Shown here piece by piece: positions 1-64,000 of a DNA stretch of 64,000 nucleotides. Location: assembly GCA_009846005.1 (NCBI GenBank), contig VXYL01000068.1, positions 64,451 to 128,450 on the forward strand, written 5' to 3'. The stretch comes from Gammaproteobacteria bacterium (GTDB lineage: Bacteria; Pseudomonadota; Gammaproteobacteria; Pseudomonadales; Azotimanducaceae). The notes beneath the pieces are model-generated. The model searched no databases. It saw only the letters and a program-made list of their open reading frames with translations, and was not told the origin of the DNA. Each line of letters begins with the position of its first letter. Position 1 is the first letter of the stretch. The translations under genes were made by a program, and so were the position numbers.

Positions 1-122
1 GTCGAAGATCCTCGGGTGAGGGTGACGGCGCGTTTCTGCGGAATGCGGACGTTCTATTGGCGCGCATCCTCGAGAAGGCCGAGGCACTCACGCTGCCCGA
101 CGAATCCCCGCTGATCCATTGA
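1..122 (+). CDS. C-terminal fragment of an unidentified protein
   Basis: Codons read from position 3 are open for 39 residues and end in TGA at 120-122. The tail contains LLARILEKAEALTLPDE, which looks helical and ordinary in composition. The start and most of the gene lie before the window, so no family can be assigned. It converges on the acyl-CoA dehydrogenase gene, with a hairpin repeat between them. Its reality rests on the open frame and plausible composition only. Confidence 0.4.
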   Translation, partial: RRSSGEGDGAFLRNADVLLARILEKAEALTLPDESPLIH

Positions 123-151
123 TCCTCGGCACGGGGCCCGGACACGCGTAG

Positions 152-172
152 GGGACGGGCTTGTCCCGTCCC
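152..172. repeat. Type A hairpin repeat (copy 1)
   Basis: Perfect stem GGGACGGG/CCCGTCCC with loop CTTGT, preceded by GTAG. It lies between the ends of two convergent genes. There is no T-run on either side, so it is not a classical intrinsic terminator. It is the first of ten copies in this window. Confidence 0.9.
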
Positions 173-201
173 GGCGCGCCCTAGCGGGCGATAGCGCCGC
201 C

Positions 202-1416
202 TTACCGCCCCGTCGGCACCTCGTTGAACGGGATGCCCTTGTCGACGCGGACGTCCTGGGGCAGGCCGAGTACCCGCTCGGCGAGGATGTTCAGCATGAT
301 CTCGTCGCTACCACCCGCGATGCGGCTCCCCGGCGCACCCATGAACGTGGCTTGGTACATCCCGTGGGCTTCGGCGTACGCCGGATCGGAGATGGCGCCG
401 GACAGTTCGAGCAGGTCCATAGCGAAGGACGCCATGTCCTGGGTCTTCGAGGCACCGACGAGCTTGCCGATCGAGTTCTCCGGTCCTGGCGTGTCGCCGC
501 GCGAAAGCGCCGACAACGCCCGGTAGCCGGTGTACTTTAGGCCCGTCTCCTCGGCATACCAGGACGCGAGCTTGGCTCGCACGTTGCGGTCCTTGATGGC
601 GGGCTCGCCGTCGATCGTGAGCTTGTGCGCTAGGTTGAACATCTGGCGGAATCCGACGCCGCCGCCCATTCCCCCGGCGCCGATGGCCAGGCGTTCGTTC
701 ATGAGCGTGGTCAGCGCCACCTGCCAGCCTTGGCCGACGGCGCCAAGGCGTTGGTCGTCCGGGATTCGGACGTCGTTGAAGTAGACCTCGTTGAAGTTTG
801 CGCCGCCTGAGATCTGCTTGATGGGGCGGATGTCGATGCCCGGCGACTTCATGTCCAGGAAGAAGTACGACAGCCCCTTGTGTTTCGGCACCGTGGGGTC
901 GGTGCGAACCACGATGATCCCGTAGTCTGAGTAGTGCGCGCCGGACGTCCAGATCTTCTGGCCGTTGATCACCCACTCGTCGCCGTCCTTCTCGGCGCGG
1001 GTGCGCAGCGCGGCCAGGTCCGAGCCGCCGGCCGGTTCGCTGAACAACTGGCACCAGATGTGCTCGCCCGAGGCCAGCGGCGGCAGGTGCTTGCGCTTGT
1101 GCTCGTCGCTTGCCCAGGCCATCAACGTCGGCGCCGCCATGCCTTGGCCGATCCCGAACACGCCGCCCGGGGTCGAGAACTTTCCCTCCTCCTGGTTCCA
1201 GATGACCTGTTCGATGGGGCTTGCGCCGCGGCCGCCGTATTCCTCGGGCCAGCGGATGCAGGCCCAGCCGGCGTCGTACTTGCGCTTCTGCCAGAGCTTC
1301 GATGCCTCGATCTCGTCGAGGCCTTCGAGTTCCTCGCGTGTCGGCACGTTGGCTTCGAGCCAATCCCGCGCCTCTTCCCGGAAGGCTGCTTCCTCGGGGG
1401 TGTCATTGAAGTCCAT
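202..1416 (-). CDS. Acyl-CoA dehydrogenase family protein (404 aa)
   Basis: Flavoprotein of the acyl-CoA dehydrogenase superfamily, which introduces the alpha,beta double bond in acyl-CoA during beta-oxidation-type catabolism. The middle domain carries the FAD/substrate signature QLFSEPAGGSDLAALRTRA and the beta-strand motif WVINGQKIWTSGAHYSD. Near the C-terminus GGSDEIMLNILAERVLGLP supplies the Glu expected for the catalytic base. The ATG at 1416 is chosen because AGGAGG lies a few bases upstream and the N-terminus MDFNDTPEEAAFREEARDW matches the family. The open frame extends further upstream, but that part overlaps the neighbouring gene. Only 22 bp separate it from the second dehydrogenase, so the two are probably co-transcribed. 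Substrate is unknown; paired unlike dehydrogenases can form hetero-oligomers for CoA-linked steroid side chains, which is only a possibility here. Confidence 0.9.
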   Translation of the reverse strand: MDFNDTPEEAAFREEARDWLEANVPTREELEGLDEIEASKLWQKRKYDAGWACIRWPEEYGGRGASPIEQVIWNQEEGKFSTPGGVFGIGQGMAAPTLMAWASDEHKRKHLPPLASGEHIWCQLFSEPAGGSDLAALRTRAEKDGDEWVINGQKIWTSGAHYSDYGIIVVRTDPTVPKHKGLSYFFLDMKSPGIDIRPIKQISGGANFNEVYFNDVRIPDDQRLGAVGQGWQVALTTLMNERLAIGAGGMGGGVGFRQMFNLAHKLTIDGEPAIKDRNVRAKLASWYAEETGLKYTGYRALSALSRGDTPGPENSIGKLVGASKTQDMASFAMDLLELSGAISDPAYAEAHGMYQATFMGAPGSRIAGGSDEIMLNILAERVLGLPQDVRVDKGIPFNEVPTGR

Positions 1417-1438
1417 GGAACCTCCTATCCTAGGTTCG

Positions 1439-2584
1439 CTATAGGGATTCCGCGCCAGCGGAATCCCGGGCGACGGCGGAGCCGTCGCGTTCGATGGCGG
1501 TGATGAGTTTGTCCTGCCAAGTCGCTTCGCTGCCGATGTTGACCGACAGCAGCTTGGCGCGGCGGTAGTGGAATTGGCAGTCGAACTCCCAGGTGAAGCC
1601 CATGCCGCCGTGGGTCTGGATGTTCTCCTTGGACGCGTAGTAGTACGCCTGTGTCGCGCTGACCCGGGCCGTCGCCGCAGCGGTGGGAAGTTCGTCGGCA
1701 TCGGTGGACAACGCCCAGGCACCGTAGTAGCAGTTGGCTCGGGCCAGGGTGTTCTTCACGTAGGCCTGGGCGAGCTTGTGCTTGATCGCCTGGTAGCTCG
1801 CGATGGGTCGACCGAAGGCGTAGCGTTCGAGCGCATAGGCCTTGGCCATTTCCAGTGCGGCATTCGCGCCGCCGACCTGTTCCCATGCGAACAGCACGGC
1901 GGCGCGGTCGAGCAGGCGCTGGGTCGTGGTCCATCCCTCGCCGTTGACGCCGAGCGGTTCCGCGGCACTGTCTTCGAACGTGATCTGGGCATGGGACCGG
2001 GTCGGGTCCAGAGTGCCAACCGGTTCCCGGGTCGCGCCGTCGAGTTCAGCGAGGAACAGCCTCGCTCCGTCGCCGGTATCGGATCTCGCCACTACGACGG
2101 CGAAGTCCGCGATGTCTCCGTCCGCAACCGGAATCTTGACCCCCGAAATACCATTGGCCGTTGCAACCGTGGCCAGCGTTTCCGGCCGCGGCTGACCGGG
2201 GCCTTCGCCGAGGGCGAAGGTTCCGATCGCATCGCCGGTGGCGAGCTTGGGCAGCCACTTCTCCTTCTGCGCTTCGCTGCCTGCCATGAGGATCGCTTCG
2301 GTGGCGAGATAGACCGAGGAAGAGAACGGCACCGGTGCCACCGCCCGGCCAAGCTCTTCGGCGATCACGCTGAGTTCGAGGTAGGAAAGCCCCAGGCCGC
2401 CGTGGGCTTCCGGAATGACCACGGCTGTCCAGCCGAGTTCGGCGATCTGTTTCCACAGTTTCTCGTCGTACGGCGCGTCGCCGTCGAGAATGGCACGCAC
2501 CGCGGAATAGGGACATTGCTCCTGGAGAAAGCCGAGCGCCTGCTCTCGAAGCAGGTTCTGCTCGTCGGAGAATTCGAAGTTCAC
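1439..2584 (-). CDS. Acyl-CoA dehydrogenase family protein (381 aa)
   Basis: Second, diverged acyl-CoA dehydrogenase. The N-terminus MNFEFSDEQNLLREQALGFL and the C-terminal motif HGGMGFTWEFDCQFHYRRAK are typical of the short ACAD branch. The central FAD-binding block is weaker than in the neighbour (GTFALGEGPGQPRPE), so FAD or substrate contacts may be shared between subunits. The GTG at 2584 is preferred because AAGGACG precedes it and homologues begin MNFEF or MDF; longer frames reach to 2779. First gene of a two-gene operon with the dehydrogenase that follows 22 bp downstream. It is divergent from the ABC exporter genes. An obligate heteromer of the two is inferred from adjacency only. Confidence 0.88.
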   Translation of the reverse strand: MNFEFSDEQNLLREQALGFLQEQCPYSAVRAILDGDAPYDEKLWKQIAELGWTAVVIPEAHGGLGLSYLELSVIAEELGRAVAPVPFSSSVYLATEAILMAGSEAQKEKWLPKLATGDAIGTFALGEGPGQPRPETLATVATANGISGVKIPVADGDIADFAVVVARSDTGDGARLFLAELDGATREPVGTLDPTRSHAQITFEDSAAEPLGVNGEGWTTTQRLLDRAAVLFAWEQVGGANAALEMAKAYALERYAFGRPIASYQAIKHKLAQAYVKNTLARANCYYGAWALSTDADELPTAAATARVSATQAYYYASKENIQTHGGMGFTWEFDCQFHYRRAKLLSVNIGSEATWQDKLITAIERDGSAVARDSAGAESL

Positions 2585-2871
2585 GGGACGTCCTTGCGTT
2601 TCGTTTGGATGTGGGAAGGAGTTGGGTTCGATTGTAACCGTCCGGCCGGCATGATGGACCCAAATGACCCAAATGCAGTAGCCGCGCCCTTTTTCGGCTC
2701 GCATGGCTTGGAGTTCATCGGCAACACTGGTACTTTCGGTCGTTTGGTGACCGAGTTGGGTTGCGGTTGACTTGACCACCGGTCGAATGGCCGGTGTGGC
2801 GAGAGGGGAATGGTCTTGGCAGCTACTGCGGCCGGTCGGTCGCCTGCGAAAGAGCCGTCGGCAACAAACAG

Positions 2872-5370
2872 ATGTTGACTGCGGCCTACCGCCGAATCCT
2901 TCGCCGATGGCGGGAGTGGGTGAACCGTCATCCCCCGCGCGTGCTGGCCGACCGTGCGGCGAACCGCATTCGCGCGCGCGCGTTGCCGCTGTTCCGCGAG
3001 GGTGAAATTCCTCCGGAACGGGACCGCAGCGTTAGCGAGGACGACAGCGGGTTCAAGGACGTGGTTCTGCTACTGTTCCGTTCCTGGCCGTACATTCGAC
3101 CACAATTCCTCGGTCGCTGGTGGTACCCGAAACGCGGTGCCGACCAGCAAGTCGCCGACCTAGTCAGCGGCGATGGCTACCAGTTCGGATACGCGCCTTT
3201 CCTGGTGGCTCTCGCGGTCGCGGTCGGTCCCTTGTCCGGCTGGATGCCCGCGACGCTCGAATGGCCCATGAACCTGCTGTATGTCCCCGTCGTCGCCATG
3301 GCGGTGTCCATGTTCGCCATGGCGTATCTGCGGGGCCGTCAGCAGATGATCGGAACGGCGGCACTGGTGCTGTCCGGAATCGGCACGAACGTCTCGGCGA
3401 ATTTCTTCATCGATGGCTATGCATCGAGTCTCTACGGTGCGGTGGTTACGATCTCCTGCGTTGCCGGCTGGATGCTGCAGTTCCGAGTCGGGCAGGGCCG
3501 CCTTGAGTACCGCGCGCGTATTGGTGCGCACCTCGTGTACTTCTATGCGATCAATTTCTTCGAGCGATTCCTGAACTTGGCATTGGGAATCATCCTTGCC
3601 GACCTTCTGAACCAGAGCCTTCTGCAAGCCGAGCCGCTCGCGCCCGGCCTCGCGAGCCTGCTGGGATTGGAAGTACTGGCCCAAGGGAACATCGACGAGC
3701 TGACGAACGAGCAACGGCACGAACTGAAGTGGGTGTACGTGTACATCGCGTTGGGAACGCACATGGCCCGACTGCCCCTGCGCATCATCAATCCCTACTA
3801 CAACATGTGGATCATGCAGCGCATCAACCAGGATCTCCGGGTCGCTCTGATCTCCCGCTGGCACCAGCTATCGCTCAGCTACCACAGCGACCACCGAACC
3901 GGCGACGCCGTCTACCGCATCTATCAGGACAGCGCCATGGTTACCGCGGTGATCGGTCACCTGATCGGGATGACGCTCGCGATGATGAGCTACTACAGTT
4001 GCGTCGCGCTGGTCGCCATCCTGAGTCCCTGGCTTGGGCTGATCGCAGGTGTCGTCGTCGTTCCAGCATTGTTGTGGGCTCAATGGGCGATGCCGCGTAT
4101 GCGCGTGCGCACGCTTGTCTACCGGGCGGCGACCTCGGACGTGACGTCGACCATCCAGGAGAGCTTCAGCGGCATCCGCCTCATCAAGGCGTTCGGCGCC
4201 GCCGGCAGAGCCCAGCGACGCATGGAACTGGACTCCGTGGTCGCCTTCAACGCGGCGTTCAGGGTGCGCCATCTGATCGCGATCGTGACCATCGTCATGT
4301 ACACCGTCGCATCGCTGTTCATCGCCACCGGAACGTCCTTCATGGCCTGGTGGGCGAGCCGCACGGATCCGACTTTCGCGACCGACCTGATCGGTCTGGT
4401 GGGTATCAGCTGGGTCGTGTGGAACCTCGCAAGCTACACGTGGACGCGCGATCAGTTGCACGAGTCCAGCGGCGATGTCCGCAAGCTGTTGCGCGACTGG
4501 ATGACGGCCCAGGACATGGCTATGGGGCTACGCCGAGTGTTCGACATCCTAGATATCGAACCGGAGGTCCAGGAAGACCCCGACGCCGTACCGCTCCGAG
4601 AGTTCACCGAAGAGATCCGCTACGAGAACGTCGGCTTCGCCTACGAACCCGAGCGGCCCGTCCTCGATGACGTGAGTCTCACGGCGACTCCGGGCTCGAT
4701 CACTGCCATCATCGGGCCGACGGGCTCGGGCAAGAGCACGCTGACCGCGCTGCTCGTCCGGCTCTTCGATCCGAACCGCGGCGCGATCAGCATCGATGGG
4801 ATCGATCTGCGCAAGTACACGATTGCCAGTCTGCGCAACAAGGTCGCCATCGCCCTGCAGGAAAACGTGCTGTTCGCGATGTCCGTTGCGGACAATATCC
4901 GCTATGCGGCACCGAACGCGACCGACGAACAGGTCCGTGAAGCCATACGGATCGCCGGCATGGAAGAGTACGTATCGGCATTGCCGAACGGCATCGACAC
5001 CGTGCTGTCCGACCGCGGCGGCAAGCTGTCCACCGGTCAGAGGCAACGCCTGTCCATCGCGCGGGCCGTTGTGCGCAATACGCCGATCCTCGTGCTCGAC
5101 GAACCAACGGCCGCCCTAGATGCTGCGACGGAGCACGGCGTCATGCGGAACTTGGCGGAGTGGGGCAAGGATCGGGCGATCTTTCTGATCACCCATCGGA
5201 TTTCGACCATTCGCCGGGCCGACAACATCCTCTACCTGGACGGGGGCCGGATTGTCGAGAGCGGCGGCCACGACGTCCTGATGCAGCGCCAAGGCGGGCG
5301 CTATCGGGCCTTCGTAGAGGCGGAATCCGGTCTCATCGAAACGACCCGCGGTCTTCCGGCAGGCGGCTAG
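2872..5370 (+). CDS. ABC exporter half-transporter, permease fused to ATPase (832 aa)
   Basis: Type IV ABC exporter subunit. After a basic N-terminus, residues about 80-520 hold many hydrophobic segments, more than the usual six, so there may be an extra N-terminal membrane block. The ATPase domain has Walker A GPTGSGKST near residue 617, Q-loop LQENVLF, signature LSTGQRQRLSIARA near 720, Walker B ILVLDEPTAALD near 740 and H-loop THRIST. The signature is LSTGQ rather than LSGGQ, but all catalytic residues look intact. The ATG at 2872 begins MLTAAYRRILRRW; an in-frame GTG at 2794 is possible. The partner gene starts 5 bp after this stop, so a heterodimeric exporter is likely. The substrate cannot be told. 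Confidence 0.85.
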   Translation: MLTAAYRRILRRWREWVNRHPPRVLADRAANRIRARALPLFREGEIPPERDRSVSEDDSGFKDVVLLLFRSWPYIRPQFLGRWWYPKRGADQQVADLVSGDGYQFGYAPFLVALAVAVGPLSGWMPATLEWPMNLLYVPVVAMAVSMFAMAYLRGRQQMIGTAALVLSGIGTNVSANFFIDGYASSLYGAVVTISCVAGWMLQFRVGQGRLEYRARIGAHLVYFYAINFFERFLNLALGIILADLLNQSLLQAEPLAPGLASLLGLEVLAQGNIDELTNEQRHELKWVYVYIALGTHMARLPLRIINPYYNMWIMQRINQDLRVALISRWHQLSLSYHSDHRTGDAVYRIYQDSAMVTAVIGHLIGMTLAMMSYYSCVALVAILSPWLGLIAGVVVVPALLWAQWAMPRMRVRTLVYRAATSDVTSTIQESFSGIRLIKAFGAAGRAQRRMELDSVVAFNAAFRVRHLIAIVTIVMYTVASLFIATGTSFMAWWASRTDPTFATDLIGLVGISWVVWNLASYTWTRDQLHESSGDVRKLLRDWMTAQDMAMGLRRVFDILDIEPEVQEDPDAVPLREFTEEIRYENVGFAYEPERPVLDDVSLTATPGSITAIIGPTGSGKSTLTALLVRLFDPNRGAISIDGIDLRKYTIASLRNKVAIALQENVLFAMSVADNIRYAAPNATDEQVREAIRIAGMEEYVSALPNGIDTVLSDRGGKLSTGQRQRLSIARAVVRNTPILVLDEPTAALDAATEHGVMRNLAEWGKDRAIFLITHRISTIRRADNILYLDGGRIVESGGHDVLMQRQGGRYRAFVEAESGLIETTRGLPAGG

Positions 5371-5375
5371 AACTC

Positions 5376-7460
5376 ATGGCAGAAGGATCCGACTCGTCCC
5401 CGTCCGGCAGCGAGCAGTTTTCGGTCGATGCGGGTGCCGTCACGCCGTCGCGGCGCGCGCAGGAACAGGCGCTGGACGCCCGCACCAGCGGCCTCGACAC
5501 CCATACGCAGATCGGGGAAGGGGAGGCGTTGCGCCTCATCCTGCGCAGCGCGGGCTATATCCGGTTCTTCTTCTGGCGCTACGTCCTTAAATTCGTTCTG
5601 AAACTTGGCGCCTATGTTGTCGCGCTGGGAATTCTGCCGTGGCCCGCGAAGATGCTGGTGGACCACGTCATCCTCGGCCAGCCCATCGAGGGGGCCAAGA
5701 ACTATCCGCCTTACTGGCAGCCCGTGGTGGATTGGATGGTGGGGATGTCGGTGCTGGAGATCCTCGTGGCACTGACCGCCATCGGCGTCGGCATGGTTCT
5801 CTTGATCGGCCGTTACGTCTCCGGCTACAACGACGACGTCGAAGCGGGTCTCGCGCAGGGTCACGACTACGCCACCCAAACGGAAAACAGGATTCACGAA
5901 GGGCACAGCACGTTCGGCGGGCTATGGGGCTACTGCGAGTTCAAGATCAACGCCCGGTTGACGCAGTCGCTCAACCATACGCTTCGCTCGCAGCTCTTCA
6001 GCCGGATTGGCGCCTTGTCGATGACGCAGTTGGAGGAACAGCGGATCGGCGACTCCATCTACCGCGTCATGTACGACGCGCCGCAGGTCAACGAGATCTT
6101 CTACGAGATCACGCACACCCCGGCCATGTCGACGTTCCTCTACATCCAAGCGTCGGTGACCGTGCTGTTCACGTATCCGTCCCAACCCGAGATCTTCTGG
6201 ATCACGCTGGCCATGTGTCCGACCTACGCGATCCTGTCGAGCCTGTTCTCACGCATCGTCCGGCGGCGCGGTCAGGCGGCGCGGGCGGCGGGGGCGCTGA
6301 CCACCGGCACGATCGAAGAGGGCATGGACAACGTGCTCGCCGTGCAGAGCCTCGGCAGCAACGAGCGGGAGCGTGGCCGGTTCGACAAGGACAGCAAGGA
6401 GTCCTTCAAACGGCATCGCGCGGTTGCCTTGCTGTGGATGATCATTCCCCAGGTCGGCGACACCATCAACGCGTTCGCGCAAACGGCGTTCTTCGTGATT
6501 CTGGTCAGCCTGATCATCGACGGCCACCTCACGGCGGGGGACTTCGGCGCCATGTTCGTGTTCTGGGGTTTCCTGCGCGGACCGGCCATGGCCCTCGGGA
6601 TCCTCTGGATCCGCATGCAGGACAACGTCGCCGGCATGCGCCGGGTATTCGCCATGATGGATCTGCCCGCCGAGGACGACCTGGGCAGGATGCGCTTGGC
6701 GCCTATCCGCTATGGAATCTCGATGCGCAAAGTGGGGCTGGTCTACCCGGATGGCAGACGTGCCCTCGCAGAGGTGGACCTCGACGCGGAGGTTGGCCAG
6801 ATCGTCGCCTTTTGCGGTCCCACCGGTGCGGGAAAGACGAGCCTTGCGTACTTGATTCCCCGCTACCACCGGGCCAGCGAAGGGGAGGTTCGCGTGGACG
6901 GGCAGTTGGTCAACGACGTCACGCTCGACAGCCTGCGTTCGCAAGTAACCTACGTGTTCCAGGAGACGCAGCTGTTCTCGGACTCCATCTTCGAGAACAT
7001 CCGCTACGGCAATCCCGGAGCGGGCCGGGAAGACGTGATGCGTGTTGCGAGAACCGCCGGCATCCACGACTTCATCATGTCGCTCCCCGAAGGCTACGAC
7101 ACGAGGCTGGGCAGTGCCTCCGCCAGCAAGCTCTCGGTGGGTCAGAAACAGCGCATCTCCATCGCCCGCGGACTATTGCGGGACTCCAAGATCCTCATTC
7201 TCGACGAGCCGACGTCGGCCTTGGATCCGGAAACCGAGGAATACCTCGTGCAGTCGTTGCACGAAGCGGCGAAGGACCGGCTGGTCATCATCATCGCCCA
7301 TCGCCTGTCCACGATCGCCCACGCCGACAAGATCGTCTTCCTGGAGGAGGGGCGCATCGTGGAGCAGGGCAGCCACGACGAACTGATGGCCCGCCAAGAC
7401 GGGCGCTACCGGCGGTTCGTCGCGTTGCAGACCGCGGCTGCCGACGACGAGGCTGTTTAG
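5376..7460 (+). CDS. ABC exporter half-transporter, permease fused to ATPase (694 aa)
   Basis: Second half of the putative heterodimeric exporter. A hydrophilic N-terminus of about 60 residues precedes the membrane domain. The ATPase domain carries Walker A GPTGAGKTS near residue 482, Q-loop FQETQLFSDSIFENIRYG, signature LSVGQKQRISIARG near 586, Walker B ILILDEPTSALD near 607 and H-loop AHRLSTI. Both ATP sites of the pair therefore look competent, unlike heterodimers in which one site is degenerate. The ATG at 5376 follows the upstream stop by 5 bp; the frame is open upstream but only as an overlap with the first gene. A type A hairpin repeat follows 8 bp after the stop. Lipid, peptide or drug export is possible; nothing in the sequence decides it. 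Confidence 0.87.
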   Translation: MAEGSDSSPSGSEQFSVDAGAVTPSRRAQEQALDARTSGLDTHTQIGEGEALRLILRSAGYIRFFFWRYVLKFVLKLGAYVVALGILPWPAKMLVDHVILGQPIEGAKNYPPYWQPVVDWMVGMSVLEILVALTAIGVGMVLLIGRYVSGYNDDVEAGLAQGHDYATQTENRIHEGHSTFGGLWGYCEFKINARLTQSLNHTLRSQLFSRIGALSMTQLEEQRIGDSIYRVMYDAPQVNEIFYEITHTPAMSTFLYIQASVTVLFTYPSQPEIFWITLAMCPTYAILSSLFSRIVRRRGQAARAAGALTTGTIEEGMDNVLAVQSLGSNERERGRFDKDSKESFKRHRAVALLWMIIPQVGDTINAFAQTAFFVILVSLIIDGHLTAGDFGAMFVFWGFLRGPAMALGILWIRMQDNVAGMRRVFAMMDLPAEDDLGRMRLAPIRYGISMRKVGLVYPDGRRALAEVDLDAEVGQIVAFCGPTGAGKTSLAYLIPRYHRASEGEVRVDGQLVNDVTLDSLRSQVTYVFQETQLFSDSIFENIRYGNPGAGREDVMRVARTAGIHDFIMSLPEGYDTRLGSASASKLSVGQKQRISIARGLLRDSKILILDEPTSALDPETEEYLVQSLHEAAKDRLVIIIAHRLSTIAHADKIVFLEEGRIVEQGSHDELMARQDGRYRRFVALQTAAADDEAV

Positions 7461-7467
7461 GGCTCGC

Positions 7468-7488
7468 GGGACGGGACAAGCCCGTCCC
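7468..7488. repeat. Type A hairpin repeat (copy 2)
   Basis: Inverted orientation relative to copy 1: stem GGGACGGG/CCCGTCCC, loop ACAAG, followed by CTACG. It lies just after the exporter operon and before nadE. Confidence 0.9.
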
Positions 7489-7596
7489 CTACGTGCTTGT
7501 GCGGCGCAGACTCCTGCGCGCGTCCCCCTACGGAGCCGGCAACGGGGCAAGCCAAGCCTTGCGTGTCGGGCTTGATTTGCCGTTCGGAAAGCTCCT

Positions 7597-9534
7597 ATGT
7601 TGGCCGACATGACGGACTTCTCCGATCTCGGCTTCGTCAAGGTGGCCCTCGTTGCCCCGCCGGTGGTCATTGCCGACCCGGCAGCGAACGCACAGGCGAT
7701 TCTCAACGCCTACGCCGATGCGCCTGACGACGCGGCGATCGTTCTGCAGCCGGAACTTGGGATTACCGGCTACACCTGCGAGGATCTGTTCGCGACGGCG
7801 GACCTTCGCAAGGCCGCCCACTCGGCACTTGCAGAGGTGGCGCGGGCGACGGATGAACGGGTTCTGGTGGTCGGGGCGCCTTGGTGGCTGGCCGACGGCC
7901 GCATCCTCAATTGCGCCTTCGCTTGTCGCGGCGGTCAGGTCCTCGGGGCGGTGCCGAAGATCGCGCAGCCGAACTACGAGGAGTTCTACGAGAAGCGCTG
8001 GTTCGCTTCCGGTGCCGGGATTGCCATCGAGGTCGACGATGAAGCGCTGGGCCGCTTTCCGCTCCGAACCGACCTGGTCTTCAAGCTCGGTAACACCGCT
8101 TTCGGCATCGAGATCTGCGAGGATCTTTGGGCACCCAATCCGCCTAGCGCCGACCTCGCTTTGGCGGGTGCGGAGATCGTGCTCAATTTGTCGGCCAGCA
8201 CGGAGTTGGTGGCGAAGGCGGATTACCGCCGCGATCTCGTGCGTACCCAAAGCGCGCGGACCATTGCCGCCTACGTCTACGCAGGCGCCGGGCCCACCGA
8301 GTCCACCAAGGACGTGGTATTCGGTGGCCACCTGATCGTCGCCGAGAACGGCTGGCTGCTCGGGGAGTCCGCGCGCTTCGAACTCGCGGGTTCGAGCCTG
8401 ACGGCGGAGGTCGACACCCAGCGGTTGCGACACGCGCGGGTGCAGAACACCACCTTTGCGCAAAGTCGGCGACCGTCGCCAGCCCCCGTGATCGATGCGG
8501 GTGTTCCGCCGACTCTCGACCGTATCGCCCGAAGCTATCCGAGGCAGCCGTTCGTACCGGCGGACGAGTCGGAACTCACCGCCCGCGCCCGGGAGATTCT
8601 CGCCATCCAGGCGACCGGCCTGGCGCGGCGTGTGCGTGCGGCCAACACCGAGCGGTTGGTAATCGGGCTGTCGGGGGGCCTCGATTCGAGCCTCGCGTAT
8701 CTCGTGTGCCTCGATGTCCTCGAACTCTTGAATCTGCCGCCGACCGCGCTCTGCGCGCTGACGATGCCCGGGCCCGGGACCACGGCGCACACCTTGGCGT
8801 CCGCACGAGAGCTTGCACGCACCACCGAGGTGGAGTTGCGCGAGATTCCCATCGAGTCGGCGGTCGATCAGCATCTCGCGGACATCTCGCATCCGGGGGA
8901 CGCCGACGTGACGTTCGAGAACGTGCAGGCCCGTGAGCGCACCCAGATACTCTTCGACACGGCGAATCTCATGGGCGGGATCGTGGTCGGCACCGGCGAC
9001 CTCTCGGAACTCGCCCTGGGGTGGTGCACGTTCAACGCGGACCAGATGGCGAGCTACAACGTCAACGCCGGGGTTCCCAAGACGCTGATCGCCTACCTCG
9101 TCCGGTGGTATGCCCGTCATCGGGCCGACGACGACCTGCGGACCCTGTTGGAACGCGTCCTGGACACGCCGATCACCCCCGAACTCATTCCATCGGAGGA
9201 CGGCGAAATAGGCCAGGAAACCGAGGCCATCATCGGCCCCTACGAACTCCACGACTTCTTCCTGTACCACTTCCTACGCAACGGCGCGGGTGCGGCGAAG
9301 ATCTTCGTGCTGGCGTGTCGTGCCTTTGACGGGTCATACACACCGCACGAGATCAAGCATTGGCTCAGAGTCTTTTTTGGGCGATTCTTCGCCCAGCAAT
9401 TCAAACGAACCACCCTGCCACCGGGTCCCAAGGTCGGTACCGTGAGTCTGTCCCCGAGGGGCGACTGGCGGATGCCGGACGAGGCGAGCGCCGGGGCACT
9501 ACTGGCCGCAATCGACGAGATCGAACTTGATTGA
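7597..9534 (+). CDS. nadE: Glutamine-dependent NAD+ synthetase
   Basis: Last step of NAD synthesis: ATP-dependent amidation of deamido-NAD with ammonia from glutamine. The N-terminal carbon-nitrogen-hydrolase domain has the Glu-Lys-Cys triad at about E53 (LQPELGITGY), K121 (VPKIAQPNYEEFYEKRWF) and C174 (FGIEICEDLW). The C-terminal synthetase domain has the ATP-binding P-loop LSGGLDSSLAYL near residues 357-368 and the GTGDLSELALGW motif. At 645 residues it matches the two-domain glutaminase type. ATGs at 7597 and 7609 are both possible; 7597 has GGAAAG upstream. The stop is 13 bp before the next gene, so they may be co-transcribed. The cytoplasmic role is secure. Confidence 0.95.
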   Translation: MLADMTDFSDLGFVKVALVAPPVVIADPAANAQAILNAYADAPDDAAIVLQPELGITGYTCEDLFATADLRKAAHSALAEVARATDERVLVVGAPWWLADGRILNCAFACRGGQVLGAVPKIAQPNYEEFYEKRWFASGAGIAIEVDDEALGRFPLRTDLVFKLGNTAFGIEICEDLWAPNPPSADLALAGAEIVLNLSASTELVAKADYRRDLVRTQSARTIAAYVYAGAGPTESTKDVVFGGHLIVAENGWLLGESARFELAGSSLTAEVDTQRLRHARVQNTTFAQSRRPSPAPVIDAGVPPTLDRIARSYPRQPFVPADESELTARAREILAIQATGLARRVRAANTERLVIGLSGGLDSSLAYLVCLDVLELLNLPPTALCALTMPGPGTTAHTLASARELARTTEVELREIPIESAVDQHLADISHPGDADVTFENVQARERTQILFDTANLMGGIVVGTGDLSELALGWCTFNADQMASYNVNAGVPKTLIAYLVRWYARHRADDDLRTLLERVLDTPITPELIPSEDGEIGQETEAIIGPYELHDFFLYHFLRNGAGAAKIFVLACRAFDGSYTPHEIKHWLRVFFGRFFAQQFKRTTLPPGPKVGTVSLSPRGDWRMPDEASAGALLAAIDEIELD

Positions 9535-9547
9535 TGGAGAGAGAGGA

Positions 9548-10462
9548 ATGTCGAAGCGGTTTCTAGTCACGGTGTTCATGCTGTTGCCGATGGTGTCGTC
9601 GGCCCAGGACGCAGCCTATTGCGGCGACGAAGGGGTCTGGCTGCAGATCCTGGGTTCCGGTGGTTCCGATATCACCGATCAGCGAAGCGCGGCGAGCTAC
9701 GTGGTGTGGCATGGCGAGCATGCGCGGCTAATGGTCGACACGGGATCGGGGTCGGCGCTGCGCTTCGACGAGGCGGGCGCCGATTTCGCCGATCTCGACG
9801 CCATCGTCTACACGCGCCTGCAGGCCTACAACACGGTGGATCTGCCGAGTCTCCTGGAGGGGTCGCTCCGATCCGGACGTGAACGCGTCCTGCCGGTGCT
9901 GGGTCCCGCGGATCCGAACGGCGAATCGACCAGCGCCTTCATCGACCGGCTCATCGGGCCGGAAGGAGCCTACCCCTACCTGTCCCGTTTCCTGGGCGTC
10001 GACTCGCCGGGCGGCTTTCGCATCAGCGTGCGCGACGTAATGGCCATCGGCACGCGTCGCTGGGCGGAATTCGGCACGGACAATCTCAAGCTGGCGGCGA
10101 TTCCCGTACACCACGGCGGCTTGCCGGCACTTGCCTGGCGGGTCGAGATCGATGACTACTCGGTGGTATTCGCCGGCGGGTTCAGCAACCAGAAGGGGAC
10201 GGTCGCCAAGTTCGCCGAGGAGGCCGATGCGCTGGTTGTGCACCACGCCATCTCCGAGTCCGCACGGGGCCGTATCCGGGACCTCTACTCGCGGCCGTCC
10301 GAACTTGGCCGCATCGCAACCGACGCCAAGGTACGCATGCTGGTCCTCGGCCATCGGACGACTCGTACGCTGGGAATGGAGACCATCAACACGGGTGCCA
10401 TCCGCGAGCAGTACACGGGGCCGCTCATCTTCGGGGACGAGCTGGAGTGCTGGGGATTGTGA
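9548..10462 (+). CDS. Secreted metallo-beta-lactamase-fold protein without metal ligands
   Basis: A 304-residue protein with a signal peptide (MSKRFLVTVFMLLPMVSSAQ) and the overall layout of an RNase Z-like or sulfatase-like metallo-beta-lactamase: LMVDTGSGSALRF, then LDAIVYTRLQAYNTVDLPSLL, then AIPVHHGGLPALAWRVE, then SVVFAGGF, and a late MLVLGHRTT. In active relatives the second block reads THxHxDH; here the corresponding residues (about 88-95) are TRLQAYN, so both His, the Asp and the last His are replaced. The Asp expected in the SGDT-like strand is also lost (AGGF). The fold is probably kept while metal hydrolysis is not, suggesting a binding or structural role. ATG at 9548 is preceded by GGAGAGAGAGGA. 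It follows nadE closely. Confidence 0.75.
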   Translation: MSKRFLVTVFMLLPMVSSAQDAAYCGDEGVWLQILGSGGSDITDQRSAASYVVWHGEHARLMVDTGSGSALRFDEAGADFADLDAIVYTRLQAYNTVDLPSLLEGSLRSGRERVLPVLGPADPNGESTSAFIDRLIGPEGAYPYLSRFLGVDSPGGFRISVRDVMAIGTRRWAEFGTDNLKLAAIPVHHGGLPALAWRVEIDDYSVVFAGGFSNQKGTVAKFAEEADALVVHHAISESARGRIRDLYSRPSELGRIATDAKVRMLVLGHRTTRTLGMETINTGAIREQYTGPLIFGDELECWGL

Positions 10463-10490
10463 ACCGCACGGACGCTGCATCGGCGTCCGT

Positions 10491-10525
10491 GGGACGGGCT
10501 TGTCCCGTCCCGCTTGTCCCGTCCC
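10491..10525. repeat. Type A hairpin repeat (copy 3) with duplicated half
   Basis: A full copy at 10491-10511 (GGGACGGG, loop CTTGT, CCCGTCCC) is followed directly by a second copy of its right half, GCTTGTCCCGTCCC, at 10512-10525. Confidence 0.9.
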
Positions 10526-10581
10526 GGCGGACGAACCGCCCAAGCGGTATGATCGTCTTCTTTCCTTGAATCGGATCGCGA

Positions 10582-10689
10582 ATGGGTAAGGGCGACATCC
10601 GCACGCGGCGCGGCAAGATCGTACGCGGAACCTACGGCAACAAGCGGCGCCGGAAGCGGAAGAAGACGGGCGAGACCAACAAGCGGTAG
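10582..10689 (+). CDS. Small ribosomal subunit protein bTHX (35 aa)
   Basis: A 35-codon gene encoding an extremely basic peptide that begins MGKGDIRTRRGKIVRGTYG and continues with NKRRRKRKKTGETNKR. The MGKGDxRTRRGKI start is the hallmark of the bTHX (Thx) family, first seen in the Thermus 30S subunit and found in many bacteria, where it sits in the 30S head and contacts 16S rRNA. It stands alone between a type A hairpin repeat and a nitroreductase gene. No clear Shine-Dalgarno sequence precedes the ATG (TCGGATCGCGA), but the match to the family decides the start. The gene is short enough for automatic callers to miss it. Confidence 0.88.
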   Translation: MGKGDIRTRRGKIVRGTYGNKRRRKRKKTGETNKR

Positions 10690-10776
10690 CCAAAGGCTCC
10701 GCACTGCCGCGCAACCGTCTCGTCGAGTCCAACGGCATTCGTACTATGCTTGCCGTTTCGTCTCGCGGAGCAACCC

Positions 10777-11421
10777 ATGGCGCTCGATATCGCAACCTGC
10801 GACAGTTTGCTGTCTACAACCCGTGCCGTTCGCAAGCGGCTCGACCTGTCGCGGCCGGTGCCCCGGGAGATCATCGACGAGTGTCTTGAACTCGCCATAC
10901 AGGCGCCCACCGGGTCGAACAGCCAGAACTGGCGCTGGGTGGTGGTCGACGATCCGGACAAACGCCAGGCTCTCGCGGATCTCTATCGCCGGGGTGGGGA
11001 GGCGTATCTGACGGGCGCGAGCGAACGGGCCGACGCGTCCGGCGATGCGCAGACCGCTCGCGTGTTCAGCTCCGCCCTCTACCTGATGGAGCACCTGCAC
11101 GAAGTGCCGGTGCATGTGATTCCCTGCCTAGTTGGTCGACCAGGCGCAGGAGCAAGCGTCACCGCCATGGGCGGCTACTTCGCGTCCATCTATCCGGCGG
11201 TCTGGAGCTTCCAGTTGGCCTTGCGGGCCCGGGGATTGGGCTCCTGCCTGACGACCCTGCACCTCGGCTTCGAGAAGGAGGCGGCACAGATACTCGGCCT
11301 GCCCGAACAGGTCGTACAGACGGCGCTGATCCCGGTTGCCTATACGCTCGGTACCGATTTCCGACCCGCGAAGCGGCCACCGGCCTCGACGATTACCCAT
11401 TGGAACGGCTGGAGCGACTGA
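10777..11421 (+). CDS. Nitroreductase family protein (214 aa)
   Basis: FMN-dependent oxidoreductase fold of the nitroreductase family, which reduces nitro groups, quinones or flavins with NAD(P)H. The N-terminal half carries TTRAVRKRLDLSRPVPREI followed by the FMN-binding stretch AIQAPTGSNSQNWRWVVVDD. The C-terminal half has LGSCLTTLHLGFEKEAAQILGLPE, a usual family motif. The ATG at 10777 is chosen because GGAG lies 6 bases upstream; an in-frame TTG at 10750 would only add MPFRLAEQP. It is followed 14 bp later by the amidase gene in the same direction. Its physiological substrate is not apparent. Confidence 0.85.
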   Translation: MALDIATCDSLLSTTRAVRKRLDLSRPVPREIIDECLELAIQAPTGSNSQNWRWVVVDDPDKRQALADLYRRGGEAYLTGASERADASGDAQTARVFSSALYLMEHLHEVPVHVIPCLVGRPGAGASVTAMGGYFASIYPAVWSFQLALRARGLGSCLTTLHLGFEKEAAQILGLPEQVVQTALIPVAYTLGTDFRPAKRPPASTITHWNGWSD

Positions 11422-11435
11422 CCGCTCGTCTTGTC

Positions 11436-12833
11436 GTGACCAACCCCTGCCTGCTCACCGCCACAGAACTGCGCGGCCTCGTTGCGCGGCGCGAAATGAG
11501 TTGCCGGGAAGTGCTGGAGGCTCATCTCGCGCGGATCGAGGCGGTCGATCCCCTATTGAACGCCATCGTCACGAGGACGGACGATCTCGCGAGGCAGCGC
11601 GCCGACGATCTTGACCGAAACCCCGACGGCCACGGGCCGCTTACCGGTCTGCCGATCGCACACAAGGACTTGCTGCCCACCAAGGGCATTCGCACGACCT
11701 ACGGATCTCCGCTTTACGCCGAGCACGTGCCCGAGGCCGATGCGCTGATCGTTGAACGCATGCGAGCCGCCGGGGCGGTGGTCGTCGGTAAGACCAATGC
11801 TCCGGAGTTCGGCGCGGGTTCGCAGACCTTCAACCGCGTCTTCGGGGCGACCCGCAATCCGTATGACACGACCAAGACCTGCGGCGGCAGCAGCGGCGGC
11901 GCGGCGGTGGCGCTGGCAGCACGGATGATTCCCATTGCGGATGGCAGCGACACCGGGGGTTCGCTGCGCAACCCCGCGGCATTCTGCAACGTCATCGGCT
12001 TCCGCCCGTCGCCCGGGCGGGTTCCGTCGTTTCCGGGCGATCCGTGGTCGGACCTATCGACGGCGGGCCCGATGGCGCGCACGGTGGACGACGTGGCGCT
12101 GCTCTTCTCGGTGCTCGCCGGACCGGATTCCCGGGTTCCGAACTGCCTGCCCGAGCCGGGCAGCGCGTTTCGGTCCGTCGCGCCCATCGATCTGTCGAAA
12201 CTCCGCATCGCCGTAACGGAGGACTTCGGCAGCCTGCCCGTCCAGAGTCCGACTCGCGAAGCCATCCGGGAATTGGGCGACACGCTGGCCGCCGCGGGCG
12301 CGACGATGATCGAAGCTGCACCGGATCTTGCGGACGCGCGGCGGATCTTCCACATTCTGCGCGCCACCGGCTTCCGACGTCGGTTCAGTCCGCTGAGCAA
12401 TTCCGAGAAGGCGCAATTGAAGGACACCATCCGCTGGAACCTGGATGCCGGCCTGGAGCTGACCCTAGCCGACTACGACTGGGTCTACCCTGCGCGTGCC
12501 GCCTTGGTGGCGCGGGTCGCCGAGTTCTTCGGCGATGTGGATCTGCTCCTCGGTCCGACGACGCAAGTCCTTCCTTTCGACGTGACCACGGATTGGGTGC
12601 GGGAGGTGGATGGAGAGCGCATGGCCACCTACATCGAGTGGATGGAGAGCTGTAGTTGGATCACGGTGACGTGTTGTCCGGCGCTGTCCTTGCCGGCGGG
12701 TTTCAAGAACGGTCTTCCGGTTGGCGCCCAGCTCATCGCACCGCTCCGGGAGGACGCGTTCCTATTGCGCGCAGCAAAGGCCGTCGAGGCGGTTACGGGC
12801 TACGCGTCGCGTGAACCTGTGCTCGCGGACTAG
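11436..12833 (+). CDS. Amidase-signature family amidase (465 aa)
   Basis: Amidase signature enzyme that hydrolyses a carboxamide to acid and ammonia, probably in the cytoplasm. The Lys-cisSer-Ser triad is visible: K77 in AHKDLLPTKG, S153 in CGGSSGGAAVAL and S176 in GSDTGGSLRNPA. The length is usual for the family. The GTG at 11436 gives MTNPCLLTATELRGLVARRE, a normal N-terminus; an in-frame TTG at 11400 overlapping the nitroreductase stop is the alternative, and neither has a clear ribosome-binding site. Relatives act on aliphatic amides, peptides or aminoacyl-tRNA; the absence of gatB or gatC nearby argues against GatA. Probably co-transcribed with the nitroreductase. Confidence 0.87.
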   Translation: MTNPCLLTATELRGLVARREMSCREVLEAHLARIEAVDPLLNAIVTRTDDLARQRADDLDRNPDGHGPLTGLPIAHKDLLPTKGIRTTYGSPLYAEHVPEADALIVERMRAAGAVVVGKTNAPEFGAGSQTFNRVFGATRNPYDTTKTCGGSSGGAAVALAARMIPIADGSDTGGSLRNPAAFCNVIGFRPSPGRVPSFPGDPWSDLSTAGPMARTVDDVALLFSVLAGPDSRVPNCLPEPGSAFRSVAPIDLSKLRIAVTEDFGSLPVQSPTREAIRELGDTLAAAGATMIEAAPDLADARRIFHILRATGFRRRFSPLSNSEKAQLKDTIRWNLDAGLELTLADYDWVYPARAALVARVAEFFGDVDLLLGPTTQVLPFDVTTDWVREVDGERMATYIEWMESCSWITVTCCPALSLPAGFKNGLPVGAQLIAPLREDAFLLRAAKAVEAVTGYASREPVLAD

Positions 12834-12855
12834 CGTTCTTGGGCCGTCACCGCAG

Positions 12856-12893
12856 GGGCGAGGCTATCGCGCCCGGAGGGCGCGCCCTCGCCC
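12856..12893. repeat. Type B nested hairpin repeat (GGGCGAGG variant)
   Basis: Outer stem GGGCGAGG (12856-12863) pairs with CCTCGCCC (12886-12893); inside, GCGCCC and GGGCGC pair around GGA. Other type B copies have GGGCGACC/GGTCGCCC, so both arms have changed together here. Confidence 0.85.
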
Positions 12894-12930
12894 GTGCCGG
12901 GTGTTCTGATGGCCTCGGTGCGAACGGCGC

Positions 12931-12951
12931 GGGACGGGACAAGCCCGTCCC
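12931..12951. repeat. Type A hairpin repeat (copy 4)
   Basis: Stem GGGACGGG/CCCGTCCC, loop ACAAG, then CTACG. It sits 37 bp after the type B element, between the amidase and the toxin gene. The 12834-13034 gap holds only these two elements. Confidence 0.9.
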
Positions 12952-13034
12952 CTACGGCTCGTCGGTCTGAGGCGGAGCCTCGCTTGTGCCGAGACGCCGT
13001 CGCGGTGGTTTGGCGAAGCGGCAGGCGCGTCTGC

Positions 13035-13307
13035 TCAATAGTGATAACGGCACTGAACGACAATACACCTGCCGTTCTCGACCTTGTAGACGAAGCGGTG
13101 CTCCTTGGTGATCCGCCGTGACCAGTAGCCAGCCAGCTCGTGCTTCAGCGGTTCCGGGTTTCCGATGCCTGCGAACGGCTGACGGACGCAATCGGCGACT
13201 ATTCGCGCGACTCGCTCTGCAACCTTTCGGTCGTTCTGAACCCAGTACTGGTAGTCAGCCCAGGCTTGGCGCGAGAACGCGACAACGGCTTCGTTCTCGG
13301 CTGGCAC
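13035..13307 (-). CDS. yoeB: Txe/YoeB family mRNA interferase toxin (90 aa)
   Basis: Toxin of a type II toxin-antitoxin pair; YoeB is a ribosome-dependent endoribonuclease of the RelE superfamily. Family features are FSRQAWADYQYWVQNDRKVAERVARIV, the GIGNPEPLKHELAGYWSRRI block and the C-terminal HRFVYKVENG...CRYHY, which ends in the expected His-Tyr catalytic tail. The GTG start at 13307 directly abuts the antitoxin TGA (13310-13308), indicating translational coupling. The N-terminal MPAENEAVVA is slightly longer than in Escherichia coli YoeB. Expression should be repressed by the antitoxin through the palindrome upstream of yefM. Confidence 0.92.
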   Translation of the reverse strand: MPAENEAVVAFSRQAWADYQYWVQNDRKVAERVARIVADCVRQPFAGIGNPEPLKHELAGYWSRRITKEHRFVYKVENGRCIVVQCRYHY

Positions 13308-13583
13308 TCACCGTTTCTCTTCGATCGACCCATCCGAAAGCGTGGCAGTGACGACTTCGCCGGCCTCCACTTCGGCAATGGCTTGTCGGAGACGTTCGGC
13401 GTTCAAGGGCGAACGCAACAGGTGATACGTCTCCATCATGGAGTCGTGCTCGGACTTCGCCATCATGACGACCGGTTCGCTCGTCTTCCGCGTGATGACC
13501 ACGGCAACACGGTCCTCGATGACCGTGTCCATGACCGCCTTCAGATTCTGCCGTGCTTGCGTGTAGTTCAGGACGCGTTCCAC
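13308..13583 (-). CDS. yefM: YefM/Phd family antitoxin (91 aa)
   Basis: Antitoxin partner of YoeB. The N-terminal DNA-binding and dimerisation part reads MERVLNYTQARQNLKAVMDTV; the C-terminal part (SEHDSMMETYHLLRSPLNAERL) is the toxin-wrapping region typical of YefM. The GTG at 13583 is chosen over a TTG at 13604 because TTTGGAGG lies 5 bases upstream and the protein then begins at the conserved NYTQAR region. It is first in the operon, with yoeB abutting. The 20-bp palindrome at 13597-13616 sits just upstream of the start, where YefM-type autorepression would act. Confidence 0.92.
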   Translation of the reverse strand: MERVLNYTQARQNLKAVMDTVIEDRVAVVITRKTSEPVVMMAKSEHDSMMETYHLLRSPLNAERLRQAIAEVEAGEVVTATLSDGSIEEKR

Positions 13584-13596
13584 AATGCCCTCCAAA

Positions 13597-13616
13597 ACGT
13601 ACAATTAATTGTACGT
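13597..13616. promoter_or_regulatory. Palindromic operator of yefM-yoeB
   Basis: Perfect 20-bp palindrome with half-sites ACGTACAATT and AATTGTACGT, centred about 23 bp upstream of the antitoxin GTG. The E. coli YefM operator also has TGTAC-containing palindromes, so autoregulation is a reasonable inference. Confidence 0.7.
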
Positions 13617-13695
13617 CAAAACGCCCGACCTAACAACGGCTGGGCGGTTAGAAGCCCCTCGCTTGAGGTTGCTCGGCGTCAATCGCAAGCGTTCG

Positions 13696-14079
13696 CTAAT
13701 CGTCGCGGTCAGGTGCCGGCAGGTCGTCGTAGGAACTCTCGCCCAATCGGAATACGAGCTCGCTTACCCGGGCCGGCGCGGCTACCACCTCGCCGCGAAC
13801 GACCATCGGCCGAAACCGCCAGGAGCGCACAGCGTCGAGCGCTGCGGCGTCGAACACGCCGCGTGGCTCGGACTCGATGACAACGGCATTGGCAACGGTT
13901 CCCGCGGCCGTGACGTCGTAGCGAACCGCGACGCGGCCCTCGACGCCGGTTGACCTCGCATCGTCCGGATAGACCAAGTCGGCGCCACCGATGAACTGCG
14001 GAGGCCGCGACAGCGACGTGCAGCCCGTGAGAACCGCGATCAGGGTCGCGAGGAGTAGTATGGCAACCGCTCTCGTCAT
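13696..14079 (-). CDS. Lipoprotein with a TonB C-terminal-like domain (127 aa)
   Basis: Small predicted lipoprotein: MTRAVAILLLATLIAVLTGC gives a signal peptide with lipobox LTGC, so it should be lipid-anchored on the periplasmic side. The rest resembles a TonB/TolA C-terminal domain: YPDDARSTGVEGRVAVRYDV, GTVANAVVIESEPRGVFDAAALDAVRSWRF. TonB-C domains link energised inner-membrane proteins to outer-membrane receptors, but here there is no membrane anchor for ExbB or a proline-rich spacer, so the protein may use the fold differently. ATG at 14079 is chosen; an ATG at 14097 adds six residues. No TonB partners are nearby. Confidence 0.7.
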   Translation of the reverse strand: MTRAVAILLLATLIAVLTGCTSLSRPPQFIGGADLVYPDDARSTGVEGRVAVRYDVTAAGTVANAVVIESEPRGVFDAAALDAVRSWRFRPMVVRGEVVAAPARVSELVFRLGESSYDDLPAPDRDD

Positions 14080-14212
14080 GGCCCCACGATACCGCATGAT
14101 TGAAGGCGCTTGCGGTATCCCTGTGCTCGCGGCCGCAGATGGGTGCCGCTTCCGGTCGGCGTTCTGACCTGGTGTAAGCTCACGTTCGTTCCAAGGCAAA
14201 GGGAGAAGCGCC

Positions 14213-14683
14213 ATGATCGCAGTCGGGGATGTCGCTCCCGATTTCACGCTGCGAAGCCACGATGGCGAAGAGGTGAGCCTCGCTGGGTTCAAAGGCGACA
14301 AATGGGTCGTGCTACACACCTTCCCGCTGGCGTTTACCGGCGGCTGAAGTAATCAAACTTCGAACTTCAACCGTGCGTTGAAGCAATTCTCGGAAGCCGG
14401 CGCTGCGCTCATCGGCCTAAGCGTCGATTCCGGCCCGGCATTACGGGCCTGGTCGGGGGCCATGGGGGGCGTTCGACATCCCCTGTTGGCGGATTTCTGG
14501 CCCCACGGTGCCGTCGCGACCTCACTCGGCATTTTCAACGAGGCTGCGGGGATCGTGAACCGCACGCTCATGATCATCGATCCCGACGGCGTGGTCCGGC
14601 ACACCGAGGCCCATCAGGGCACGCTGCCTGATCCGGCCGCGGCGTTGGACAAGCTGAAGTCGCTGCAGGCGGGTATGCCCTAG
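14213..14683 (+). CDS. Peroxiredoxin, probable selenoprotein with in-frame TGA at codon 45
   Basis: AhpC/TSA-type thiol peroxidase of 156 residues. The reading frame runs MIAVGDVAPDFTLRSHDGEE through FPLAFTGG, meets TGA at 14345-14347, and continues in the same frame as SNQTSNFNRALKQFSE to TAG at 14681-14683. The TGA stands exactly where peroxiredoxins have the peroxidatic Cys (PxxxTxxC: P38, T42, residue 45), so selenocysteine is the natural reading. A SECIS-like hairpin follows at 14362-14389. The conserved Arg (VNRTLMIIDPDG) is present, and there is no other Cys, so it would be a one-Sec enzyme reduced by an external thiol. GGGAG precedes the ATG. A disabled pseudogene is the alternative, but the intact second half and hairpin argue against it. 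Confidence 0.85.
14362..14389 (+). promoter_or_regulatory. Bacterial SECIS-like hairpin after the TGA codon
   Basis: Stem CTTCAAC (14365-14371) pairs with GTTGAAG (14377-14383) around loop CGTGC; a lower GAA/TTC helix (14362-14364 with 14387-14389) closes it over a three-base bulge. The loop G at 14373 is 25 nt past the TGA, within the spacing known for bacterial SECIS elements. Confidence 0.75.
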
Positions 14684-14716
14684 CGGACAGGCGAGGTGTT
14701 CCGGCGGCGACCGAGG

Positions 14717-15760
14717 TCATGGCGCTGCGGTCGGGTCGTCGCTGACGCTTACCAGCGTCTTGCCGAAGTTCCCGCCGGCGAGCATGGCGCTGAATGCCGC
14801 CGGTGACTGCTCGAGACCTTCGCGGATGTCTTCGCGGTACTTGACGGCGCCGTCTCGGATCCAACCCGCCATCTCGTCCAGGAATCGGTCCTGATGTTCG
14901 GCGACGAAGTCCCTGACGAAAAGGCGATGCACCGCGACCTTCTGGCGATCGAATACGGACCGGCCGGTCTCGGCCCAGACGGCGCCCGGGTCACCGCCGT
15001 CCGTATTGCCGTATTGCGAGATCATGCCGCACAGCGAGATCCTGGCGTTGCGGTTGAAAAGCGGCAACACCCCTTCGAAGACGTGTCCGCCAACGTTCTC
15101 GAAGTAGACATCGACGCCATCCGGACAAGCGGCGCTGAGGTCGTCCGGATAACTTCGGGAACGGTGCGACACGCAGGCGTCGAGGCCGAGTTCCTCGACC
15201 ACGAAGTCGCACTTCGCGGTGCTCCCGGCGATGCCGACGACTCGGCAACCCCCCAGCTTGGCGATCTGTCCCGCTGCTTGGCCGACACCGCCGGAGGCGG
15301 CGGAGACCACGACGGTTTCCCCCGGTTGCGGCTGACACTGCACCGCTATGCCGGAGTAGGCGGTGAGTCCGAGCATGCCGAGGACGCCGACGGCCGTGGA
15401 GATCGGCGCGACGGCGGGGTCGAGTTTGCGAGGAAACATGTAGCCGAAGACGTCGATGTTCCGTCCGGTCAGGCCGTAGAGTTGCCAGCCGTTGGTGTTG
15501 AAGAGGAAGTCGCCCCCCTGGTATTCATCGGCACGGGACCGCACGACTTGGGAGACCGTGCGGCCATGGCAGACATCGCCCACGGCCTCCGCTCCGCTAC
15601 GTCGGCGACCCCACTGGTAGGGGTCCATGGATAGATAGACGGTACGGGTGAGTGCCTGGCCGGCCGCGGGTTCGGGTATCGCTTCGTCGCCGAGGACGAA
15701 GTCTCCATCCGACGGCCAACCCGCGGGCGGACGCCTCGCCAGTCGCCAGACCCGGTTCAC
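14717..15760 (-). CDS. NADP-dependent oxidoreductase, MDR/PTGR-CurA type (347 aa)
   Basis: Zinc-free medium-chain reductase of the leukotriene-B4 dehydrogenase/CurA group, which reduces activated double bonds with NADPH. The N-terminal catalytic fold has YLSMDPYQWGRR, the equivalent of the family's DPYMRGR motif. The Rossmann domain has VVVSAASGGVGQAAGQIAKL with the AASGGVG nucleotide loop, and DVYFENVGGHVFEGVLPLFN follows, also a family signature. GTG at 15760 begins MNRVWRLARRP; no strong ribosome-binding site is seen. It converges on the selenoprotein gene. An enone or quinone substrate is likely; the exact one cannot be told. Confidence 0.87.
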   Translation of the reverse strand: MNRVWRLARRPPAGWPSDGDFVLGDEAIPEPAAGQALTRTVYLSMDPYQWGRRRSGAEAVGDVCHGRTVSQVVRSRADEYQGGDFLFNTNGWQLYGLTGRNIDVFGYMFPRKLDPAVAPISTAVGVLGMLGLTAYSGIAVQCQPQPGETVVVSAASGGVGQAAGQIAKLGGCRVVGIAGSTAKCDFVVEELGLDACVSHRSRSYPDDLSAACPDGVDVYFENVGGHVFEGVLPLFNRNARISLCGMISQYGNTDGGDPGAVWAETGRSVFDRQKVAVHRLFVRDFVAEHQDRFLDEMAGWIRDGAVKYREDIREGLEQSPAAFSAMLAGGNFGKTLVSVSDDPTAAP

Positions 15761-16036
15761 TTGGCGTCGCGGACCGCCGCCATCAGAACGCGTACCTTGT
15801 TGAGGTATCCACCACAGAGGGTAACCCTCGGTTGAACCAGCGCGACTGCCGAGTTTGGCACATCAGCGATGACCGCGGCCCCGGGATGGAAACTTCAAGG
15901 AAGATATGCCGAAGGGAGGGAAGCGACCGTCGGCGGATGTCGTAGAAGGGCGGCGGGGGGCGGAGGCGGCCCACCGTGAATGGCGAAGGCGCGTCCTTCG
16001 GGGAGCGGCCGGCCCGGCTTGCGCCGCCGGTGGGTG

Positions 16037-16783
16037 CTACCGAACGCCGGCGATGCCGTTCTTGATGCCCTCCGCCGCCCAGCCCGCCCAGGGCAGGGTG
16101 AAGAATCGGAAGCCCTTGTCCTGCAACTGTGCGGGAGAGATGCCCGGTGGAACGAAGAACATACCCGCCGCGACGCCTGCGGCTTGGCATGCCGCCCCGA
16201 TCTTGTCCAATGCCGCGTGATACGTGTCGCTCGTGTAGTCCAATGCGACATCCAGGTTTATCGACAGGTCCGACGGCCCCACGAGCAGGACGTCGATGCC
16301 GGGTACGGCGAGTATGTCGTCGAGGGCGTCGAGAGCTTCCTGGGTCTCGATCATGGGGACGACTAGCAATTGCTCGTTCACGGCATCCATGTATTCGCGG
16401 TAATCCTTGAACTCGCCCCATTCGCCGCGCATGCCGGCGGAACTCCGCACGCCGTCGAAGGGGTACTTGCACCACTTCACCATGTCGGTCGCTTCATCCG
16501 GCGTATTCACCATGGGAACGACGATGCCCTTGGCGCCGATGTCCAGTGCGTAGCAGATCTGGTCGGGGCGCAGGTCGCCAACCCGGACGATCGGTGCCGC
16601 GTTCGTGCCCCGCGTTGCCGACACGGCCCGCGCGAGACCCTTGATGTCGTCCGTCGAGTGCTGGGTGTCGAACAGGATGAAGTCGAAGCCGGAACCCGCG
16701 AGAAAGCGAACTTCGCTGTTGGCGCCTGCGGTCGTGCCGACGGCGGTTCCTCCGGATTTGAGCAAGTCCTTGACGTGGTTCAT
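16037..16783 (-). CDS. HpcH/HpaI aldolase family protein (248 aa)
   Basis: Class II pyruvate aldolase of the HpcH/HpaI family, cleaving 4-hydroxy-2-oxo acids. Visible features are the N-terminal GTTAGANSEVRFLAGSGFDFILFDTQHS, the metal-ligand Glu in VVPMIETQEALDALD and Asp in LLVGPSDLSINLD. These two carboxylates coordinate the divalent metal in the family. The ATG at 16783 starts MNHVKDLLKSGGTAVG; AAGG is nearby and the longer frame reads into a repeat-containing gap. The 15761-16036 gap downstream holds nothing recognisable. Possible substrates include 2-keto-3-deoxy sugar acids, which would fit the sugar-acid dehydratases 40 kb away; that link is speculative. Confidence 0.85.
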   Translation of the reverse strand: MNHVKDLLKSGGTAVGTTAGANSEVRFLAGSGFDFILFDTQHSTDDIKGLARAVSATRGTNAAPIVRVGDLRPDQICYALDIGAKGIVVPMVNTPDEATDMVKWCKYPFDGVRSSAGMRGEWGEFKDYREYMDAVNEQLLVVPMIETQEALDALDDILAVPGIDVLLVGPSDLSINLDVALDYTSDTYHAALDKIGAACQAAGVAAGMFFVPPGISPAQLQDKGFRFFTLPWAGWAAEGIKNGIAGVR

Positions 16784-16894
16784 TGAATAGACCTTGGGCG
16801 AAAACGAACCGCGAACCTTACGGCGTGGCGTTGGAAAGTGCCAGTTCGAAGACCGTCCGGAGTGCACGTTGATTCCTTGGTGAGACGCCCGTAG

Positions 16895-16915
16895 GGGCGA
16901 CCCTTGTGGTCGCCC
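16895..16915. repeat. Hairpin repeat GGGCGACC with CTTGT loop
   Basis: Stem GGGCGACC/GGTCGCCC around loop CTTGT, preceded by GTAG. It has the outer stem of type B but the 5-nt loop and length of type A, linking the two families. Confidence 0.85.
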
Positions 16916-16969
16916 GGCATTCCGGCGAAGCCGATTCGCAGCGCTCGCGGCTGGGTGGGGTTCCGGCGC

Positions 16970-16990
16970 GGGACGGGACAAGCCCGTCCC
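16970..16990. repeat. Type A hairpin repeat (copy 5)
   Basis: Stem GGGACGGG/CCCGTCCC, loop ACAAG, followed by CTACC. It lies 54 bp from the previous element, in the gap between the aldolase start and the hexosaminidase-kinase stop. Confidence 0.9.
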
Positions 16991-17025
16991 CTACCGTACC
17001 GTCACCGTTCCGGCGCTCTCGTCCG

Positions 17026-19830
17026 TCAGAGTTTCCGGATGATGCTCGCCATTTGGTCCTCGACGGCCATGAACTGCCGGGCGAGGTCCAGTTGCGAGCG
17101 CGACCGCGCTAGGTTGTCGCCGCGTTCGCCGACCTTGAAGTAGACGTCGCCTTCCAGGTGGTCGGTAAGAAACCGCACCGACAGCATGAAGCTCATGTAG
17201 GCAGGTGCGGCGGCGTAGTGCTCGACATCGTCCACTGCCCCGAACGCCGAGAAGAACCCCTCGCTCAAGGGCTCGAAGCGGCCTCGCGAGAACTCGGCGG
17301 CGGCCTCGGTCTCCTCGCTGCCGGCAAATGCCGAACGTACGAGGTCGCCGAAGTCCCAGGCCGGGTCGCCCAGCATCAACGTATCGAGGTCGATGATGGC
17401 GGCAACCTCGTTTCGCCTCGGGTGGAAGAGCAGGTTGTTCACCTTGCAGTCGCCGTGAATCACCCGCCTTGCCACGCCGGGCCGGAAACGGCTTCGGAGT
17501 TCGTTGATCTCGGCAAGCAGGCTCCCGACGTCGCCGGCCGGTGCCGCGTCGAGCCGGTCCAGGTAGAAGGCGAGGTTGTGGAACCCTTCGATCACTTCTT
17601 CGAGTTCGCCACCGAAGTCCGCGAACGTCGCGAGGAATCCGCCGAACGCCTGGCCGGCACAAGCGAGTAACTCGTCGGGCAGACTCTGGAAGTTCCTTGA
17701 GGGAAGGTGGGGAAACAAACGCCAGATGTCCCCATCGGTGTCCACGCTGTAAGGGGACTCTTCGATCGTAGGTACCGGGGGCAGAAGCAGATCGCCGCCT
17801 TCGTGCGCGATGGCCTTGGCGAGATTGCGCATGAGCGCTTGCGGATCCTTGAACACCGACCCGTTCAAACGCTGAAGCACGTAGCGGTCATCGACGAGGT
17901 AGGTGTCGTTGATGTGGCCGGCGTCGATCGGTTGTATCTCACCCGATGCAACGTCCCAGGCCGTGAGAATCTCCCGGGCGGCACCAGACCGGGGCTTGTG
18001 GTTCGCCACGACGTCCGCGATGGGCAGCAGGTATTCGCCAAACGGCCCGCCGAGGGTGCCGATGTCGACGTTCTGGCCGTCCAGATAGTCAGCAACGCCG
18101 ACGAGCGCATCGGAGACGTCGCACAACTCGCTCAGTAGATCGGGATACCGTTCGAGTGCCTTGTGCTGTTCGCGCCATCCGGCAATCCAACGACTCATGG
18201 ACGTGCTGGCGGCGAGATCGGCCGCGGCACGCCGGGTGGCGAGTGACTCCGGCGGAATGCGGTCGACGATGCGGTCCAGTGGCGTCGTGGTGGAGTAGGG
18301 TCGCTCTGCGCCGGAACTGCCCAGTCCGCTGACCCGGCGTTGGAACTCCGTGACGCCCAAGAGCCGCAGGTACCACTTCACGGGTTCCAGCATCTCGATG
18401 AGCGGCGCGAGATCGGGATAGTCTCGGAACAGGTCGGCATCGTCCGGCGCGAGAATGGCGAGCGAGGCGAGCGTGCTCCGCGTCTTCGCGGCGGCTTCGT
18501 AGACATCCTCGACGCGTGACATGCTCCCGTTCCAGAAGCGTTCCGCGATGGCGGGCATGCGACTCCAGAGGCGCACGTCGAGCAACTCGTCGGTGACAAG
18601 CTCGGACCACAGGCACGCTTCGCCGCCGAGGACGCGCCCGCCTGGTCTCTCAGGAAGGTCCGGGTACTCGCCGAAACCCGACATCCACGCCAAGCCCTCC
18701 CGGACATGCGCGAGCCGCGGATGATCGGCGATGGCCTGCTCGTCGGCCTGGGTGGCCGTGGCGGGGTCGAACGCGAAGTGCACGTCCGTCGGATAGAACA
18801 GATCCAGGTAGTACGGGGCGCTGACGACACAGTCATGCCCGGCCCCGAGCGCGGCGTCGCGGGCTTCGATTCCGCGCCAAGCCTGGATCACGGTGTCCTG
18901 CCGCAGTCCCTCGTGCAGGCACTCGTCCCAGCCGATGGCGCGTTTGCCCAATCCGCCGAGCGTGTCGACAACATGCTGGTAGAACGTCGTGGAATCCCGT
19001 CCGACCTCGTCGCCTCCAAAGTGAACGAACTCGTCGGGGAACACGTCGGCCAACTCGCCCAGGAGCGTGTCGACGGCACGGCGAACTTGGGCGTTCTCGA
19101 TGTCCAGGCAGACGTCGTGTACGCCGAATCGCGTACTCGGTCCTTGGACGGCACTGCCGCCATCGACGCCCCAATCCGGGTGTGCCGCCAGCCAGCTCGT
19201 GGCGTGACCGGGGACATCGATCTCCGGCACGATGCGAATGGCCTGGTCGCCGGCGTAGTCGACAAGATCGCCGAGTTCGGCGGCCGAATAGGCCTCGACA
19301 CTCGCGAGTTCCGGGTAGCTCGAGGAGCGGAAGCGAAATCCCTGGTCGTCAGTGAGGTGCAGGTGCAAGACGTTCAGCTTGTAGAACGCCATCACGTCGA
19401 TTGTGCGTCGGAGCGTATCCAACGAGATGAAGTGCCGAACCGTATCGATCATCACGCCGCGCCAGGCGTAGTGCGGCGCATCGCGAATCTCCGAGACTTG
19501 GAACTCTCCCTTGGCGACAAGCTGCGTCAAGGTCGCGAGTGCCGTGAGTGCTCCCCATTCGGACGCAGCCCGAATCCGCACGCGCCCGCCAGGGCGCGCC
19601 GTTTCGCCCAGCGAAAGCTGGTATTCGTAGGAGTCGGCGAGTCTGGGCACGGGACTCTGGGGGTCTTCGACATCGAACTCGACGACCAGTCCCCGGCCGG
19701 GCAACCGTGCGACTGCACGTCTCATGCGGTGGGAACACCGGCCCTGGATTCGGTTTGGCCCCGAGGAGAGCACTCGGCGGGGACCGAGCTCAACCTCCCG
19801 AGGGGCAGGCAGCAGACCTAGCGCCGACAC
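17026..19830 (-). CDS. Fusion of GH20 beta-N-acetylhexosaminidase and N-acetylhexosamine-kinase-like domain (934 aa)
   Basis: One uninterrupted frame joins two enzymes. Residues about 1-560 are a GH20 hexosaminidase: LLPAPREVELG, AWRGVMIDTVRHF, NVLHLHLTDDQGFR, the catalytic Asp-Glu pair in FVHFGGDEVGRD near residues 272-275, and LGGEACLWSELVTDELLDVR. Residues about 595-934 are an aminoglycoside-phosphotransferase fold closest in pattern to NahK-type N-acetylhexosamine 1-kinases: AGHINDTYLV, YVLQRLNGSVFKDPQALMRN, catalytic loop VIHGDCKVNNLLF near 791 and metal site IIDLDTLMLGDPAWDFGD. It could release terminal GlcNAc or GalNAc and phosphorylate it at C1. No signal peptide is seen, which suits a cytoplasmic kinase. 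GTG at 19830 is chosen because further upstream lie hairpin repeats. Confidence 0.85.
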   Translation of the reverse strand: MSALGLLPAPREVELGPRRVLSSGPNRIQGRCSHRMRRAVARLPGRGLVVEFDVEDPQSPVPRLADSYEYQLSLGETARPGGRVRIRAASEWGALTALATLTQLVAKGEFQVSEIRDAPHYAWRGVMIDTVRHFISLDTLRRTIDVMAFYKLNVLHLHLTDDQGFRFRSSSYPELASVEAYSAAELGDLVDYAGDQAIRIVPEIDVPGHATSWLAAHPDWGVDGGSAVQGPSTRFGVHDVCLDIENAQVRRAVDTLLGELADVFPDEFVHFGGDEVGRDSTTFYQHVVDTLGGLGKRAIGWDECLHEGLRQDTVIQAWRGIEARDAALGAGHDCVVSAPYYLDLFYPTDVHFAFDPATATQADEQAIADHPRLAHVREGLAWMSGFGEYPDLPERPGGRVLGGEACLWSELVTDELLDVRLWSRMPAIAERFWNGSMSRVEDVYEAAAKTRSTLASLAILAPDDADLFRDYPDLAPLIEMLEPVKWYLRLLGVTEFQRRVSGLGSSGAERPYSTTTPLDRIVDRIPPESLATRRAAADLAASTSMSRWIAGWREQHKALERYPDLLSELCDVSDALVGVADYLDGQNVDIGTLGGPFGEYLLPIADVVANHKPRSGAAREILTAWDVASGEIQPIDAGHINDTYLVDDRYVLQRLNGSVFKDPQALMRNLAKAIAHEGGDLLLPPVPTIEESPYSVDTDGDIWRLFPHLPSRNFQSLPDELLACAGQAFGGFLATFADFGGELEEVIEGFHNLAFYLDRLDAAPAGDVGSLLAEINELRSRFRPGVARRVIHGDCKVNNLLFHPRRNEVAAIIDLDTLMLGDPAWDFGDLVRSAFAGSEETEAAAEFSRGRFEPLSEGFFSAFGAVDDVEHYAAAPAYMSFMLSVRFLTDHLEGDVYFKVGERGDNLARSRSQLDLARQFMAVEDQMASIIRKL

Positions 19831-19874
19831 AAGACCCGCCGCCTTCGGGGTGCCAGGGTGAGGTGGATTCGTAG

Positions 19875-19913
19875 GGGCGACCCTAACGCGCCCGTAGGGG
19901 CGCGCGGTCGCCC
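19875..19913. repeat. Type B nested hairpin repeat
   Basis: GGGCGACC (19875-19882) pairs with GGTCGCCC (19906-19913); inner GCGCCC and GGGCGC pair around GTAG. It begins with GTAGGGG, like the other copies. Confidence 0.85.
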
Positions 19914-19941
19914 GTGCGGGACGCGCCGGCCCCCGAACAAC

Positions 19942-19962
19942 GGGACGGGACAAGCCCGTTCC
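19942..19962. repeat. Type A hairpin repeat (copy 6, one arm mutated)
   Basis: GGGACGGG, loop ACAAG, CCCGTTCC: one mismatch in the right arm, followed by TTAC instead of CTAC. That TTA is the stop (TAA) of the small open remnant read on the minus strand. Confidence 0.85.
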
Positions 19963-20115
19963 TTACTGGGCGTTTCCAGGTGGCGGCCAGCTGACGACGA
20001 TGCGTGTCTCGACGGCGCCCGCATTCGGCTCGATGCCCTCGTTGAATCCGTCATCGGCGGAAAGTTTGCGGCTCTCACCGGTCGGCAGCAACCCGGATGG
20101 GTTGGGAGGCCGCGG
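19963..20115 (-). pseudogene. Possible C-terminal remnant of a lost gene
   Basis: In the same frame as the AAA ATPase but after its TAG, the minus strand stays open from 20115 down to TAA at 19965-19963. The stretch ESRKLSADDGFNEGIEPNAG followed by AVETRIVVSWPPPG looks like a natural secreted-protein C-terminus, but no family was recognised and there is no good start codon (a TTG at 20091 is the only one). It may be the stranded 3' end of a gene displaced when the ATPase gene arrived, or chance. Confidence 0.3.
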
Positions 20116-21522
20116 CTACGAGTCGAGCAGCCAAGCCAGCAGCGCGACGGGAACGGCGGCGACTGCGGGGTCGGAGAGGTCCGTCTCCGAGCGGGTGGCC
20201 ACAATGCCTCGCCAGCGGGACGCCTTCAGAGTCAGGGCGTCGCGTCGCCAGCCGCCATCCACGTACTTGGACTCGAAGGCGATGCCGCCGAACGCCGGGC
20301 CGACGAAGTCGATCTCCTTGCGCGAGGCCGTGCGGTGGTGCATCACTTGGTCGTGTCCGACGAGGGTGCCGGGGTTCGTGCGTTCGGTCGTCCGCAGCAG
20401 GGCCACGCCGAGTTGCTGTTGCGAGAGCTGAGAGAAGTCGATTGTCGAACCCGGCGTCAGATTGGTATAGATGGGATCGGTGAAGTAGAGCTTCGGCTGT
20501 GCGCCGAGCTTCGGGTGTAGATTGTCTTCGCGGTAGCACGGCCAGACGACGAACGCTTCGCGCAATTCGTCGAGACGGCGCTTGAGCGTCGATTGGGCAA
20601 CGCCGGTGTCGTTGGCGAGAGAAGCGACGTTTACCGGCGAGCAGACGTTCATGGCCAGCCGCCGCAGCAGGTCGGTACTCTGGGCCTGCGACCAGTCCGC
20701 GCGACGGAAGGCGTCGCCGTGAATGACATCCACCAGACTTCGACGCAGGACGGCGGGTTCCGCGCGGGCGGCGACATGTTGCGCGACGGCCACCGGAAAG
20801 CCACCGCAGCCCACGTAGGTCTCCCATGCCCGGATCAGCACGTCCTGCCATGGCGCGAGTTCCGGTAGCACCTCCTTCAAATGGGCGCGCGTTAGATCGG
20901 CAATGCGATGGCGCACCAGCTTGGGCATGGCCGGGGGCGTCTGGGTCGATGTCAAGGACAGGAAGGACCGAAACCCGATGGGCATGAGCACGCGATCCGG
21001 TGCTCGCGCATCGCCCCGACGACCGGCCAGTGCCTTGGTGGCACGCGTAAGATCGGCTGCGGAGGAACCAGTGAGCACCAGGGTATCGGTCCGGAAACGG
21101 GGATCGTTGTCGCGCAGCCACTTGATCCTCTCCGGCCAGCCGTCGGCGATGCCGGTGATCTCGTCGATGAACCAGTACCGATGGCCTTCGGCTGGCATCA
21201 GCCCTTCGGCCGCATCGACCAGAAGACCCAAGTCGCGGCTGCGCAGCCCGTCCACGGCCATGTGGACGATGTGCCGGGGCGGTACGCCGTCCGCTATCAG
21301 GTCGCGTATGGCACCCTTGACGGCGACCGTCTTCCCGACACGACGAGGACCGCGCAGCATGTAGAGGCCGCCCGGGGCGAGATCGTCCAGCACATCGGCC
21401 CGATAGCTGAACGGCGCGCCCGCAGCTTCGCGTAGGTCGGGATCTTCACTGTTCCAACGGGTTGGATCGCGCCACCAGCGGTTCGTCGCCGCCAGTATCT
21501 GTTGGGCTTCTCCACGTTTCAT
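20116..21522 (-). CDS. ATP-binding protein, AAA ATPase with DUF4143-like C-terminus (468 aa)
   Basis: Member of the archaeal/bacterial ATPase group commonly annotated AAA_14 plus DUF4143. The Walker A is LRGPRRVGKTVAVKGAI and Walker B is YWFIDEITGI; a sensor-like LVLTGSSAADLTRATKAL follows. A winged-helix-like segment (SLANDTGVAQSTLKRRLDEL) precedes the C-terminal domain, where KEIDFVG and AFESKYVDGG form a PD-(D/E)xK-like pattern, so nuclease ancestry is plausible. These proteins are often mobile and of unknown role. ATG at 21522 is chosen; longer starts run into an inverted-repeat region that looks regulatory. The local sequence upstream is distinctly AT-richer than its surroundings, which fits acquisition. 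Confidence 0.8.
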   Translation of the reverse strand: MKRGEAQQILAATNRWWRDPTRWNSEDPDLREAAGAPFSYRADVLDDLAPGGLYMLRGPRRVGKTVAVKGAIRDLIADGVPPRHIVHMAVDGLRSRDLGLLVDAAEGLMPAEGHRYWFIDEITGIADGWPERIKWLRDNDPRFRTDTLVLTGSSAADLTRATKALAGRRGDARAPDRVLMPIGFRSFLSLTSTQTPPAMPKLVRHRIADLTRAHLKEVLPELAPWQDVLIRAWETYVGCGGFPVAVAQHVAARAEPAVLRRSLVDVIHGDAFRRADWSQAQSTDLLRRLAMNVCSPVNVASLANDTGVAQSTLKRRLDELREAFVVWPCYREDNLHPKLGAQPKLYFTDPIYTNLTPGSTIDFSQLSQQQLGVALLRTTERTNPGTLVGHDQVMHHRTASRKEIDFVGPAFGGIAFESKYVDGGWRRDALTLKASRWRGIVATRSETDLSDPAVAAVPVALLAWLLDS

Positions 21523-21539
21523 GGATGTGGCTGGCTTGG

Positions 21540-21570
21540 AAAGTGTGAACACTTTACGCCAAATGTGGCG
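21540..21570. promoter_or_regulatory. Two adjacent inverted repeats upstream of the AAA ATPase
   Basis: AAAGTGT (21540-21546) and ACACTTT (21549-21555) form one inverted repeat; CGCCA and TGGCG around AATG form a second directly beside it. The AT-rich stretch with TGTATACATAAT follows, so a promoter with operators reading leftward is likely. No regulator gene is adjacent. Confidence 0.5.
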
Positions 21571-21666
21571 GAAAATGTATACATAATCCACCAGGCGCTG
21601 TGGTTTTCCTATGACAGCGTCATCCAGCTGCTTCGGCGGCAGAAAACAGGGCGATTTCGTGTGACC

Positions 21667-22143
21667 TTACACTTTGCTTTGCCGGCGCCAATGGATGATC
21701 TCAATGGCGGCGGCGGCTGCCTCAATGCCCTTGTTGAATTCGTCGTCGTCTGCCCGTGCTTGGGCGTGAGCCAACTCCGTGACGGGCAAGACCTCGTTGA
21801 CGATGGGCACCCGGGCCCGGCGGGAGACCTCGCCGAGTCCGCGGACGCACTCGTCGATGATCATCTCAAAGTGGTAGGTGTCGCCCTTGAGCACAACGCC
21901 AAGGCAGACGATCGCATCCACGTCTGGATTGGTCTCGACGACTTCATTGGCCGCGTACGCAAACTCCAGCGAGCCGGGCAACGTATGCGTCACGATGTTG
22001 TCGACGCCCTTCGTGCGCAGTACCTCGACGCATCTCGCGTGCAGCGAGTCCACGATGTCGGCGTACCACTTCGACGTAAGAATGACGACCGTAGCGCCAC
22101 CATCGAGGTGGGGCAGGGCGGCAATGTCGATGGCCTGTTGCAT
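21667..22143 (-). CDS. ribH: 6,7-dimethyl-8-ribityllumazine synthase
   Basis: Lumazine synthase, the penultimate riboflavin-synthesis enzyme, joining 5-amino-6-ribitylaminouracil and 3,4-dihydroxybutanone phosphate. Family motifs are TSKWYADIVDSL, LPGSLEFAYAANEVVE, VCLGVVLKGDTYHFEMI with the catalytic His, and the C-terminal NKGIEAAAAAIEIIHW. Length (158 aa) is normal. ATG at 22143 is preferred over GTG at 22167. No other riboflavin gene accompanies it, so it stands outside the usual rib operon; it is divergent from herA across about 150 bp. The segment between 21571 and 21666 holds only the AT-rich ATPase upstream region. Confidence 0.92.
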   Translation of the reverse strand: MQQAIDIAALPHLDGGATVVILTSKWYADIVDSLHARCVEVLRTKGVDNIVTHTLPGSLEFAYAANEVVETNPDVDAIVCLGVVLKGDTYHFEMIIDECVRGLGEVSRRARVPIVNEVLPVTELAHAQARADDDEFNKGIEAAAAAIEIIHWRRQSKV

Positions 22144-22295
22144 GGGCGCGAAGTGTGCGGGTCTCACCAGTCGGCGGCAACCCGCGGCTAGTCGGCACTA
22201 CGTTGTGAGCGGCCGGGTTCGCCGTTCACGGTTGACGCCGACTCGCCGGCTTGCCCAAACTGCCATTGCCTATTCCTCTTGAGGGGCCGGCCCCC

Positions 22296-23987
22296 ATGCC
22301 GGAAACACTCGATACGCTAGGCGTCGGTCGCGTTCTCGGTACCGACGACGCGACGCCGCTGTCGTTCTGGGTTGCGCTCGGACCGGACCAGTACCTGCAA
22401 CTCGACGATGTGGTCGCGCTCGAACGGCTCTTGCCCGACGGCGACACGGTGCGCATCTACGGGCTCGTGACCGAGGTGCGGGCACGCCACGAGGGTGCCC
22501 GGTTCGACTCGGACGTGTTCCTGATCGAGGATGGCATCCTGCCGGCAGAGGTGAGCCAGGCGGCCCAGATCCTGGCAACCCGTTTCGAGCCGGAGGTGTT
22601 CGTACCGCCGCTCCCCGGTCAGCTCGTCTACAAGGCCGAGGGCGACGAGCGCGACATGGCGCTCTACTTCGACGGCATGCAAAAGCGGCTGCCCGCAGGA
22701 CTCACCCGGGACGACGAGCCGCTGTACGCCAACCTGGAGTTCCTGGATGGGTCGCGGGGCGCGCACGTCAACATCAGCGGGATCTCCGGCGTGGCCACCA
22801 AGACGACCTACGCCACGTTCCTGCTCTACAGCCTGTTCCGGTCCGGCGTTCTCGGCGGCGAGGCGATCAACACCAAGGCGTTGATCTACAACGTCAAGGG
22901 CGAAGACCTGCTGTTCCTGGATCGGGACAACAGTGAACTCGAGGACGAGGACCGCGACCGGTACCAACGCCTGGGTCTGCCGCCCGGCGCTTTCGACAGC
23001 GTCGATTTCTACGCCTCGCCACGGCGTGATGATCCGGTCGCGGCGCCGGACGTGTCGACCCGGCAGACGGGCGTTACGTCCTACTTCTGGACGTTGGCGG
23101 AATTCTGCGCCGAGGGTCTTCTGCCGTTCGTGTTCGCGGACGCGGAAGACGACCGGCAGCAGTACACGATCATCATCCACAACGTGGTGGCGAAGCTCCG
23201 CGACGCAGCCGAGGGCCTGCCCGACGGCGGAATCGCCATCGACGGCGAGACCATCACCGACTTCGAGTCTCTCGCCCGGATGATCGCCGACCGCTTGCAG
23301 GACGATCTGACTTCCGCCGACTGGGCGGGACGGGCCATCGGGCAGGGCACGGTGAATGCCTTCGTGCGGCGTCTGTTCGGGGCCGTTCCCCATCTCAAGC
23401 ACCTCATACGGGGCAACGTGACGAACCCGGATCGTCACCGGATCCAGCGCCAGGCGCAGGTGACCGTCGTCGATATTCACAACCTGAACGACCGGGCCAA
23501 GCGTTTCGTGGTCGGCGTCACGCTGCGCCGTGCGTTCGACGAAAAGGAGCGCGCAGGCCAGCAGCGGCCGTTGTTGTTCGTGGTGCTGGACGAGTTGAAC
23601 AAGTACGCGCCGCGGGAGGGATCGAGCCCCATCAAGGAGATCCTGGTGGACATGTCCGAGCGCGGCCGGTCGCTGGGCATCATCCTGATCGGCGCCCAGC
23701 AGACGGCGAGCGAGGTGGAACGCCGCATCGTCGCCAACTCGTCGTTGCGCGTCGTGGGTCGGCTCGATGCGGCGGAAGCGGGGCGCGACGAATACGGCTT
23801 CCTGCCGGCGGTGCATCGACAGCGCGCGACGATCCTGAAACCGGGCACCATGATTCTGTCCCAGCCGGAATTGCCCATCCCCCTGGTCACCCAGTTCCCG
23901 TTCCCCGCTTGGGCCACCCGAGCCAGCGAAGCGGCCCCCGGCAAGGGTAACGACGACGGTGACGATCCGTTCCGGGGCTTGGACTAG
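22296..23987 (+). CDS. herA: HerA-type DNA-pumping ATPase (563 aa)
   Basis: FtsK-HerA superfamily hexameric ATPase, expected to translocate on double-stranded DNA and drive end resection with NurA. An N-terminal HAS-barrel-like part (VGRVLGTDDATPLSFWVALG) precedes the ATPase core. The P-loop is ISGISGVATKTTYATFL near residues 160-175, slightly unusual in having VATKT instead of GSGKT; Walker B is LLFVVLDELNKYAPREG near 425-440, and the arginine-rich MSERGRSLGIILIGAQQTASEVE matches HerA. ATG at 22296 is preceded by GAGGGG. It is first of a four-gene operon with sbcD (5-bp gap), sbcC and nurA. Confidence 0.88.
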   Translation: MPETLDTLGVGRVLGTDDATPLSFWVALGPDQYLQLDDVVALERLLPDGDTVRIYGLVTEVRARHEGARFDSDVFLIEDGILPAEVSQAAQILATRFEPEVFVPPLPGQLVYKAEGDERDMALYFDGMQKRLPAGLTRDDEPLYANLEFLDGSRGAHVNISGISGVATKTTYATFLLYSLFRSGVLGGEAINTKALIYNVKGEDLLFLDRDNSELEDEDRDRYQRLGLPPGAFDSVDFYASPRRDDPVAAPDVSTRQTGVTSYFWTLAEFCAEGLLPFVFADAEDDRQQYTIIIHNVVAKLRDAAEGLPDGGIAIDGETITDFESLARMIADRLQDDLTSADWAGRAIGQGTVNAFVRRLFGAVPHLKHLIRGNVTNPDRHRIQRQAQVTVVDIHNLNDRAKRFVVGVTLRRAFDEKERAGQQRPLLFVVLDELNKYAPREGSSPIKEILVDMSERGRSLGIILIGAQQTASEVERRIVANSSLRVVGRLDAAEAGRDEYGFLPAVHRQRATILKPGTMILSQPELPIPLVTQFPFPAWATRASEAAPGKGNDDGDDPFRGLD

Positions 23988-23992
23988 ACGAC

Positions 23993-25132
23993 ATGCGCTT
24001 TCTCCACACGGGCGACTGGCACGTCGGCAAGACCATGCGGGGTCGCAGCCGCGCCGACGAGCACCGCGCCGTTCTGGCCGAGATCGCGGACATCGCCGCC
24101 GACCGGCAGGTCGATGCCGTGCTGGTGGCCGGCGACCTCTTCGACACGGCGGCACCGGGTCCCGAGTCCGAAGAGATCGTCTACGAGACGCTGCTGAGGC
24201 TCGCCCAGGAAAGGCCCGTCGTCGTCATCGCCGGCAACCACGACAACCCGAATCGTTTCAACGCCGTCAAGCCGCTGCTCGAACTCGGCAATGTCGTCGC
24301 GTTGCCACGGGTCGCGCAGCCCGAGGAGGGCGGCGTTATTGACCTCGACGTCGGGTCTGGCGAGCGGGCGCACATCGTCCTCCTCCCGTTCGTGTCTCAA
24401 CGCGGGATCGTAAGGGCCGAGGAGCTGATGGTTCAGGATCCGGACCAGCACTCACAAAAATATGCCGACCGTCTCGCCAAGATTCTCGACCGCCTTTGTG
24501 GCGAAGCAGATGTCAATGCCGTGAATCTCGTCCTAGCCCACGCCATGGTGCACGGCGGCACCATGGGAGGCGGCGAACGTTCGGCCCACACGGTGTTCCA
24601 GTACAGCATCCCGACGTCGGCGTTTCCGTCCGACTACCACTACGTCGCCCTCGGCCACCTGCACCGCGCCCAGGAACTCGCCGGTGGCTGTCCCATCCAC
24701 TACAGCGGCTCGCCCCTGCAGCTCGACTTCGGTGAAACGGAAGATGCGAAGAGCGTCAACATCGTCGAGGCCACGCCGGGGCAACCGGCAAGCGTCGAGC
24801 AAGTAACGCTATCGGCCGGCAGGCGGCTACGGCGCGTGGTCGGTTCGTTGGCAACGCTCGCGGAGTTGGCGGATACGGTTGGCGAGGACTTCCTCTTGGT
24901 GGAGGTCCAGGAGAGTCCGAGACCGGGGTTGTCAGACGATGTGCGCGAACTGCTGGCGAATGCGGTCGAGGTTCGCGTGCCCTTGGCCGAAACCAAGTCG
25001 GAAACAGGAGGAACGAAACGGGGGCGTGCTCCTCAAGAACTGTTTCACGACTACCTCGAAAACTCCGGCGCACCAAACGAACAGGTGGAGGCGCTGTTCG
25101 ACGAGTTGCTGGAGGACGCGGATGCGGCCTGA
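23993..25132 (+). CDS. sbcD: Exonuclease SbcCD subunit D (Mre11-like)
   Basis: Manganese-dependent calcineurin-like nuclease subunit that processes DNA ends and hairpins with SbcC. All phosphoesterase motifs are present: HTGDWHVGK, VLVAGDLFDTA, VVIAGNHDNPNRF, LAHAMVHGG and ALGHLHRAQEL. A capping region and an SbcC-binding C-terminus follow, total 379 residues. ATG at 23993 comes 5 bp after herA. Its last 11 nt overlap sbcC, indicating coupled translation. Linkage to herA and nurA, not just sbcC, is the informative context. Confidence 0.95.
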   Translation: MRFLHTGDWHVGKTMRGRSRADEHRAVLAEIADIAADRQVDAVLVAGDLFDTAAPGPESEEIVYETLLRLAQERPVVVIAGNHDNPNRFNAVKPLLELGNVVALPRVAQPEEGGVIDLDVGSGERAHIVLLPFVSQRGIVRAEELMVQDPDQHSQKYADRLAKILDRLCGEADVNAVNLVLAHAMVHGGTMGGGERSAHTVFQYSIPTSAFPSDYHYVALGHLHRAQELAGGCPIHYSGSPLQLDFGETEDAKSVNIVEATPGQPASVEQVTLSAGRRLRRVVGSLATLAELADTVGEDFLLVEVQESPRPGLSDDVRELLANAVEVRVPLAETKSETGGTKRGRAPQELFHDYLENSGAPNEQVEALFDELLEDADAA

Positions 25133-27500
25133 AGCGTTGGAACTCGACGGGTTCACCGCCTTCCGCGAACCCACCCGGGTCGACTTCAACGACGCCGACC
25201 TGTTCGCGTTTACCGGACCGACGGGTGCAGGCAAGTCGAGCCTGATCGATGCCATGGTGTTCGCGCTCTACGGCAGCGTGCCGCGCTTGGGAGAGAGAGC
25301 CGTGGCGCCGGTCATAAGCCAAGGGCGGCAGGACGCGCGGGTCCGACTCGACTTCACGCTGGATGGCGAGTCGTATACAGCGGTCCGGGTCGTGCAGCGA
25401 ACAAAGGGGGGCGGCGCCTCGACCAAGGAAGCGCGGCTAGAGCGTGGCGACGATGTCATCGCGGGCAACGTTGGTGAACTCGACGACCAGATCGACCGCT
25501 TGATCGGTCTGGACTTCCAGCAATTCACCACTTGCGCCGTGTTGCCGCAGGGCGAGTTCGCCCGTTTCCTCCACGCGCGGCCGGCCGAACGGCAGAAACT
25601 GCTGACGCAGTTACTCGGATTCGCCGTCTACGCCGCAATGCGACAACGCGCGGTCGAGAAGGCAGCCATCGGTCGGGACCGGATGGAAGTCGCCGAACAG
25701 CGCCTCGAAGGCCTTGTCGATGTCAACAAGAAGGTCGAGAAGGCGCACGCCGTTCGCTTGAAAGCGCTCGAGCAGCTGCAGGACGAGGCGGGCGATGAGT
25801 TGGCCGAGATCGAAGGGCTCAAACGGGACATTGATGGCATTACGCCACGGCGGAAGGAGCTCGCCGCCCAGTTGAAGGCACTTCGTGCGGTGCGGATGCC
25901 CGCTGACGTCCCGAAACTCGCATCCGATCTGCTGGCAGCAGTGCAAGCCGCTGACGCCGCCGGACAAGCATTGGAGTTGGCGAAAGCGACATTGGAGGGT
26001 GCCGAGGCGAATCGTGCGGCGTTTCCCGACAGGGGTGAGTTGGAGGAACAGCAGCGGCTGCATCGCGTTGGCGACGAACTTGATCGTGACCTCGCCCAGG
26101 CCCAGGAAAAGTCGTGTCGGGAACGCGAACGGGCCGCTCAACACCAAGCCGCGCTCGATCAGGCGACAGCCGGTGCGGTGGCGGCACGGGAGTCCCTGGA
26201 GGCAGCACGCCGCACCCATGCCGCACACGAATTGCGGGGCCACTTGGTCAGCGGCGAATCCTGCCCCGTTTGCGGTCAGTCCGTTGGGGCTCTCCCAACC
26301 GGCAAGAAGCCGTCAGCGCTGGCGGAGCTTGAAGACGCGGAGCAACAGGCGAGCACCGCACTGGAAACCGCTCGCACGGCGCACCAGGAATCAGCCACGC
26401 GACTTGCAGCGGCGAATGCCATTGAGTCGGAAGTCAACGTGAAGCTTACCGAAAACGCGGAAGCCCTCGCCGGCGCAGGGAGCTTGGATGAGATCGAAGA
26501 CCTCTTGGACCAAATTGCGGCCGCCGACCGGGAGCAGCACGAAGCAAAGCAGCGACAGGACGACCTCTCGCAGACCTTGATTGATGCCCTTGGCAAACGT
26601 CAGTCCGTCACGCAACGCCTGGCAGAGGCTTGGACTACCTACAACAAGGTCCGCGACGCGCTCTCGGCGCTTGCTCCACCGTCCGCGAATACCGACGATC
26701 TTCCCGCCTCGTGGTTGGGACTCCAGAACTGGGCGATCTCGGCGATACCGGAAACGACCGAGAAGGACGACGGGCTACGTGAAGAAGCGAAGCGGCTTGG
26801 AATCGAGGTTGAGTCGCGTCGGGACGCCCTGGCGACGCAGCTCGAGGTGCACGAAGTCGCCTTCGATGACGACCCCCTCCGAAATCTGCTCGAAGCAGTG
26901 ACGCGGACCAGCATCGCGCTGCGGGAAGTCCAGGAGAAGCGCAAGGAAAAGAAGCGGCTTCGGCACGAAGTCAAGAACACCAAGTCGATCGTCGATGTGG
27001 CGGACACACTGGCAAAGCACCTCCGGGCGGACGGTTTCGAGCGTTGGTTGCTGCACGAAGCATTCGGCCGGTTGGCCGAGAGCGCCAGCACGCTCCTCCT
27101 GGAGTTGTCCAACGAACAGTACGCCTTCCGGCACAACGACAGGCTCGAGTTCGAAGTCGTCGATCACACAAACGCCGGCGAAGTTCGTTCCGCAAGAACG
27201 CTGTCCGGCGGCGAGACGTTCCTCGCTTCGCTGTCGTTGGCGTTGGCGCTAGCCGACGAGGTGGCTGACCTTGCGACAGACGGAACCGCGCGGTTGGAGT
27301 CCATCTTCCTTGACGAAGGATTCGGCACACTCGATCCCGATACCCTCGGCAAGGTCGACGCCGCCATCCAAGAACTCGGCTCCAGGGGCCGCGTGGTTGG
27401 CATCGTCACCCACGTCGCGGACTTGGCGGAATGCATGCCCGTCCAGTTCAAGGTCTCCAAGGCATCCGGGAGCGCGAGCGTCGAACGCGTCGAAACCTAG
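25122..27500 (+). CDS. sbcC: Exonuclease SbcCD subunit C (Rad50-like SMC ATPase)
   Basis: Rad50/SbcC ATPase of 792 residues that clamps DNA and gates the SbcD nuclease. Walker A is FTGPTGAGKSSLIDAMVFAL near residue 28-48; long coiled coils flank the zinc hook ESCPVCGQSVG near residue 382. The C-terminal ATPase half has TLSGGETFLASLSLALALAD and Walker B IFLDEGFGTLDPDTL. It is shorter than E. coli SbcC (about 1,050) because of shorter coils. ATG at 25122 overlaps sbcD by 11 nt; a longer open frame exists but only in the overlap. nurA starts 2 bp after its stop. Confidence 0.95.
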   Translation: MRPEALELDGFTAFREPTRVDFNDADLFAFTGPTGAGKSSLIDAMVFALYGSVPRLGERAVAPVISQGRQDARVRLDFTLDGESYTAVRVVQRTKGGGASTKEARLERGDDVIAGNVGELDDQIDRLIGLDFQQFTTCAVLPQGEFARFLHARPAERQKLLTQLLGFAVYAAMRQRAVEKAAIGRDRMEVAEQRLEGLVDVNKKVEKAHAVRLKALEQLQDEAGDELAEIEGLKRDIDGITPRRKELAAQLKALRAVRMPADVPKLASDLLAAVQAADAAGQALELAKATLEGAEANRAAFPDRGELEEQQRLHRVGDELDRDLAQAQEKSCRERERAAQHQAALDQATAGAVAARESLEAARRTHAAHELRGHLVSGESCPVCGQSVGALPTGKKPSALAELEDAEQQASTALETARTAHQESATRLAAANAIESEVNVKLTENAEALAGAGSLDEIEDLLDQIAAADREQHEAKQRQDDLSQTLIDALGKRQSVTQRLAEAWTTYNKVRDALSALAPPSANTDDLPASWLGLQNWAISAIPETTEKDDGLREEAKRLGIEVESRRDALATQLEVHEVAFDDDPLRNLLEAVTRTSIALREVQEKRKEKKRLRHEVKNTKSIVDVADTLAKHLRADGFERWLLHEAFGRLAESASTLLLELSNEQYAFRHNDRLEFEVVDHTNAGEVRSARTLSGGETFLASLSLALALADEVADLATDGTARLESIFLDEGFGTLDPDTLGKVDAAIQELGSRGRVVGIVTHVADLAECMPVQFKVSKASGSASVERVET

Positions 27501-27502
27501 CC

Positions 27503-28420
27503 ATGCCCCAGAAGGTCGCCATCGAAAGCTGGGATCCCGATTACGGTGTCCCGTCGACGGAGCAAGCCGAGGAGGCCGAGGTCGAAATCGACGTTGGCGT
27601 CGAAGTTCCCGAGCAGCGGTGGGCGCCGATACCCGCGCAAATCGAACAACACCCGGAGGCGCTTCTATTCATCGACGGGGTGCGCCGCATCGATGCCAAC
27701 GCATGGCTCGAGGACGGTCGAAGTCCAGTACGCCAAGGCATGTTCGCCTCGTTCGCGGCAGGTGCCGTGCGCGTTGTTGAACAAGCGCATGTGGATCGGG
27801 TAGAGGTCAGGCGGACGCTCTTTGCACCCGGCAATCCCGAGGCGTTCGTCACACGCGCGGGCACCTACGAGCCTTTCGGCGTCGCAACGCCGGGTGCGGA
27901 TGCGCTGTCCTCGGCGCTGCAGGAGTGTCTGGGCGACTTGGAGGTCGATGTCGCGGCCCGCGTTGCGGACAACGCCGATCTGGTGGTCGTCGATGGGCCG
28001 CTCTACAGGCGCCAGCACCTCCCGTGCACCATCGGCTACGTCAAGACCCATCGGGTCCAGTACCTCAAAGGACGTCCTCTCGAGACGATCGCAGCGCTCG
28101 CGGAAAGTGAACGCACGCCGGTGTTCCGGTTCCGGACATCCTGGACACGTCACGCTTGGTACCTGCGCCTCCCCGGTTCCAAAGCGCACGCCTGGTCCGG
28201 CGTGGTACGCCTGGAAGCAACCGCTGATCTGGCCCTCGACGAAACGGTTTCCCTAGCCAACCGAACCGCGGCCGTATTGCCCCGCTACGCCTCCAAGCCC
28301 CACAAGGATCCCCGGGCGCCACAGAACCTCTATCCGATTGCCGGTCTCGAACGCGAATTGCGCCGCCGCCTCGGCGATGCGGTCTACGTGGAACGGGCGC
28401 TCCGCGCGGCAGCTACCTGA
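27503..28420 (+). CDS. nurA: NurA-like 5'-3' nuclease (305 aa)
   Basis: Pattern matches the NurA nuclease fold (RNase H-like): an acidic first strand LLFIDGVRRIDANAW with the Asp near residue 58, a second acidic motif DLVVVDGPLYRRQHLP near residue 163, the GYVKTHRVQYL block and late HAWSGVVRLEATADLAL. In archaea NurA works with HerA to resect DNA ends exposed by Mre11-Rad50. Here it is the last gene of herA-sbcD-sbcC-nurA, beginning 2 bp after sbcC, which strongly supports the assignment. A nonspecialist pipeline would call it hypothetical. Identity to known NurA is likely low, so the call rests on motifs plus context. Confidence 0.75.
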   Translation: MPQKVAIESWDPDYGVPSTEQAEEAEVEIDVGVEVPEQRWAPIPAQIEQHPEALLFIDGVRRIDANAWLEDGRSPVRQGMFASFAAGAVRVVEQAHVDRVEVRRTLFAPGNPEAFVTRAGTYEPFGVATPGADALSSALQECLGDLEVDVAARVADNADLVVVDGPLYRRQHLPCTIGYVKTHRVQYLKGRPLETIAALAESERTPVFRFRTSWTRHAWYLRLPGSKAHAWSGVVRLEATADLALDETVSLANRTAAVLPRYASKPHKDPRAPQNLYPIAGLERELRRRLGDAVYVERALRAAAT

Positions 28421-28465
28421 CCGGTCGCATTGACGACCCTCGTCGGTCTGACCGATGATCGACAC

Positions 28466-29521
28466 ATGCGACTCGCACTGGCGCTGGTGATTGTCGCCTC
28501 CTTGTGCGCAAGCGCGTCGCCGCGCGCGGTCGGGACACCTGCGTCCAACGCCGAGGCGCGGCCCGCACCGATGGCCGAATACGAGGCCGAAGCCCGACTG
28601 TTGCTCGGTGCCGCCAATATCGTCGGTGGTCTGTGGCATGCCGTGGATTCGCCGGACGACCGGCGCGCCCTGGAGTTGGTCATCTGGGGTTTGCGCCGCG
28701 GAACAAGGGGAGTTGCGTTGGCCCCGGAAATGCCCTTGGCGCATCTCAACGATGTGGGCGATTCGGTCAGGAAACGGACGAAGGCGGCGGCGGCGAACAT
28801 CCGTGCCGGGAACCCCGAAGCTGCGGTCGGTGCCCTCGGGTCGATGCTCGACCGTATCGATGAATTGAACGATCAGGAGTTGGCGCGGATCAGGACACTG
28901 GCAACCCTCGCCCACGTGGCGAAGCGGGAGCCCCAACTTGCCATCGACGCGATGGATGGCGTGGTGAGCGCCGCCTGCTCGGTAATCTGCTCCCCGGACT
29001 CGCCCTATGTCGTCGGCGCGAACGACCCGCGTACTCGCGATGTCGGTCGGCACAAGATTCAGTTTGCCACGTATCAGGTACTGTTGGCGGCACGCAACCA
29101 GCTCAAAATGGGCAGGGTTGATCGGGTCGTCCGCGCGCTCGGCAAGATGGTCGATACGCAACGGGCCTCGCCGACGACCTTCAAGGCACTGAGTCCGGCG
29201 GGTGGGCTCAAGCAATCTCGGCTCTTTCGCACGACCCGGCTCAGAGCACCCGACTTGGTGGCACTGCACCTGATGCTGGCGCGGGCTCACATGAGCCGCG
29301 ATGATATCGAGGCCGCGATCGATGCCTATGAGGCGATCCTCGAGATTGAGGATGGTATTTGGCAACTCGACATCACGCTTGAGAACCTGGCCAATCTGCA
29401 CTTCGACCATGGCAACTTCGAGGAGTCTCTGGACTACCAGCGCGCCTGGCTGCGCGACTCGGATTGGATCGGTCGAGCCTGTCCGGAGGTTTGCGCCTCA
29501 GCCGAACCAGGGCGGTCGTAG
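28466..29521 (+). CDS. Secreted protein with TPR-like repeats, function unknown (351 aa)
   Basis: Not recognised as a named family. A signal peptide is clear: MRLALALVIVASLCASASPRA. The mature part is mostly alpha-helical, and its C-terminal third has TPR-like character (ALHLMLARAHMSRDDIEAAIDAYEAILEIE then LENLANLHFDHGNFEESLDYQRAW). It starts 45 bp after nurA in the same direction but shares no obvious role with the DNA-resection genes. A pair of Cys in AACSVICSPDSP may form a disulphide, as may the C-terminal CPEVC. The ATG at 28466 is chosen because the signal peptide begins there. A periplasmic scaffold is the simplest guess. Confidence 0.65.
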   Translation: MRLALALVIVASLCASASPRAVGTPASNAEARPAPMAEYEAEARLLLGAANIVGGLWHAVDSPDDRRALELVIWGLRRGTRGVALAPEMPLAHLNDVGDSVRKRTKAAAANIRAGNPEAAVGALGSMLDRIDELNDQELARIRTLATLAHVAKREPQLAIDAMDGVVSAACSVICSPDSPYVVGANDPRTRDVGRHKIQFATYQVLLAARNQLKMGRVDRVVRALGKMVDTQRASPTTFKALSPAGGLKQSRLFRTTRLRAPDLVALHLMLARAHMSRDDIEAAIDAYEAILEIEDGIWQLDITLENLANLHFDHGNFEESLDYQRAWLRDSDWIGRACPEVCASAEPGRS

Positions 29522-29526
29522 GCCAG

Positions 29527-29904
29527 CTATTCGGGCGTCAAGCTGAGACGGAGGATGTTGCCTGCCGGCTCGAAGCCGCTGTGGGCGAAAAACGATTCAC
29601 CGGCAAGTGGAGCGTCGATGACTCGCCCGCCTTTCAATTCGGCGATCCCGACGGCGTGGCCGAGCAGCCAGCGCCCGATGCCGTGGCCGCGGTAGTTCTT
29701 GTCGACCACGAGGGCCTTGATCGCGAATCGCACCTCGCCGGTGCGGACTAGGCGGTAGGCGCCGACCACGCGACCGTCGAGCTTGGCAACCCGGACCAGT
29801 TCGCCGTTGTCCGCTGTACCGACTAGATGCCGAGGATCCTCGTGCGGGTAGGGCGGATAGACGTCGACGTCGCGGTAGCTGAAGTCCGCGGAGGTTCCCG
29901 TCAC
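29527..29904 (-). CDS. GNAT family N-acetyltransferase (125 aa)
   Basis: Small acetyltransferase: the acetyl-CoA binding motif A is visible as IKALVVDKNYRGHGIGRWLLGHAV (R/Q-x-x-G-x-G type), preceded by RVVGAYRLVRTGEVRF. The C-terminal strand region is ESFFAHSGFEPAG. The GTG at 29904 overlaps the TGA of the upstream MFS/acyltransferase gene by 4 nt (GTGA), so the two are translationally coupled. Substrate unknown; the coupling hints at phospholipid or envelope-related work but does not show it. It converges on the TPR-like gene with a 5-bp gap. Confidence 0.8.
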   Translation of the reverse strand: MTGTSADFSYRDVDVYPPYPHEDPRHLVGTADNGELVRVAKLDGRVVGAYRLVRTGEVRFAIKALVVDKNYRGHGIGRWLLGHAVGIAELKGGRVIDAPLAGESFFAHSGFEPAGNILRLSLTPE

Positions 29905-31823
29905 CGATCGTTGCCGCGCAATGCAAGCACCCGCTCGCGCAGGTCGTCGGCTTGCACGGCCTCCGCCGCCACGGTCTCGCCCGCGACGATGTCCACACGG
30001 CTCCAGAACCGACCGGGGCCGCGTCGGAATGCGCCCTTGCCCTCCCGGCTGAAGAAGCTGCCCCAAAGGCCGCGCAACGCCATGGGTATCACCGGTACCG
30101 GCGTCTCCTTGACCATTCGCTCGATCCCCTTGCGGAACCGGTCGACCTCGCCGTCGACGGTGAGCTTGCCTTCCGGGAAGATGCAGAAGAGGTCGCCATT
30201 GGCCAGGCCCTCGCGCACGTCGCGGAACGCGGCTTCGAAGACTGCCGGGTCCTCCGTCTCGGGGAGAATCGGCACCGTGCGCCCGGTTCGGAAGATGAAG
30301 TTCAGCACCGGCAGCCGGTAGATGTTCTGGTGCATCACGAACCGGATCGGGCGCCGCACAGCCCCGGCGAGCAGGCAGGCGTCCATGTAGCTGACGTGGT
30401 TGCAGACCAGCACGGCGGGCCCCTTTTCGGGAATCGTGTCGAGGCCGTCGTGGCGGACCCGGTACATCGCGTGGGAGATCGCCCAGACCAGGAATCGCAT
30501 GGTGAACTCAGGTACCTGGTAGAAGATGAACACCGCGACGCCGGCGTTGATCACTGCCATGGCAGCGATGAGTCCGGGGATGGAGCCGTCGAGCAGCAGC
30601 CAGCCGATCGCGAACCCGGCGCCGGCCACCATGAAGAGGGAGTTCATCACGTTGTTGGCGGCGATGACCCGGGCGCGCCGGTCGTTGGGGGTGCGTGTCT
30701 GTATGTTCGCCTGCAGCGGCACGACGTAGAGGCCCGTGAAGATGCCCATCATCGTGAGATCGAATAGGAGCCGGCCGACACCATCCGTTTGCAGGAAATC
30801 GATCACCGTGCGCTCCACATCGCCGCCCGCAATGGCGCTGATCGCGAAGTACGTGTCCAGGCCGAACAGGCTGACGCCCGCCGCGCCGACGGGCACCAGG
30901 CCAATCTCGACACGTCGTCCCGAGAGCTTTTCGCAGAGCAGGGAGCCGATGGCGATGGCGATGGTGAACACCACCATGATCAGGGTGACCACGCGCGGCC
31001 CGCCTGACAGGTCGCGAACCAACGCGGGAATCTGCGCGAGTATCACCGAGCCGAGCAGCCAGAACCAGGACACGCCGAGGATCGACAGGAACACGGGTTT
31101 GCGTTCCCGCGCGAGCGCGATCAGGCGCCAGGTTTCGACCACCGGGTTCCACCCCAGGTTGTCGGTCTTGGTGGGTTGTGCGGGTGGAATCCATCGGCAC
31201 GCTAGGTAGCCGAACACCGCCACGGCGACCACGAAGACGAACAACAGCAGCGAGACATCGTCCCAGCCGCCGATGATCCCGCCGGCGATGGTGCCGAGCA
31301 GGATCGCCACGAACGTGCCCATCTGCACCATGGCGTTGCCGCCGACTAGCTCCCGGGAGTCGAGGTGCTGGGGCAGGATCGAGTACTTGAGCGGCCCGAA
31401 GAACGTGGACTGCACACCGAGCAAGAAGAGTACCGTGAACAATGCCGGTACGCTCTCGAGGTAAAGAGCGATGCCGGCCAAGGCGGCGACGCCGATCTCG
31501 CCGATCTTGACGAAGCGGATGAGCCTCGATTTCTCGAACCGGTCGGCCAGCGTGCCGGCCGTTGCCGAGAACAAGAAGAACGGCAGGATAAAGAGCCCCG
31601 CCGCTAGGTTCACGTAGATGCCGGTGTCCTCGAGGGCCACGAGCCCGCTGAAGGTGAGGATGACGATGAACGCCTGTTTGAACAGGTTGTCGTTGAACGC
31701 ACCGAAGAACTGGGTGACGAACAGGGGTGCCAAGCGGCGCGTGCCGATAAGCCCGAACTGGGAGGTCGGAGTCTCCGTTTGGATCGGCGTGCCGAGACCC
31801 GGGTCGTGTGCCGCCTCGCTCAC
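29901..31823 (-). CDS. MFS transporter (LplT-like) fused to PlsC-type acyltransferase (640 aa)
   Basis: Residues about 25-420 are a 12-segment major facilitator domain resembling lysophospholipid transporter LplT (APLFVTQFFGAFNDNLFKQA, GPLKYSILPQHL). Residues about 430-620 are a 1-acylglycerol-phosphate acyltransferase domain with motif I NHVSYMD (HxxxxD) and motif III FPEGKLT. In E. coli, LplT flips lysophospholipids inward and Aas re-acylates them; here transporter and acyltransferase are one chain and the Aas ligase domain is absent. It probably remodels lysophospholipids or makes phosphatidic acid at the inner membrane. GTG at 31823 follows an excellent AAGGAGG. First gene of a two-gene unit with the GNAT protein. 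Confidence 0.88.
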   Translation of the reverse strand: MSEAAHDPGLGTPIQTETPTSQFGLIGTRRLAPLFVTQFFGAFNDNLFKQAFIVILTFSGLVALEDTGIYVNLAAGLFILPFFLFSATAGTLADRFEKSRLIRFVKIGEIGVAALAGIALYLESVPALFTVLFLLGVQSTFFGPLKYSILPQHLDSRELVGGNAMVQMGTFVAILLGTIAGGIIGGWDDVSLLLFVFVVAVAVFGYLACRWIPPAQPTKTDNLGWNPVVETWRLIALARERKPVFLSILGVSWFWLLGSVILAQIPALVRDLSGGPRVVTLIMVVFTIAIAIGSLLCEKLSGRRVEIGLVPVGAAGVSLFGLDTYFAISAIAGGDVERTVIDFLQTDGVGRLLFDLTMMGIFTGLYVVPLQANIQTRTPNDRRARVIAANNVMNSLFMVAGAGFAIGWLLLDGSIPGLIAAMAVINAGVAVFIFYQVPEFTMRFLVWAISHAMYRVRHDGLDTIPEKGPAVLVCNHVSYMDACLLAGAVRRPIRFVMHQNIYRLPVLNFIFRTGRTVPILPETEDPAVFEAAFRDVREGLANGDLFCIFPEGKLTVDGEVDRFRKGIERMVKETPVPVIPMALRGLWGSFFSREGKGAFRRGPGRFWSRVDIVAGETVAAEAVQADDLRERVLALRGNDR

Positions 31824-32066
31824 GTGCGCCTCCTTGGGTAGGCGTGATCTCCAACGCGTGCAGTGTAGCCCACCGGCCGCTCTACCGGGCTTACCGCGGC
31901 GATGGTCCTACGGAGGGTCTCCAGGCAGGCTTGCCCGTCGATACCGCATGCCGCAGGCTTGGGACTCGCCAGCAGACGGTCGTTTCGGTTTGCCGTCAGT
32001 TACAGCACAGGAAGTGTTTAACGTGCGGTGACGAGGATCGCCGGAGCGCCGATTTGACGCGATTTC

Positions 32067-32105
32067 ACCCTGAAATCTGAGAGGCTATCCATCAGATTTC
32101 AGGGT
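32067..32105. terminator. 14-bp inverted repeat overlapping the cytochrome stop codon
   Basis: ACCCTGAAATCTGA (32067-32080) and TCAGATTTCAGGGT (32092-32105) form a perfect 14-bp stem with an 11-nt loop. The right arm contains the cytochrome gene's TGA. It lacks a T-run, so it may stabilise the mRNA end or be a small mobile hairpin rather than an intrinsic terminator. The rest of the 31824-32098 gap shows nothing. Confidence 0.55.
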
Positions 32106-34447
32106 ATGGCCCCGTAGCGTTCCCTGAGTGCCCGGACCTGCGGCGAGCCGGGCGCAAGGGCTTCGAGCGTGTCGAGATGCCGGCGCAGTTCGGGCGAACG
32201 GCCGTCGTCGATGTAGAGCACCAGCGTCGTCAGCAGGTCGAGGCTCCAGGGCCAGCGCGCGATTCCTTCGCGCAACGTCGTGACCGCTCGTTCGCGCTCT
32301 CCGAGGGAGTCCAGCGCGACAGCATAGATGTGTACGAATCTCGGCTGCGCATCCGGGGCCTGTGCCGCCTTGGACAGCGGTGTCAGCGCTTCGTCGTGGC
32401 GGTCGAGGCGTACCAGGTGCAGGCCGTAGGCCACATTTGCGGTGCCGTTGTCCGGGGCAACGGTCAGCGCTCGGCGAAGCAACATCCCCGCCTCCTGTTC
32501 CCGGCCCTCGGCGCGTCGCAGGTCTGCGAAGTCCACCAAGGCCACCAACGATGCGGGGTCGATCTCAAGGGCTCGCTCGAAGACGCGTTCCGCCGGTGCG
32601 GTTCGGCCCAGGGTGACCTCCAGGCGCGCAAGGGCAGCTTGCGTGGCGGCGAGGTCGGTCGACGCGGCGAGCGCTTCCCGGTAGTCGGCAAGCAACGGGG
32701 CTGTCGCGCGACGCTCTGCCGGCGACAATCCGGAATAGATGCCGGATACCGCGATGGCCATCTCGAAACGCACCCCCGGATGGGAGTCGCGGAGCCGGTT
32801 GGCGAGCATCCACCAGCGCACCTCGCCGGGTAGGCCCATCGTCCCCGCCACGGCGCCGCGACGAACCAGTGGATCAGGGTGGGCAATCCACGGTCTAAGC
32901 ACGTCGGTGAGCGTGGTACTTCCCACATTCGCGGTCTGCGCGAGAAGGCTCGCCTTTACCAGCGGTGCCAAGTCGTCGTCCTCGAGCAGCGACTTCACCG
33001 CCGCCAAGGCTTCTGGATCCCCCCGTCGCAAGCGCCGGTGCACAAGACTCCAGTGCGCCGCGTCCGGCACGACGCCCCAACCCCGCATCGACTCGACGGC
33101 CCATTGGTTGTCCTTGCCCCGGTGGCAGTCCACGCAGGCGTTTGGAACGCCGAGTTCCGCAGACAGGTCCGGGCGCGGGATGGGGAACGAATGGTCGCGC
33201 CGATCGTCCACGCCCATGTACGTCCGCGCGGGCATATGGCAATCGACGCATGCGCTGCCGGGGCCCCCCGCAGGGTGCCGGTGATGGCCCGGGACGTCGT
33301 ACGTATCGGCGTGGTGGCATTGAGCGCAGACGTCGTTGCCGGGCAAACGCAGATCGCCGCTGTGCGGTTCGTGGCAATTGCCGCACGTTACGCCGCGGAC
33401 ATGCATCCTGCTTTGCAGGAACGATCCGAGCACGAAGACCTCCTCCCGGATCTGCCCGTCGGGGAAATAGCGGACATCGTCGGGCAGTTCCAAGCGGTAC
33501 GCCTCGTGGTAGGGCTTGCCCACCGTGTCGGTGACGAGCGGTGTGCGTAGCGAGTGGCAGCCGCCGCACATGTCGGTGTCCCGGTCGGTCGGGTTGCCGA
33601 ACGGTTCGGCAATCGGATTGTCCGGCGCGAATCTCCACTGGATGCCTTCCCCCAAACCAACGCCAAAGCCCCAGTGGACGGATTCGGCCAGCGTCCCAGC
33701 CTTCGCCAGCCGTACGTGCTCGGCCGCTGGGCCGTGGCAGGCTTCGCAGGCCACGTTGACTTCGGCGTAGTCGGTCCGGTACTTGCCCGTGGTGCGGTCG
33801 AGGGTCTTGACGACGTTCGTCGAATGGCAGTCCGCGCAATGACTCGACCAGTTCATCGCGTGTCCCGTCCAGAAGAACGGGTGTTCCGGGGCGATGGGTT
33901 CATCTGTCTGCAGGTGGTACCAGTGTTGGCCGGCCGGGGCCGGGCGCGTGTCCCAGGCGACGTCGAACGCTTGCAGGACACCGTCGCCGGGGTCCAATAG
34001 GTATTGTTGCAACGGCCGGTAGCCGAACGTATAGCGAACGGGGTATTTGCCGCGATTCCCAGCGGGTCCTACGGTCTCGACGAAGTGGTCGTCACCGTCC
34101 CGGAAGAACCGCGTGTCCATGCCGTGGAACGTGACCCGGATATCCGAGAAATCGCCGGCCACCGTGGCCGCCGTGGCCGGCTGCATGGCGCGGAAATGGT
34201 CCGAGCGCTCCCACGCCGCCGTCTCGGCTACATGGCAGGACTTGCAGACTGTCGAGCCGACGTAGTCGGCGGCACAGGTGGTCTCAGACCCGGCCCAAAT
34301 CCCCACGATGGCGATGGCCCGCCGGAAGTGGCATGCGCCTGGCCGTGGGACGGGGTAGCCGACGACTGAGGGTACGGGTCGCGCCGAAGGCGCTACGCCG
34401 ACAGGTGGCAGGAGACCATCCAGTTGATGCCGAACCTGTCCGTGCAC
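32099..34447 (-). CDS. Octahaem c-type cytochrome with HEAT/TPR-like C-terminal half
   Basis: Eight CxxCH haem sites are visible: CKSCH, CADCH, CEACH, CGGCH, CGNCH, CAQCH and CVDCH twice. The second half switches to helical repeats: a HEAT-like part (LASLLAQTANVGS..., HPDPLVRRGAVAGTMGL) and TPR-like units (ERALEIDPASLVALVDFADL, RRALTVAPDNGTANVAYGLH). Such proteins are periplasmic or surface electron carriers. The start is unresolved: a short export-like segment (RRAIAIVGIWAG) precedes the first haem, but no ATG, GTG or TTG lies just ahead of it. Only GTG at 34447, inside the next gene, or GTG at 34306 (cutting the segment) are available; 34447 is reported. Confidence 0.75.
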   Translation of the reverse strand: MHGQVRHQLDGLLPPVGVAPSARPVPSVVGYPVPRPGACHFRRAIAIVGIWAGSETTCAADYVGSTVCKSCHVAETAAWERSDHFRAMQPATAATVAGDFSDIRVTFHGMDTRFFRDGDDHFVETVGPAGNRGKYPVRYTFGYRPLQQYLLDPGDGVLQAFDVAWDTRPAPAGQHWYHLQTDEPIAPEHPFFWTGHAMNWSSHCADCHSTNVVKTLDRTTGKYRTDYAEVNVACEACHGPAAEHVRLAKAGTLAESVHWGFGVGLGEGIQWRFAPDNPIAEPFGNPTDRDTDMCGGCHSLRTPLVTDTVGKPYHEAYRLELPDDVRYFPDGQIREEVFVLGSFLQSRMHVRGVTCGNCHEPHSGDLRLPGNDVCAQCHHADTYDVPGHHRHPAGGPGSACVDCHMPARTYMGVDDRRDHSFPIPRPDLSAELGVPNACVDCHRGKDNQWAVESMRGWGVVPDAAHWSLVHRRLRRGDPEALAAVKSLLEDDDLAPLVKASLLAQTANVGSTTLTDVLRPWIAHPDPLVRRGAVAGTMGLPGEVRWWMLANRLRDSHPGVRFEMAIAVSGIYSGLSPAERRATAPLLADYREALAASTDLAATQAALARLEVTLGRTAPAERVFERALEIDPASLVALVDFADLRRAEGREQEAGMLLRRALTVAPDNGTANVAYGLHLVRLDRHDEALTPLSKAAQAPDAQPRFVHIYAVALDSLGERERAVTTLREGIARWPWSLDLLTTLVLYIDDGRSPELRRHLDTLEALAPGSPQVRALRERYGAIP

Positions 34448-34809
34448 ATCCCGAAATAGGATCCCCAGAAGGTCTCCTGCATCGGCATGGTCACGGTGCC
34501 GCCGGCGGACAGCTTGCCGATAAGGTCGTCGCTCTCTTGACGACCCTCGGTATCGACGGAAATCGAGAAATTGTTGCCGACCACGACAGGCGATCCGGAG
34601 GGGTCGTTGTCGCTGCCCATGAGAACGCTCGAACCGATCGGCAGCGTCACGTGCATCACCTTGTCCCTGTGCGCATTCGGCACGTCCATGTCCTCGGGTG
34701 CTTCGGCGAACGTGGTAAGGACCACGAACTCCGTGCCGAATACGGATCGGTAGAACTCGAAGGCTTCGCGGCAGTTGCCGTCGAACGTGAGATAGGTGCT
34801 GAGCGACAT
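34393..34809 (-). CDS. VOC family protein, PhnB/glyoxalase-like (138 aa)
   Basis: Vicinal-oxygen-chelate fold protein of the PhnB-like group. Family features are MSLSTYLTFDGNCREAFEFY, SVFGTEFV, VMHVTLPIGSSVLMGSD and GTVTMPMQETFWGSYFGMC followed by DRFGINWMVSCH. PhnB-like proteins often lack a known reaction; some are quorum-quenching or detoxifying. ATG at 34809 is preceded by AAGGAG with good spacing. The 3' end lies within the possible 5' extension of the cytochrome gene. No promoter or partner gene gives a role. Confidence 0.85.
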   Translation of the reverse strand: MSLSTYLTFDGNCREAFEFYRSVFGTEFVVLTTFAEAPEDMDVPNAHRDKVMHVTLPIGSSVLMGSDNDPSGSPVVVGNNFSISVDTEGRQESDDLIGKLSAGGTVTMPMQETFWGSYFGMCTDRFGINWMVSCHLSA

Positions 34810-34903
34810 GATTACTCCTTGTCCGGGCGTGCCGATTGTTCGTCGGCGCGTTTGCGGGTGGCTCAAGGAGTGTAGCCTAGATGCCCAAAGCCGCGTCTTG
34901 CCT

Positions 34904-35638
34904 CTATTGGGATTCTTGGATTCGCGCGACTGCCTGGCGCACGGCCGTGCGCAACTCGGCGGCGTGGGTCAGCCACACGGTATGGGCGGCGCCGGCAATC
35001 TCGACGTAGCGTCCGTTTGGCATCAACGCCGCCAACTGCCGGGTCGGCCAACTCGGCCGGATGTCCTCGGAACCGTTGATGAAAGTGGCCGGAATCGGGA
35101 GGTCAGCGATCTCGCGGAACAGCGCCGGATGCTTGATGTACTCGCGCCAGGACCGGTTGCCCTCCTGGTTCACGGTCTCGTCGGCGGTGAAGACCACGCC
35201 ACCCAAGTCCTCGCCGACCGTGTCGAGATTGCGGTGATACGCCTCGCTCCAGGTACGGTCGTTCACGAACGTGCCGCCCGCAATGCCGACCAGCCCGATG
35301 ACGTGGGCGGGGTATCGAAGCGCGTAGGCGAGCGCCAGGCTCGGCCCGAAACTGTGGCCACCGACGATGCATCCCTCGACACCGTACGCCCGCCGGACCG
35401 CCTCGGCGTCGTCGATCATCGTCTGAACGGCATAGTTGCCATCCCAGTCGGATCGACCGCAGCCGCGTGGCTCGAACCGGATGACCTGGCAGACGTCCTC
35501 AACCATGCGTGCCACCGGGGCGAGATAGTCGTCGCAGCCGGGCCCGCCGTTGAACATGAGGAACGGCGTGCCCTTGCCGCTCACGCACGTCCAGAGGCGG
35601 GCGCCGTTCGAGCGTATGTAGTGATCTACATCCGCCAT
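34904..35638 (-). CDS. Alpha/beta hydrolase, proline-iminopeptidase-like (244 aa)
   Basis: Alpha/beta hydrolase with the oxyanion-region motif FLMFNGGPGCDDYL (GGPG typical of the prolyl aminopeptidase group), the strand FEPRGCGRSDWDGNY, nucleophile elbow VGGHSFGPSLALAYAL, an acid in FINGSEDIRPSWP and the terminal His in IAGAAHTVWLTH. The catalytic Ser-Asp-His set is therefore complete. ATG at 35638 is 10 bp downstream of the ABC permease stop, so it may be the last gene of the efflux operon; whether it acts on the exported compound is unknown. No signal peptide is seen. Confidence 0.85.
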   Translation of the reverse strand: MADVDHYIRSNGARLWTCVSGKGTPFLMFNGGPGCDDYLAPVARMVEDVCQVIRFEPRGCGRSDWDGNYAVQTMIDDAEAVRRAYGVEGCIVGGHSFGPSLALAYALRYPAHVIGLVGIAGGTFVNDRTWSEAYHRNLDTVGEDLGGVVFTADETVNQEGNRSWREYIKHPALFREIADLPIPATFINGSEDIRPSWPTRQLAALMPNGRYVEIAGAAHTVWLTHAAELRTAVRQAVARIQESQ

Positions 35639-35648
35639 GCCGCCGGCG

Positions 35649-36926
35649 CTATTCCGTCTGCAACGCCGCCACCGGATCAAGGCGCGCGGCGGACATCGCC
35701 GGGTATACGCCGAAGCCGACCGCGATCGCCATGCACACGACGACGGCCAGGGCGATGCCCGGCAACGACCACGCGACGGCCCAACCGGCGAAGGCGGCGA
35801 TGACGTAGGCGATGACCACGCCGAGCACCACGCCCGCAGCGGCGCCGAACAGGGCGATCAGGGTGGCCTCGACGAGAAACTGCCGGACGATGTCCTTCTC
35901 CCGGGCGCCCACGGCGCGTAGCAGGCCGATTTCGGAGCGGCGTTCCATGACGCTCGCCATCATGATGTTCATGATGCCGATGCCGCCGACCAGGAGGGAG
36001 ATGCCGGCCACCGCCGACATCACGATCGTGAAGATGCGCTGGGTCTGCTGGTGCTGGGCAAGGAGCCGGATCGGCACCGTCAACCGCGTGTCCTTCTGCC
36101 CACCGTGGCGACGGTCGAGGAGGTGCTGGACGGCGCTTGCCGCGGACGTGGGCGGGAATCCGCCTGCCAGACGCAGCTTGAGCTGGGTGAGTTCCGAATC
36201 CCACGCCGGAATCCGCAGCCGTTTGAGCGCGGTCTCGAGCGGCAGGTAGACGCGGTCGCCCTCGCCGCCGACATCGACGCCCTGGAACTCGTCGTCGGGA
36301 AGTTGACGGTCGCGCAGCACGGCGACGACCTTGAGCCAGAGGTGGTTGACCTTGACGAACTGGCCAACCGCGTCGCCATTCGGGAACAGGGACCGAGCCG
36401 CCGTTTCCCCGAGCACGGCGACCTGCGCGAAGCGGTCGTTGTCCTCGTTGTCGAACAGCGCGCCGGCGGTCGAGCTCAGGCGGGTAAGTTCGAAGTACGA
36501 CGGGCTCACCGCCCAGACCTGCGCGTGGCTCTGGCCGTGGCGAGAGAACAGGTTCCAGGTGTTTACCGGGCGAACGCCTGCCCAATCTTCCACGAAGGGA
36601 AGCGTCTCGAGGAGTGCGTTGGCGTCGGCGATCGACAGTCCCGCGGAGTGCTTGCGCGCGTCCTTGCGTGCCTCCCCGGGTGGATCCGTTGCATCGACGA
36701 TCAGGTTGTCGACACCCATGCCCTCGATCATGGTGAGCGCTTCGCGGCGACCGCCCTCGCTGACTGCGAGCATGGCGATGACGGCGCCGACGCCGAACAC
36801 CATGCCGAGTAGGGTCAGCGCCGACCGCAATCGGTGATGTGCCAACTGCGCCATTGCCTGGCGGAGGTCCGGTAGCCAGTGTCGCGCGGACTCGCGGACC
36901 TGCTTGGGCAAATTCCTATCGGGCAT
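35649..36926 (-). CDS. MacB-type ABC transporter permease (425 aa)
   Basis: FtsX/MacB-family permease: N-terminal membrane segment ALTLLGMVFGVGAVIAMLAVSEG, a large periplasmic MacB_PCD domain with the SPSYFELTRLSS-type block, then three C-terminal segments around MSAVAGISLLVGGIGIMNI and AWAVAWSLPGIALAVVVCM. The motif ERRSEIGLLRAVGA is conserved in the family. These permeases power tripartite export with a TolC-like channel. ATG at 36926 is chosen; a longer frame reaches 36968. It follows the three adaptor genes and the ATPase in the same direction, completing the transporter. Confidence 0.9.
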   Translation of the reverse strand: MPDRNLPKQVRESARHWLPDLRQAMAQLAHHRLRSALTLLGMVFGVGAVIAMLAVSEGGRREALTMIEGMGVDNLIVDATDPPGEARKDARKHSAGLSIADANALLETLPFVEDWAGVRPVNTWNLFSRHGQSHAQVWAVSPSYFELTRLSSTAGALFDNEDNDRFAQVAVLGETAARSLFPNGDAVGQFVKVNHLWLKVVAVLRDRQLPDDEFQGVDVGGEGDRVYLPLETALKRLRIPAWDSELTQLKLRLAGGFPPTSAASAVQHLLDRRHGGQKDTRLTVPIRLLAQHQQTQRIFTIVMSAVAGISLLVGGIGIMNIMMASVMERRSEIGLLRAVGAREKDIVRQFLVEATLIALFGAAAGVVLGVVIAYVIAAFAGWAVAWSLPGIALAVVVCMAIAVGFGVYPAMSAARLDPVAALQTE

Positions 36927-36983
36927 CGTTGGCGGTGAGGGCGCTGGCTGGACCGGGTTTCGGGCCAATGCGCGAGGAAAACG

Positions 36984-38195
36984 TCATCCCGAGCTAGTCT
37001 CGGGTGCGGCCACGCCGACTTTGTCCCCCGCGTCGAGGCCGGCGGCGATTTCAACAAGGGTGGGACTCTCGTGGCCGAGCCGCACGTCCCTGCGCTCGGT
37101 CGTGTTGCGCTTGACGACGTACACGAAGGGTTGGTCCTGTTCGTAGAACAGCGCCTGATGCGGAAGCAGATAGCCGCCTTCGACCTGACCGGTCACGATC
37201 GTGGCGTGGAGGCTGCTGCCGACGCGCATGAGGTCGGCGTCCACCTCGTCCGGTTCCGCTTCGACGACGAAGTACTTCTGCGGATTGTCCCGGCTACGCG
37301 GAATGGCAACGGACGAGACGCTGGACACATGAGCTGCGAACGTGCGTCCGACATCGCTATCGAGACGTAGCGTGACCTGCTGGTCCTCCGCTAGGCCGAT
37401 GGCATCGACCTCGGGCACGTAGATGCGCGCCCTGACCTTGCCCTTGACGGGCAGCACCCCGACGGACCGGCCCGGGAACACGCGTTGGCCTTGGGTCAGT
37501 TTCTCGCCCCAGGGTGTCCGCGCGTAAACGAAAGTCCCGTCGGCGGGGCTGGTCAGCTCCATGACCGCGAGCGCGGACTCCTGTTTGTCGAGTTGGGCCC
37601 GGCTGGTGTCACGGAACGCGATGAGCCGGTGCAGTTCGGCATTGGTGCGGCGGTCATGGGTCTCGGCGGCCCACGCAAAGTATGCGTCCTCCACCTCGAG
37701 CAGGTTCAGGTCGCCCAACGCGTCGAGGATCTCGTTGCGACTGAACAGCAGCGGGTCGTCGACGTGGGTGAAGGTCCTCGCGATGTCCTGTTCGCCCGCC
37801 ACGCGTTCCCGTTCGTGGTCGATCAGCGTCCGGGCGATGGCGCTGTCCTGGGAATGCACGCCGAGTTGAAGATCCCGGGTGGCCACCTCGACGACGATGT
37901 TCTCGCGGCTCATCTCGATGTCGGTGTCGTCGAACCGGACGATCACCTGGCCTTTCTTGACCTCCGAGTACTCGGGCACGATCCAGGCGATGTCGAAGCC
38001 CATGTTAAGCCCGTCGGGAACCCGGATGTCGACGGCCTCGGAGGCGATCAGTTCGCCTCTGGCCTGTACGACGAAGCGATGGTCCCGCGCCTCGATGGTC
38101 ACCGTCGGTTGCCGGACACCGTCCGTGCAGGCCACGCAGATCGCGAGCGAAGCGGCGAGCATGGGTATCGGTGGTCGATGCCGAGGTGCCTTCAC
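36984..38195 (-). CDS. Membrane-fusion adaptor, probable lipoprotein (403 aa)
   Basis: Periplasmic adaptor of the HlyD/RND-MFP type. The N-terminus MKAPRHRPPIPMLAASLAIC is a lipoprotein-like signal (ASLAIC). A lipoyl-like half-site (VPDGLNMGFDIAWIVPEYSEVKKGQVIV) and coiled-coil middle are followed by the beta-barrel domain (PVKGKVRARIYVPEVDAIGL) and a membrane-proximal domain. The GTG at 38195 overlaps the TGA of the previous adaptor by 4 nt. It is the third of three adaptors in one operon and ends 57 bp before the permease. It probably bridges the MacB-like permease and an outer-membrane channel not encoded here. Confidence 0.85.
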   Translation of the reverse strand: MKAPRHRPPIPMLAASLAICVACTDGVRQPTVTIEARDHRFVVQARGELIASEAVDIRVPDGLNMGFDIAWIVPEYSEVKKGQVIVRFDDTDIEMSRENIVVEVATRDLQLGVHSQDSAIARTLIDHERERVAGEQDIARTFTHVDDPLLFSRNEILDALGDLNLLEVEDAYFAWAAETHDRRTNAELHRLIAFRDTSRAQLDKQESALAVMELTSPADGTFVYARTPWGEKLTQGQRVFPGRSVGVLPVKGKVRARIYVPEVDAIGLAEDQQVTLRLDSDVGRTFAAHVSSVSSVAIPRSRDNPQKYFVVEAEPDEVDADLMRVGSSLHATIVTGQVEGGYLLPHQALFYEQDQPFVYVVKRNTTERRDVRLGHESPTLVEIAAGLDAGDKVGVAAPETSSG

Positions 38196-39364
38196 AGCCT
38201 GACCTCTTGCCCGGCTTCGAGCCCGTCGGCAACGACGAACATGCCGCCGCTGCGCTCGCCGAGTCCGATTCCTCGCCAGTCGCCGTTCGCCAGGACGACG
38301 CCGGGAGAGCCGCCACGGTAGCTGACCGCGGTGACCGGGATGGCAATCGCGTCCTCGACCACGGCGACCTCGACCGTGATCTGCACGGACATGCCGAGCC
38401 GAAGTCCCTTGGGCGCGTCCACCGGGAAGCTCACGGTGATGTCACGCACGTTGGCCTGGGACTGGCGCGATTGTCGGCGAACGGTGTTCGCCACGCTGGC
38501 CACCTTCCCCTCGAGCGCCGAACCGCCTGCGGAGTCGACGGTCACACGTGCCCGTTGGCCCACGGCCAAGCGCGCCGCCAAGTGTTCCGGAATCTCCGCT
38601 TGGACGGCCAGCTTGCGGTCGTTGGCGAGTTCGACGACGGCGAGTCCCGGGTGGGCAGGATTGCCAACGTCGAGCTTGTTCCCGAACTGGTCGGTGCCGA
38701 TGATCACGAGACCGCTTCGGGGCGCACGGAGGGTCAGGGCCTCGAGTTCCCGCACGGCGGCGGCATGCATGATCTCCAATCGGCGGGTATTCACTTCGAG
38801 TTCCTGCCGTTTGGCCTCCCGAAGCCGCGAACTCAAGGGCTGCCGTTGCCGAATGCGCTTGAGCTTCTCGTTTGCGAGACGCTTCTGCTCGACGAGCTTG
38901 CGGTACTCGACGGCCGGGATCAGCTCCGCCGGTTGTTCGGCCTTTCGGTTCGCCCGAGTCGCCTGGCTTTCAGCGGTTGCGAGCGCGACCTTTTCGTCGG
39001 CCGTCTCCTGCGCCTGCTGTTCCGCGAGGGAGGTCAACTCGCCGCGGCTCACAGCCAGATTGCCAGCCAGTTCGCGCACCCGGTTGTCGAGCATGTTGGC
39101 GTCGAACTGCACGAGCAGGTCGCCTTCGGCGACCGTCTTTCCCTCCTCGGCAATCTGGCTAATCGGCAATGCCCAGTTTCTGCTGGGCGGCGCGCCGAAC
39201 TTGAGCACATCCGTGGAGATGACGATGCCGCTGGCGGCGATCGTAACGGGACGATCTTCTTCGCGCAGTTCGATCATGCGTTGGGCGTGGGCGCTTGTCG
39301 CCAGCGCCAAGGGGAGTACCGCGACGATGAGCGCCCCGACGCGTCCGAAGGACGCGCCTTTCAT
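38192..39364 (-). CDS. Membrane-fusion adaptor with signal peptide (390 aa)
   Basis: Second adaptor of the operon. Signal peptide: ALIVAVLPLALATSAHAQ. A lipoyl half-domain (IAEEGKTVAEGDLLVQFDANM), a long coiled coil of about residues 90-200 rich in E, K, R and Q, the second lipoyl half (ALTLRAPRSGLVIIGTDQ) and a beta-barrel (AEIPEHLAARLAVGQRARV) follow in the usual order. Its ATG at 39364 overlaps the TGA of the preceding adaptor by 4 nt (ATGA), so all three are tightly coupled. It differs in sequence from its neighbours, so it is not a recent duplicate. Confidence 0.85.
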   Translation of the reverse strand: MKGASFGRVGALIVAVLPLALATSAHAQRMIELREEDRPVTIAASGIVISTDVLKFGAPPSRNWALPISQIAEEGKTVAEGDLLVQFDANMLDNRVRELAGNLAVSRGELTSLAEQQAQETADEKVALATAESQATRANRKAEQPAELIPAVEYRKLVEQKRLANEKLKRIRQRQPLSSRLREAKRQELEVNTRRLEIMHAAAVRELEALTLRAPRSGLVIIGTDQFGNKLDVGNPAHPGLAVVELANDRKLAVQAEIPEHLAARLAVGQRARVTVDSAGGSALEGKVASVANTVRRQSRQSQANVRDITVSFPVDAPKGLRLGMSVQITVEVAVVEDAIAIPVTAVSYRGGSPGVVLANGDWRGIGLGERSGGMFVVADGLEAGQEVRL

Positions 39365-40305
39365 TGTTTCACCGCGGCCATGACGGCCATGCCGGGTATC
39401 AAGTCGGGCGGCACGGCTTCGGCGGGCAGCGCCAGGAGTTCGAAATAGCCGCCCTGACTCCACTCGTCCCGTGCCGTTGCCTGCTTGGAAGTCCAATCCA
39501 CGGTGGCGGCGATGGCGAGGGATGGAATCGCGTCGGCGGTCACCACGATCTCGGTTTCGGCGGGAACCTTGAGGATGTCGGCCTCGTGGACCCAGAAGCG
39601 GAAACGCAGGGCGTTGCGACTCGCCACCTCGGCGATCTTAATCGTGGGTGGCAGGGTTTCGCCCGCGAAGATCTTGGTGCCCGTGAAGGGATTCTCGCCA
39701 TGGATGAAAAGCCCCGCCCGGTCGGCATAGATCTCCGTTCGGGCTATGGCGTCGCGCAGGCGTTCGGTGTGCGCTTCGGCGCGGGCAATGGCCATCTCCG
39801 TCACAGGCTGCGCTTCGGCGTGCTGTTCCTCCTTGTCGGCGAGGGTTGCGCGGGCCCGGGCCAATGCCTGCTCCACCGTCGCCAGGTCGAGTTGGTCCTG
39901 GTCGTGGTCCAGTTGCCGGGTGGCGTGGGCGGGTATCTCGGCATCGATTCGCGCCAGGCGAACGGCGGATTCGGCTTCGATGACGGCGGTTTGGGCATCG
40001 AGGATCGCCAGCATCGTCTCGGCAAGTCGCCGTTCGGCCTGCAGGCGTCGCTGTTCCAGGTCCGTCTGCGCAGCCTCCTCTTGGGCAATCAGTTCCCCGG
40101 GGTCGAGCCGTACGACGAGGTCGCCGGGAGCAACCGTGCTGCCTTCCGGTGCCAGCCACGCGACCTGCCGCTGCCACATGCCCGGCAGGCGCGGCATCTC
40201 GATGACCTGCGAGTCGGCGTCATCGACAACGCCGGTCAGATAGGGCGGGGCGGCGACGACCGAGTCCGCGACTAGCGCACACACGAATCCTAGAGTCCGC
40301 AGCAA
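39361..40305 (-). CDS. Membrane-fusion adaptor (314 aa)
   Basis: First adaptor of the operon, directly after the ATPase gene. After a signal-like start (LRTLGFVCALVADSVVA) come a lipoyl-type half (WLAPEGSTVAPGDLVVRLDPG), a strong coiled coil (about residues 80-190, QTDLEQRRLQAERRLAETM) and a short barrel domain (FWVHEADILKVPAETEIVV). TTG at 40305 with AGGA five bases before it is chosen; GTG at 40359 overlapping the ATPase end is an equally possible start. Three distinct adaptors for one permease is unusual and suggests a mixed adaptor ring or several partner channels. Confidence 0.78.
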   Translation of the reverse strand: MLRTLGFVCALVADSVVAAPPYLTGVVDDADSQVIEMPRLPGMWQRQVAWLAPEGSTVAPGDLVVRLDPGELIAQEEAAQTDLEQRRLQAERRLAETMLAILDAQTAVIEAESAVRLARIDAEIPAHATRQLDHDQDQLDLATVEQALARARATLADKEEQHAEAQPVTEMAIARAEAHTERLRDAIARTEIYADRAGLFIHGENPFTGTKIFAGETLPPTIKIAEVASRNALRFRFWVHEADILKVPAETEIVVTADAIPSLAIAATVDWTSKQATARDEWSQGGYFELLALPAEAVPPDLIPGMAVMAAVKQ

Positions 40306-40339
40306 GGCGATCCTGCGTACGGCGTTCGGGCCGGAGTCG

Positions 40340-41029
40340 TCAGTGCTGTACGGCGACACGATCCACCTGGCCGTCGCGCATGTGTATGACGCGTCGAGCG
40401 TGGGCCGCGACTTCGTCTTCGTGGGTGACCATGAGAATGGTCTGGCCCTCGCGGTTGAGTCCATCGAATAGCGCCATGATCTCCTGTCCGGTCTTCGAGT
40501 CCAAGTTCCCGGTGGGCTCGTCCGCTAGCAGGAGCGGCGGATTCGCCACGAGGGCGCGCGCGATGGCGACGCGCTGGCGCTGGCCTCCAGACAACTGATT
40601 GGGCGTGTGGTGAGCGCGGTCGGCGAGGCCGAGACGACCCATGAGTTCGGGTCCGCGCCGCAAGCCCGCCTCGGCCCAACCGTCGGCATAGCGGATGGGC
40701 ACGAGGACGTTTTCAAGAGCGGTCATGCGCGGTAGGAGGTGAAAGCTCTGGAAAACAAACCCTATGTGCTGATTGCGCAGCGCCGACAACTGTTCGTCGT
40801 CCATGCTCGAAACGGGTTGGCCGAGGAGGCGGTACTCGCCTGCGTCCGGCCGGTCCAGGCAGCCGAGTATGTTCATCAACGTGGTCTTGCCCGAGCCCGA
40901 CGGTCCCATGACTGCCACGTAGTCCCCTTCGTCCACCTCGAGGTCGATCTGGTCGAGCGCATGCACCTCGGATTCGCCAACGCGAAACGTCCGGGTGAGC
41001 TTGGATGTGGAGATTACGCGGCTGGCCAT
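40340..41029 (-). CDS. ABC transporter ATP-binding protein, LolD/MacB type (229 aa)
   Basis: ATPase subunit of a MacB/LolCDE-like transporter. Walker A is VMGPSGSGKTTLMNILGCLD, Q-loop FVFQSFHLLP, signature NQLSGGQRQRVAIARAL, Walker B LLLADEPTGNLD and H-loop VTHEDEVA. Length and motifs are fully canonical, with no fused permease. First gene of the operon: ATPase, three adaptors, permease, then a hydrolase. ATG at 41029 begins MASRVISTSKLTRTFRVGE. Likely energises export of a lipophilic or peptide compound across both membranes. Confidence 0.94.
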   Translation of the reverse strand: MASRVISTSKLTRTFRVGESEVHALDQIDLEVDEGDYVAVMGPSGSGKTTLMNILGCLDRPDAGEYRLLGQPVSSMDDEQLSALRNQHIGFVFQSFHLLPRMTALENVLVPIRYADGWAEAGLRRGPELMGRLGLADRAHHTPNQLSGGQRQRVAIARALVANPPLLLADEPTGNLDSKTGQEIMALFDGLNREGQTILMVTHEDEVAAHARRVIHMRDGQVDRVAVQH

Positions 41030-41134
41030 GGCGTAGCCGGCAAGAATACCGACTTCGTCCGGTCGGTGCCGAACCGCGCTGGCGCGGGCTCATGCGTAGC
41101 GGATTGGGAGATGCGCCCCGATTTGGAGTCAGGG

Positions 41135-41650
41135 CTAGTCTGAACGGTCGACCTCGCGCACCCCCTCCGGTCGAGGTCGGGGGCCGTGCCGGCCGCGGCG
41201 ATCCTTGCCTGGGCGCATGGTGTCCAGGAACCGGCGCCGTTCCTCTGGTGTGAGCCGATCGAGGATCGCGACAAACGCTTCGTGGCTGCTGGCCTGGTTG
41301 GCGGCGAAGTGCTGGCGGAAACGCGCCAAGGCGGCAGTCGCTGCGCCCGGGTCGAAGGGCTCCTCGGCCAAGGCGCTTGCGATCAGGCGCTGCGAGGTGC
41401 GCAGGTCGCGCATCGACGCACCGAGCCGGCGACGCAGTTCGCCGTCGGATATCGCCGGCGCGCCGGTTCGCGTGAGCTCCTCGCGCCGCGCTTCCGGAAG
41501 GGAGCGGATCAGGCGGGCGAGGCCCGCGGTCGGATCCACGCCACGGCCCCAATGCGGCGAGCCGGTCGCGAATCCGATGCCGAGCCCGAGCATCCCGACA
41601 TTGAGAGCGACGGAGATCGCCAGGGCGATAACAAGCCATCTCGATCTCAT
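41135..41650 (-). CDS. Periplasmic sensor-like protein, CpxP/ZraP-type helical repeat (171 aa)
   Basis: N-terminal membrane anchor or signal (MRSRWLVIALAISVALNVGM) followed by an alpha-helical periplasmic domain similar in style to heavy-metal sensor and CpxP/ZraP proteins (RLIRSLPEARREELTRTGAP, AALARFRQHFAANQASSHEA, LDRLTPEERRRFLDTM). The C-terminus is rich in R, H and G (KDRRGRHGPRPRP). Its ATG at 41650 overlaps the TGA of the upstream anti-sigma-like gene by 4 nt. In comparable operons this kind of protein modulates the sigma-anti-sigma pair. Metal binding is possible but no clear site is seen. Confidence 0.7.
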   Translation of the reverse strand: MRSRWLVIALAISVALNVGMLGLGIGFATGSPHWGRGVDPTAGLARLIRSLPEARREELTRTGAPAISDGELRRRLGASMRDLRTSQRLIASALAEEPFDPGAATAALARFRQHFAANQASSHEAFVAILDRLTPEERRRFLDTMRPGKDRRGRHGPRPRPEGVREVDRSD

Positions 41651-42099
41651 GGTTGTAGAGCCGTATTGGCGCCCGGCAGTTCGTAGCGGGCGAGTTCGTC
41701 GGGATCGAAAAGCGCGAGCAGCATGTCGTCCTCGGCAGTTTGTGTCGCATCCGCGCCTTGGGCGACGTTGAGCCCTACGCCAAAGCCAACGACGAGTGGC
41801 ACCAGCGCAAGCGCCGCCGGTCGCCAGGCTTTCACCGTCAGCCACTCGAACCACGCTTCGCGCTCGGGCAGGTTGGCTAGCACGCGCGTGCGCAGCCCCC
41901 GTGGTGCCGCAACCCTCGGCAGAAGATCGTCGAGGGCAGATTCGAGATCGCGGGCCTCGTTGAGCAGGTTGCGAGCGTGGGCCGAACGGTCGACCGAACT
42001 TCTCGCCTGCGCCGAAAGGTCATTCGGCCACCGGTCGAGATCTGGACCGTGTCGGTCTAGCAAGTGTTCGAAGGTCTTGTTGTCCATCGTTCGATCCAT
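41647..42099 (-). CDS. Probable anti-sigma factor, single-pass membrane protein (150 aa)
   Basis: Cytoplasmic N-terminal part (MDNKTFEHLLDRHGPDLDRW) typical of small inner-membrane proteins coded after ECF sigma genes, then one transmembrane segment (PAALALVPLVVGFGVGLNVA) and a short periplasmic tail with an acidic stretch. It starts 8 bp after the sigma gene, so the anti-sigma role is inferred from position and layout. ATG at 42099 or 42087 both possible; the second has GGA upstream. No zinc-binding HxxxCxxC motif is present, so it is not a ZAS-type anti-sigma factor. Confidence 0.65.
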   Translation of the reverse strand: MDRTMDNKTFEHLLDRHGPDLDRWPNDLSAQARSSVDRSAHARNLLNEARDLESALDDLLPRVAAPRGLRTRVLANLPEREAWFEWLTVKAWRPAALALVPLVVGFGVGLNVAQGADATQTAEDDMLLALFDPDELARYELPGANTALQP

Positions 42100-42107
42100 G
42101 TTGGATT

Positions 42108-42662
42108 TTAGCGGTACTCCCGCAATTTGAGCCGCAGGGTTCGCCGGGCCCGGGCCAGCAACGACTCCAGGGCGTCGACGCTGACCGCGAGCACGGCCGC
42201 GGCGTCGCGGTTCGTCATGCCGTCGCGGTGACAGAGCACCAGTGCCGTGCGTTGCCGCTCTGGAAGGTCCGTGATGGCTTGATCCAGGGCCTGGCGCAGT
42301 CGCAACGCGGCGCGCGCTGTTTCGGGGGCGTCACCGTCTTCGGCGGCAAGGTTGGCATCGACCTCATGGGTCTCGCGGTGCCGTCGATGGGCATCGATGC
42401 ACAGGTTGCGTGCGATGCGGTGCAGCCAGGTGGTGAATCTGATCTTGCCTCCGGCAGGCCGATGGGGCCGCCAGGTGGCGGCACTGTTCCAGACCCGTAG
42501 GAATGTCTCCTGCGCCAGGTCCGCCGCGTCTTCCTCGTTCCTCGTCATGCGGTAGTTGAAGGCGTGGATGCCGTCGAGGTGGCGTGACACCAGGACCGCG
42601 AAGGCATCGCGGTCCCGGTGCTGGACTCGGCTCATCAACTCCTCGTCGGTGGCTTCGTCCAA
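42108..42662 (-). CDS. ECF-type RNA polymerase sigma factor (184 aa)
   Basis: Extracytoplasmic-function sigma-70 factor. Region 2 has FNYRMTRNEEDAADLAQETFLRVWN and TTWLHRIARNLCIDAHRRH; region 4 has ITDLPERQRTALVLCHRDGMTNRDAAAVL and the helix-turn-helix DALESLLARARRTLRL. The TTG at 42662 begins MDEATDEELMSRVQHRD, the usual sigma N-terminus; an ATG at 42635 with GAGGAG upstream would shorten it. It is 12 bp after an EF-hand gene and 8 bp before a probable anti-sigma gene. A stress response sensed in the periplasm is likely. Confidence 0.9.
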   Translation of the reverse strand: MDEATDEELMSRVQHRDRDAFAVLVSRHLDGIHAFNYRMTRNEEDAADLAQETFLRVWNSAATWRPHRPAGGKIRFTTWLHRIARNLCIDAHRRHRETHEVDANLAAEDGDAPETARAALRLRQALDQAITDLPERQRTALVLCHRDGMTNRDAAAVLAVSVDALESLLARARRTLRLKLREYR

Positions 42663-42674
42663 CGTGACGTCGAC

Positions 42675-43292
42675 TCAACGGCCCCTCGCGACACGCATCT
42701 CGCTCCGCGTGACAAGGCCGTCGCCGTCCGTATCGAGCGCAGCGAGGCGCCCGGCAACGCTTGGAAACTCTCCGGGTGTCAGAACGCCGTCACCGTCTGC
42801 GTCGAGACGGTTGAACATCTCGCTTTGACGCGCCGCCTTGACCGTTGCCGGCATGTCGCCGTACTCGTCCGCCGAGAGCTGTCCGTCGCCGTCGGCATCG
42901 GCCGTGGCGAAATCGCGCGCGCGAGATTCTTGGCGACGTGCTTCGACCTTGGCGCGCCGCTGCTGCATACGCTCCCGCACCGCTTCGCGATCCGCTCCCG
43001 GGCCACCCTCGGCACTCGGTCCGCGTCGCCGACCGTCGCGGTTGCGCGTGTCCGGCGCTCGGAGCCCGGCAAAGATCTGGCGCGGATCTACATTGGCGAA
43101 TTCCTCTTCCGTGACGAGCCCGTCGCCATCGGCGTCCGCGGCGGCGAAGCGCTTTTCCTCGGTTGCCTTGAGCTCGCTCAAGTCGATGGGCTTGGCGCGT
43201 TCCTTCGGGCCGGCGAAGACGTTGGCTACCAAGGCGGCAGAGGCCACGCAGGCAGCGACCGTGATGCTCAACGGGAAATCTTTGAGTTGCAT
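42675..43292 (-). CDS. Secreted EF-hand calcium-binding protein (205 aa)
   Basis: N-terminal signal or anchor (MQLKDFPLSITVAACVASAALVANV) followed by four canonical EF-hand loops: DADGDGLVTEEE, DADGDGQLSADE, DADGDGVLTPGE and DTDGDGLVTRSE. Between loops one and two lies a basic helix (ADREAVRERMQQRRAKVEAR). It heads the operon with the sigma factor, anti-sigma factor and CpxP/ZraP-like protein, so periplasmic Ca2+ could feed into the sigma circuit; that link is inference. ATG at 43292 is chosen over a longer open frame. The EF-hands are well conserved, so binding is likely. Confidence 0.82.
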   Translation of the reverse strand: MQLKDFPLSITVAACVASAALVANVFAGPKERAKPIDLSELKATEEKRFAAADADGDGLVTEEEFANVDPRQIFAGLRAPDTRNRDGRRRGPSAEGGPGADREAVRERMQQRRAKVEARRQESRARDFATADADGDGQLSADEYGDMPATVKAARQSEMFNRLDADGDGVLTPGEFPSVAGRLAALDTDGDGLVTRSEMRVARGR

Positions 43293-43351
43293 TGAGTGAA
43301 TCTCCAAGTGAATGCAAACCGTTCTACGATGGTCCACCGGATTTCCGTCGC

Positions 43352-44308
43352 TCAACCATCGCCGATGTTTTTCACGACCCCGTGTTCGGTGACGTACGCG
43401 GTCACCAGTTCCGCCGGCGTGACGTCGAACGCCGGATTGCGAACCTTGACGCCAAGCACTGCCGGGATGCCCTCCGTGACCTCGGCGACGGGCCGTTCCT
43501 CGATGGCCACGTCGGCGCCCGTGGCGGTCGTCGAGTCAACCGTCGAGGAGGGACAGGCAACGTAGAAGGGGACGCCGTGGTACTGCGCCACGATCGCGAG
43601 TGCCCGGGTGCCGATCTTGTTGACCGTGTCGCCGTTGGCGGTGACCCGATCGGCACCCACGATGACCAGGTCCACGGCGTCTTCCGCCATCAAGTGCGCC
43701 GCAACGCTGTCGCAGATCAGCGTGTGGTCGATGCCGGCCCGCGCAAGCTCCCAAGACGTCAACCGGGAACCTTGGAGTACGGGACGGGTCTCGTCCACGT
43801 AGACATGGAAGCGCACTCCTGCCTCGTGGGCCACGTACATGGGCGCGGTGGCCGTCCCCAAGTGAGAAACGGCAAGCGCGCCCGCATTGCAATGCGTAAG
43901 GAGGTTGCTGCCGGGTTTGATCAACTCCGCCCCGTGCCGACCGATTGCCTCGCACATGGCACGGTCTTCGTCGTGGACGGCACGCGCTTCTTCCATCAAG
44001 TCCGCACCCCTGGACGCGGCGTGCAACAATCGATCGACGGCCCATTCGAGATTGACGGCGGTGGGTCTTGCCAGGCGAAGCTCGCCCGCTGTTTGGACGA
44101 GGTCGTCGCCGTTGCGCCATGCCATGGCCATGGCGTAGGCGGCCGCGACACCGATCGCCGGCGCGCCCCGAACATGGAGGTCGCGAATTGCACGGGCCAC
44201 GTCGCGAGCGTTGAGCTGTTCTTCGTAGAACACCTCGTCGGGAAGACGTCTCTGATCGAGTAGCCAGAGGCGGCCGTCTCGCCATCGAATCGGCGCGGGA
44301 AGGGTCAC
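43352..44308 (-). CDS. mtnA: S-methyl-5-thioribose-1-phosphate isomerase
   Basis: Methionine-salvage enzyme converting methylthioribose-1-phosphate to methylthioribulose-1-phosphate. The eIF2B-like fold shows LLDQRRLPDEVFYEE, VRGAPAIGVAAAYAMA, the catalytic Cys in NLLTHCNAGALAVS and Asp in DLVIVGADRVTANGD, and NKIGTRALAIVAQYHGVPFYVACPSST. GTG at 44308 overlaps the TGA of the peptidase gene by 4 nt, so translation is coupled; the very long upstream open frame is spurious. Length (318 aa) is slightly short but normal. No other mtn gene is nearby. Confidence 0.93.
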   Translation of the reverse strand: MTLPAPIRWRDGRLWLLDQRRLPDEVFYEEQLNARDVARAIRDLHVRGAPAIGVAAAYAMAMAWRNGDDLVQTAGELRLARPTAVNLEWAVDRLLHAASRGADLMEEARAVHDEDRAMCEAIGRHGAELIKPGSNLLTHCNAGALAVSHLGTATAPMYVAHEAGVRFHVYVDETRPVLQGSRLTSWELARAGIDHTLICDSVAAHLMAEDAVDLVIVGADRVTANGDTVNKIGTRALAIVAQYHGVPFYVACPSSTVDSTTATGADVAIEERPVAEVTEGIPAVLGVKVRNPAFDVTPAELVTAYVTEHGVVKNIGDG

Positions 44309-46233
44309 GACGCCGCCGCCGGATTGCCGTCTTTCGTCGACGATGGGGGATTCCCGCCACGCGTGTGCTCTTGGAAGAAGGCGAGCATTCGCTGGAACAG
44401 GTCCACGCGCGCGGCGTCGCCGAGGAACCCATGGCCCTGCTGGCGATCGAACAGCCATTCGGGCTCGTTGCCCGACCGGATGAGCGCCTTGCGCAACCGT
44501 GTCGCGTGTTCGGGCGGTGTGCGCTCGTCGAGGCCGCCGTGAACGAGCATCACCTGCGCGCCGATCCGATGCGCCTGGTGCAAGGGCGAGGTGGCGATCA
44601 GATCGTTCTCGTCCGCACGCAGAATGCGCCGGATGAACTTCTCCCCGGCAAGCGTCCTCGAAATGTCGCCTTGCTTCTGCATGAGGGTCAGGTCGTAGAT
44701 TCCGTACATGCCTAGCGCGCACCGGTACAGCCCGGGCTCCCGGATGGTGCCCATCATCGCGGAATACGCGCCGTAGCTGGCGCCGAAGATGCAGATTCGG
44801 CTCGGGTCAGCAATGTCGTTCTGGACGGCCCATCGCGTCGCGTCGGTTACATCGTCCTGCATGCGCCGGCCCCACTCGCCGAATCCGGCACGCTCGTAGT
44901 CGACACCATAGCCCCCGGAGCCGCGAAAGTTGACTTGCAGCACGTGGAATCCGCGGCTAGCGAGCAGCTGCACGGTGTCGTCGTAGCCCCAGTAGTCCCG
45001 CATGCCGTGGGGACCGCCGTGCACGTAGACGACCATGGGACCGGGTTTCTCGGCCTTGGGGGAACTCGTCACATAGCCATAGATCGTCGTGCCGTCGCGC
45101 ACCTGGAGTTCGATGGGTGACGTCCGACTCAAGCTCTCCGGCTTCAGTTGGGGTTTGCGGCTCTTCAGAAGCTCGACCTTCTTGGATTCCGTGTTCACGA
45201 GGAAGTAGTCGCCGGGCCGCCGGTCCCCTGTCACGAGCGCGATTGCCAAGCGGCGGTCCCGGGTGGCGCTGACGAGCTGCACCGTGTCGCCTGCGAACAT
45301 CTTCGTGAGACCGAAGTGCTGGCCGGCGAGCGGATGGGAGGGATCCGTGTAGGCGATTTGGGGGTAGTGGTGATCGAAGCGAACGCCGTAGACGTCCCGG
45401 GCGGCGGGATCGATCAGCAGCGTCGTCACATCGACCGTCGGGTGGCGGATGATCATCTCGTGCGCCTTGGTCGCGGAGTCGTACACCCCGAGTCCCTCGG
45501 TCCCGCCGCCGCGGCTGTCGAGCGTGTAGTACGTGTTGGGCCGTGGGCCGAACCGAACCGGCAGCCATGCCGCGTCCTCCATTCCGAAGCTGGCCACCAG
45601 ACGCCAGCGCTTGCGCGGCGCGGGGCGCGTGTGGATCTGCTGGCGGTTGTCGTTGGACTGCCCGACCGTAATGAGGATATCGCCGTTGGCATCGGTGACG
45701 AATGTCCCGAAGGGCGCTGCGGAACGCGCGACCTGACGTGGGTATCGAGTCCGAATGTCCAGCCGATAGGCGATGCCGAAGCGGTTCTCGGGTATGTGCA
45801 CGAGGATGTGGTCGGGGCGGTCGGGCAGGATGTCAATCACGCTTCCGCCCCCGGCGGGCTGTACGAAACCGGTCTCCGCGTGGACCGTCGACAACGCGCC
45901 GGTGGGGACCTTGTAGTCGGTACCCATCACCCGCCAGGACTGCTGGAACAGGGCAACCTCGTCGGTCAGCCACACGACCTCGGTGACTTCCCGCTTGTCG
46001 CCGAGGGCCACGTTGACCTTCATCTCCCGTTCGGCGACGGTGATGATCTGGAACGCGGCACGTTCGCCTTGACGGATGGAGGCCGTCAGATAGCGCCCGG
46101 TCGGCGAGATCGTGATGCCCTCGACGTCGGGAAGCGCGGCGAACGCGGCAACGGGCGGGAGTTCGTCGCCGCCACCGGGCAGGGAATGGACGACCGCCAT
46201 GGCCAGCCATACGGCTCGGCGGGGCTTAAGCAT
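44305..46233 (-). CDS. S9 family prolyl-oligopeptidase-type peptidase (642 aa)
   Basis: Serine peptidase of clan SC: an N-terminal beta-propeller-like region (repeats around VEGITISPTGRYLTASI and LDIRTRYPRQVARS) precedes the C-terminal alpha/beta hydrolase. Catalytic residues appear as Ser in IFGASYGAYSAMM, Asp in VHGGLDERTPPEH and His in FDRQQGHGFLG. VYVHGGPHGMRDYWGYDD and NFRGSGGYGVDYE are family signatures. ATG at 46233 begins MLKPRRAVWLAMAVVHS, a probable signal peptide, so it may be periplasmic. It is the first gene of a pair with mtnA. The 46234-46428 gap holds only a repeat element. Confidence 0.88.
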   Translation of the reverse strand: MLKPRRAVWLAMAVVHSLPGGGDELPPVAAFAALPDVEGITISPTGRYLTASIRQGERAAFQIITVAEREMKVNVALGDKREVTEVVWLTDEVALFQQSWRVMGTDYKVPTGALSTVHAETGFVQPAGGGSVIDILPDRPDHILVHIPENRFGIAYRLDIRTRYPRQVARSAAPFGTFVTDANGDILITVGQSNDNRQQIHTRPAPRKRWRLVASFGMEDAAWLPVRFGPRPNTYYTLDSRGGGTEGLGVYDSATKAHEMIIRHPTVDVTTLLIDPAARDVYGVRFDHHYPQIAYTDPSHPLAGQHFGLTKMFAGDTVQLVSATRDRRLAIALVTGDRRPGDYFLVNTESKKVELLKSRKPQLKPESLSRTSPIELQVRDGTTIYGYVTSSPKAEKPGPMVVYVHGGPHGMRDYWGYDDTVQLLASRGFHVLQVNFRGSGGYGVDYERAGFGEWGRRMQDDVTDATRWAVQNDIADPSRICIFGASYGAYSAMMGTIREPGLYRCALGMYGIYDLTLMQKQGDISRTLAGEKFIRRILRADENDLIATSPLHQAHRIGAQVMLVHGGLDERTPPEHATRLRKALIRSGNEPEWLFDRQQGHGFLGDAARVDLFQRMLAFFQEHTRGGNPPSSTKDGNPAAAS

Positions 46234-46373
46234 CCTTTCCGACTCCAACGATGAAGCGGCACCACGGCATGAACGACCGACCTCTGCCATTGTAGCGAAG
46301 CAGACCCGTTCTGAAGCGAATCGCGCTTGCATGAATCAAATCCGCAACCCGCTGAATAGAATGATGAATATCC

Positions 46374-46428
46374 GTAGGGGCAACCCAACGCGCCCGAAGG
46401 GCGCGCCGGGACGGGACAAGTCCATCCC
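46374..46428. repeat. Composite: degenerate type B half plus type A hairpin (copy 7)
   Basis: GTAGGGGCAACC and GCGCCC-GAA-GGGCGC (46375-46406) look like the left half of a type B element; GGGACGGG, loop ACAAG, TCCATCCC follows (46408-46428) with two right-arm changes. The CTA directly after it is the TetR gene's stop. Confidence 0.8.
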
Positions 46429-47031
46429 CTACGGGTCCGGTCGACGTGGCTCCCTTGGACGGGTCGCGGCCTGGGCGATGCCGTCGCGGTCGAGCCTAAG
46501 CCGTGGCTTGGTTCGGCGCCGGGGGGCAGACCCGTGCCAATCGGCTATGAATCCGGTCCAAGCCTTGCGGAAGTCGCGCGACGTTGCCCGGTTGCCGAGG
46601 TAGACGTGAACAAGCTGCGGGAAGGCTAGCGGGAAGGCGTCCAGCGCGAGCCGTGCCATGGTAAGTAGGGCAGGGTCGAGGCAGGCGGGAAGCTCGCCCC
46701 GTTGCTGCGCCCTGCACGTGGCTTCGATCCGTTCTGCCGCCAACTTCCGACGCTCCGGCAAACTCACGATGTCCGCGTCGCCTCGTTCGAGCGCCTCGTG
46801 CATCCAAAGGCGGACGAGATTCTCGGTTGTCGACCCCATCGTCAGCTGCTCGGCAAGAGCCGCTTGGAAGATGGCTTTTTTGCCGCCGAAATGGTGGTAG
46901 ATCATGCGCTTGTTCGCGCCGGCCCGTGATGCGATGCGGTCGACTCTCGCACCGGCGTAGCCCCGGGCCGCGAACTCGCTGACGGCAGCGGCGAGGATAT
47001 TGGCGCGTGTTCGATCAGAGTCCCTCGGCAT
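46429..47031 (-). CDS. TetR family transcriptional regulator (200 aa)
   Basis: TetR/AcrR repressor. The N-terminal helix-turn-helix is TRANILAAAVSEFAARGYAG with ARVDRIASRAGANKRMIYHHFGGKKAIF; the ligand domain is helical and resembles RutR-like C-terminal domains (ERGDADIVSLPERRKLAAERI). The C-terminal tail (TRPREPRRPDP) is read from the edge of a hairpin repeat, whose CTAC supplies the TAG, so the natural tail may have been replaced. ATG at 47031. Two similar 16-bp operator-like sites lie immediately upstream, so autorepression is likely. Its other targets are not visible. Confidence 0.88.
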   Translation of the reverse strand: MPRDSDRTRANILAAAVSEFAARGYAGARVDRIASRAGANKRMIYHHFGGKKAIFQAALAEQLTMGSTTENLVRLWMHEALERGDADIVSLPERRKLAAERIEATCRAQQRGELPACLDPALLTMARLALDAFPLAFPQLVHVYLGNRATSRDFRKAWTGFIADWHGSAPRRRTKPRLRLDRDGIAQAATRPREPRRPDP

Positions 47032-47048
47032 CCGTGTTCAACCGTTAG

Positions 47049-47097
47049 GTAACTGTTTAGTTACTTTGCCCGGAGAGTAAAGTGACTAAATGGTTAC
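47049..47097. promoter_or_regulatory. Twin TetR operator-like sites
   Basis: GTAACTGTTTAGTTAC (47049-47064) and, inverted, GTAACCATTTAGTCAC (47097-47082) match at 13 of 16 positions. Their centres are 33 bp apart, about three helical turns, so two dimers would bind the same face of DNA. The second site abuts the ogt stop codon. Confidence 0.65.
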
Positions 47098-47098
47098 T

Positions 47099-47590
47099 TC
47101 AACCGGTCTTGAACATGCCGGAATAACGCCTTTCAAGGTCCAAGAGGTACCGCTTGGCAGCCAATCCGCCGCCGAATCCGGTGAGGTCTCCGTCATGGCC
47201 GATGACCCGGTGGCAGGGAATGACAATCGGCAGGGGGTTGCGGCCGTTCGCGGCGCCCACGGCCCGGACTGCCTTCGGTCGACCGATGTCGCTGGCCACC
47301 TGGCCGTAGCTGCGCGTCTCGCCGTAGGGGATTCGACTGAGGGCATCGAGCACGTCGGCCTGAAATCCGCTCGCCCCCGACTCGACGGGGAGGTCGAAGC
47401 CGCGCCTCTTGCCGTCGAAATACTCACCGAGTTGCCGGGCAACGCGCATGAACGGCTCGTCGTTGCGTTCCCAGTCCGGTTCCGCGCTGCGGGCCTTGCT
47501 TCCCGAGGCGAAACCAACGACTTTCAACGCCGATCGGGATCCGGCGAGCAGCAGTTGCCCGATCGGGCTGGAAACGAATGTGTAGTACAT
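47099..47590 (-). CDS. ogt: Methylated-DNA-[protein]-cysteine S-methyltransferase
   Basis: O6-alkylguanine-DNA alkyltransferase. The active-site PIVIPCHRVIG contains the acceptor Cys; RIPYGETRSYGQVASDIGRP is the recognition-helix region, and GFGGGLAAKRYLLDLE follows. Length (163 aa) matches single-domain Ogt/AGT. ATG at 47590 with GAGGAC upstream is chosen. It is 40 bp after alkA and 67 bp before tetR in the same direction, suggesting an alkylation-damage repair unit. Confidence 0.94.
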   Translation of the reverse strand: MYYTFVSSPIGQLLLAGSRSALKVVGFASGSKARSAEPDWERNDEPFMRVARQLGEYFDGKRRGFDLPVESGASGFQADVLDALSRIPYGETRSYGQVASDIGRPKAVRAVGAANGRNPLPIVIPCHRVIGHDGDLTGFGGGLAAKRYLLDLERRYSGMFKTG

Positions 47591-47630
47591 GACCAAGTCC
47601 TCGATTGATGAAGCGGTTTTGGCGGCCAGT

Positions 47631-48440
47631 CTACGCCGCTTGCGGGCACCATAGATGCATCACCGCATAAGCCCGCCAGGGCCGGCAGGGTTCCGCCCAT
47701 TGTCTGGCTCTGGCGCCTTTCAATCCCAATGCTTTGACGACGCCCCAATCGGAGTCCGGAAACGCATCGGCGTCGCGGCTGACGCGCATCGCCGCGTATT
47801 CCGCTGTCCAGGGACCGAGTCCCGGGATCTCCAGGAATGCCGCGCGAAGCGACTCGGGGTCTTGAAGCCATCCCACGCCGTCGTCGACGACTCGTCGTGC
47901 TATCGCCGAGATCGCCCGACCACGCATCCCGGGCAGGCCAATGGCGGCGACTTCGGCCTCCGCCAACGCCTGGGGGTCGGGAAACCCGTCGGCACCAAAG
48001 CGTTCCCAGAGCACGCCCGCCAAGTGGGTGGCGCGAGCCACGCTCACCTGCTGCCCGAGAACGGCGCGTACGGCACCTTCGAAGGGATCCCAGACGCCGG
48101 GAACGCGAATGCCCGGCTCGGCGCGCACCCGCGGCGCGAGTTTCGGGTGTTTGGCAAGGTGACCGTCGATGGCGTCGGAATCGGCATCCGCGTCGAAGAG
48201 CCGGCGCAACCGGGCGATGACGTCGGGCGCACGCGCCGCTGCCCGTGCCGGGATGTGAACCTGTAGCGCCCCGCCGATCATTTTCGCTTCGATCCAGACG
48301 TCGCCTTCGATGCGGCGCCGGTAGCGTTTTCCGTCCACGGCCTCGATGCCGGGAACGGCTCGGCCTTGTAGGAACGTGAACAGGAGCGACGCATTGAACG
48401 GCCGCCGAACAGGCAATGAGAACGTGCCCGAATGACCCAT
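47631..48440 (-). CDS. alkA: DNA-3-methyladenine glycosylase II-like protein
   Basis: Helix-hairpin-helix DNA glycosylase removing alkylated bases. The N-terminal AlkA-type domain (FSLPVRRPFNASLLFTFLQG) is followed by EGAVRAVLGQQVSVARATHL and the HhH-GPD core: GLPGMRGRAISAIARRV, LEIPGLGPWTAEYAAMRV and the catalytic Asp in DAFPDSDWGVVKALGL. ATG at 48440 begins MGHSGTF; a GTG at 48494 is possible. The TATAAT at 48503 reads away on the other strand. It lacks an Ada-type Cys-rich N-terminus, so it is a stand-alone AlkA. First gene of the alkA-ogt pair. Confidence 0.92.
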   Translation of the reverse strand: MGHSGTFSLPVRRPFNASLLFTFLQGRAVPGIEAVDGKRYRRRIEGDVWIEAKMIGGALQVHIPARAAARAPDVIARLRRLFDADADSDAIDGHLAKHPKLAPRVRAEPGIRVPGVWDPFEGAVRAVLGQQVSVARATHLAGVLWERFGADGFPDPQALAEAEVAAIGLPGMRGRAISAIARRVVDDGVGWLQDPESLRAAFLEIPGLGPWTAEYAAMRVSRDADAFPDSDWGVVKALGLKGARARQWAEPCRPWRAYAVMHLWCPQAA

Positions 48441-48502
48441 CTCTAGGCGTTTCGTCGCAACGGGATCCTGTGTAGTGCGGAAGGAAGACGACACACGTTC
48501 AC

Positions 48503-48508
48503 TATAAT
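48503..48508 (+). promoter_or_regulatory. Candidate -10 box for the PMI-like gene
   Basis: TATAAT on the plus strand 66 bp before the ATG at 48575. No convincing -35 box stands 17 bp upstream, so this is a weak call. Confidence 0.35.
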
Positions 48509-48574
48509 GCGGTCCGCATCACGATTGCCCGCGCGGGCGGGTATGAACGAACAACAGACGCCGCTGGATCGAGG

Positions 48575-49426
48575 ATGACCGAAAAACCTGCCGCGCTGCG
48601 GCCGGTCACTGTCGCCAAGCCCTGGGGACATGAGGTGTGGTACAGCGGTGTCGAAGCCCGCGGTGAGAGCGGCGTCGTGACCGACAACGGGATCGTGTCG
48701 TTGTCGAGCTATATCGACGCGCGCCATCGTGCAACCCCCGTGATCCTTCTGAAAGCGCTGCAGTCGACGGCTGGAAACCTCTATCTCGAGGTTCATGAGA
48801 CCAAGTCGGAGGTCTACGTCGTAGACCGGATCCACGGCACAGGTCGCATGTTGCTAGGTGCTCGCCCGGACGTTCTGGCACGGATGGGCGATGCGGGTTT
48901 CCGGGCGGCGGTGAGGCAGGTCGCGGGTCAGGCGGAAGCCGGGCAAGCGGATATCGAAGCAGTACAGGCGTTCATGAATCCGGTTGACCTTCGCCCCGGC
49001 GACGCCGTCACGATTCCGTCGAGGGTGCCGCATTCGCTCTTGAAGGGCATGCACGTCATCGAGTTCCAAACACCCGTTTTCGAACGCAAGATCCTTGCCG
49101 CCAGTCAACCGGTCGTGACGCAGCAAGGCTGGGATATCGACTCGGCGGTTGCGGCGATGGACCTCTCGGTGCAGCCCGGCGTCGAGCGACCGGGAGGACA
49201 CGAGGTCCAGGTCATCGCGCGTGCCCCCGACTTTGTGGTAACGCGCCATCGGCCCCCACCACATGACGCGTTTCCGGTGTCAGCGTGGGCGGTGGGATGG
49301 GTGGTCCGGGGGACGGTGCGCTGCCGTGATCGGCGCTTCCCGGCGAGAACGGCTTTCGTCGCGCCGACGGCCGCTGAACTCGACGCCGATGCCGACACCG
49401 AAGTCCTTGTGGCAACGGAGGCATAA
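48575..49426 (+). CDS. Type I phosphomannose-isomerase-like cupin protein (283 aa)
   Basis: Cupin of the mannose-6-phosphate isomerase type: VAKPWGHEVWYSG, ILLKALQSTAGNLYLEVHETKSEVYVVD with likely His-Glu metal ligands, and ITIPSRVPHSLLKGMHVIE-like block (AVTIPSRVPHSLLKGMH). The C-terminal cupin part ends in WVVRGTVRCRDRRFP. Type I PMI interconverts fructose-6-P and mannose-6-P, but this protein is shorter (about 280 versus 390 residues) and lacks part of the helical insertion, so it may act on another sugar phosphate. ATG at 48575 is preceded by ATCGAGG. It stands alone, divergent from alkA. Confidence 0.8.
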   Translation: MTEKPAALRPVTVAKPWGHEVWYSGVEARGESGVVTDNGIVSLSSYIDARHRATPVILLKALQSTAGNLYLEVHETKSEVYVVDRIHGTGRMLLGARPDVLARMGDAGFRAAVRQVAGQAEAGQADIEAVQAFMNPVDLRPGDAVTIPSRVPHSLLKGMHVIEFQTPVFERKILAASQPVVTQQGWDIDSAVAAMDLSVQPGVERPGGHEVQVIARAPDFVVTRHRPPPHDAFPVSAWAVGWVVRGTVRCRDRRFPARTAFVAPTAAELDADADTEVLVATEA

Positions 49427-49474
49427 CGGCGCCGTGGTTTCGTGTTCAAATGGACCGCTTGAGCGGGGATCCCG

Positions 49475-50158
49475 ATGAGCAACGAAGAACACGAACTGAT
49501 TGTCGAGCAGATTCAGATCGGGCCGATGGCGAACTTCACCTATATCGTCGGCTCGCGTTCGACGCGCGAAGTGGCGGTGGTGGACCCCGCCTGGGACATC
49601 GACGGTCTGTTGAATCACCTCGGCGAGCGCGACTACACGTTGACCGCCGCGCTCGCGACCCACTACCACCCGGACCACATCGGCGGCGGCATGGGCGGGC
49701 ATAGCATTACCGGTGTCACCGAACTCCTCGCCAAGAATCCGGTGAAGGTCTATGCACACCGCGAAGAGGCGGGCGGCGTCAAGCGGGTGACGGGCATTTC
49801 CGACTCCGACATGGTCAAGGTGGACTCCGGGGACAAGCTCTCGGTGGGTCCAATCGAGATCGAGTTCCTGCACACGCCCGGGCACACCCCGGGATCCCAG
49901 TGCTTCCGAATCAAGAACACCCTGGTGTCCGGCGATACCCTTTTCATCGACGGCTGCGGCCGCGTCGATCTGCCGGGCTCCGACACCGAGCAGATGTACC
50001 ACAGCCTGCAGAAACTGAAGGCGCTGCCGGACGACACCCTGCTGCTGCCCGGCCACAACTACAGCAACGTGCCAAACGCCACGATGGGCGAAACCAAGAA
50101 AGTGAACGCTTACCTTGCCGTCAAGGATCTGCCGACTTGGCGGCAGATCATGGGCTAG
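49475..50158 (+). CDS. Metallo-beta-lactamase-fold hydrolase, glyoxalase II-like (227 aa)
   Basis: Canonical metal-dependent hydrolase: LATHYHPDHIGGG has the HxHxDH motif, LHTPGHTPGSQCF supplies the next His, LVSGDTLFIDG the bridging Asp and LLLPGHNYS the last His. This is the family of glyoxalase II and persulfide dioxygenases. Its intact ligands contrast with the ligand-less relative at 9548. ATG at 49475. It is 21 bp upstream of an enoyl-CoA hydratase gene in the same direction, which suggests acyl-CoA or thioester chemistry, though the reaction is not certain. Confidence 0.88.
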   Translation: MSNEEHELIVEQIQIGPMANFTYIVGSRSTREVAVVDPAWDIDGLLNHLGERDYTLTAALATHYHPDHIGGGMGGHSITGVTELLAKNPVKVYAHREEAGGVKRVTGISDSDMVKVDSGDKLSVGPIEIEFLHTPGHTPGSQCFRIKNTLVSGDTLFIDGCGRVDLPGSDTEQMYHSLQKLKALPDDTLLLPGHNYSNVPNATMGETKKVNAYLAVKDLPTWRQIMG

Positions 50159-50179
50159 GAACGAGATTGAGGAAAATGA

Positions 50180-51028
50180 ATGGACACGGGTGATTTCAGG
50201 GGCTTCAACGTCACGATGCGCGATCCGGGGATCGCGTGGTTCCAGTTCACGACACCTGAACGCTTGAACGGCATGACCATGGCAATCAAGCGCGATCTGG
50301 TGGAGGCAGTAACGCAGGCGCAGATGGACAACGGCGTGCGTGTCCTGGTCTTCACGGGATCGGGACGGGCGTTTTGCGCTGGCGACGACCTGAAGGGCTA
50401 CCGCGGTGCGAACATCCCGGGTTCGCCGCTGGTGCCCGAGATTGCCCACGGCCACGACAGCGGCATCGGCACGTACAACGCCTTGCGCACGATCTCCCAG
50501 CGGGTGAACACCGCGGTGCGCACCCTCGACAAGCTCACCATCGCCGCCATCAACGGCGTTGCGATCCAGACCGGGTTTTCGTTGGCGTTGTCGTGTGATT
50601 TCCGCATCGCCGCCCGGGGCTCCCGGATGGGCAGTGCCACCCTGCGTTTCGGTCTGCTGCCCGACGAAGGGGGTCAATACCTCCTGGTGCAACTGCTCGG
50701 TATTGCCAAGACCATGGAGTTCCTGATGAAGAAAAGGATCGTCCTGGCGGAGGAGGCGCTGGAACTGGGTTTGGTGCACGAGGTGGTCGAGCCGGAAGAC
50801 CTCGAGGCGGCGACCATGAACCTCGCCACGGAACTCGCCAACGGACCCCAGGTATCCATGCGGCTCCTGAAACGGTCGGTGTACAACGCCGCCGACATGA
50901 ACTGGGAGCAGAGCTTGGACGAGATTGCCGCGAAGACAGGCATCTCCGACCACCACCCCGACTCCCGGGAAGGCGTCCGGGCGTTCCACGAGAAGCGCCA
51001 GCCGAAGTTCAACGACTGGCTGGAGTAG
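50180..51028 (+). CDS. Enoyl-CoA hydratase/isomerase family protein (282 aa)
   Basis: Crotonase-fold protein adding water across enoyl-CoA or isomerising it. FTGSGRAFCAGDDLKGY and ALSCDFRIAARGSRMGSATL form the CoA-binding oxyanion hole; LRFGLLPDEGGQYLLVQLL and EEALELGLVHEVVEPEDLEA follow as usual. A Glu acting as catalytic base sits in LPDEGG. ATG at 50180 has GGA nearby. It ends in TAG at 51026-51028, the last bases of which belong to a type A repeat. Probably co-transcribed with the hydrolase upstream and part of a short-chain degradation route. Confidence 0.9.
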   Translation: MDTGDFRGFNVTMRDPGIAWFQFTTPERLNGMTMAIKRDLVEAVTQAQMDNGVRVLVFTGSGRAFCAGDDLKGYRGANIPGSPLVPEIAHGHDSGIGTYNALRTISQRVNTAVRTLDKLTIAAINGVAIQTGFSLALSCDFRIAARGSRMGSATLRFGLLPDEGGQYLLVQLLGIAKTMEFLMKKRIVLAEEALELGLVHEVVEPEDLEAATMNLATELANGPQVSMRLLKRSVYNAADMNWEQSLDEIAAKTGISDHHPDSREGVRAFHEKRQPKFNDWLE

Positions 51029-51093
51029 GGGACGGGCCTGTCCCGTCCCGCCTATCGCGTTGCGGCTGTCACGGGACGGGACAAGCCCGTCCC
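51029..51093. repeat. Two type A hairpin repeats in opposite orientation (copies 8 and 9)
   Basis: Copy 8 (51029-51049) reads GGGACGGG, loop CCTGT, CCCGTCCC; copy 9 (51073-51093) is inverted with loop ACAAG. The flanking TAG of copy 8 ends the hydratase gene and the CTA of copy 9 gives the malate dehydrogenase TAG. A 23-bp spacer separates them. Confidence 0.9.
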
Positions 51094-52068
51094 CTACGGC
51101 AGCAGCGACGCCACCAGTTCCCGCTCCTCCTTCAGTTCACCTTCCGTGATGTCGAGCTTGGCTCGGCTGTAGTCGTTCACCGACAGGCCCTGCACGACCT
51201 CCCAGTCGCCACCCGCACACCGTATCGGAAAGGAGAAGAACAGGCCCTCCGCGATGCCGTAGCTGCCGTCGGATATCACGCCCATGCTGACGATGCCGCC
51301 GGTGTCGGACATCCAGTCCCGGACATGGTCGATGGCGGCATTCGCCGCCGAAGCCGCGCTGGACGCCCCTCGGGCATCGATGATGGCGGCACCCCGTTTC
51401 TGTACGGTGGGAATGAAGGCACTGTCGAGCCAGGCCATGTCCACAAGATCGAGGGCCGACTTGCCGGCCACGGTGGCGTGGTGAAGGTCCGGATACATGG
51501 TCGGCGAGTGGTTGCCCCAGACCGCAAGTCCTTCGATGTCGGACATCGCGGCCCCCGTCTTCGCTGCCAGCTGCGCCAGGGCGCGGTTGTGGTCGAGGCG
51601 CATCATGGACGTGAAGTTGCGGGGATCGAGGTCCGGAGCGTTGCGCTGGGCGATCAGGCAATTGGTATTGGCGGGATTGCCGACCACGAGCACTTTGACG
51701 TCGCGTGATGCGCGCTCGTTCAAGGTCTTGCCTTGAACCGAGAAGATCGCGGCGTTGGCTTCCATGAGTTCGCTGCGCTCCATGCCCGGACCCCGGGGCC
51801 GGGAACCGACCAGGAGCGCGTAGTCCGCATCTTCGAAGGCGGTGTTCGGATCGTGTGTGGGCACGATGCTCTTCACCAGCGGGAACGCGCAGTCGTCGAT
51901 CTCCATGATCACGCCGTTCAAGGCGTTCATGGCCGGCGGAATCTCCAGGAGCTTTAGGGTCATCGGTTGATCCGGTCCCAGCATCGCTCCGGAAGCGACC
52001 CGGAATACGAGGGCGTAGCCGAGTTGGCCGGCAGCGCCGGTGATGGTCACGGTGACGGGCGCTTTCAT
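51094..52068 (-). CDS. mdh: Malate dehydrogenase
   Basis: NAD(P)-dependent malate dehydrogenase of the cytosolic-like (GAAGQLGY) branch, interconverting malate and oxaloacetate. The Rossmann loop is [40 protein letters not shown] holds the substrate Arg pair, [15 protein letters not shown] the Asp-Arg, and [14 protein letters not shown] the catalytic His. The length, 324 residues, is right. ATG at 52068 with GGGAG upstream is chosen over TTG at 52080. Its TAG lies in the flanking CTA of a hairpin repeat. It stands alone, convergent with the enoyl-CoA hydratase gene. Confidence 0.95.
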
Positions 52069-52107
52069 GGGGTCTCCCAATGCGAAAGATCGAAATAGGC
52101 GGCGATT

Positions 52108-52518
52108 CTAATTGAACTCGCGGAACCAGACGCCGTGGGCGCGGCACTCGAGGGCAGCCGCCACGAACGCCACCGTCGGCGATGGGAGAGCGTCGGTCGG
52201 TGCGAATAGCACCTCGTCGCACTTGTCCGGTTCGCCGATGCCGGGCGTGCCGGACCAGCGGGTCGCCTCGAAGATGAAGTCGATGCCGGTGTCGTAGGGC
52301 ATCACGACGACCGGCTCAATGTTGGCGACCTCGACGAGGGCTTCTTCGCGGCACTCACGAATCGCCGCGGCAACGATCTCCTCGTCGGCTTGTCGGTGGC
52401 CTCCCGGCAGCGCGTAGTGGCCGTCCATGAAGCCGGTGTTGGCCCGGCGCACGAGCAGCAACTCGCCGGCGGCGTTGAACACCAACGTGTGGACGACGAT
52501 GACGAAGGACGCACGCAT
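52108..52518 (-). CDS. NUDIX hydrolase (136 aa)
   Basis: Nucleotide-diphosphate-linked hydrolase. The Nudix box is visible as GGHRQADEEIVAAAIRECREEA (residues about 40-61), with the REUxEE core intact. The N-terminal strand MRASFVIVVHTLVFNAAGEL is usual. ATG at 52518 is chosen; ATGs at 52551 and 52548 would add MMSSPPRQAVT but their sites coincide with the operator-like repeat at 52543. It is divergent from the sulfatase gene, so that operator could control both. Substrate unknown. Confidence 0.87.
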   Translation of the reverse strand: MRASFVIVVHTLVFNAAGELLLVRRANTGFMDGHYALPGGHRQADEEIVAAAIRECREEALVEVANIEPVVVMPYDTGIDFIFEATRWSGTPGIGEPDKCDEVLFAPTDALPSPTVAFVAAALECRAHGVWFREFN

Positions 52519-52542
52519 TGTCACTGCTTGTCTAGGCGGTGA

Positions 52543-52570
52543 TGACATCATGTAACCAGAAGTGGTGTCA
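52543..52570. promoter_or_regulatory. 28-bp operator-like element upstream of the sulfatase (copy 1)
   Basis: TGACATCA and TGGTGTCA (52543-52550, 52563-52570), near-inverted half-sites 12 bp apart. The same arrangement and much of the spacer (CATCATGTA..CAGAAGTG) recur upstream of the VapB-like gene at 56682. It also covers alternative starts of the NUDIX gene. Confidence 0.65.
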
Positions 52571-52577
52571 TGCGGCC

Positions 52578-54821
52578 ATGGAACACGACCGGAACTTCAC
52601 TGGCGTCATCGGCCGCACCGTCGCGGACTCGACCCCGTCGTGGGCGGGGCGCCCGACCCGGCTCGCCAAGTCGCCCAACATCGTGATGATCGTGCTCGAC
52701 GATGTGGGGTACGCGCAATTGGGCTGCTATGGCTCGGACATCGAGACGCCGGCGTTGGACAGCCTAGCGGCCGATGGCCTGCGCTACGCCAACTTCCACG
52801 TCACGCCGCTGTGCTCCCCCACGCGCGCCTGCCTGCTGACGGGTCGGAACCACCACGCCGTCGGCGTTGGCCGCGTGGCGGAAATGCGGAACGGGTTCCC
52901 CAACACCCGCGGCTTCGTCGCCCGTGAGGCCGCCAACTTGGCCGAAATACTGCGGCCGCACGGCTACCAGACGCTGGCCGCGGGCAAGTGGCACTTGGCG
53001 GCCATCGACGATGCCAGCCCGGCGGGACCCTACGACCACTGGCCGCTGCAGCGCGGTTTCGATCGCTTCTACGGCTTCCTCTCGGGCGAGACCAACCAGT
53101 GGAACCCGGAACTGGTCCTAGGCAACGAGCGCATCGACTTGCCGCCCGCCGACGACTACCACCTGTCGGCGGGTATCGTCGATGAGTCCTGCAAGTGGCT
53201 TCGCCAATTGGTATCGGCGGCGCCCGAGAAGCCTTTCTTCCTGTACCTCGCTTTCGCGGCCGGGCATTCCCCGCACCACGTGCCTCGCGCGTTCGCGGAC
53301 AGGTACCGGGGCCGGTTCGACGACGGCTGGGACGCGGCACGGGACAGGATCCTCGCCCGCCAGAAGTCATCCGGCCTGCTTCCCGCGGATCAGCGCTTGG
53401 CACCGCGGAATCCCGGCGTGCAGGTCTGGGACACCATGAACGCCGGGGAGAGGATGGTCGCGGCGAGGTTCGAGGAGGTGTTCGCCGGATTCCTGGATCA
53501 CGCCGATGTGCAGATCGGCCGTCTGCTCAGGCAACTCGACGACCTCGGCAAGTGCGACGACACCATCGTCGTCGCCATCTCCGACAATGGCGCTGCGCCC
53601 TTAGGCGGTCTCCACGGTAGCTACGACCATCATCGGTCCCGCAGCGGCGATCGGCCGGGGGTCGAGGAGAACATGGCGCGCCTCGCCGACTTGGGGGGTC
53701 CACTCTCCTACGGCATCTACCCCGCCGGTTGGGCCATGGCAGGGAACACGCCGTTCAAGCGCTACAAGAGCCAGACCTACGCAGGTGGTATCCGGGCACC
53801 TCTGCTGATTCGTTGGCCGGCAGGGATCGAAGCCAAGGGCGAGACGCGCCGGCAGTTCTACCACGTGGTAGACGTGACCCCGACGCTTTTGGACTTGATA
53901 GGCGTCGAGCTACCCAGCCATGTCAACGGCGTCGAGCAGATGCCGCTGCATGGAACGTCCATGGCCCATACGCTGAACGACAACGGCGCGGACACGCGCA
54001 AGAAGGTCCAGTACTTCGAGACGGTGGGTCAGCGGGCGATCTGGCAGGAGGGCTGGAAGGCTGTGACCTTTCACACCCGGGGAACCGAGTTCGATTCCGA
54101 CGTGTGGGAACTCTATGACTTGGATCGCGATCTGGCCGAGATCGACAACCTGGCGGAAGGGCACCCCGAGAAACTGAAGCAGATGATCGCGCTTTGGTGG
54201 CGGGAGGCGGAGCGATACGGTGTCCTGCCGCTGGACGACCTGGGCGGCAAGAACGGCGTGGGATGGTGGCCGGAACCGTCGAATCGCTGGGTGCTGTACC
54301 AGGATGCCGTGCTACCCCACCACATCAAGACAGGACCACGGCTACTCGGCACGTCGCACCGAATCACCGCGCGGATCGAGCGCTTGTCGACCTCCGAAGA
54401 AGGCGTGGTGGTTGCGGATGGCGGTCGGTTCGGCGGTTGGAGCCTGTTTATCCAAGGCAATCGTATGCACTACACGGTCAATCACTACGGAGAGGCCTGC
54501 CGGGTCTCGTCGTCGGTGGCGATCCCGGTGGGTCCTGTGACGTTGCGTGTCGACGTGGCGAAGGTCGCCGACGACGAAGGCCGGGTGGTATTTTGCTTGG
54601 ATGGTCAACCGTCGGGGGCGGGTTCATTGACGCCGTTTCGCGCCTACAACTTCGCCAACGAACCACTGCAAGTGGGAAGGGACGGGCAGACGCCGGTTGA
54701 CGATTGCTACGAGTCACCGTTCCCCTTCACGGGTCGCATCGTGGATGTGGTGCTCGAGGCGGCAGGCGATGGCGTGGATGACCAGGAAGCCCTGCTTGTA
54801 GAGCTGATGGGCAGCCAGTAG
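52578..54821 (+). CDS. Type I sulfatase (arylsulfatase family, 747 aa)
   Basis: Formylglycine-dependent sulfatase hydrolysing sulfate esters. Metal-site Asp pair in MIVLDDVGYAQLGCYG; the modification motif is LCSPTRACLLTGR with C79 to be converted to formylglycine (CxPxR); GKWHL and ISDNGAAP complete the active site. After the sulfatase domain (about residues 25-560) there is a C-terminal beta-rich extension (ITARIERLSTSEEGVVVADG, ending with LEAAGDG), perhaps a carbohydrate-binding jelly-roll. No signal peptide is seen, as in cytoplasmic AtsA-type enzymes. ATG at 52578. A formylglycine-generating enzyme is not nearby. Confidence 0.92.
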   Translation: MEHDRNFTGVIGRTVADSTPSWAGRPTRLAKSPNIVMIVLDDVGYAQLGCYGSDIETPALDSLAADGLRYANFHVTPLCSPTRACLLTGRNHHAVGVGRVAEMRNGFPNTRGFVAREAANLAEILRPHGYQTLAAGKWHLAAIDDASPAGPYDHWPLQRGFDRFYGFLSGETNQWNPELVLGNERIDLPPADDYHLSAGIVDESCKWLRQLVSAAPEKPFFLYLAFAAGHSPHHVPRAFADRYRGRFDDGWDAARDRILARQKSSGLLPADQRLAPRNPGVQVWDTMNAGERMVAARFEEVFAGFLDHADVQIGRLLRQLDDLGKCDDTIVVAISDNGAAPLGGLHGSYDHHRSRSGDRPGVEENMARLADLGGPLSYGIYPAGWAMAGNTPFKRYKSQTYAGGIRAPLLIRWPAGIEAKGETRRQFYHVVDVTPTLLDLIGVELPSHVNGVEQMPLHGTSMAHTLNDNGADTRKKVQYFETVGQRAIWQEGWKAVTFHTRGTEFDSDVWELYDLDRDLAEIDNLAEGHPEKLKQMIALWWREAERYGVLPLDDLGGKNGVGWWPEPSNRWVLYQDAVLPHHIKTGPRLLGTSHRITARIERLSTSEEGVVVADGGRFGGWSLFIQGNRMHYTVNHYGEACRVSSSVAIPVGPVTLRVDVAKVADDEGRVVFCLDGQPSGAGSLTPFRAYNFANEPLQVGRDGQTPVDDCYESPFPFTGRIVDVVLEAAGDGVDDQEALLVELMGSQ

Positions 54822-54837
54822 GGGCTCGGGCAAGGGT

Positions 54838-55611
54838 GTGGTAGGACTAGCCCGGCGAGTGGAAGAGGCTTCGCTCAACGCGTGGCCGGCCTTGCACCAG
54901 GTGATGCTGGACGGCTGGGTGCTCCGCTTTAGCCGCGGTTTCACGAAGCGCGCCAACTCGGTGACGCCGCTGTACGCGGCCGCGCAGCGCCCGCTGGAGA
55001 AGGTGCGCTACTGCGAGGAGCTGTACGCGCGGGATGGTCTCGCGACAGTTTTCCGACTGGCAACCGTCTCGGAGCAGGTTGCGCTTGATGAGCTGTTGGC
55101 GGCGCGCGGCTACGAGAGCATCGACGCGACCCAGGTGTTGCATCGCCCTCTGGCCACCGGCGAGTTCGAACCTGTGGCCGCGTTCTCGGTCGTGCCCGTT
55201 GCGAGTTTCCTGGCCGCCTACGCCAACTTGCATGAGCCCCCGGACATCAACGAGCGGGCGGCTCGCACGGCGTCGGAACTGCACCGGGCGATCCTAAGGG
55301 CGATTCGGAGCGAGACGATGTTCGGTTTGATCGTCGAGGACGGCGAAGCCGTGGCGTGCGGGATGGCCGTCGTTGAGCGGGAACTGGTCGGACTGTTCGA
55401 TATCGTGGTCGATCCGCGTTGCCGGCGCCGGGGTCACGGTCGCGCCCTGGTCGAGAGCCTCCTTCATCGTGCCGTCGAAAGGGGCGCCCGTACCGCCTAT
55501 CTGCAGGTGTTGAGCGACAATGCTGCCGCCCGAAGCCTGTACACGGCGTTGGGTTTCCAACCGCTCTACGAATACCGGTACCGAGTCTCGAAAACGAGGA
55601 CGAGATCGTGA
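54838..55611 (+). CDS. GNAT family acetyltransferase, two-domain type (257 aa)
   Basis: C-terminal GNAT domain with the acetyl-CoA motif LFDIVVDPRCRRRGHGRALVESLL and YLQVLSDNAAARSLYTALGFQ at the end. The N-terminal half (VMLDGWVLRFSRGFTKRANS) resembles a second, degenerate GNAT domain of the type seen in N-terminal-extended acetyltransferases. GTG at 54838 is weakly supported (AAGGG close by). Its TGA overlaps the next gene's GTG (GTGA), so it is coupled to the enolase-superfamily dehydratase. Substrate unknown. Confidence 0.82.
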   Translation: MVGLARRVEEASLNAWPALHQVMLDGWVLRFSRGFTKRANSVTPLYAAAQRPLEKVRYCEELYARDGLATVFRLATVSEQVALDELLAARGYESIDATQVLHRPLATGEFEPVAAFSVVPVASFLAAYANLHEPPDINERAARTASELHRAILRAIRSETMFGLIVEDGEAVACGMAVVERELVGLFDIVVDPRCRRRGHGRALVESLLHRAVERGARTAYLQVLSDNAAARSLYTALGFQPLYEYRYRVSKTRTRS

Positions 55612-56639
55612 AGATCGAGGACATACGAGCCTTTCAGCCCGCTACGCCGGGGTCACCGAAGGACTGGCGAACATCGTTGGGACAAATGCTGGTGACGATT
55701 GATACGGAGGACGGTTTGACCGGCTATGGCGTGGGCGGCGGCGGTCAGGCGGCCATGCACGTCATCGAAACCGTCGTCGGGCCGGCGTTGACCGGACAGG
55801 ACGCCACGGATGTCGAGGGACTTTGGGATGCGATGTACTCGATGACGCTCGCCTACGGGCGAAAGGGCCTCGCGATCATGGCGATCAGCGGCGTTGACCT
55901 CGCCCTATGGGACCTCAGGGCGAAGCGCGCCAATCTCCCGCTCGCCCACGTCCTTGGAGACCACGTGCGTGGCACCGTGCCGGCGTATCGAACCGGCAGG
56001 TCCCCCGAGGCGTGGATCAACGAAGGCACCGAAGGGTTCGCCGCACTCAAGCTCAGTCTCGCGATGTCGGGCAACGAGAGTGTCGGTGACGTGGTCAAAC
56101 GGGTTCGGCGGGTTCGTGAAGCACTCGGGCCCGACGTGCAACTGATGGGCGACGCATTCATGTCGCTGGACGTCGAGACCACCCTCAGGATCGCCGATGG
56201 ACTCTGCGGTGTCGACCTCGGCTGGTTCGAGGAGCCGTTGCCGGCGGACGACCTCACCGGCTACGCGCGGCTTCGCGACGAGTGCCCGATCCCCATCGCC
56301 GGGGGCGAGCACGAGTACACCGCCAAAGCGTTCGAAACCCTGATGGCGGACCGGCTCCACTCTATCGTGCAACCGGATGTGTGCTGGTGCGGCGGGCTGA
56401 CCGAACTCGTGAAGATCTACCGGTTGGGCAAGCAGTACGGCACCAGGGTCTGCCCCCACCGGGGCAGTGAGGTCTGGTCCCTCCACGCGATCTGCGCGCT
56501 CGATCCGGACCCGTTGGCGGAATCCGGCCGGGAGTGGATGACGTGGGTCAAGGATCAGCCGAAGATAGTTGATGGCGAGATTTCGCTGGGGCCGGGCGTC
56601 GGCTTCGGCGTGCGTGTCGACTCGGATGGTGATGTGTGA
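55608..56639 (+). CDS. Enolase-superfamily (mandelate racemase) dehydratase (343 aa)
   Basis: Sugar-acid dehydratase-like member of the mandelate racemase/muconate-lactonising family. Metal ligands appear as Asp in LMGDAFMSLDVETT, Glu in GWFEEPLPADD and Glu in PIAGGEHEYTAKAFE; catalytic His in RVCPHRGSEVW resembles the rhamnonate-dehydratase group. In the usual KxK position the sequence reads ALKLSLA, so one Lys is replaced by Ser. GTG at 55608 overlaps the GNAT gene's TGA (GTGA). Together with the sulfatase this looks like a carbohydrate-use segment. L-rhamnonate or a similar aldonate is a guess. Confidence 0.85.
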   Translation: MKIEDIRAFQPATPGSPKDWRTSLGQMLVTIDTEDGLTGYGVGGGGQAAMHVIETVVGPALTGQDATDVEGLWDAMYSMTLAYGRKGLAIMAISGVDLALWDLRAKRANLPLAHVLGDHVRGTVPAYRTGRSPEAWINEGTEGFAALKLSLAMSGNESVGDVVKRVRRVREALGPDVQLMGDAFMSLDVETTLRIADGLCGVDLGWFEEPLPADDLTGYARLRDECPIPIAGGEHEYTAKAFETLMADRLHSIVQPDVCWCGGLTELVKIYRLGKQYGTRVCPHRGSEVWSLHAICALDPDPLAESGREWMTWVKDQPKIVDGEISLGPGVGFGVRVDSDGDV

Positions 56640-56681
56640 GATCCGCTTGCCCGTTGACGGCTGCGGACTCAAGATTGACAA

Positions 56682-56709
56682 TGCCATCATGTAGGCAGAA
56701 GTGATGTCA
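56682..56709. promoter_or_regulatory. 28-bp operator-like element upstream of vapB (copy 2)
   Basis: Half-sites TGCCATCA (56682-56689) and TGATGTCA (56702-56709), 12 bp apart, 7 bp before the ATG at 56717. It matches the sulfatase upstream copy in layout and in the spacer. VapB-type antitoxins bind such sites to repress their own operon. Confidence 0.65.
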
Positions 56710-56716
56710 TGCTGTC

Positions 56717-56977
56717 ATGATCAGAACGCAGATCCAGTTGACGGCGAGTCAGGCTAGGGCGTTGAAGGAACGGGCGCGGCTGGAGGAACGGTCGGTGGCG
56801 GAACTGGTGCGAGTCAGCGTGACCGAGTATTTGGCCCGACATCCCGCGCAGGATCGCGATGACTTGGTGCGCCGAGCTCGCGAACTGGTTGGGCGCTACC
56901 ACTCTAAGAGTCCTGATCTTGCCGAGAACCACGACCGATACCTGGCCGATGCCTACGATCATGAGCTTGTTCGTTGA
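56717..56977 (+). CDS. VapB-like ribbon-helix-helix antitoxin (86 aa)
   Basis: N-terminal MIRTQIQLTASQARALKERA followed by SVAELVRVSVTEYLARHP is a ribbon-helix-helix DNA-binding fold, as in CopG/VapB-type antitoxins. The C-terminal tail is polar (GRYHSKSPDLAENHDRYLAD) and should wrap the PIN toxin. It overlaps the vapC start by 17 nt. ATG at 56717. The operator-like element immediately upstream supports autoregulation. Confidence 0.82.
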   Translation: MIRTQIQLTASQARALKERARLEERSVAELVRVSVTEYLARHPAQDRDDLVRRARELVGRYHSKSPDLAENHDRYLADAYDHELVR

Positions 56978-57383
56978 TACCTCGGCATTGCTGGCGATCA
57001 TCGATGCGGACCAGGAAAGACACAGCGAGGTTGCACGCGTCTGGTACGAGCTTCTGGATCGGGAGCGGGTACTGTTCACATCGAACTACGTCCTGGTCGA
57101 GACGTTCGCCTTGGTGCAGCGGCGTTTGGGCCTCGACGCCACGCGCGAACTGGCGAGTGTGGTGGTTCCGCTCCTTCAACCGCTTTGGGTCGAGGAGGCT
57201 ATCCATTCTGCGGCGGTTGCTTCGCTCGTCGCTGCCGGGCGGCGACAGCTCTCGCTGGTTGATTGCGCGAGTTTCGAGCTGATGCGCCGCAATGGTCTCA
57301 CCGAGGCATTGGCGCTTGACCGAGACTTCGCCGAGCAGGGTTTCAATCTGCTGCCGGATCCAAGCGCCGACACCGACCCATGA
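56961..57383 (+). CDS. vapC: VapC-type PIN domain toxin (140 aa)
   Basis: PIN-domain ribonuclease of a VapBC module. The acidic residues are in place: Asp in SLFVDTSALLAIID, Glu in NYVLVETFALVQRR, Asp in LSLVDCASFELM and Asp in ALALDRDFAEQGF. They bind Mg2+/Mn2+ for RNA cleavage. ATG at 56961 overlaps vapB. Size is normal. The 57384-57491 gap downstream shows nothing clear. Confidence 0.93.
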   Translation: MSLFVDTSALLAIIDADQERHSEVARVWYELLDRERVLFTSNYVLVETFALVQRRLGLDATRELASVVVPLLQPLWVEEAIHSAAVASLVAAGRRQLSLVDCASFELMRRNGLTEALALDRDFAEQGFNLLPDPSADTDP

Positions 57384-57491
57384 GCTCGTCGCGCACTAGA
57401 CTCCTTGAGCACCCTTGATGTTCACACGCAGGTTGCATTTGGTAAAGCGCTCAGGGTCGCTCTTGGTCGGCTCGTGTACTCGCGAGACGCG

Positions 57492-58613
57492 CTAACGCAC
57501 AGGGAACGGTTGGTAGGGATAGTCCGCTAGCGCCGCCTCGTCGAGGTCAATGCCGAGTCCCGGTACCTGCGGCAGATCGACGTAGCCGTCGACGACCCGC
57601 CAGGGCTCGCGGGCAATCTCCCGACCGAACGCCTCGAAGTTGACGAAGTACTCGGTGATCAGGAAGTTCGGCATCGGCGCCGCAGCTTGCATCGTCGCGG
57701 CCAACCCCACGGTGGTGCTGTTGTAGTTGTGCGGTGACACGGCGACGAAATACGGCTCGGCCATGGCCGCGATTTCCTTCAACTCCAGGATGCCGCCGAC
57801 GTTGCAGACATCGGGATTGATGATGTCGGCCGCACCCTTCTCGAAGACCTCGCGGAAGTCGAACTTGGTGTAAAGCGCCTCGCCGGTGACGACGGGAATG
57901 TTGATGTCGCGTTTGGCCCGGGCCAGCGCGGGTACGTTCTCCGCCAGCACCGGTTCCTCGAACCAGAAAGGCGCGGCGCATTCGATGGCGCGCGCGATCC
58001 GTACCGCGTGCATGGGGGCCAGGCGTCGATGCATCTCGATCAGGATGTCCACATCGGTCCCCACGGCGTCGCGAACTGCGAGTACGTTCTCGATGGCCCG
58101 TTGTTCGATGTCCTTGTCGACGAAGGTTCGCCAGGGACCGGGCACGGGATCGAACTTCAGCGCGCTGAAGCCACGGTCGACGATCGCGGCGGCCTTGGCA
58201 CCCAACTCATCAGATGACCGCGCCCCACCGGACCAGCCGTTCGCATAGATCCGGATGCGGTCGCGGCAAGCGCCGCCGAGCAGGGCGTGCACTGGCATCC
58301 CGGCGACCTTGCCCTTGATGTCCCAGAGCGCCTGCTCGAGCCCGCTCACCGCGCAATAGAGATCCATCGATCCCCGGCGCGCAGCGAAGTCGTCGAAGGT
58401 CGTTTGCGTGAACTCCTTGATGCGACCCGGATCGCGACCGATCAGGTAGCGCTTGAGCTGATCGACGTGCGCGGTGACCTGAAGGTCGCGATCCGACTGC
58501 GTGTAGCACTCGCCCCAGCCGTAGACGCCCTCATTGGTATCGACGCGAACGAAGCAAAGGTTCTTGCCACGTCCAGGGTGGACTAGGAAGTGTCGTAGGT
58601 CGGTGATCCGCAT
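57492..58613 (-). CDS. Enolase-superfamily dehydratase, galactonate/mannonate-like (373 aa)
   Basis: Second mandelate-racemase-type enzyme, of a different branch from the one at 55608. N-terminal MRITDLRHFLVHPGRGKNLC and VYGWGECYTQSDRDLQ; Glu in VDILIEMHRRLAPM and in FWFEEPVLAEN, Glu in VVTGEALYTKFD, and His in VAVSPHNYNSTTVGL are consistent with DgoD/ManD-like dehydratases. The KxK position reads SALKFDPVPG. ATG at 58613; an upstream extension crosses into a toxin-antitoxin promoter. It is isolated on the minus strand between VapBC and Phd-Doc. It may act on galactonate, gluconate or a related aldonate. Confidence 0.87.
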   Translation of the reverse strand: MRITDLRHFLVHPGRGKNLCFVRVDTNEGVYGWGECYTQSDRDLQVTAHVDQLKRYLIGRDPGRIKEFTQTTFDDFAARRGSMDLYCAVSGLEQALWDIKGKVAGMPVHALLGGACRDRIRIYANGWSGGARSSDELGAKAAAIVDRGFSALKFDPVPGPWRTFVDKDIEQRAIENVLAVRDAVGTDVDILIEMHRRLAPMHAVRIARAIECAAPFWFEEPVLAENVPALARAKRDINIPVVTGEALYTKFDFREVFEKGAADIINPDVCNVGGILELKEIAAMAEPYFVAVSPHNYNSTTVGLAATMQAAAPMPNFLITEYFVNFEAFGREIAREPWRVVDGYVDLPQVPGLGIDLDEAALADYPYQPFPVR

Positions 58614-58658
58614 CGCGTCGCCCGCGTTGTCGTCGTATGGCTCCAGGTAGTCTAACAA

Positions 58659-58704
58659 GCACCGATATCGGTGCTATGATTCGACACCGATATCAGCACC
58701 GATA
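58659..58704. promoter_or_regulatory. Phd-type operator and extended -10 promoter
   Basis: A perfect GCACCGAT/ATCGGTGC palindrome (58659-58674) is followed by extended -10 TGCTATGAT (TATGAT at 58675-58680) and further half-sites ACACCGAT (58684-58691) and GCACCGAT (58696-58703). This fits repressor sites overlapping the promoter of the antitoxin gene at 58711. Confidence 0.7.
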
Positions 58705-58710
58705 GATGCC

Positions 58711-58929
58711 ATGCGTTACGTCACGATGACCGAGCTCAAGCAGCAGGCCAGTCGAATCCTTGATGAGAAGGAACCCACAGCCATCCTGCGCAACAGCAAG
58801 GTGGAGGGATACTACGTGCCGGTAGAGTCCTTGGCCTTCGCCACCACCGACGACGCCCGGGTGGCCGAACTCACCCAGTCGATTCTCGATCGGCGGTCGA
58901 AAGTCCTCGCTTATCTCTCGAAGCGGTGA
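58711..58929 (+). CDS. phd: Phd/YefM-family antitoxin (72 aa)
   Basis: Short antitoxin: MRYVTMTELKQQASRILDEK is the Phd-fold DNA-binding N-terminus, then TAILRNSKVEGYYVPVESL, and a helical C-terminal region ending LAYLSKR. It overlaps the doc GTG by 4 nt (GTGA). Operator half-sites GCACCGAT lie just upstream. The call is firm because the next gene is a Fic/Doc toxin in the usual order. Confidence 0.88.
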   Translation: MRYVTMTELKQQASRILDEKEPTAILRNSKVEGYYVPVESLAFATTDDARVAELTQSILDRRSKVLAYLSKR

Positions 58930-59321
58930 GCATCGCCCTACCCACCGAGCAGCAGATCGCCGACCTACACGAGCACCTGCTGGCAGGGCACGGTGGTCTG
59001 CCGGGATCCCGGGCGGGTGCATCCCTTGGATCCGTACTCGGTAGAGTCCATATGAACCTCGCATACCAGTTCGAGGATCCGAGTGTCGAGCAGGTCGCGG
59101 CATTCGCCGTGTACGCGTTTGTGGTCGGGCACCCGTTCAACGACGCGAACAAGCGCACGGCCCTCACTGTTGGCGACCTGATCCTGTTGATGAACGACGA
59201 AAGGATTGTCGCAACTCGGTACGGAATCGAGCTCGCCGACTTGGTCATCGAGCTCGCGGCGGGCAACGTCGGTCAAGACCGATTCGTCGCGAAGTATGGC
59301 GAGTTGCTCCAGCGTTCGTAG
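58926..59321 (+). CDS. doc: Doc/Fic family toxin (131 aa)
   Basis: Fic-fold kinase of the death-on-curing family that phosphorylates EF-Tu. The active-site loop VVGHPFNDANKRTALTVGD matches the Doc consensus HxFxDANKR, with NMNLAYQFEDPSVEQ-like helices before it (RVHMNLAYQFEDPSVEQVAA). GTG at 58926 overlaps the antitoxin stop by 4 nt. Its TAG at 59319-59321 is formed by the GTAGGGG border of a type B hairpin, so the natural C-terminus may have been altered by that element. Confidence 0.93.
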   Translation: MSIALPTEQQIADLHEHLLAGHGGLPGSRAGASLGSVLGRVHMNLAYQFEDPSVEQVAAFAVYAFVVGHPFNDANKRTALTVGDLILLMNDERIVATRYGIELADLVIELAAGNVGQDRFVAKYGELLQRS

Positions 59322-59395
59322 GGGCGACCCTATCGCGCCCGTAGGGCGCGCGGTCGCCCGTCGATACTCGCAACGGGACGGGACAAGCCCGTCCC
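59322..59395. repeat. Type B nested hairpin plus type A hairpin (copy 10)
   Basis: GGGCGACC (59322-59329) pairs with GGTCGCCC (59352-59359), with inner GCGCCC-GTA-GGGCGC; then type A GGGACGGG, loop ACAAG, CCCGTCCC at 59375-59395. The borders supply stop codons to doc (TAG) and, inverted, to the DUF427 gene (CTA). Confidence 0.9.
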
Positions 59396-59695
59396 CTACG
59401 GGCTCGTATCGGAGACTCCCGTCACTTCCACGCCATGCCAGAACGCAACCCGATCCTCGATCTGACGCGCGGCGTGTTTCGGTGCCGGGTAGTACCAGAC
59501 CGCATCGCGGTTGGTCTCGCCGTCGACGGTTAGGTGGTAGTAGTGCGCCGTACCTTTCCACGAGCAGATGGTGGTCGTCGCGCTCGGTGCCAAGAGGTCG
59601 TCGTCGAGTGCGGAACGCGGGAAGTAGTGGTTGCCTTCGACGACCACCGTGTCGTCGCTCTCTGCGATGACGCGGCCGTTCCACACCGCCTTCAT
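59396..59695 (-). CDS. DUF427 family protein (99 aa)
   Basis: MKAVWNGRVIAESDDTVVVEGNHYFPRSALD is followed by TICSWKGTAHYYHLTVDGE and AVWYYPAPKHAARQIEDRVAFW, the full DUF427 pattern. The fold is a small beta-barrel of unknown role. ATG at 59695 overlaps the TauD-like gene's TGA by 4 nt (ATGA), so the two are translationally coupled. Its TAG is provided by a hairpin repeat's CTA. The function remains unassigned. Confidence 0.85.
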   Translation of the reverse strand: MKAVWNGRVIAESDDTVVVEGNHYFPRSALDDDLLAPSATTTICSWKGTAHYYHLTVDGETNRDAVWYYPAPKHAARQIEDRVAFWHGVEVTGVSDTSP

Positions 59696-60558
59696 GCCGT
59701 ATTCTCCGCGGATCGGAAGACCGACGGAGGGCCGCGCAAGCTGATCCGGTGCAGTAGCCGGGTGTCTTCGGGACCGGTTGCCGCGCCTATCGGCGTGGCG
59801 CTGTGCATAGTCGTCGGGTTGTCCCACAGGATGAGGTCGCGGACTCGGTACTTGTGGCGTGCCACGAACCGGTCTTGGAAGGCGTGTTCGCACAGTTCGT
59901 TCAGGAGTGACTCCGCTTCGGCCTGCTCCATGACGACGATCCCTTGGCTCGTGCCGGTAATTGCGTACAAGGTCTTTTGGTCGGTAATCGGGTGTCGCCT
60001 AACCAGTGGGTGGGTGACGGTTGTGTTCTGATCCCATCCCTTGGGCGGTATGGGGACATGGTCGCCCGGCCGTGCCGCCACCGATACGCCGTGGCGGTGG
60101 ATGACGGTGAGGTCTTCAATCCTCCGCTTCGTTGGCTCGGGCAGTGCCGCATAGGCGCCGGCCATATCGCAGAACTTCGTCTCACTGCCATGGCTAGGTG
60201 CCTTGGCCGAATACAGCATGGTGATCGAGGACACCTGGTTCCGGAACGACTGGTCGGTATGCCAATGTGCGGCACCAAGCCTGCGCGCCCTGGCGTCGAT
60301 CCCGACGTTGGTGATGTGGGCGATCTCCGGGAAGTCGGTATCAACACTCAAACGGATCGGGTCGCCGACCCGACGGGCGAACTCCGCGAACTGCGCCTTG
60401 GTGATTCCATTGGTCCGAAGTACGACGAATCGCTGGCCGTATAGACACAGGAGAATCCGCTTCAGCGCGGCGTCAGTCAGGGAAGTGACGTTGGCTTGGG
60501 GGACCTCGGCGCCGAAGCTACCACTCAGACGTGCCACGCGAAGGCTCAATGGGTGCAT
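59692..60558 (-). CDS. TauD/TfdA-type Fe(II)/2-oxoglutarate dioxygenase (288 aa)
   Basis: Non-haem iron dioxygenase. Facial-triad His-x-Asp in AAHWHTDQSFRN and the distal His in LILWDNPTTMHSATPIG are clear; the 2-oxoglutarate Arg lies in RLLHRISLRG. The N-terminal part (SFGAEVPQANVTSLTDAALK) is family-typical. ATG at 60558 begins MHPLSLRVARLSG. The gene is coupled to DUF427 downstream. Relatives act on taurine, sulfate esters or chlorinated aromatics, so sulfonate use with the sulfatase upstream is possible but not shown. Confidence 0.9.
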   Translation of the reverse strand: MHPLSLRVARLSGSFGAEVPQANVTSLTDAALKRILLCLYGQRFVVLRTNGITKAQFAEFARRVGDPIRLSVDTDFPEIAHITNVGIDARARRLGAAHWHTDQSFRNQVSSITMLYSAKAPSHGSETKFCDMAGAYAALPEPTKRRIEDLTVIHRHGVSVAARPGDHVPIPPKGWDQNTTVTHPLVRRHPITDQKTLYAITGTSQGIVVMEQAEAESLLNELCEHAFQDRFVARHKYRVRDLILWDNPTTMHSATPIGAATGPEDTRLLHRISLRGPPSVFRSAENTA

Positions 60559-60659
60559 CCAGACTGGGCTGTTTCAGCGCAACAGTATATGTCGCTCCAC
60601 ACATACCCATTCAGAGGTGCAGCCCGCACCGGTCTTCGGTGCCGAATTGAGTGATCAGA

Positions 60660-60686
60660 TGCTATGATTCGATAGCAATTGATAGC
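60660..60686. promoter_or_regulatory. Promoter and operator of the RHH/RelE module
   Basis: TGCTATGATTCGA (60660-60672) is identical to the Phd-Doc promoter sequence at 58672-58684, with TATGAT as -10. Half-sites GCTATG (inverted), GATAGC (60671-60676) and GATAGC (60681-60686) follow. The ATG at 60703 is 17 bp on. A small GCACCG/CGGTGC hairpin lies at 60626-60642. Confidence 0.6.
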
Positions 60687-60702
60687 TCAAGGACGTTGGC
60701 AG

Positions 60703-60927
60703 ATGGCGACCGTTCAGATCAGCGCGAGAGTGGACGAGACCCTCAAGGTCGCTTTGGAGCGCTATTGCCGATCCCGTGGCATTGTCATGAACCACTTCAT
60801 TCAGGAAGCGCTGCTTGATCGCCTAGAGGAACTCGAGGACATCGAGGACCTGCAAGACATCCGCCACGAACCGACTCGGCCGTTGTCGGAGGTTCTAAAG
60901 GACCTCAAGCTCGATGGCACGTTATGA
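60703..60927 (+). CDS. Ribbon-helix-helix antitoxin (74 aa)
   Basis: ATVQISARVDETLKVALERY and GIVMNHFIQEALLDRLEELE make a CopG-like ribbon-helix-helix protein; the C-terminus (RHEPTRPLSEVLKDLKLDGTL) is the probable toxin-binding tail. It overlaps the RelE-like gene by 14 nt. ATG at 60703 is preceded by AAGGA with a 9-nt spacing. Confidence 0.83.
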   Translation: MATVQISARVDETLKVALERYCRSRGIVMNHFIQEALLDRLEELEDIEDLQDIRHEPTRPLSEVLKDLKLDGTL

Positions 60928-61174
60928 AATCCAGATCAGTCGAACTGCCGAAAGGCAGTTGAGGAAACTCCCCCGCAACGATCAACAACGCCTGAGCCGG
61001 ACAATCCTGACTCTAGCGATCGATCCGTTTCCTCGTGGTGTGAGGAAGCTCTCCGGCTATGACGATGTTTATCGGATCCGTGTTGGAAGCTACCGAGTCC
61101 TCTATAGCGTCTCGACGACGACTCTGATCGTCATCGTACTGAAGGTGGGACAGCGCAGGGATGTCTACCAGTAG
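60914..61174 (+). CDS. RelE/ParE-type toxin (86 aa)
   Basis: MARYEIQISRTAERQLRKLP with RLSRTILTLAIDPFPRGVRKL and YRIRVGSYRVLYSVSTTTLIVIVLKVGQRRDVYQ is the RelE-superfamily pattern: a beta-sheet with C-terminal Arg-rich strand. Several Arg and Tyr residues in YRIRVGSYRVLYS are candidate catalytic or mRNA-contacting residues. Starts inside the antitoxin gene, as usual for these pairs. ParE- and RelE-type toxins cannot be separated by eye here. Confidence 0.88.
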   Translation: MARYEIQISRTAERQLRKLPRNDQQRLSRTILTLAIDPFPRGVRKLSGYDDVYRIRVGSYRVLYSVSTTTLIVIVLKVGQRRDVYQ

Positions 61175-61191
61175 ACGCCGTCGCTTTGGCG

Positions 61192-61220
61192 CGACCGCAG
61201 GCGCGAGTTCGCGCGGTCGG
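61192..61220. repeat. Degenerate nested hairpin
   Basis: CGACCG (61192-61197) pairs with CGGTCG (61214-61219), and CGCGA with TCGCG inside. It resembles type B in having a hairpin inside a GC-rich outer stem, but the GTAGGGG border is missing, so family membership is doubtful. It precedes gltB. Confidence 0.4.
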
Positions 61221-61254
61221 TTATGCTTCGAGGTCGCGTGACGCAACGACCACG

Positions 61255-64000
61255 ATGACCGAACTCGACCGACAACTGACCCTCGGCCTCCCGCAGCCAC
61301 GGGGGCTCTACGACCCGGCGCAGGAGAAGGATTCCTGCGGTGTCGGCTTCATCTGCGACATCAAGGGCCGCGCCAGCCGGGAGATCATCGACTCGGCCGG
61401 TCACATGAACTGCTGCATGGTCCACCGGGGCGGCCTCGGCTACGAGAAAAACACCGGCGACGGTGCCGGGATTCTCACCGGCATACCCCACAAGTTCCTG
61501 GCCAAAGCTGCGAAGCGCGATCTCGGCATCGATCTGCCCGAGCGGGGTCGATACGGTGCCGGCATCGTCTTTCTGCCGCGGACCGAGGCCGAGCAGGCGC
61601 GTTGCAAGGCGGTGATCGAAGAGGAGATCGCCAAGGCGGGGCAGCGACTGCTGGGCTGGCGGCTCGTTCCGACGCGTCCCGACGAGGCGGACATCGGCAA
61701 CGCGGCGCGGGCGTCGATGCCGGCGATGGAGCAGCTGTTCATCGGCAGCGACCTCGAGGGCGATGCGCTCGAACGCAAGCTCTACCTCATCCGCAAGGCC
61801 GCGACCCACCGCCTGCGCACCGACGAAAGCCTGACCGAACGGGGGCTGCTGTTCTTCGTCAGCCTGTCCGCCAAGGTGATGGTCTACAAGGGCATGCTGA
61901 CGCCGCACCAGTTGTTCCCGTTCTATCCGGATCTCGAGGACGAGGACTACGAATCGCACCTCGCCATGGTGCACTCGCGGTTCTCGACCAACACCTTCCC
62001 GTCCTGGGACCGGGCGCAGCCGAACCGCTTCATGAGCCACAACGGCGAGATCAACACGCTGCTCGGCAACAAGAACTGGATGAACGCCCGCCAGGGGGTG
62101 GTGAAGAGCGATCTCTTCGGCGACGACCTCAACAAGCTGTTCCCGGTGGTCGAACCGGACTGTTCCGACTCGGGCACCTTCGACAACGTCCTGGAATTCC
62201 TCCTGATGACGGGGCGCACGCTCCAGGAAGCCGTGCTCATGATGATTCCGGAAGCCTGGCAGCAGCATCCGACGATGGATCCGGCCAAGCGGGCGTTCTA
62301 CGAGTACAACGCCTGCCTGATGGAACCTTGGGACGGCCCGGCGTCCATCGCCTTCACCGACGGCACCTACATCGGCGCCGTGCTGGACCGCAACGGGCTC
62401 CGGCCGTCGCGCTACTACGTCACGGAGGACCACAAGTGCATCATGGCCTCCGAGGTGGGGGTCGTTACCGTCGATCCGGCCAAGGTGGTCGCCAAGGGCC
62501 GCCTGCAGCCGGGCAAGATCTTCCTCATCGACTTCGACGCAGGTCGCTTGATCCCGGACGAGGAGATCAAGTCGGAGTGGGCCCGCCGCCGGCCCTACGG
62601 GGAATGGCTCACGAGGCAGCGCGTCGAACTGGACGACCTGCCGCCCGCCGAGCCCGCCGGATTCGACAAGGCCACCTTGCTGCCGCGCATGCAGGCCTTC
62701 GGCTACACGGCGGAAACCATGCAGTTCATGCTGCTGCCGCTCGTGACCGAACTGCGCGACCCCTTGGGCTCCATGGGCAACGACAGCGCGCTGGCGGTGA
62801 TGTCCGACAAGCCGCGCATGCTCTACGACTACTTCAAGCAGCTGTTCGCGCAGGTCACCAATCCGGCCATCGACTCCATCCGCGAGGAAGTCATCATGGC
62901 GCTGGAGTGCGTCATCGGGCCGGAGCGCAACCTGCTCGACGTCACCGAGGAGCACGCCCACCGGTTGCGCGTCGCGCACCCGATCCTCTCGAACGACGAA
63001 CTCGCGGCCATCAAGAACATCCAACACCGGGGTTGGCGGTCGCGCACCATCGACATCACTTTTCCAAGGGACTCCGGGGAAGCCGGATTGCTGGCCGCCT
63101 TCGACCGGATTTGCGCCGAGGCATCCGCTGCCATCGACGACGGCATCGAACTCATCGTCCTGAGCGATCGCGCGATCGGACCCGACAACGTGCCGATCAG
63201 CGCCTTGGCGGCGACGGGTGCGGTGCACCATCACCTAGTGCGGACATTGGCCCGCACGAGAGTCGGGCTCGTGGTGGAAACCGGCGAAGCCCGGGAGGTC
63301 CACCATCATTGTCTGCTGATCGGCTTCGGCGCCGACGCCATCAACCCGTATCTCGCCTTCGAGGCGCTTTGGGACGCGCGCCGCAACGGCTACCTCGCCG
63401 AGGCGGACCATGTCGGCAACGACGCGGACGTCGTCGAGGGGTACCGAAAGGGCGTCTCCAAGGGCATGCTCAAGGTGATGGCCAAGATGGGCATCTCCAC
63501 CCTTCAGTCCTACAAGGGCGCGCAGATCTTCGAAGCGGTGGGGCTCGCCGAGGACGTGGTGGCGCGCTGCTTCAAGGGCACCGCGAGCCGCGTCAAGGGG
63601 GTTGGCTTCGATGTGCTTGCCCAGGAGATGCAACGCCGGCACGAACTCGGGTACCCGCCGCGTGACGTGGTGTCCCTGCCGGTGCTGCCGAATCCGGGCG
63701 ATTTCCATTGGCGCCGCCACGGGGACACCCACATGTGGGATCCCGAGTCCATCGCCAACCTGCAGGTGGCCGCGCGGGGCGATGACCAGGAGGCTTACTG
63801 GCGGTTCGCGAAACAGGCCAACGAGGAGAGCACCAAGCGGTCGACCCTGCGCGGACTGCTGACCTTCAACGAGGGCGCCAACGGCGGCGAGGTTCCGCTC
63901 GACGATGTCGAACCCGCATCCGAGATCGTCAAGCGCTTCGCCACCGGGGCCATGAGTTTCGGTTCCATCTCCAAGGAAGCCCACGAGAGCCTGGCCATCG
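61255..64000 (+). CDS. gltB: Glutamate synthase large subunit (5' part, runs off the edge)
   Basis: NADPH-dependent glutamate synthase alpha chain: amidotransfer from glutamine to 2-oxoglutarate. The propeptide MTELDRQLTLGLPQPRG... ends before C28 (KDSCGVGFICD), the N-terminal nucleophile of the Ntn glutaminase. Motifs HRGGLGYEKNTGDGAGIL, MVHSRFSTNTFPSWDRAQPN, RFMSHNGEINTLLGN and RNGLRPSRYYVTED are all present. From residue about 430 to the window end come the central domain (PRDSGEAGLLAAFD, LIVLSDRAIG) and the start of the FMN/2-oxoglutarate region (MSFGSISKEAHESLA). It stays open for 915 codons to base 64000; the rest and gltD should follow outside. ATG at 61255 lacks a clear ribosome-binding site. 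Confidence 0.96.
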   Translation, partial: MTELDRQLTLGLPQPRGLYDPAQEKDSCGVGFICDIKGRASREIIDSAGHMNCCMVHRGGLGYEKNTGDGAGILTGIPHKFLAKAAKRDLGIDLPERGRYGAGIVFLPRTEAEQARCKAVIEEEIAKAGQRLLGWRLVPTRPDEADIGNAARASMPAMEQLFIGSDLEGDALERKLYLIRKAATHRLRTDESLTERGLLFFVSLSAKVMVYKGMLTPHQLFPFYPDLEDEDYESHLAMVHSRFSTNTFPSWDRAQPNRFMSHNGEINTLLGNKNWMNARQGVVKSDLFGDDLNKLFPVVEPDCSDSGTFDNVLEFLLMTGRTLQEAVLMMIPEAWQQHPTMDPAKRAFYEYNACLMEPWDGPASIAFTDGTYIGAVLDRNGLRPSRYYVTEDHKCIMASEVGVVTVDPAKVVAKGRLQPGKIFLIDFDAGRLIPDEEIKSEWARRRPYGEWLTRQRVELDDLPPAEPAGFDKATLLPRMQAFGYTAETMQFMLLPLVTELRDPLGSMGNDSALAVMSDKPRMLYDYFKQLFAQVTNPAIDSIREEVIMALECVIGPERNLLDVTEEHAHRLRVAHPILSNDELAAIKNIQHRGWRSRTIDITFPRDSGEAGLLAAFDRICAEASAAIDDGIELIVLSDRAIGPDNVPISALAATGAVHHHLVRTLARTRVGLVVETGEAREVHHHCLLIGFGADAINPYLAFEALWDARRNGYLAEADHVGNDADVVEGYRKGVSKGMLKVMAKMGISTLQSYKGAQIFEAVGLAEDVVARCFKGTASRVKGVGFDVLAQEMQRRHELGYPPRDVVSLPVLPNPGDFHWRRHGDTHMWDPESIANLQVAARGDDQEAYWRFAKQANEESTKRSTLRGLLTFNEGANGGEVPLDDVEPASEIVKRFATGAMSFGSISKEAHESLAI

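Follow-up and report, generated by a model that had tools for sequence, protein, structure and literature searches.

A predicted selenocysteine-containing AhpE-type peroxiredoxin with an in-frame TGA at its peroxidatic position

The peroxiredoxin gene and its in-frame TGA

We analysed a 64-kb stretch of DNA, apparently gammaproteobacterial and referred to here as the window, together with the rest of its genome and with related genomes, and we attempted to explain a peroxiredoxin gene that is interrupted by an in-frame TGA (Table 1). The reading frame begins with the ATG at 14213 and ends with the TAG at 14681-14683, and the TGA at 14345-14347 is its sole interruption. When the TGA is read through, the resulting 156-residue protein matches the Pfam domain AhpC-TSA with 107.4 bits (cut-off 26, E 5.9e-31) and carries the active-site motif FPLAFTGGU, i.e., PxxxTxxU, in which U is residue 45. 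The domain and the PxxxTxx(C/U) motif together identify the protein as a peroxiredoxin. The first-pass annotation, which was made from the letters of the sequence, had placed a TGA at the peroxidatic Cys of an otherwise whole peroxiredoxin, and the reading frame, the Pfam match and the alignment with Cys45 of AhpE agree with this. Its remark that there is no further Cys, from which it proposed a one-Sec enzyme, was also correct: apart from the predicted selenocysteine (Sec) position, the translation has no such residue. Among the 28 aligned rows that have the TGA (the window and 27 loci from named genomes), another Cys was absent in 24, one was present in L068, L071 and L077, and two were found in the frameshifted L079. 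The shorter frame from 14378 that had been anticipated under the standard code is present as well and opens with TTG. Standard annotation of a Sec peroxiredoxin gene such as this one is probably truncated, or the gene is missed.

Table 1. Features of the peroxiredoxin locus (positions refer to the window)
Feature	Position	Strand	Basis
Predicted Sec-containing AhpE-type peroxiredoxin gene	14213..14683	+	156 codons (one of them TGA) and stop; translation, Pfam match, similarity to AhpE
Predicted Sec codon TGA, residue 45, peroxidatic position	14345..14347	+	Aligns with Cys45 of AhpE; TGA in 27 of 30 named loci
Shine-Dalgarno-like GGAGA, 5' of the ATG	14202..14206	+	Read from the sequence
Shorter ORF under the standard code, TTG start	14378..14683	+	ORF list
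Putative bacterial SECIS hairpin	14365..14383	+	7-bp stem CUUCAAC/GUUGAAG; published limits, conservation

Selenocysteine machinery and other Sec candidates in the same genome

The genome that contains the window is a draft assembly of 4.96 Mb in 106 contigs and is 97% complete. Profile searches of this genome revealed selA (C6:112835-114151, 528 bits), selB directly behind it (C6:114190-116025, 377 bits), selD on contig C72 (246 bits) and a tRNA-Sec gene (C92:43-132, 69.5 bits), each above its cut-off; there is no tRNA gene within the 64-kb window. Of 14 control genomes, the cut-off was passed by one for selA, by two for selB, by two for selD and by five for tRNA-Sec. Because the RNA model for tRNA-Sec was thus the least specific, it matters that ARAGORN independently called the gene on C92 a tRNA-SeC with the anticodon tca (UCA). 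Between the selB match and the end of C6 there are 140 bases, and the tRNA-Sec gene lies at the start of C92; the two genes may be neighbours that were split by the assembly. The first-pass annotation had implied that this lineage encodes SelA, SelB, the SelC tRNA and SelD, and all four genes were found; the occurrence of the full selA/selB/selC/selD set in one genome is among the features by which bacterial selenoproteins are recognised. The selD match lies inside an ORF of 723 residues (L014:1399-3570), the first half of which looks like an NADH dehydrogenase and recalls the Ndh-SelD fusion described in the accessible text of the GOS paper (PMC2398784).

An inner TGA was present in four of the 26 AhpC-TSA matches of this genome, including the peroxiredoxin gene. 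In the other three, L089 (contig C44), L091 (C34) and L100 (C16), the in-frame TGA falls at WUPFC, WUPFC and WUPYC, respectively. Judging by these motifs, they are likely UxxC selenoproteins, and UxxC is a pattern that the available sections of PMC9312934 list for Prx-like selenoproteins. With three further genes of this kind, it thus seems that the genome makes use of its Sec system. These findings bear on the possibility that UGA is decoded as some other residue through a changed genetic code or a suppressor tRNA, for which there is nothing beyond the in-frame TGA itself. We consider it very improbable in a genome in which selA, selB, selD and tRNA-Sec are all present and the inner TGAs of the AhpC-TSA genes are not scattered but occur at TxxU and UxxC.

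Conservation of the TGA codon

A search of 117 genomes, the window's own included, gave a match at E 1e-10 in 61 of them. In 15 of the 117 the best match had at least 64% identity; each of these matches contains one TGA, and all 15 genomes belong to the window's own family. G017 was the sixteenth genome with a TGA in its best match, at 42% identity. All 16 TGA genomes have selA, which was found in 70 of the 117 genomes overall. The TGA peroxiredoxin of G017 (L039) has a hairpin of its own, and its loop, CCAAU, is without the usual early G. Four genomes of the same genus (G003, G009, G012 and G013) possess selA and gave no peroxiredoxin match at E 1e-10, which could mean that the gene was gained or lost inside this genus, or that bins are incomplete (completeness is 74% for G009). 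When 369 genomes sampled evenly across the class were searched at E 1e-22, nothing except the window's own genome was found.

A second set, named genomes that partly overlap with those of the first search, provided 31 loci. Thirty of these cover the codon, which is TGA in 27 and Cys in three, as counted in a scan that used only the peptide patterns WVVLH[TS]FP and HPLL[ASG]DFW and that Cys relatives with neither pattern escape. The Cys-bearing loci, L082-L084, are 39-43% identical to the window protein. Together with the solved AhpE they are the Cys homologues at the same column that the first-pass annotation had named as support, and an in-frame UGA that aligns with the Cys of homologues is a further hallmark of bacterial selenoproteins. 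The 27 TGA loci come from bins labelled Gammaproteobacteria or Pseudomonadales, one labelled Deltaproteobacteria and five labelled Chloroflexota, all of them metagenome bins in which single labels may be wrong. In an alignment of 13 proteins, the region 3' of the TGA has invariant columns throughout its length.

Two other explanations have to be weighed against this conservation. The UGA could serve mainly as a selenium-dependent switch: when selenium is low, translation would end at codon 45, with the truncated product or the turnover of the mRNA being what matters. Termination generally competes with Sec insertion at UGA, and this general background is what speaks for a switch; nothing was found that favours a function of the short product, and the part behind the TGA is conserved as protein, so that we assign this explanation a very low probability. 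Still less probable is that the TGA stems from a sequencing error or from a nonsense mutation, with Cys as the true codon or the gene as a decaying pseudogene, even though TGA is one base away from the Cys codons, the assembly is a draft and one relative looks frameshifted, since TGA occupies the same codon in the 27 of 30 named loci and in all 15 genomes at 64% or more (overlapping sets) and since the invariant columns continue beyond it. The relative in question is G001, whose locus appears as both L038 and L079; its frame seems to shift past about residue 112, through either an assembly error or decay.

The putative SECIS hairpin

According to the first-pass annotation, a hairpin with a G-containing loop 25 nt downstream of the TGA matches a bacterial SECIS in its position and shape. 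The stem is formed by 14365-14371 and 14377-14383, and the loop CGUGC (14372-14376) starts 24 nt 3' of the UGA. The limits of the published bSECIS model, including an energy of -7.5 kcal/mol, were taken from the accessible part of PMC13188914, and those for loop, stem, spacing and early G were applied by script; the hairpin lies inside all four. Its energy is borderline, at -7.4 kcal/mol when 47 nt after the TGA were folded and -8.9 kcal/mol with 52 nt. A fold of 81 nt was not above chance (z -0.41, 70 of 200 shuffles equally good). A fitting stem of at least 7 bp was found at 136 of the 1360 TGAs on both strands of the window and in 13.1% of 20000 synonymous recodings, and by both measures the hairpin alone is not above chance. 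Rfam returned nothing between 10000 and 20000 at E up to 1. The hairpin of the window sequence by itself is weak evidence.

The hairpin rises above chance because it is kept across relatives. The 17 bases TTCAACCGTGCGTTGAA (14366-14382) are identical in 25 of the 28 TGA rows and are absent from all three Cys rows. They stand at a constant offset of 21 nt from the first base of the TGA in these 25 rows and are retained down to 59% protein identity with the window. In L061 and L078 one loop base is altered, which adds a C-G pair, and L074 is without the 17 bases yet has a fitting 7-bp stem with the loop GGUC. When L074 is omitted, the longest invariant run in the 20 distinct rows consists of these 17 bases (the second longest has 5 nt), and 43 columns have an invariant residue (Met and Trp excluded), five of them with an invariant codon, which are exactly the hairpin codons. 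This codon invariance is as clean as it is because of the rows left out, i.e., L074 and those dropped by hand as near-copies or broken (L054, L061, L062, L064, L067, L078, L079 and L081); dropping L061 and L078 hid their single loop-base change, although the count over 28 rows includes both. With L074 added, a single codon is kept in two of 41 invariant-residue columns. Across all 26 full-length rows it is kept in one of 40, a hairpin codon, and the longest invariant run, 5 nt, lies outside the hairpin. Outside the hairpin in the same genes, CGT accounts for 14% of the Arg codons and TTG for 17% of the Leu codons.

Pair counting over 24 rows (23 distinct) showed that 96.3% of the cells were paired, a value that was reached in seven of 500 shuffles; in slid positions it was at most 48%. 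Changes on both sides of a pair occurred in three cells and two pairs (two pairs in 15 and three cells in 36 of 500 shuffles). The covariation score was matched by 81 of 500 shuffles and the pair types by 497. The stem is therefore frozen and not covarying, with slight covariation at most. The conservation of the hairpin is the strong evidence for this putative SECIS element. From the first-pass claim, the fit of loop, stem, spacing and early G stands and has gained support from the conserved sequence; the match in the single sequence, with its borderline energy, does not carry the claim.

Relationship to AhpE and to known Sec peroxiredoxins

Among the best 60 of 132 matches to solved peroxiredoxins, the best seven distinct sequences are all Mycobacterium tuberculosis AhpE (Rv2238c/MT2298), with 112-116 bits compared to 62 bits for the next, and this top full-length similarity assigns the window protein to the AhpE subfamily. 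The top match (Rv2238c; PDB 1xxu, 4x0x and others) spans residues 1-151 at 116 bits; the PLAFTG stretch is common to both proteins, and AhpE Cys45 aligns with the UGA. M. tuberculosis AhpE, which is titled a 1-Cys peroxiredoxin, was 41% identical in the fold match and differs in having Cys in place of the predicted Sec and in belonging to another phylum. The AlphaFold model of the window protein was mediocre (mean pLDDT 73.8, residues 40-44 below 50), and the fold search that used it placed AhpE first, at an rmsd of about 7 and with low confidence at the active site. In the available portions of two papers, the AhpE subfamily is described from Actinomycetales (PMC6155587) and from Deinococcus (PMC8945050).

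Sec peroxiredoxins with TxxU or PxxxTxxU are established, with 253 sequences in the GOS table (accessible text of PMC9312934, PMC13188914 and PMC2398784), and their motif, Sec position and Pfam domain are all as in the window protein. In the text of these sources that is accessible, they are treated as a single family in which no AhpE branch is named, and one table assigns them to COG1225 (Bcp). The NCBIfam entries PrxU (NF040737) and Prx-SUH (NF045827) are peroxiredoxin families with the same fold, and the thiol peroxidase Prx-SUH is listed as a selenoprotein. The window protein falls outside both, scoring 63.1 against a cut-off of 270 for PrxU and 32.1 against 298 for Prx-SUH. In the accessible text of the open-licence literature that was searched, no Sec clade of AhpE is described from Gammaproteobacteria and Chloroflexota, which is no proof of absence.

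Proposed function and wider distribution

We are highly confident, on the strength of these comparisons, in predicting that the gene encodes a one-Sec AhpE-type peroxiredoxin in which UGA is read as Sec and which would be recycled by an outside thiol. The Sec genes, the conservation of the TGA, the Cys homologues and the conserved hairpin support the Sec peroxiredoxin proposed initially, and the likeness to AhpE refines it. SelB with its Sec-tRNA would bind the hairpin just 3' of the UGA at 14345, and selenocysteine would be inserted at residue 45. The selenolate would then attack the peroxide in the peroxiredoxin pocket, of which Pro38, Thr42 and Arg117 are presumably the usual residues, and the selenenic acid that is formed would be reduced by an outside thiol. 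As there is no second Cys, an internal disulfide is impossible and the reduction of the oxidised Sec must come from outside. In M. tuberculosis, AhpE is reduced by mycothiol or mycoredoxin, according to the available part of PMC8945050. This reductant is not expected here, and by analogy with it our guess is that a glutathione- or glutaredoxin-type system may be the electron donor.

In a tree of 30 rows (the 32 aligned rows minus the cut L078, the frameshifted L079 and the fragment L081, plus L039), the five Chloroflexota rows all fall to the same side of a branch (97/98); the tree fixes neither the root nor the direction of any transfer. We put at about even the chances that these sequences form a Sec-only AhpE branch, with no close Cys member found, that is spread over Gammaproteobacteria and Chloroflexota (SAR202/Dehalococcoidia) and moved between the phyla with a nearly fixed SECIS read by the SelB proteins of both. 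The subfamily and the phyletic setting of this Sec peroxiredoxin are mildly surprising. The gene would add a Sec counterpart to the AhpE subfamily, and a hairpin that is identical across two phyla offers a test of the recognition specificity of SelB; the general picture of selenium biology is unchanged by it.

Neighbourhood of the gene

A TonB-like neighbour was found in four of 28 loci and a zinc-type dehydrogenase in three of 28 (E 1e-6, flanks of up to 1500 bases), and therefore there is no widely conserved neighbour. A crude scan of codon composition for ORFs with TGA read-through listed 18 candidates in the window, the peroxiredoxin gene included. One at 14522-15760 extends beyond the end of the dehydrogenase gene. 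Another, at 13035-13604 on the minus strand near the peroxiredoxin gene, is a YoeB-like toxin and Phd/YefM antitoxin pair.
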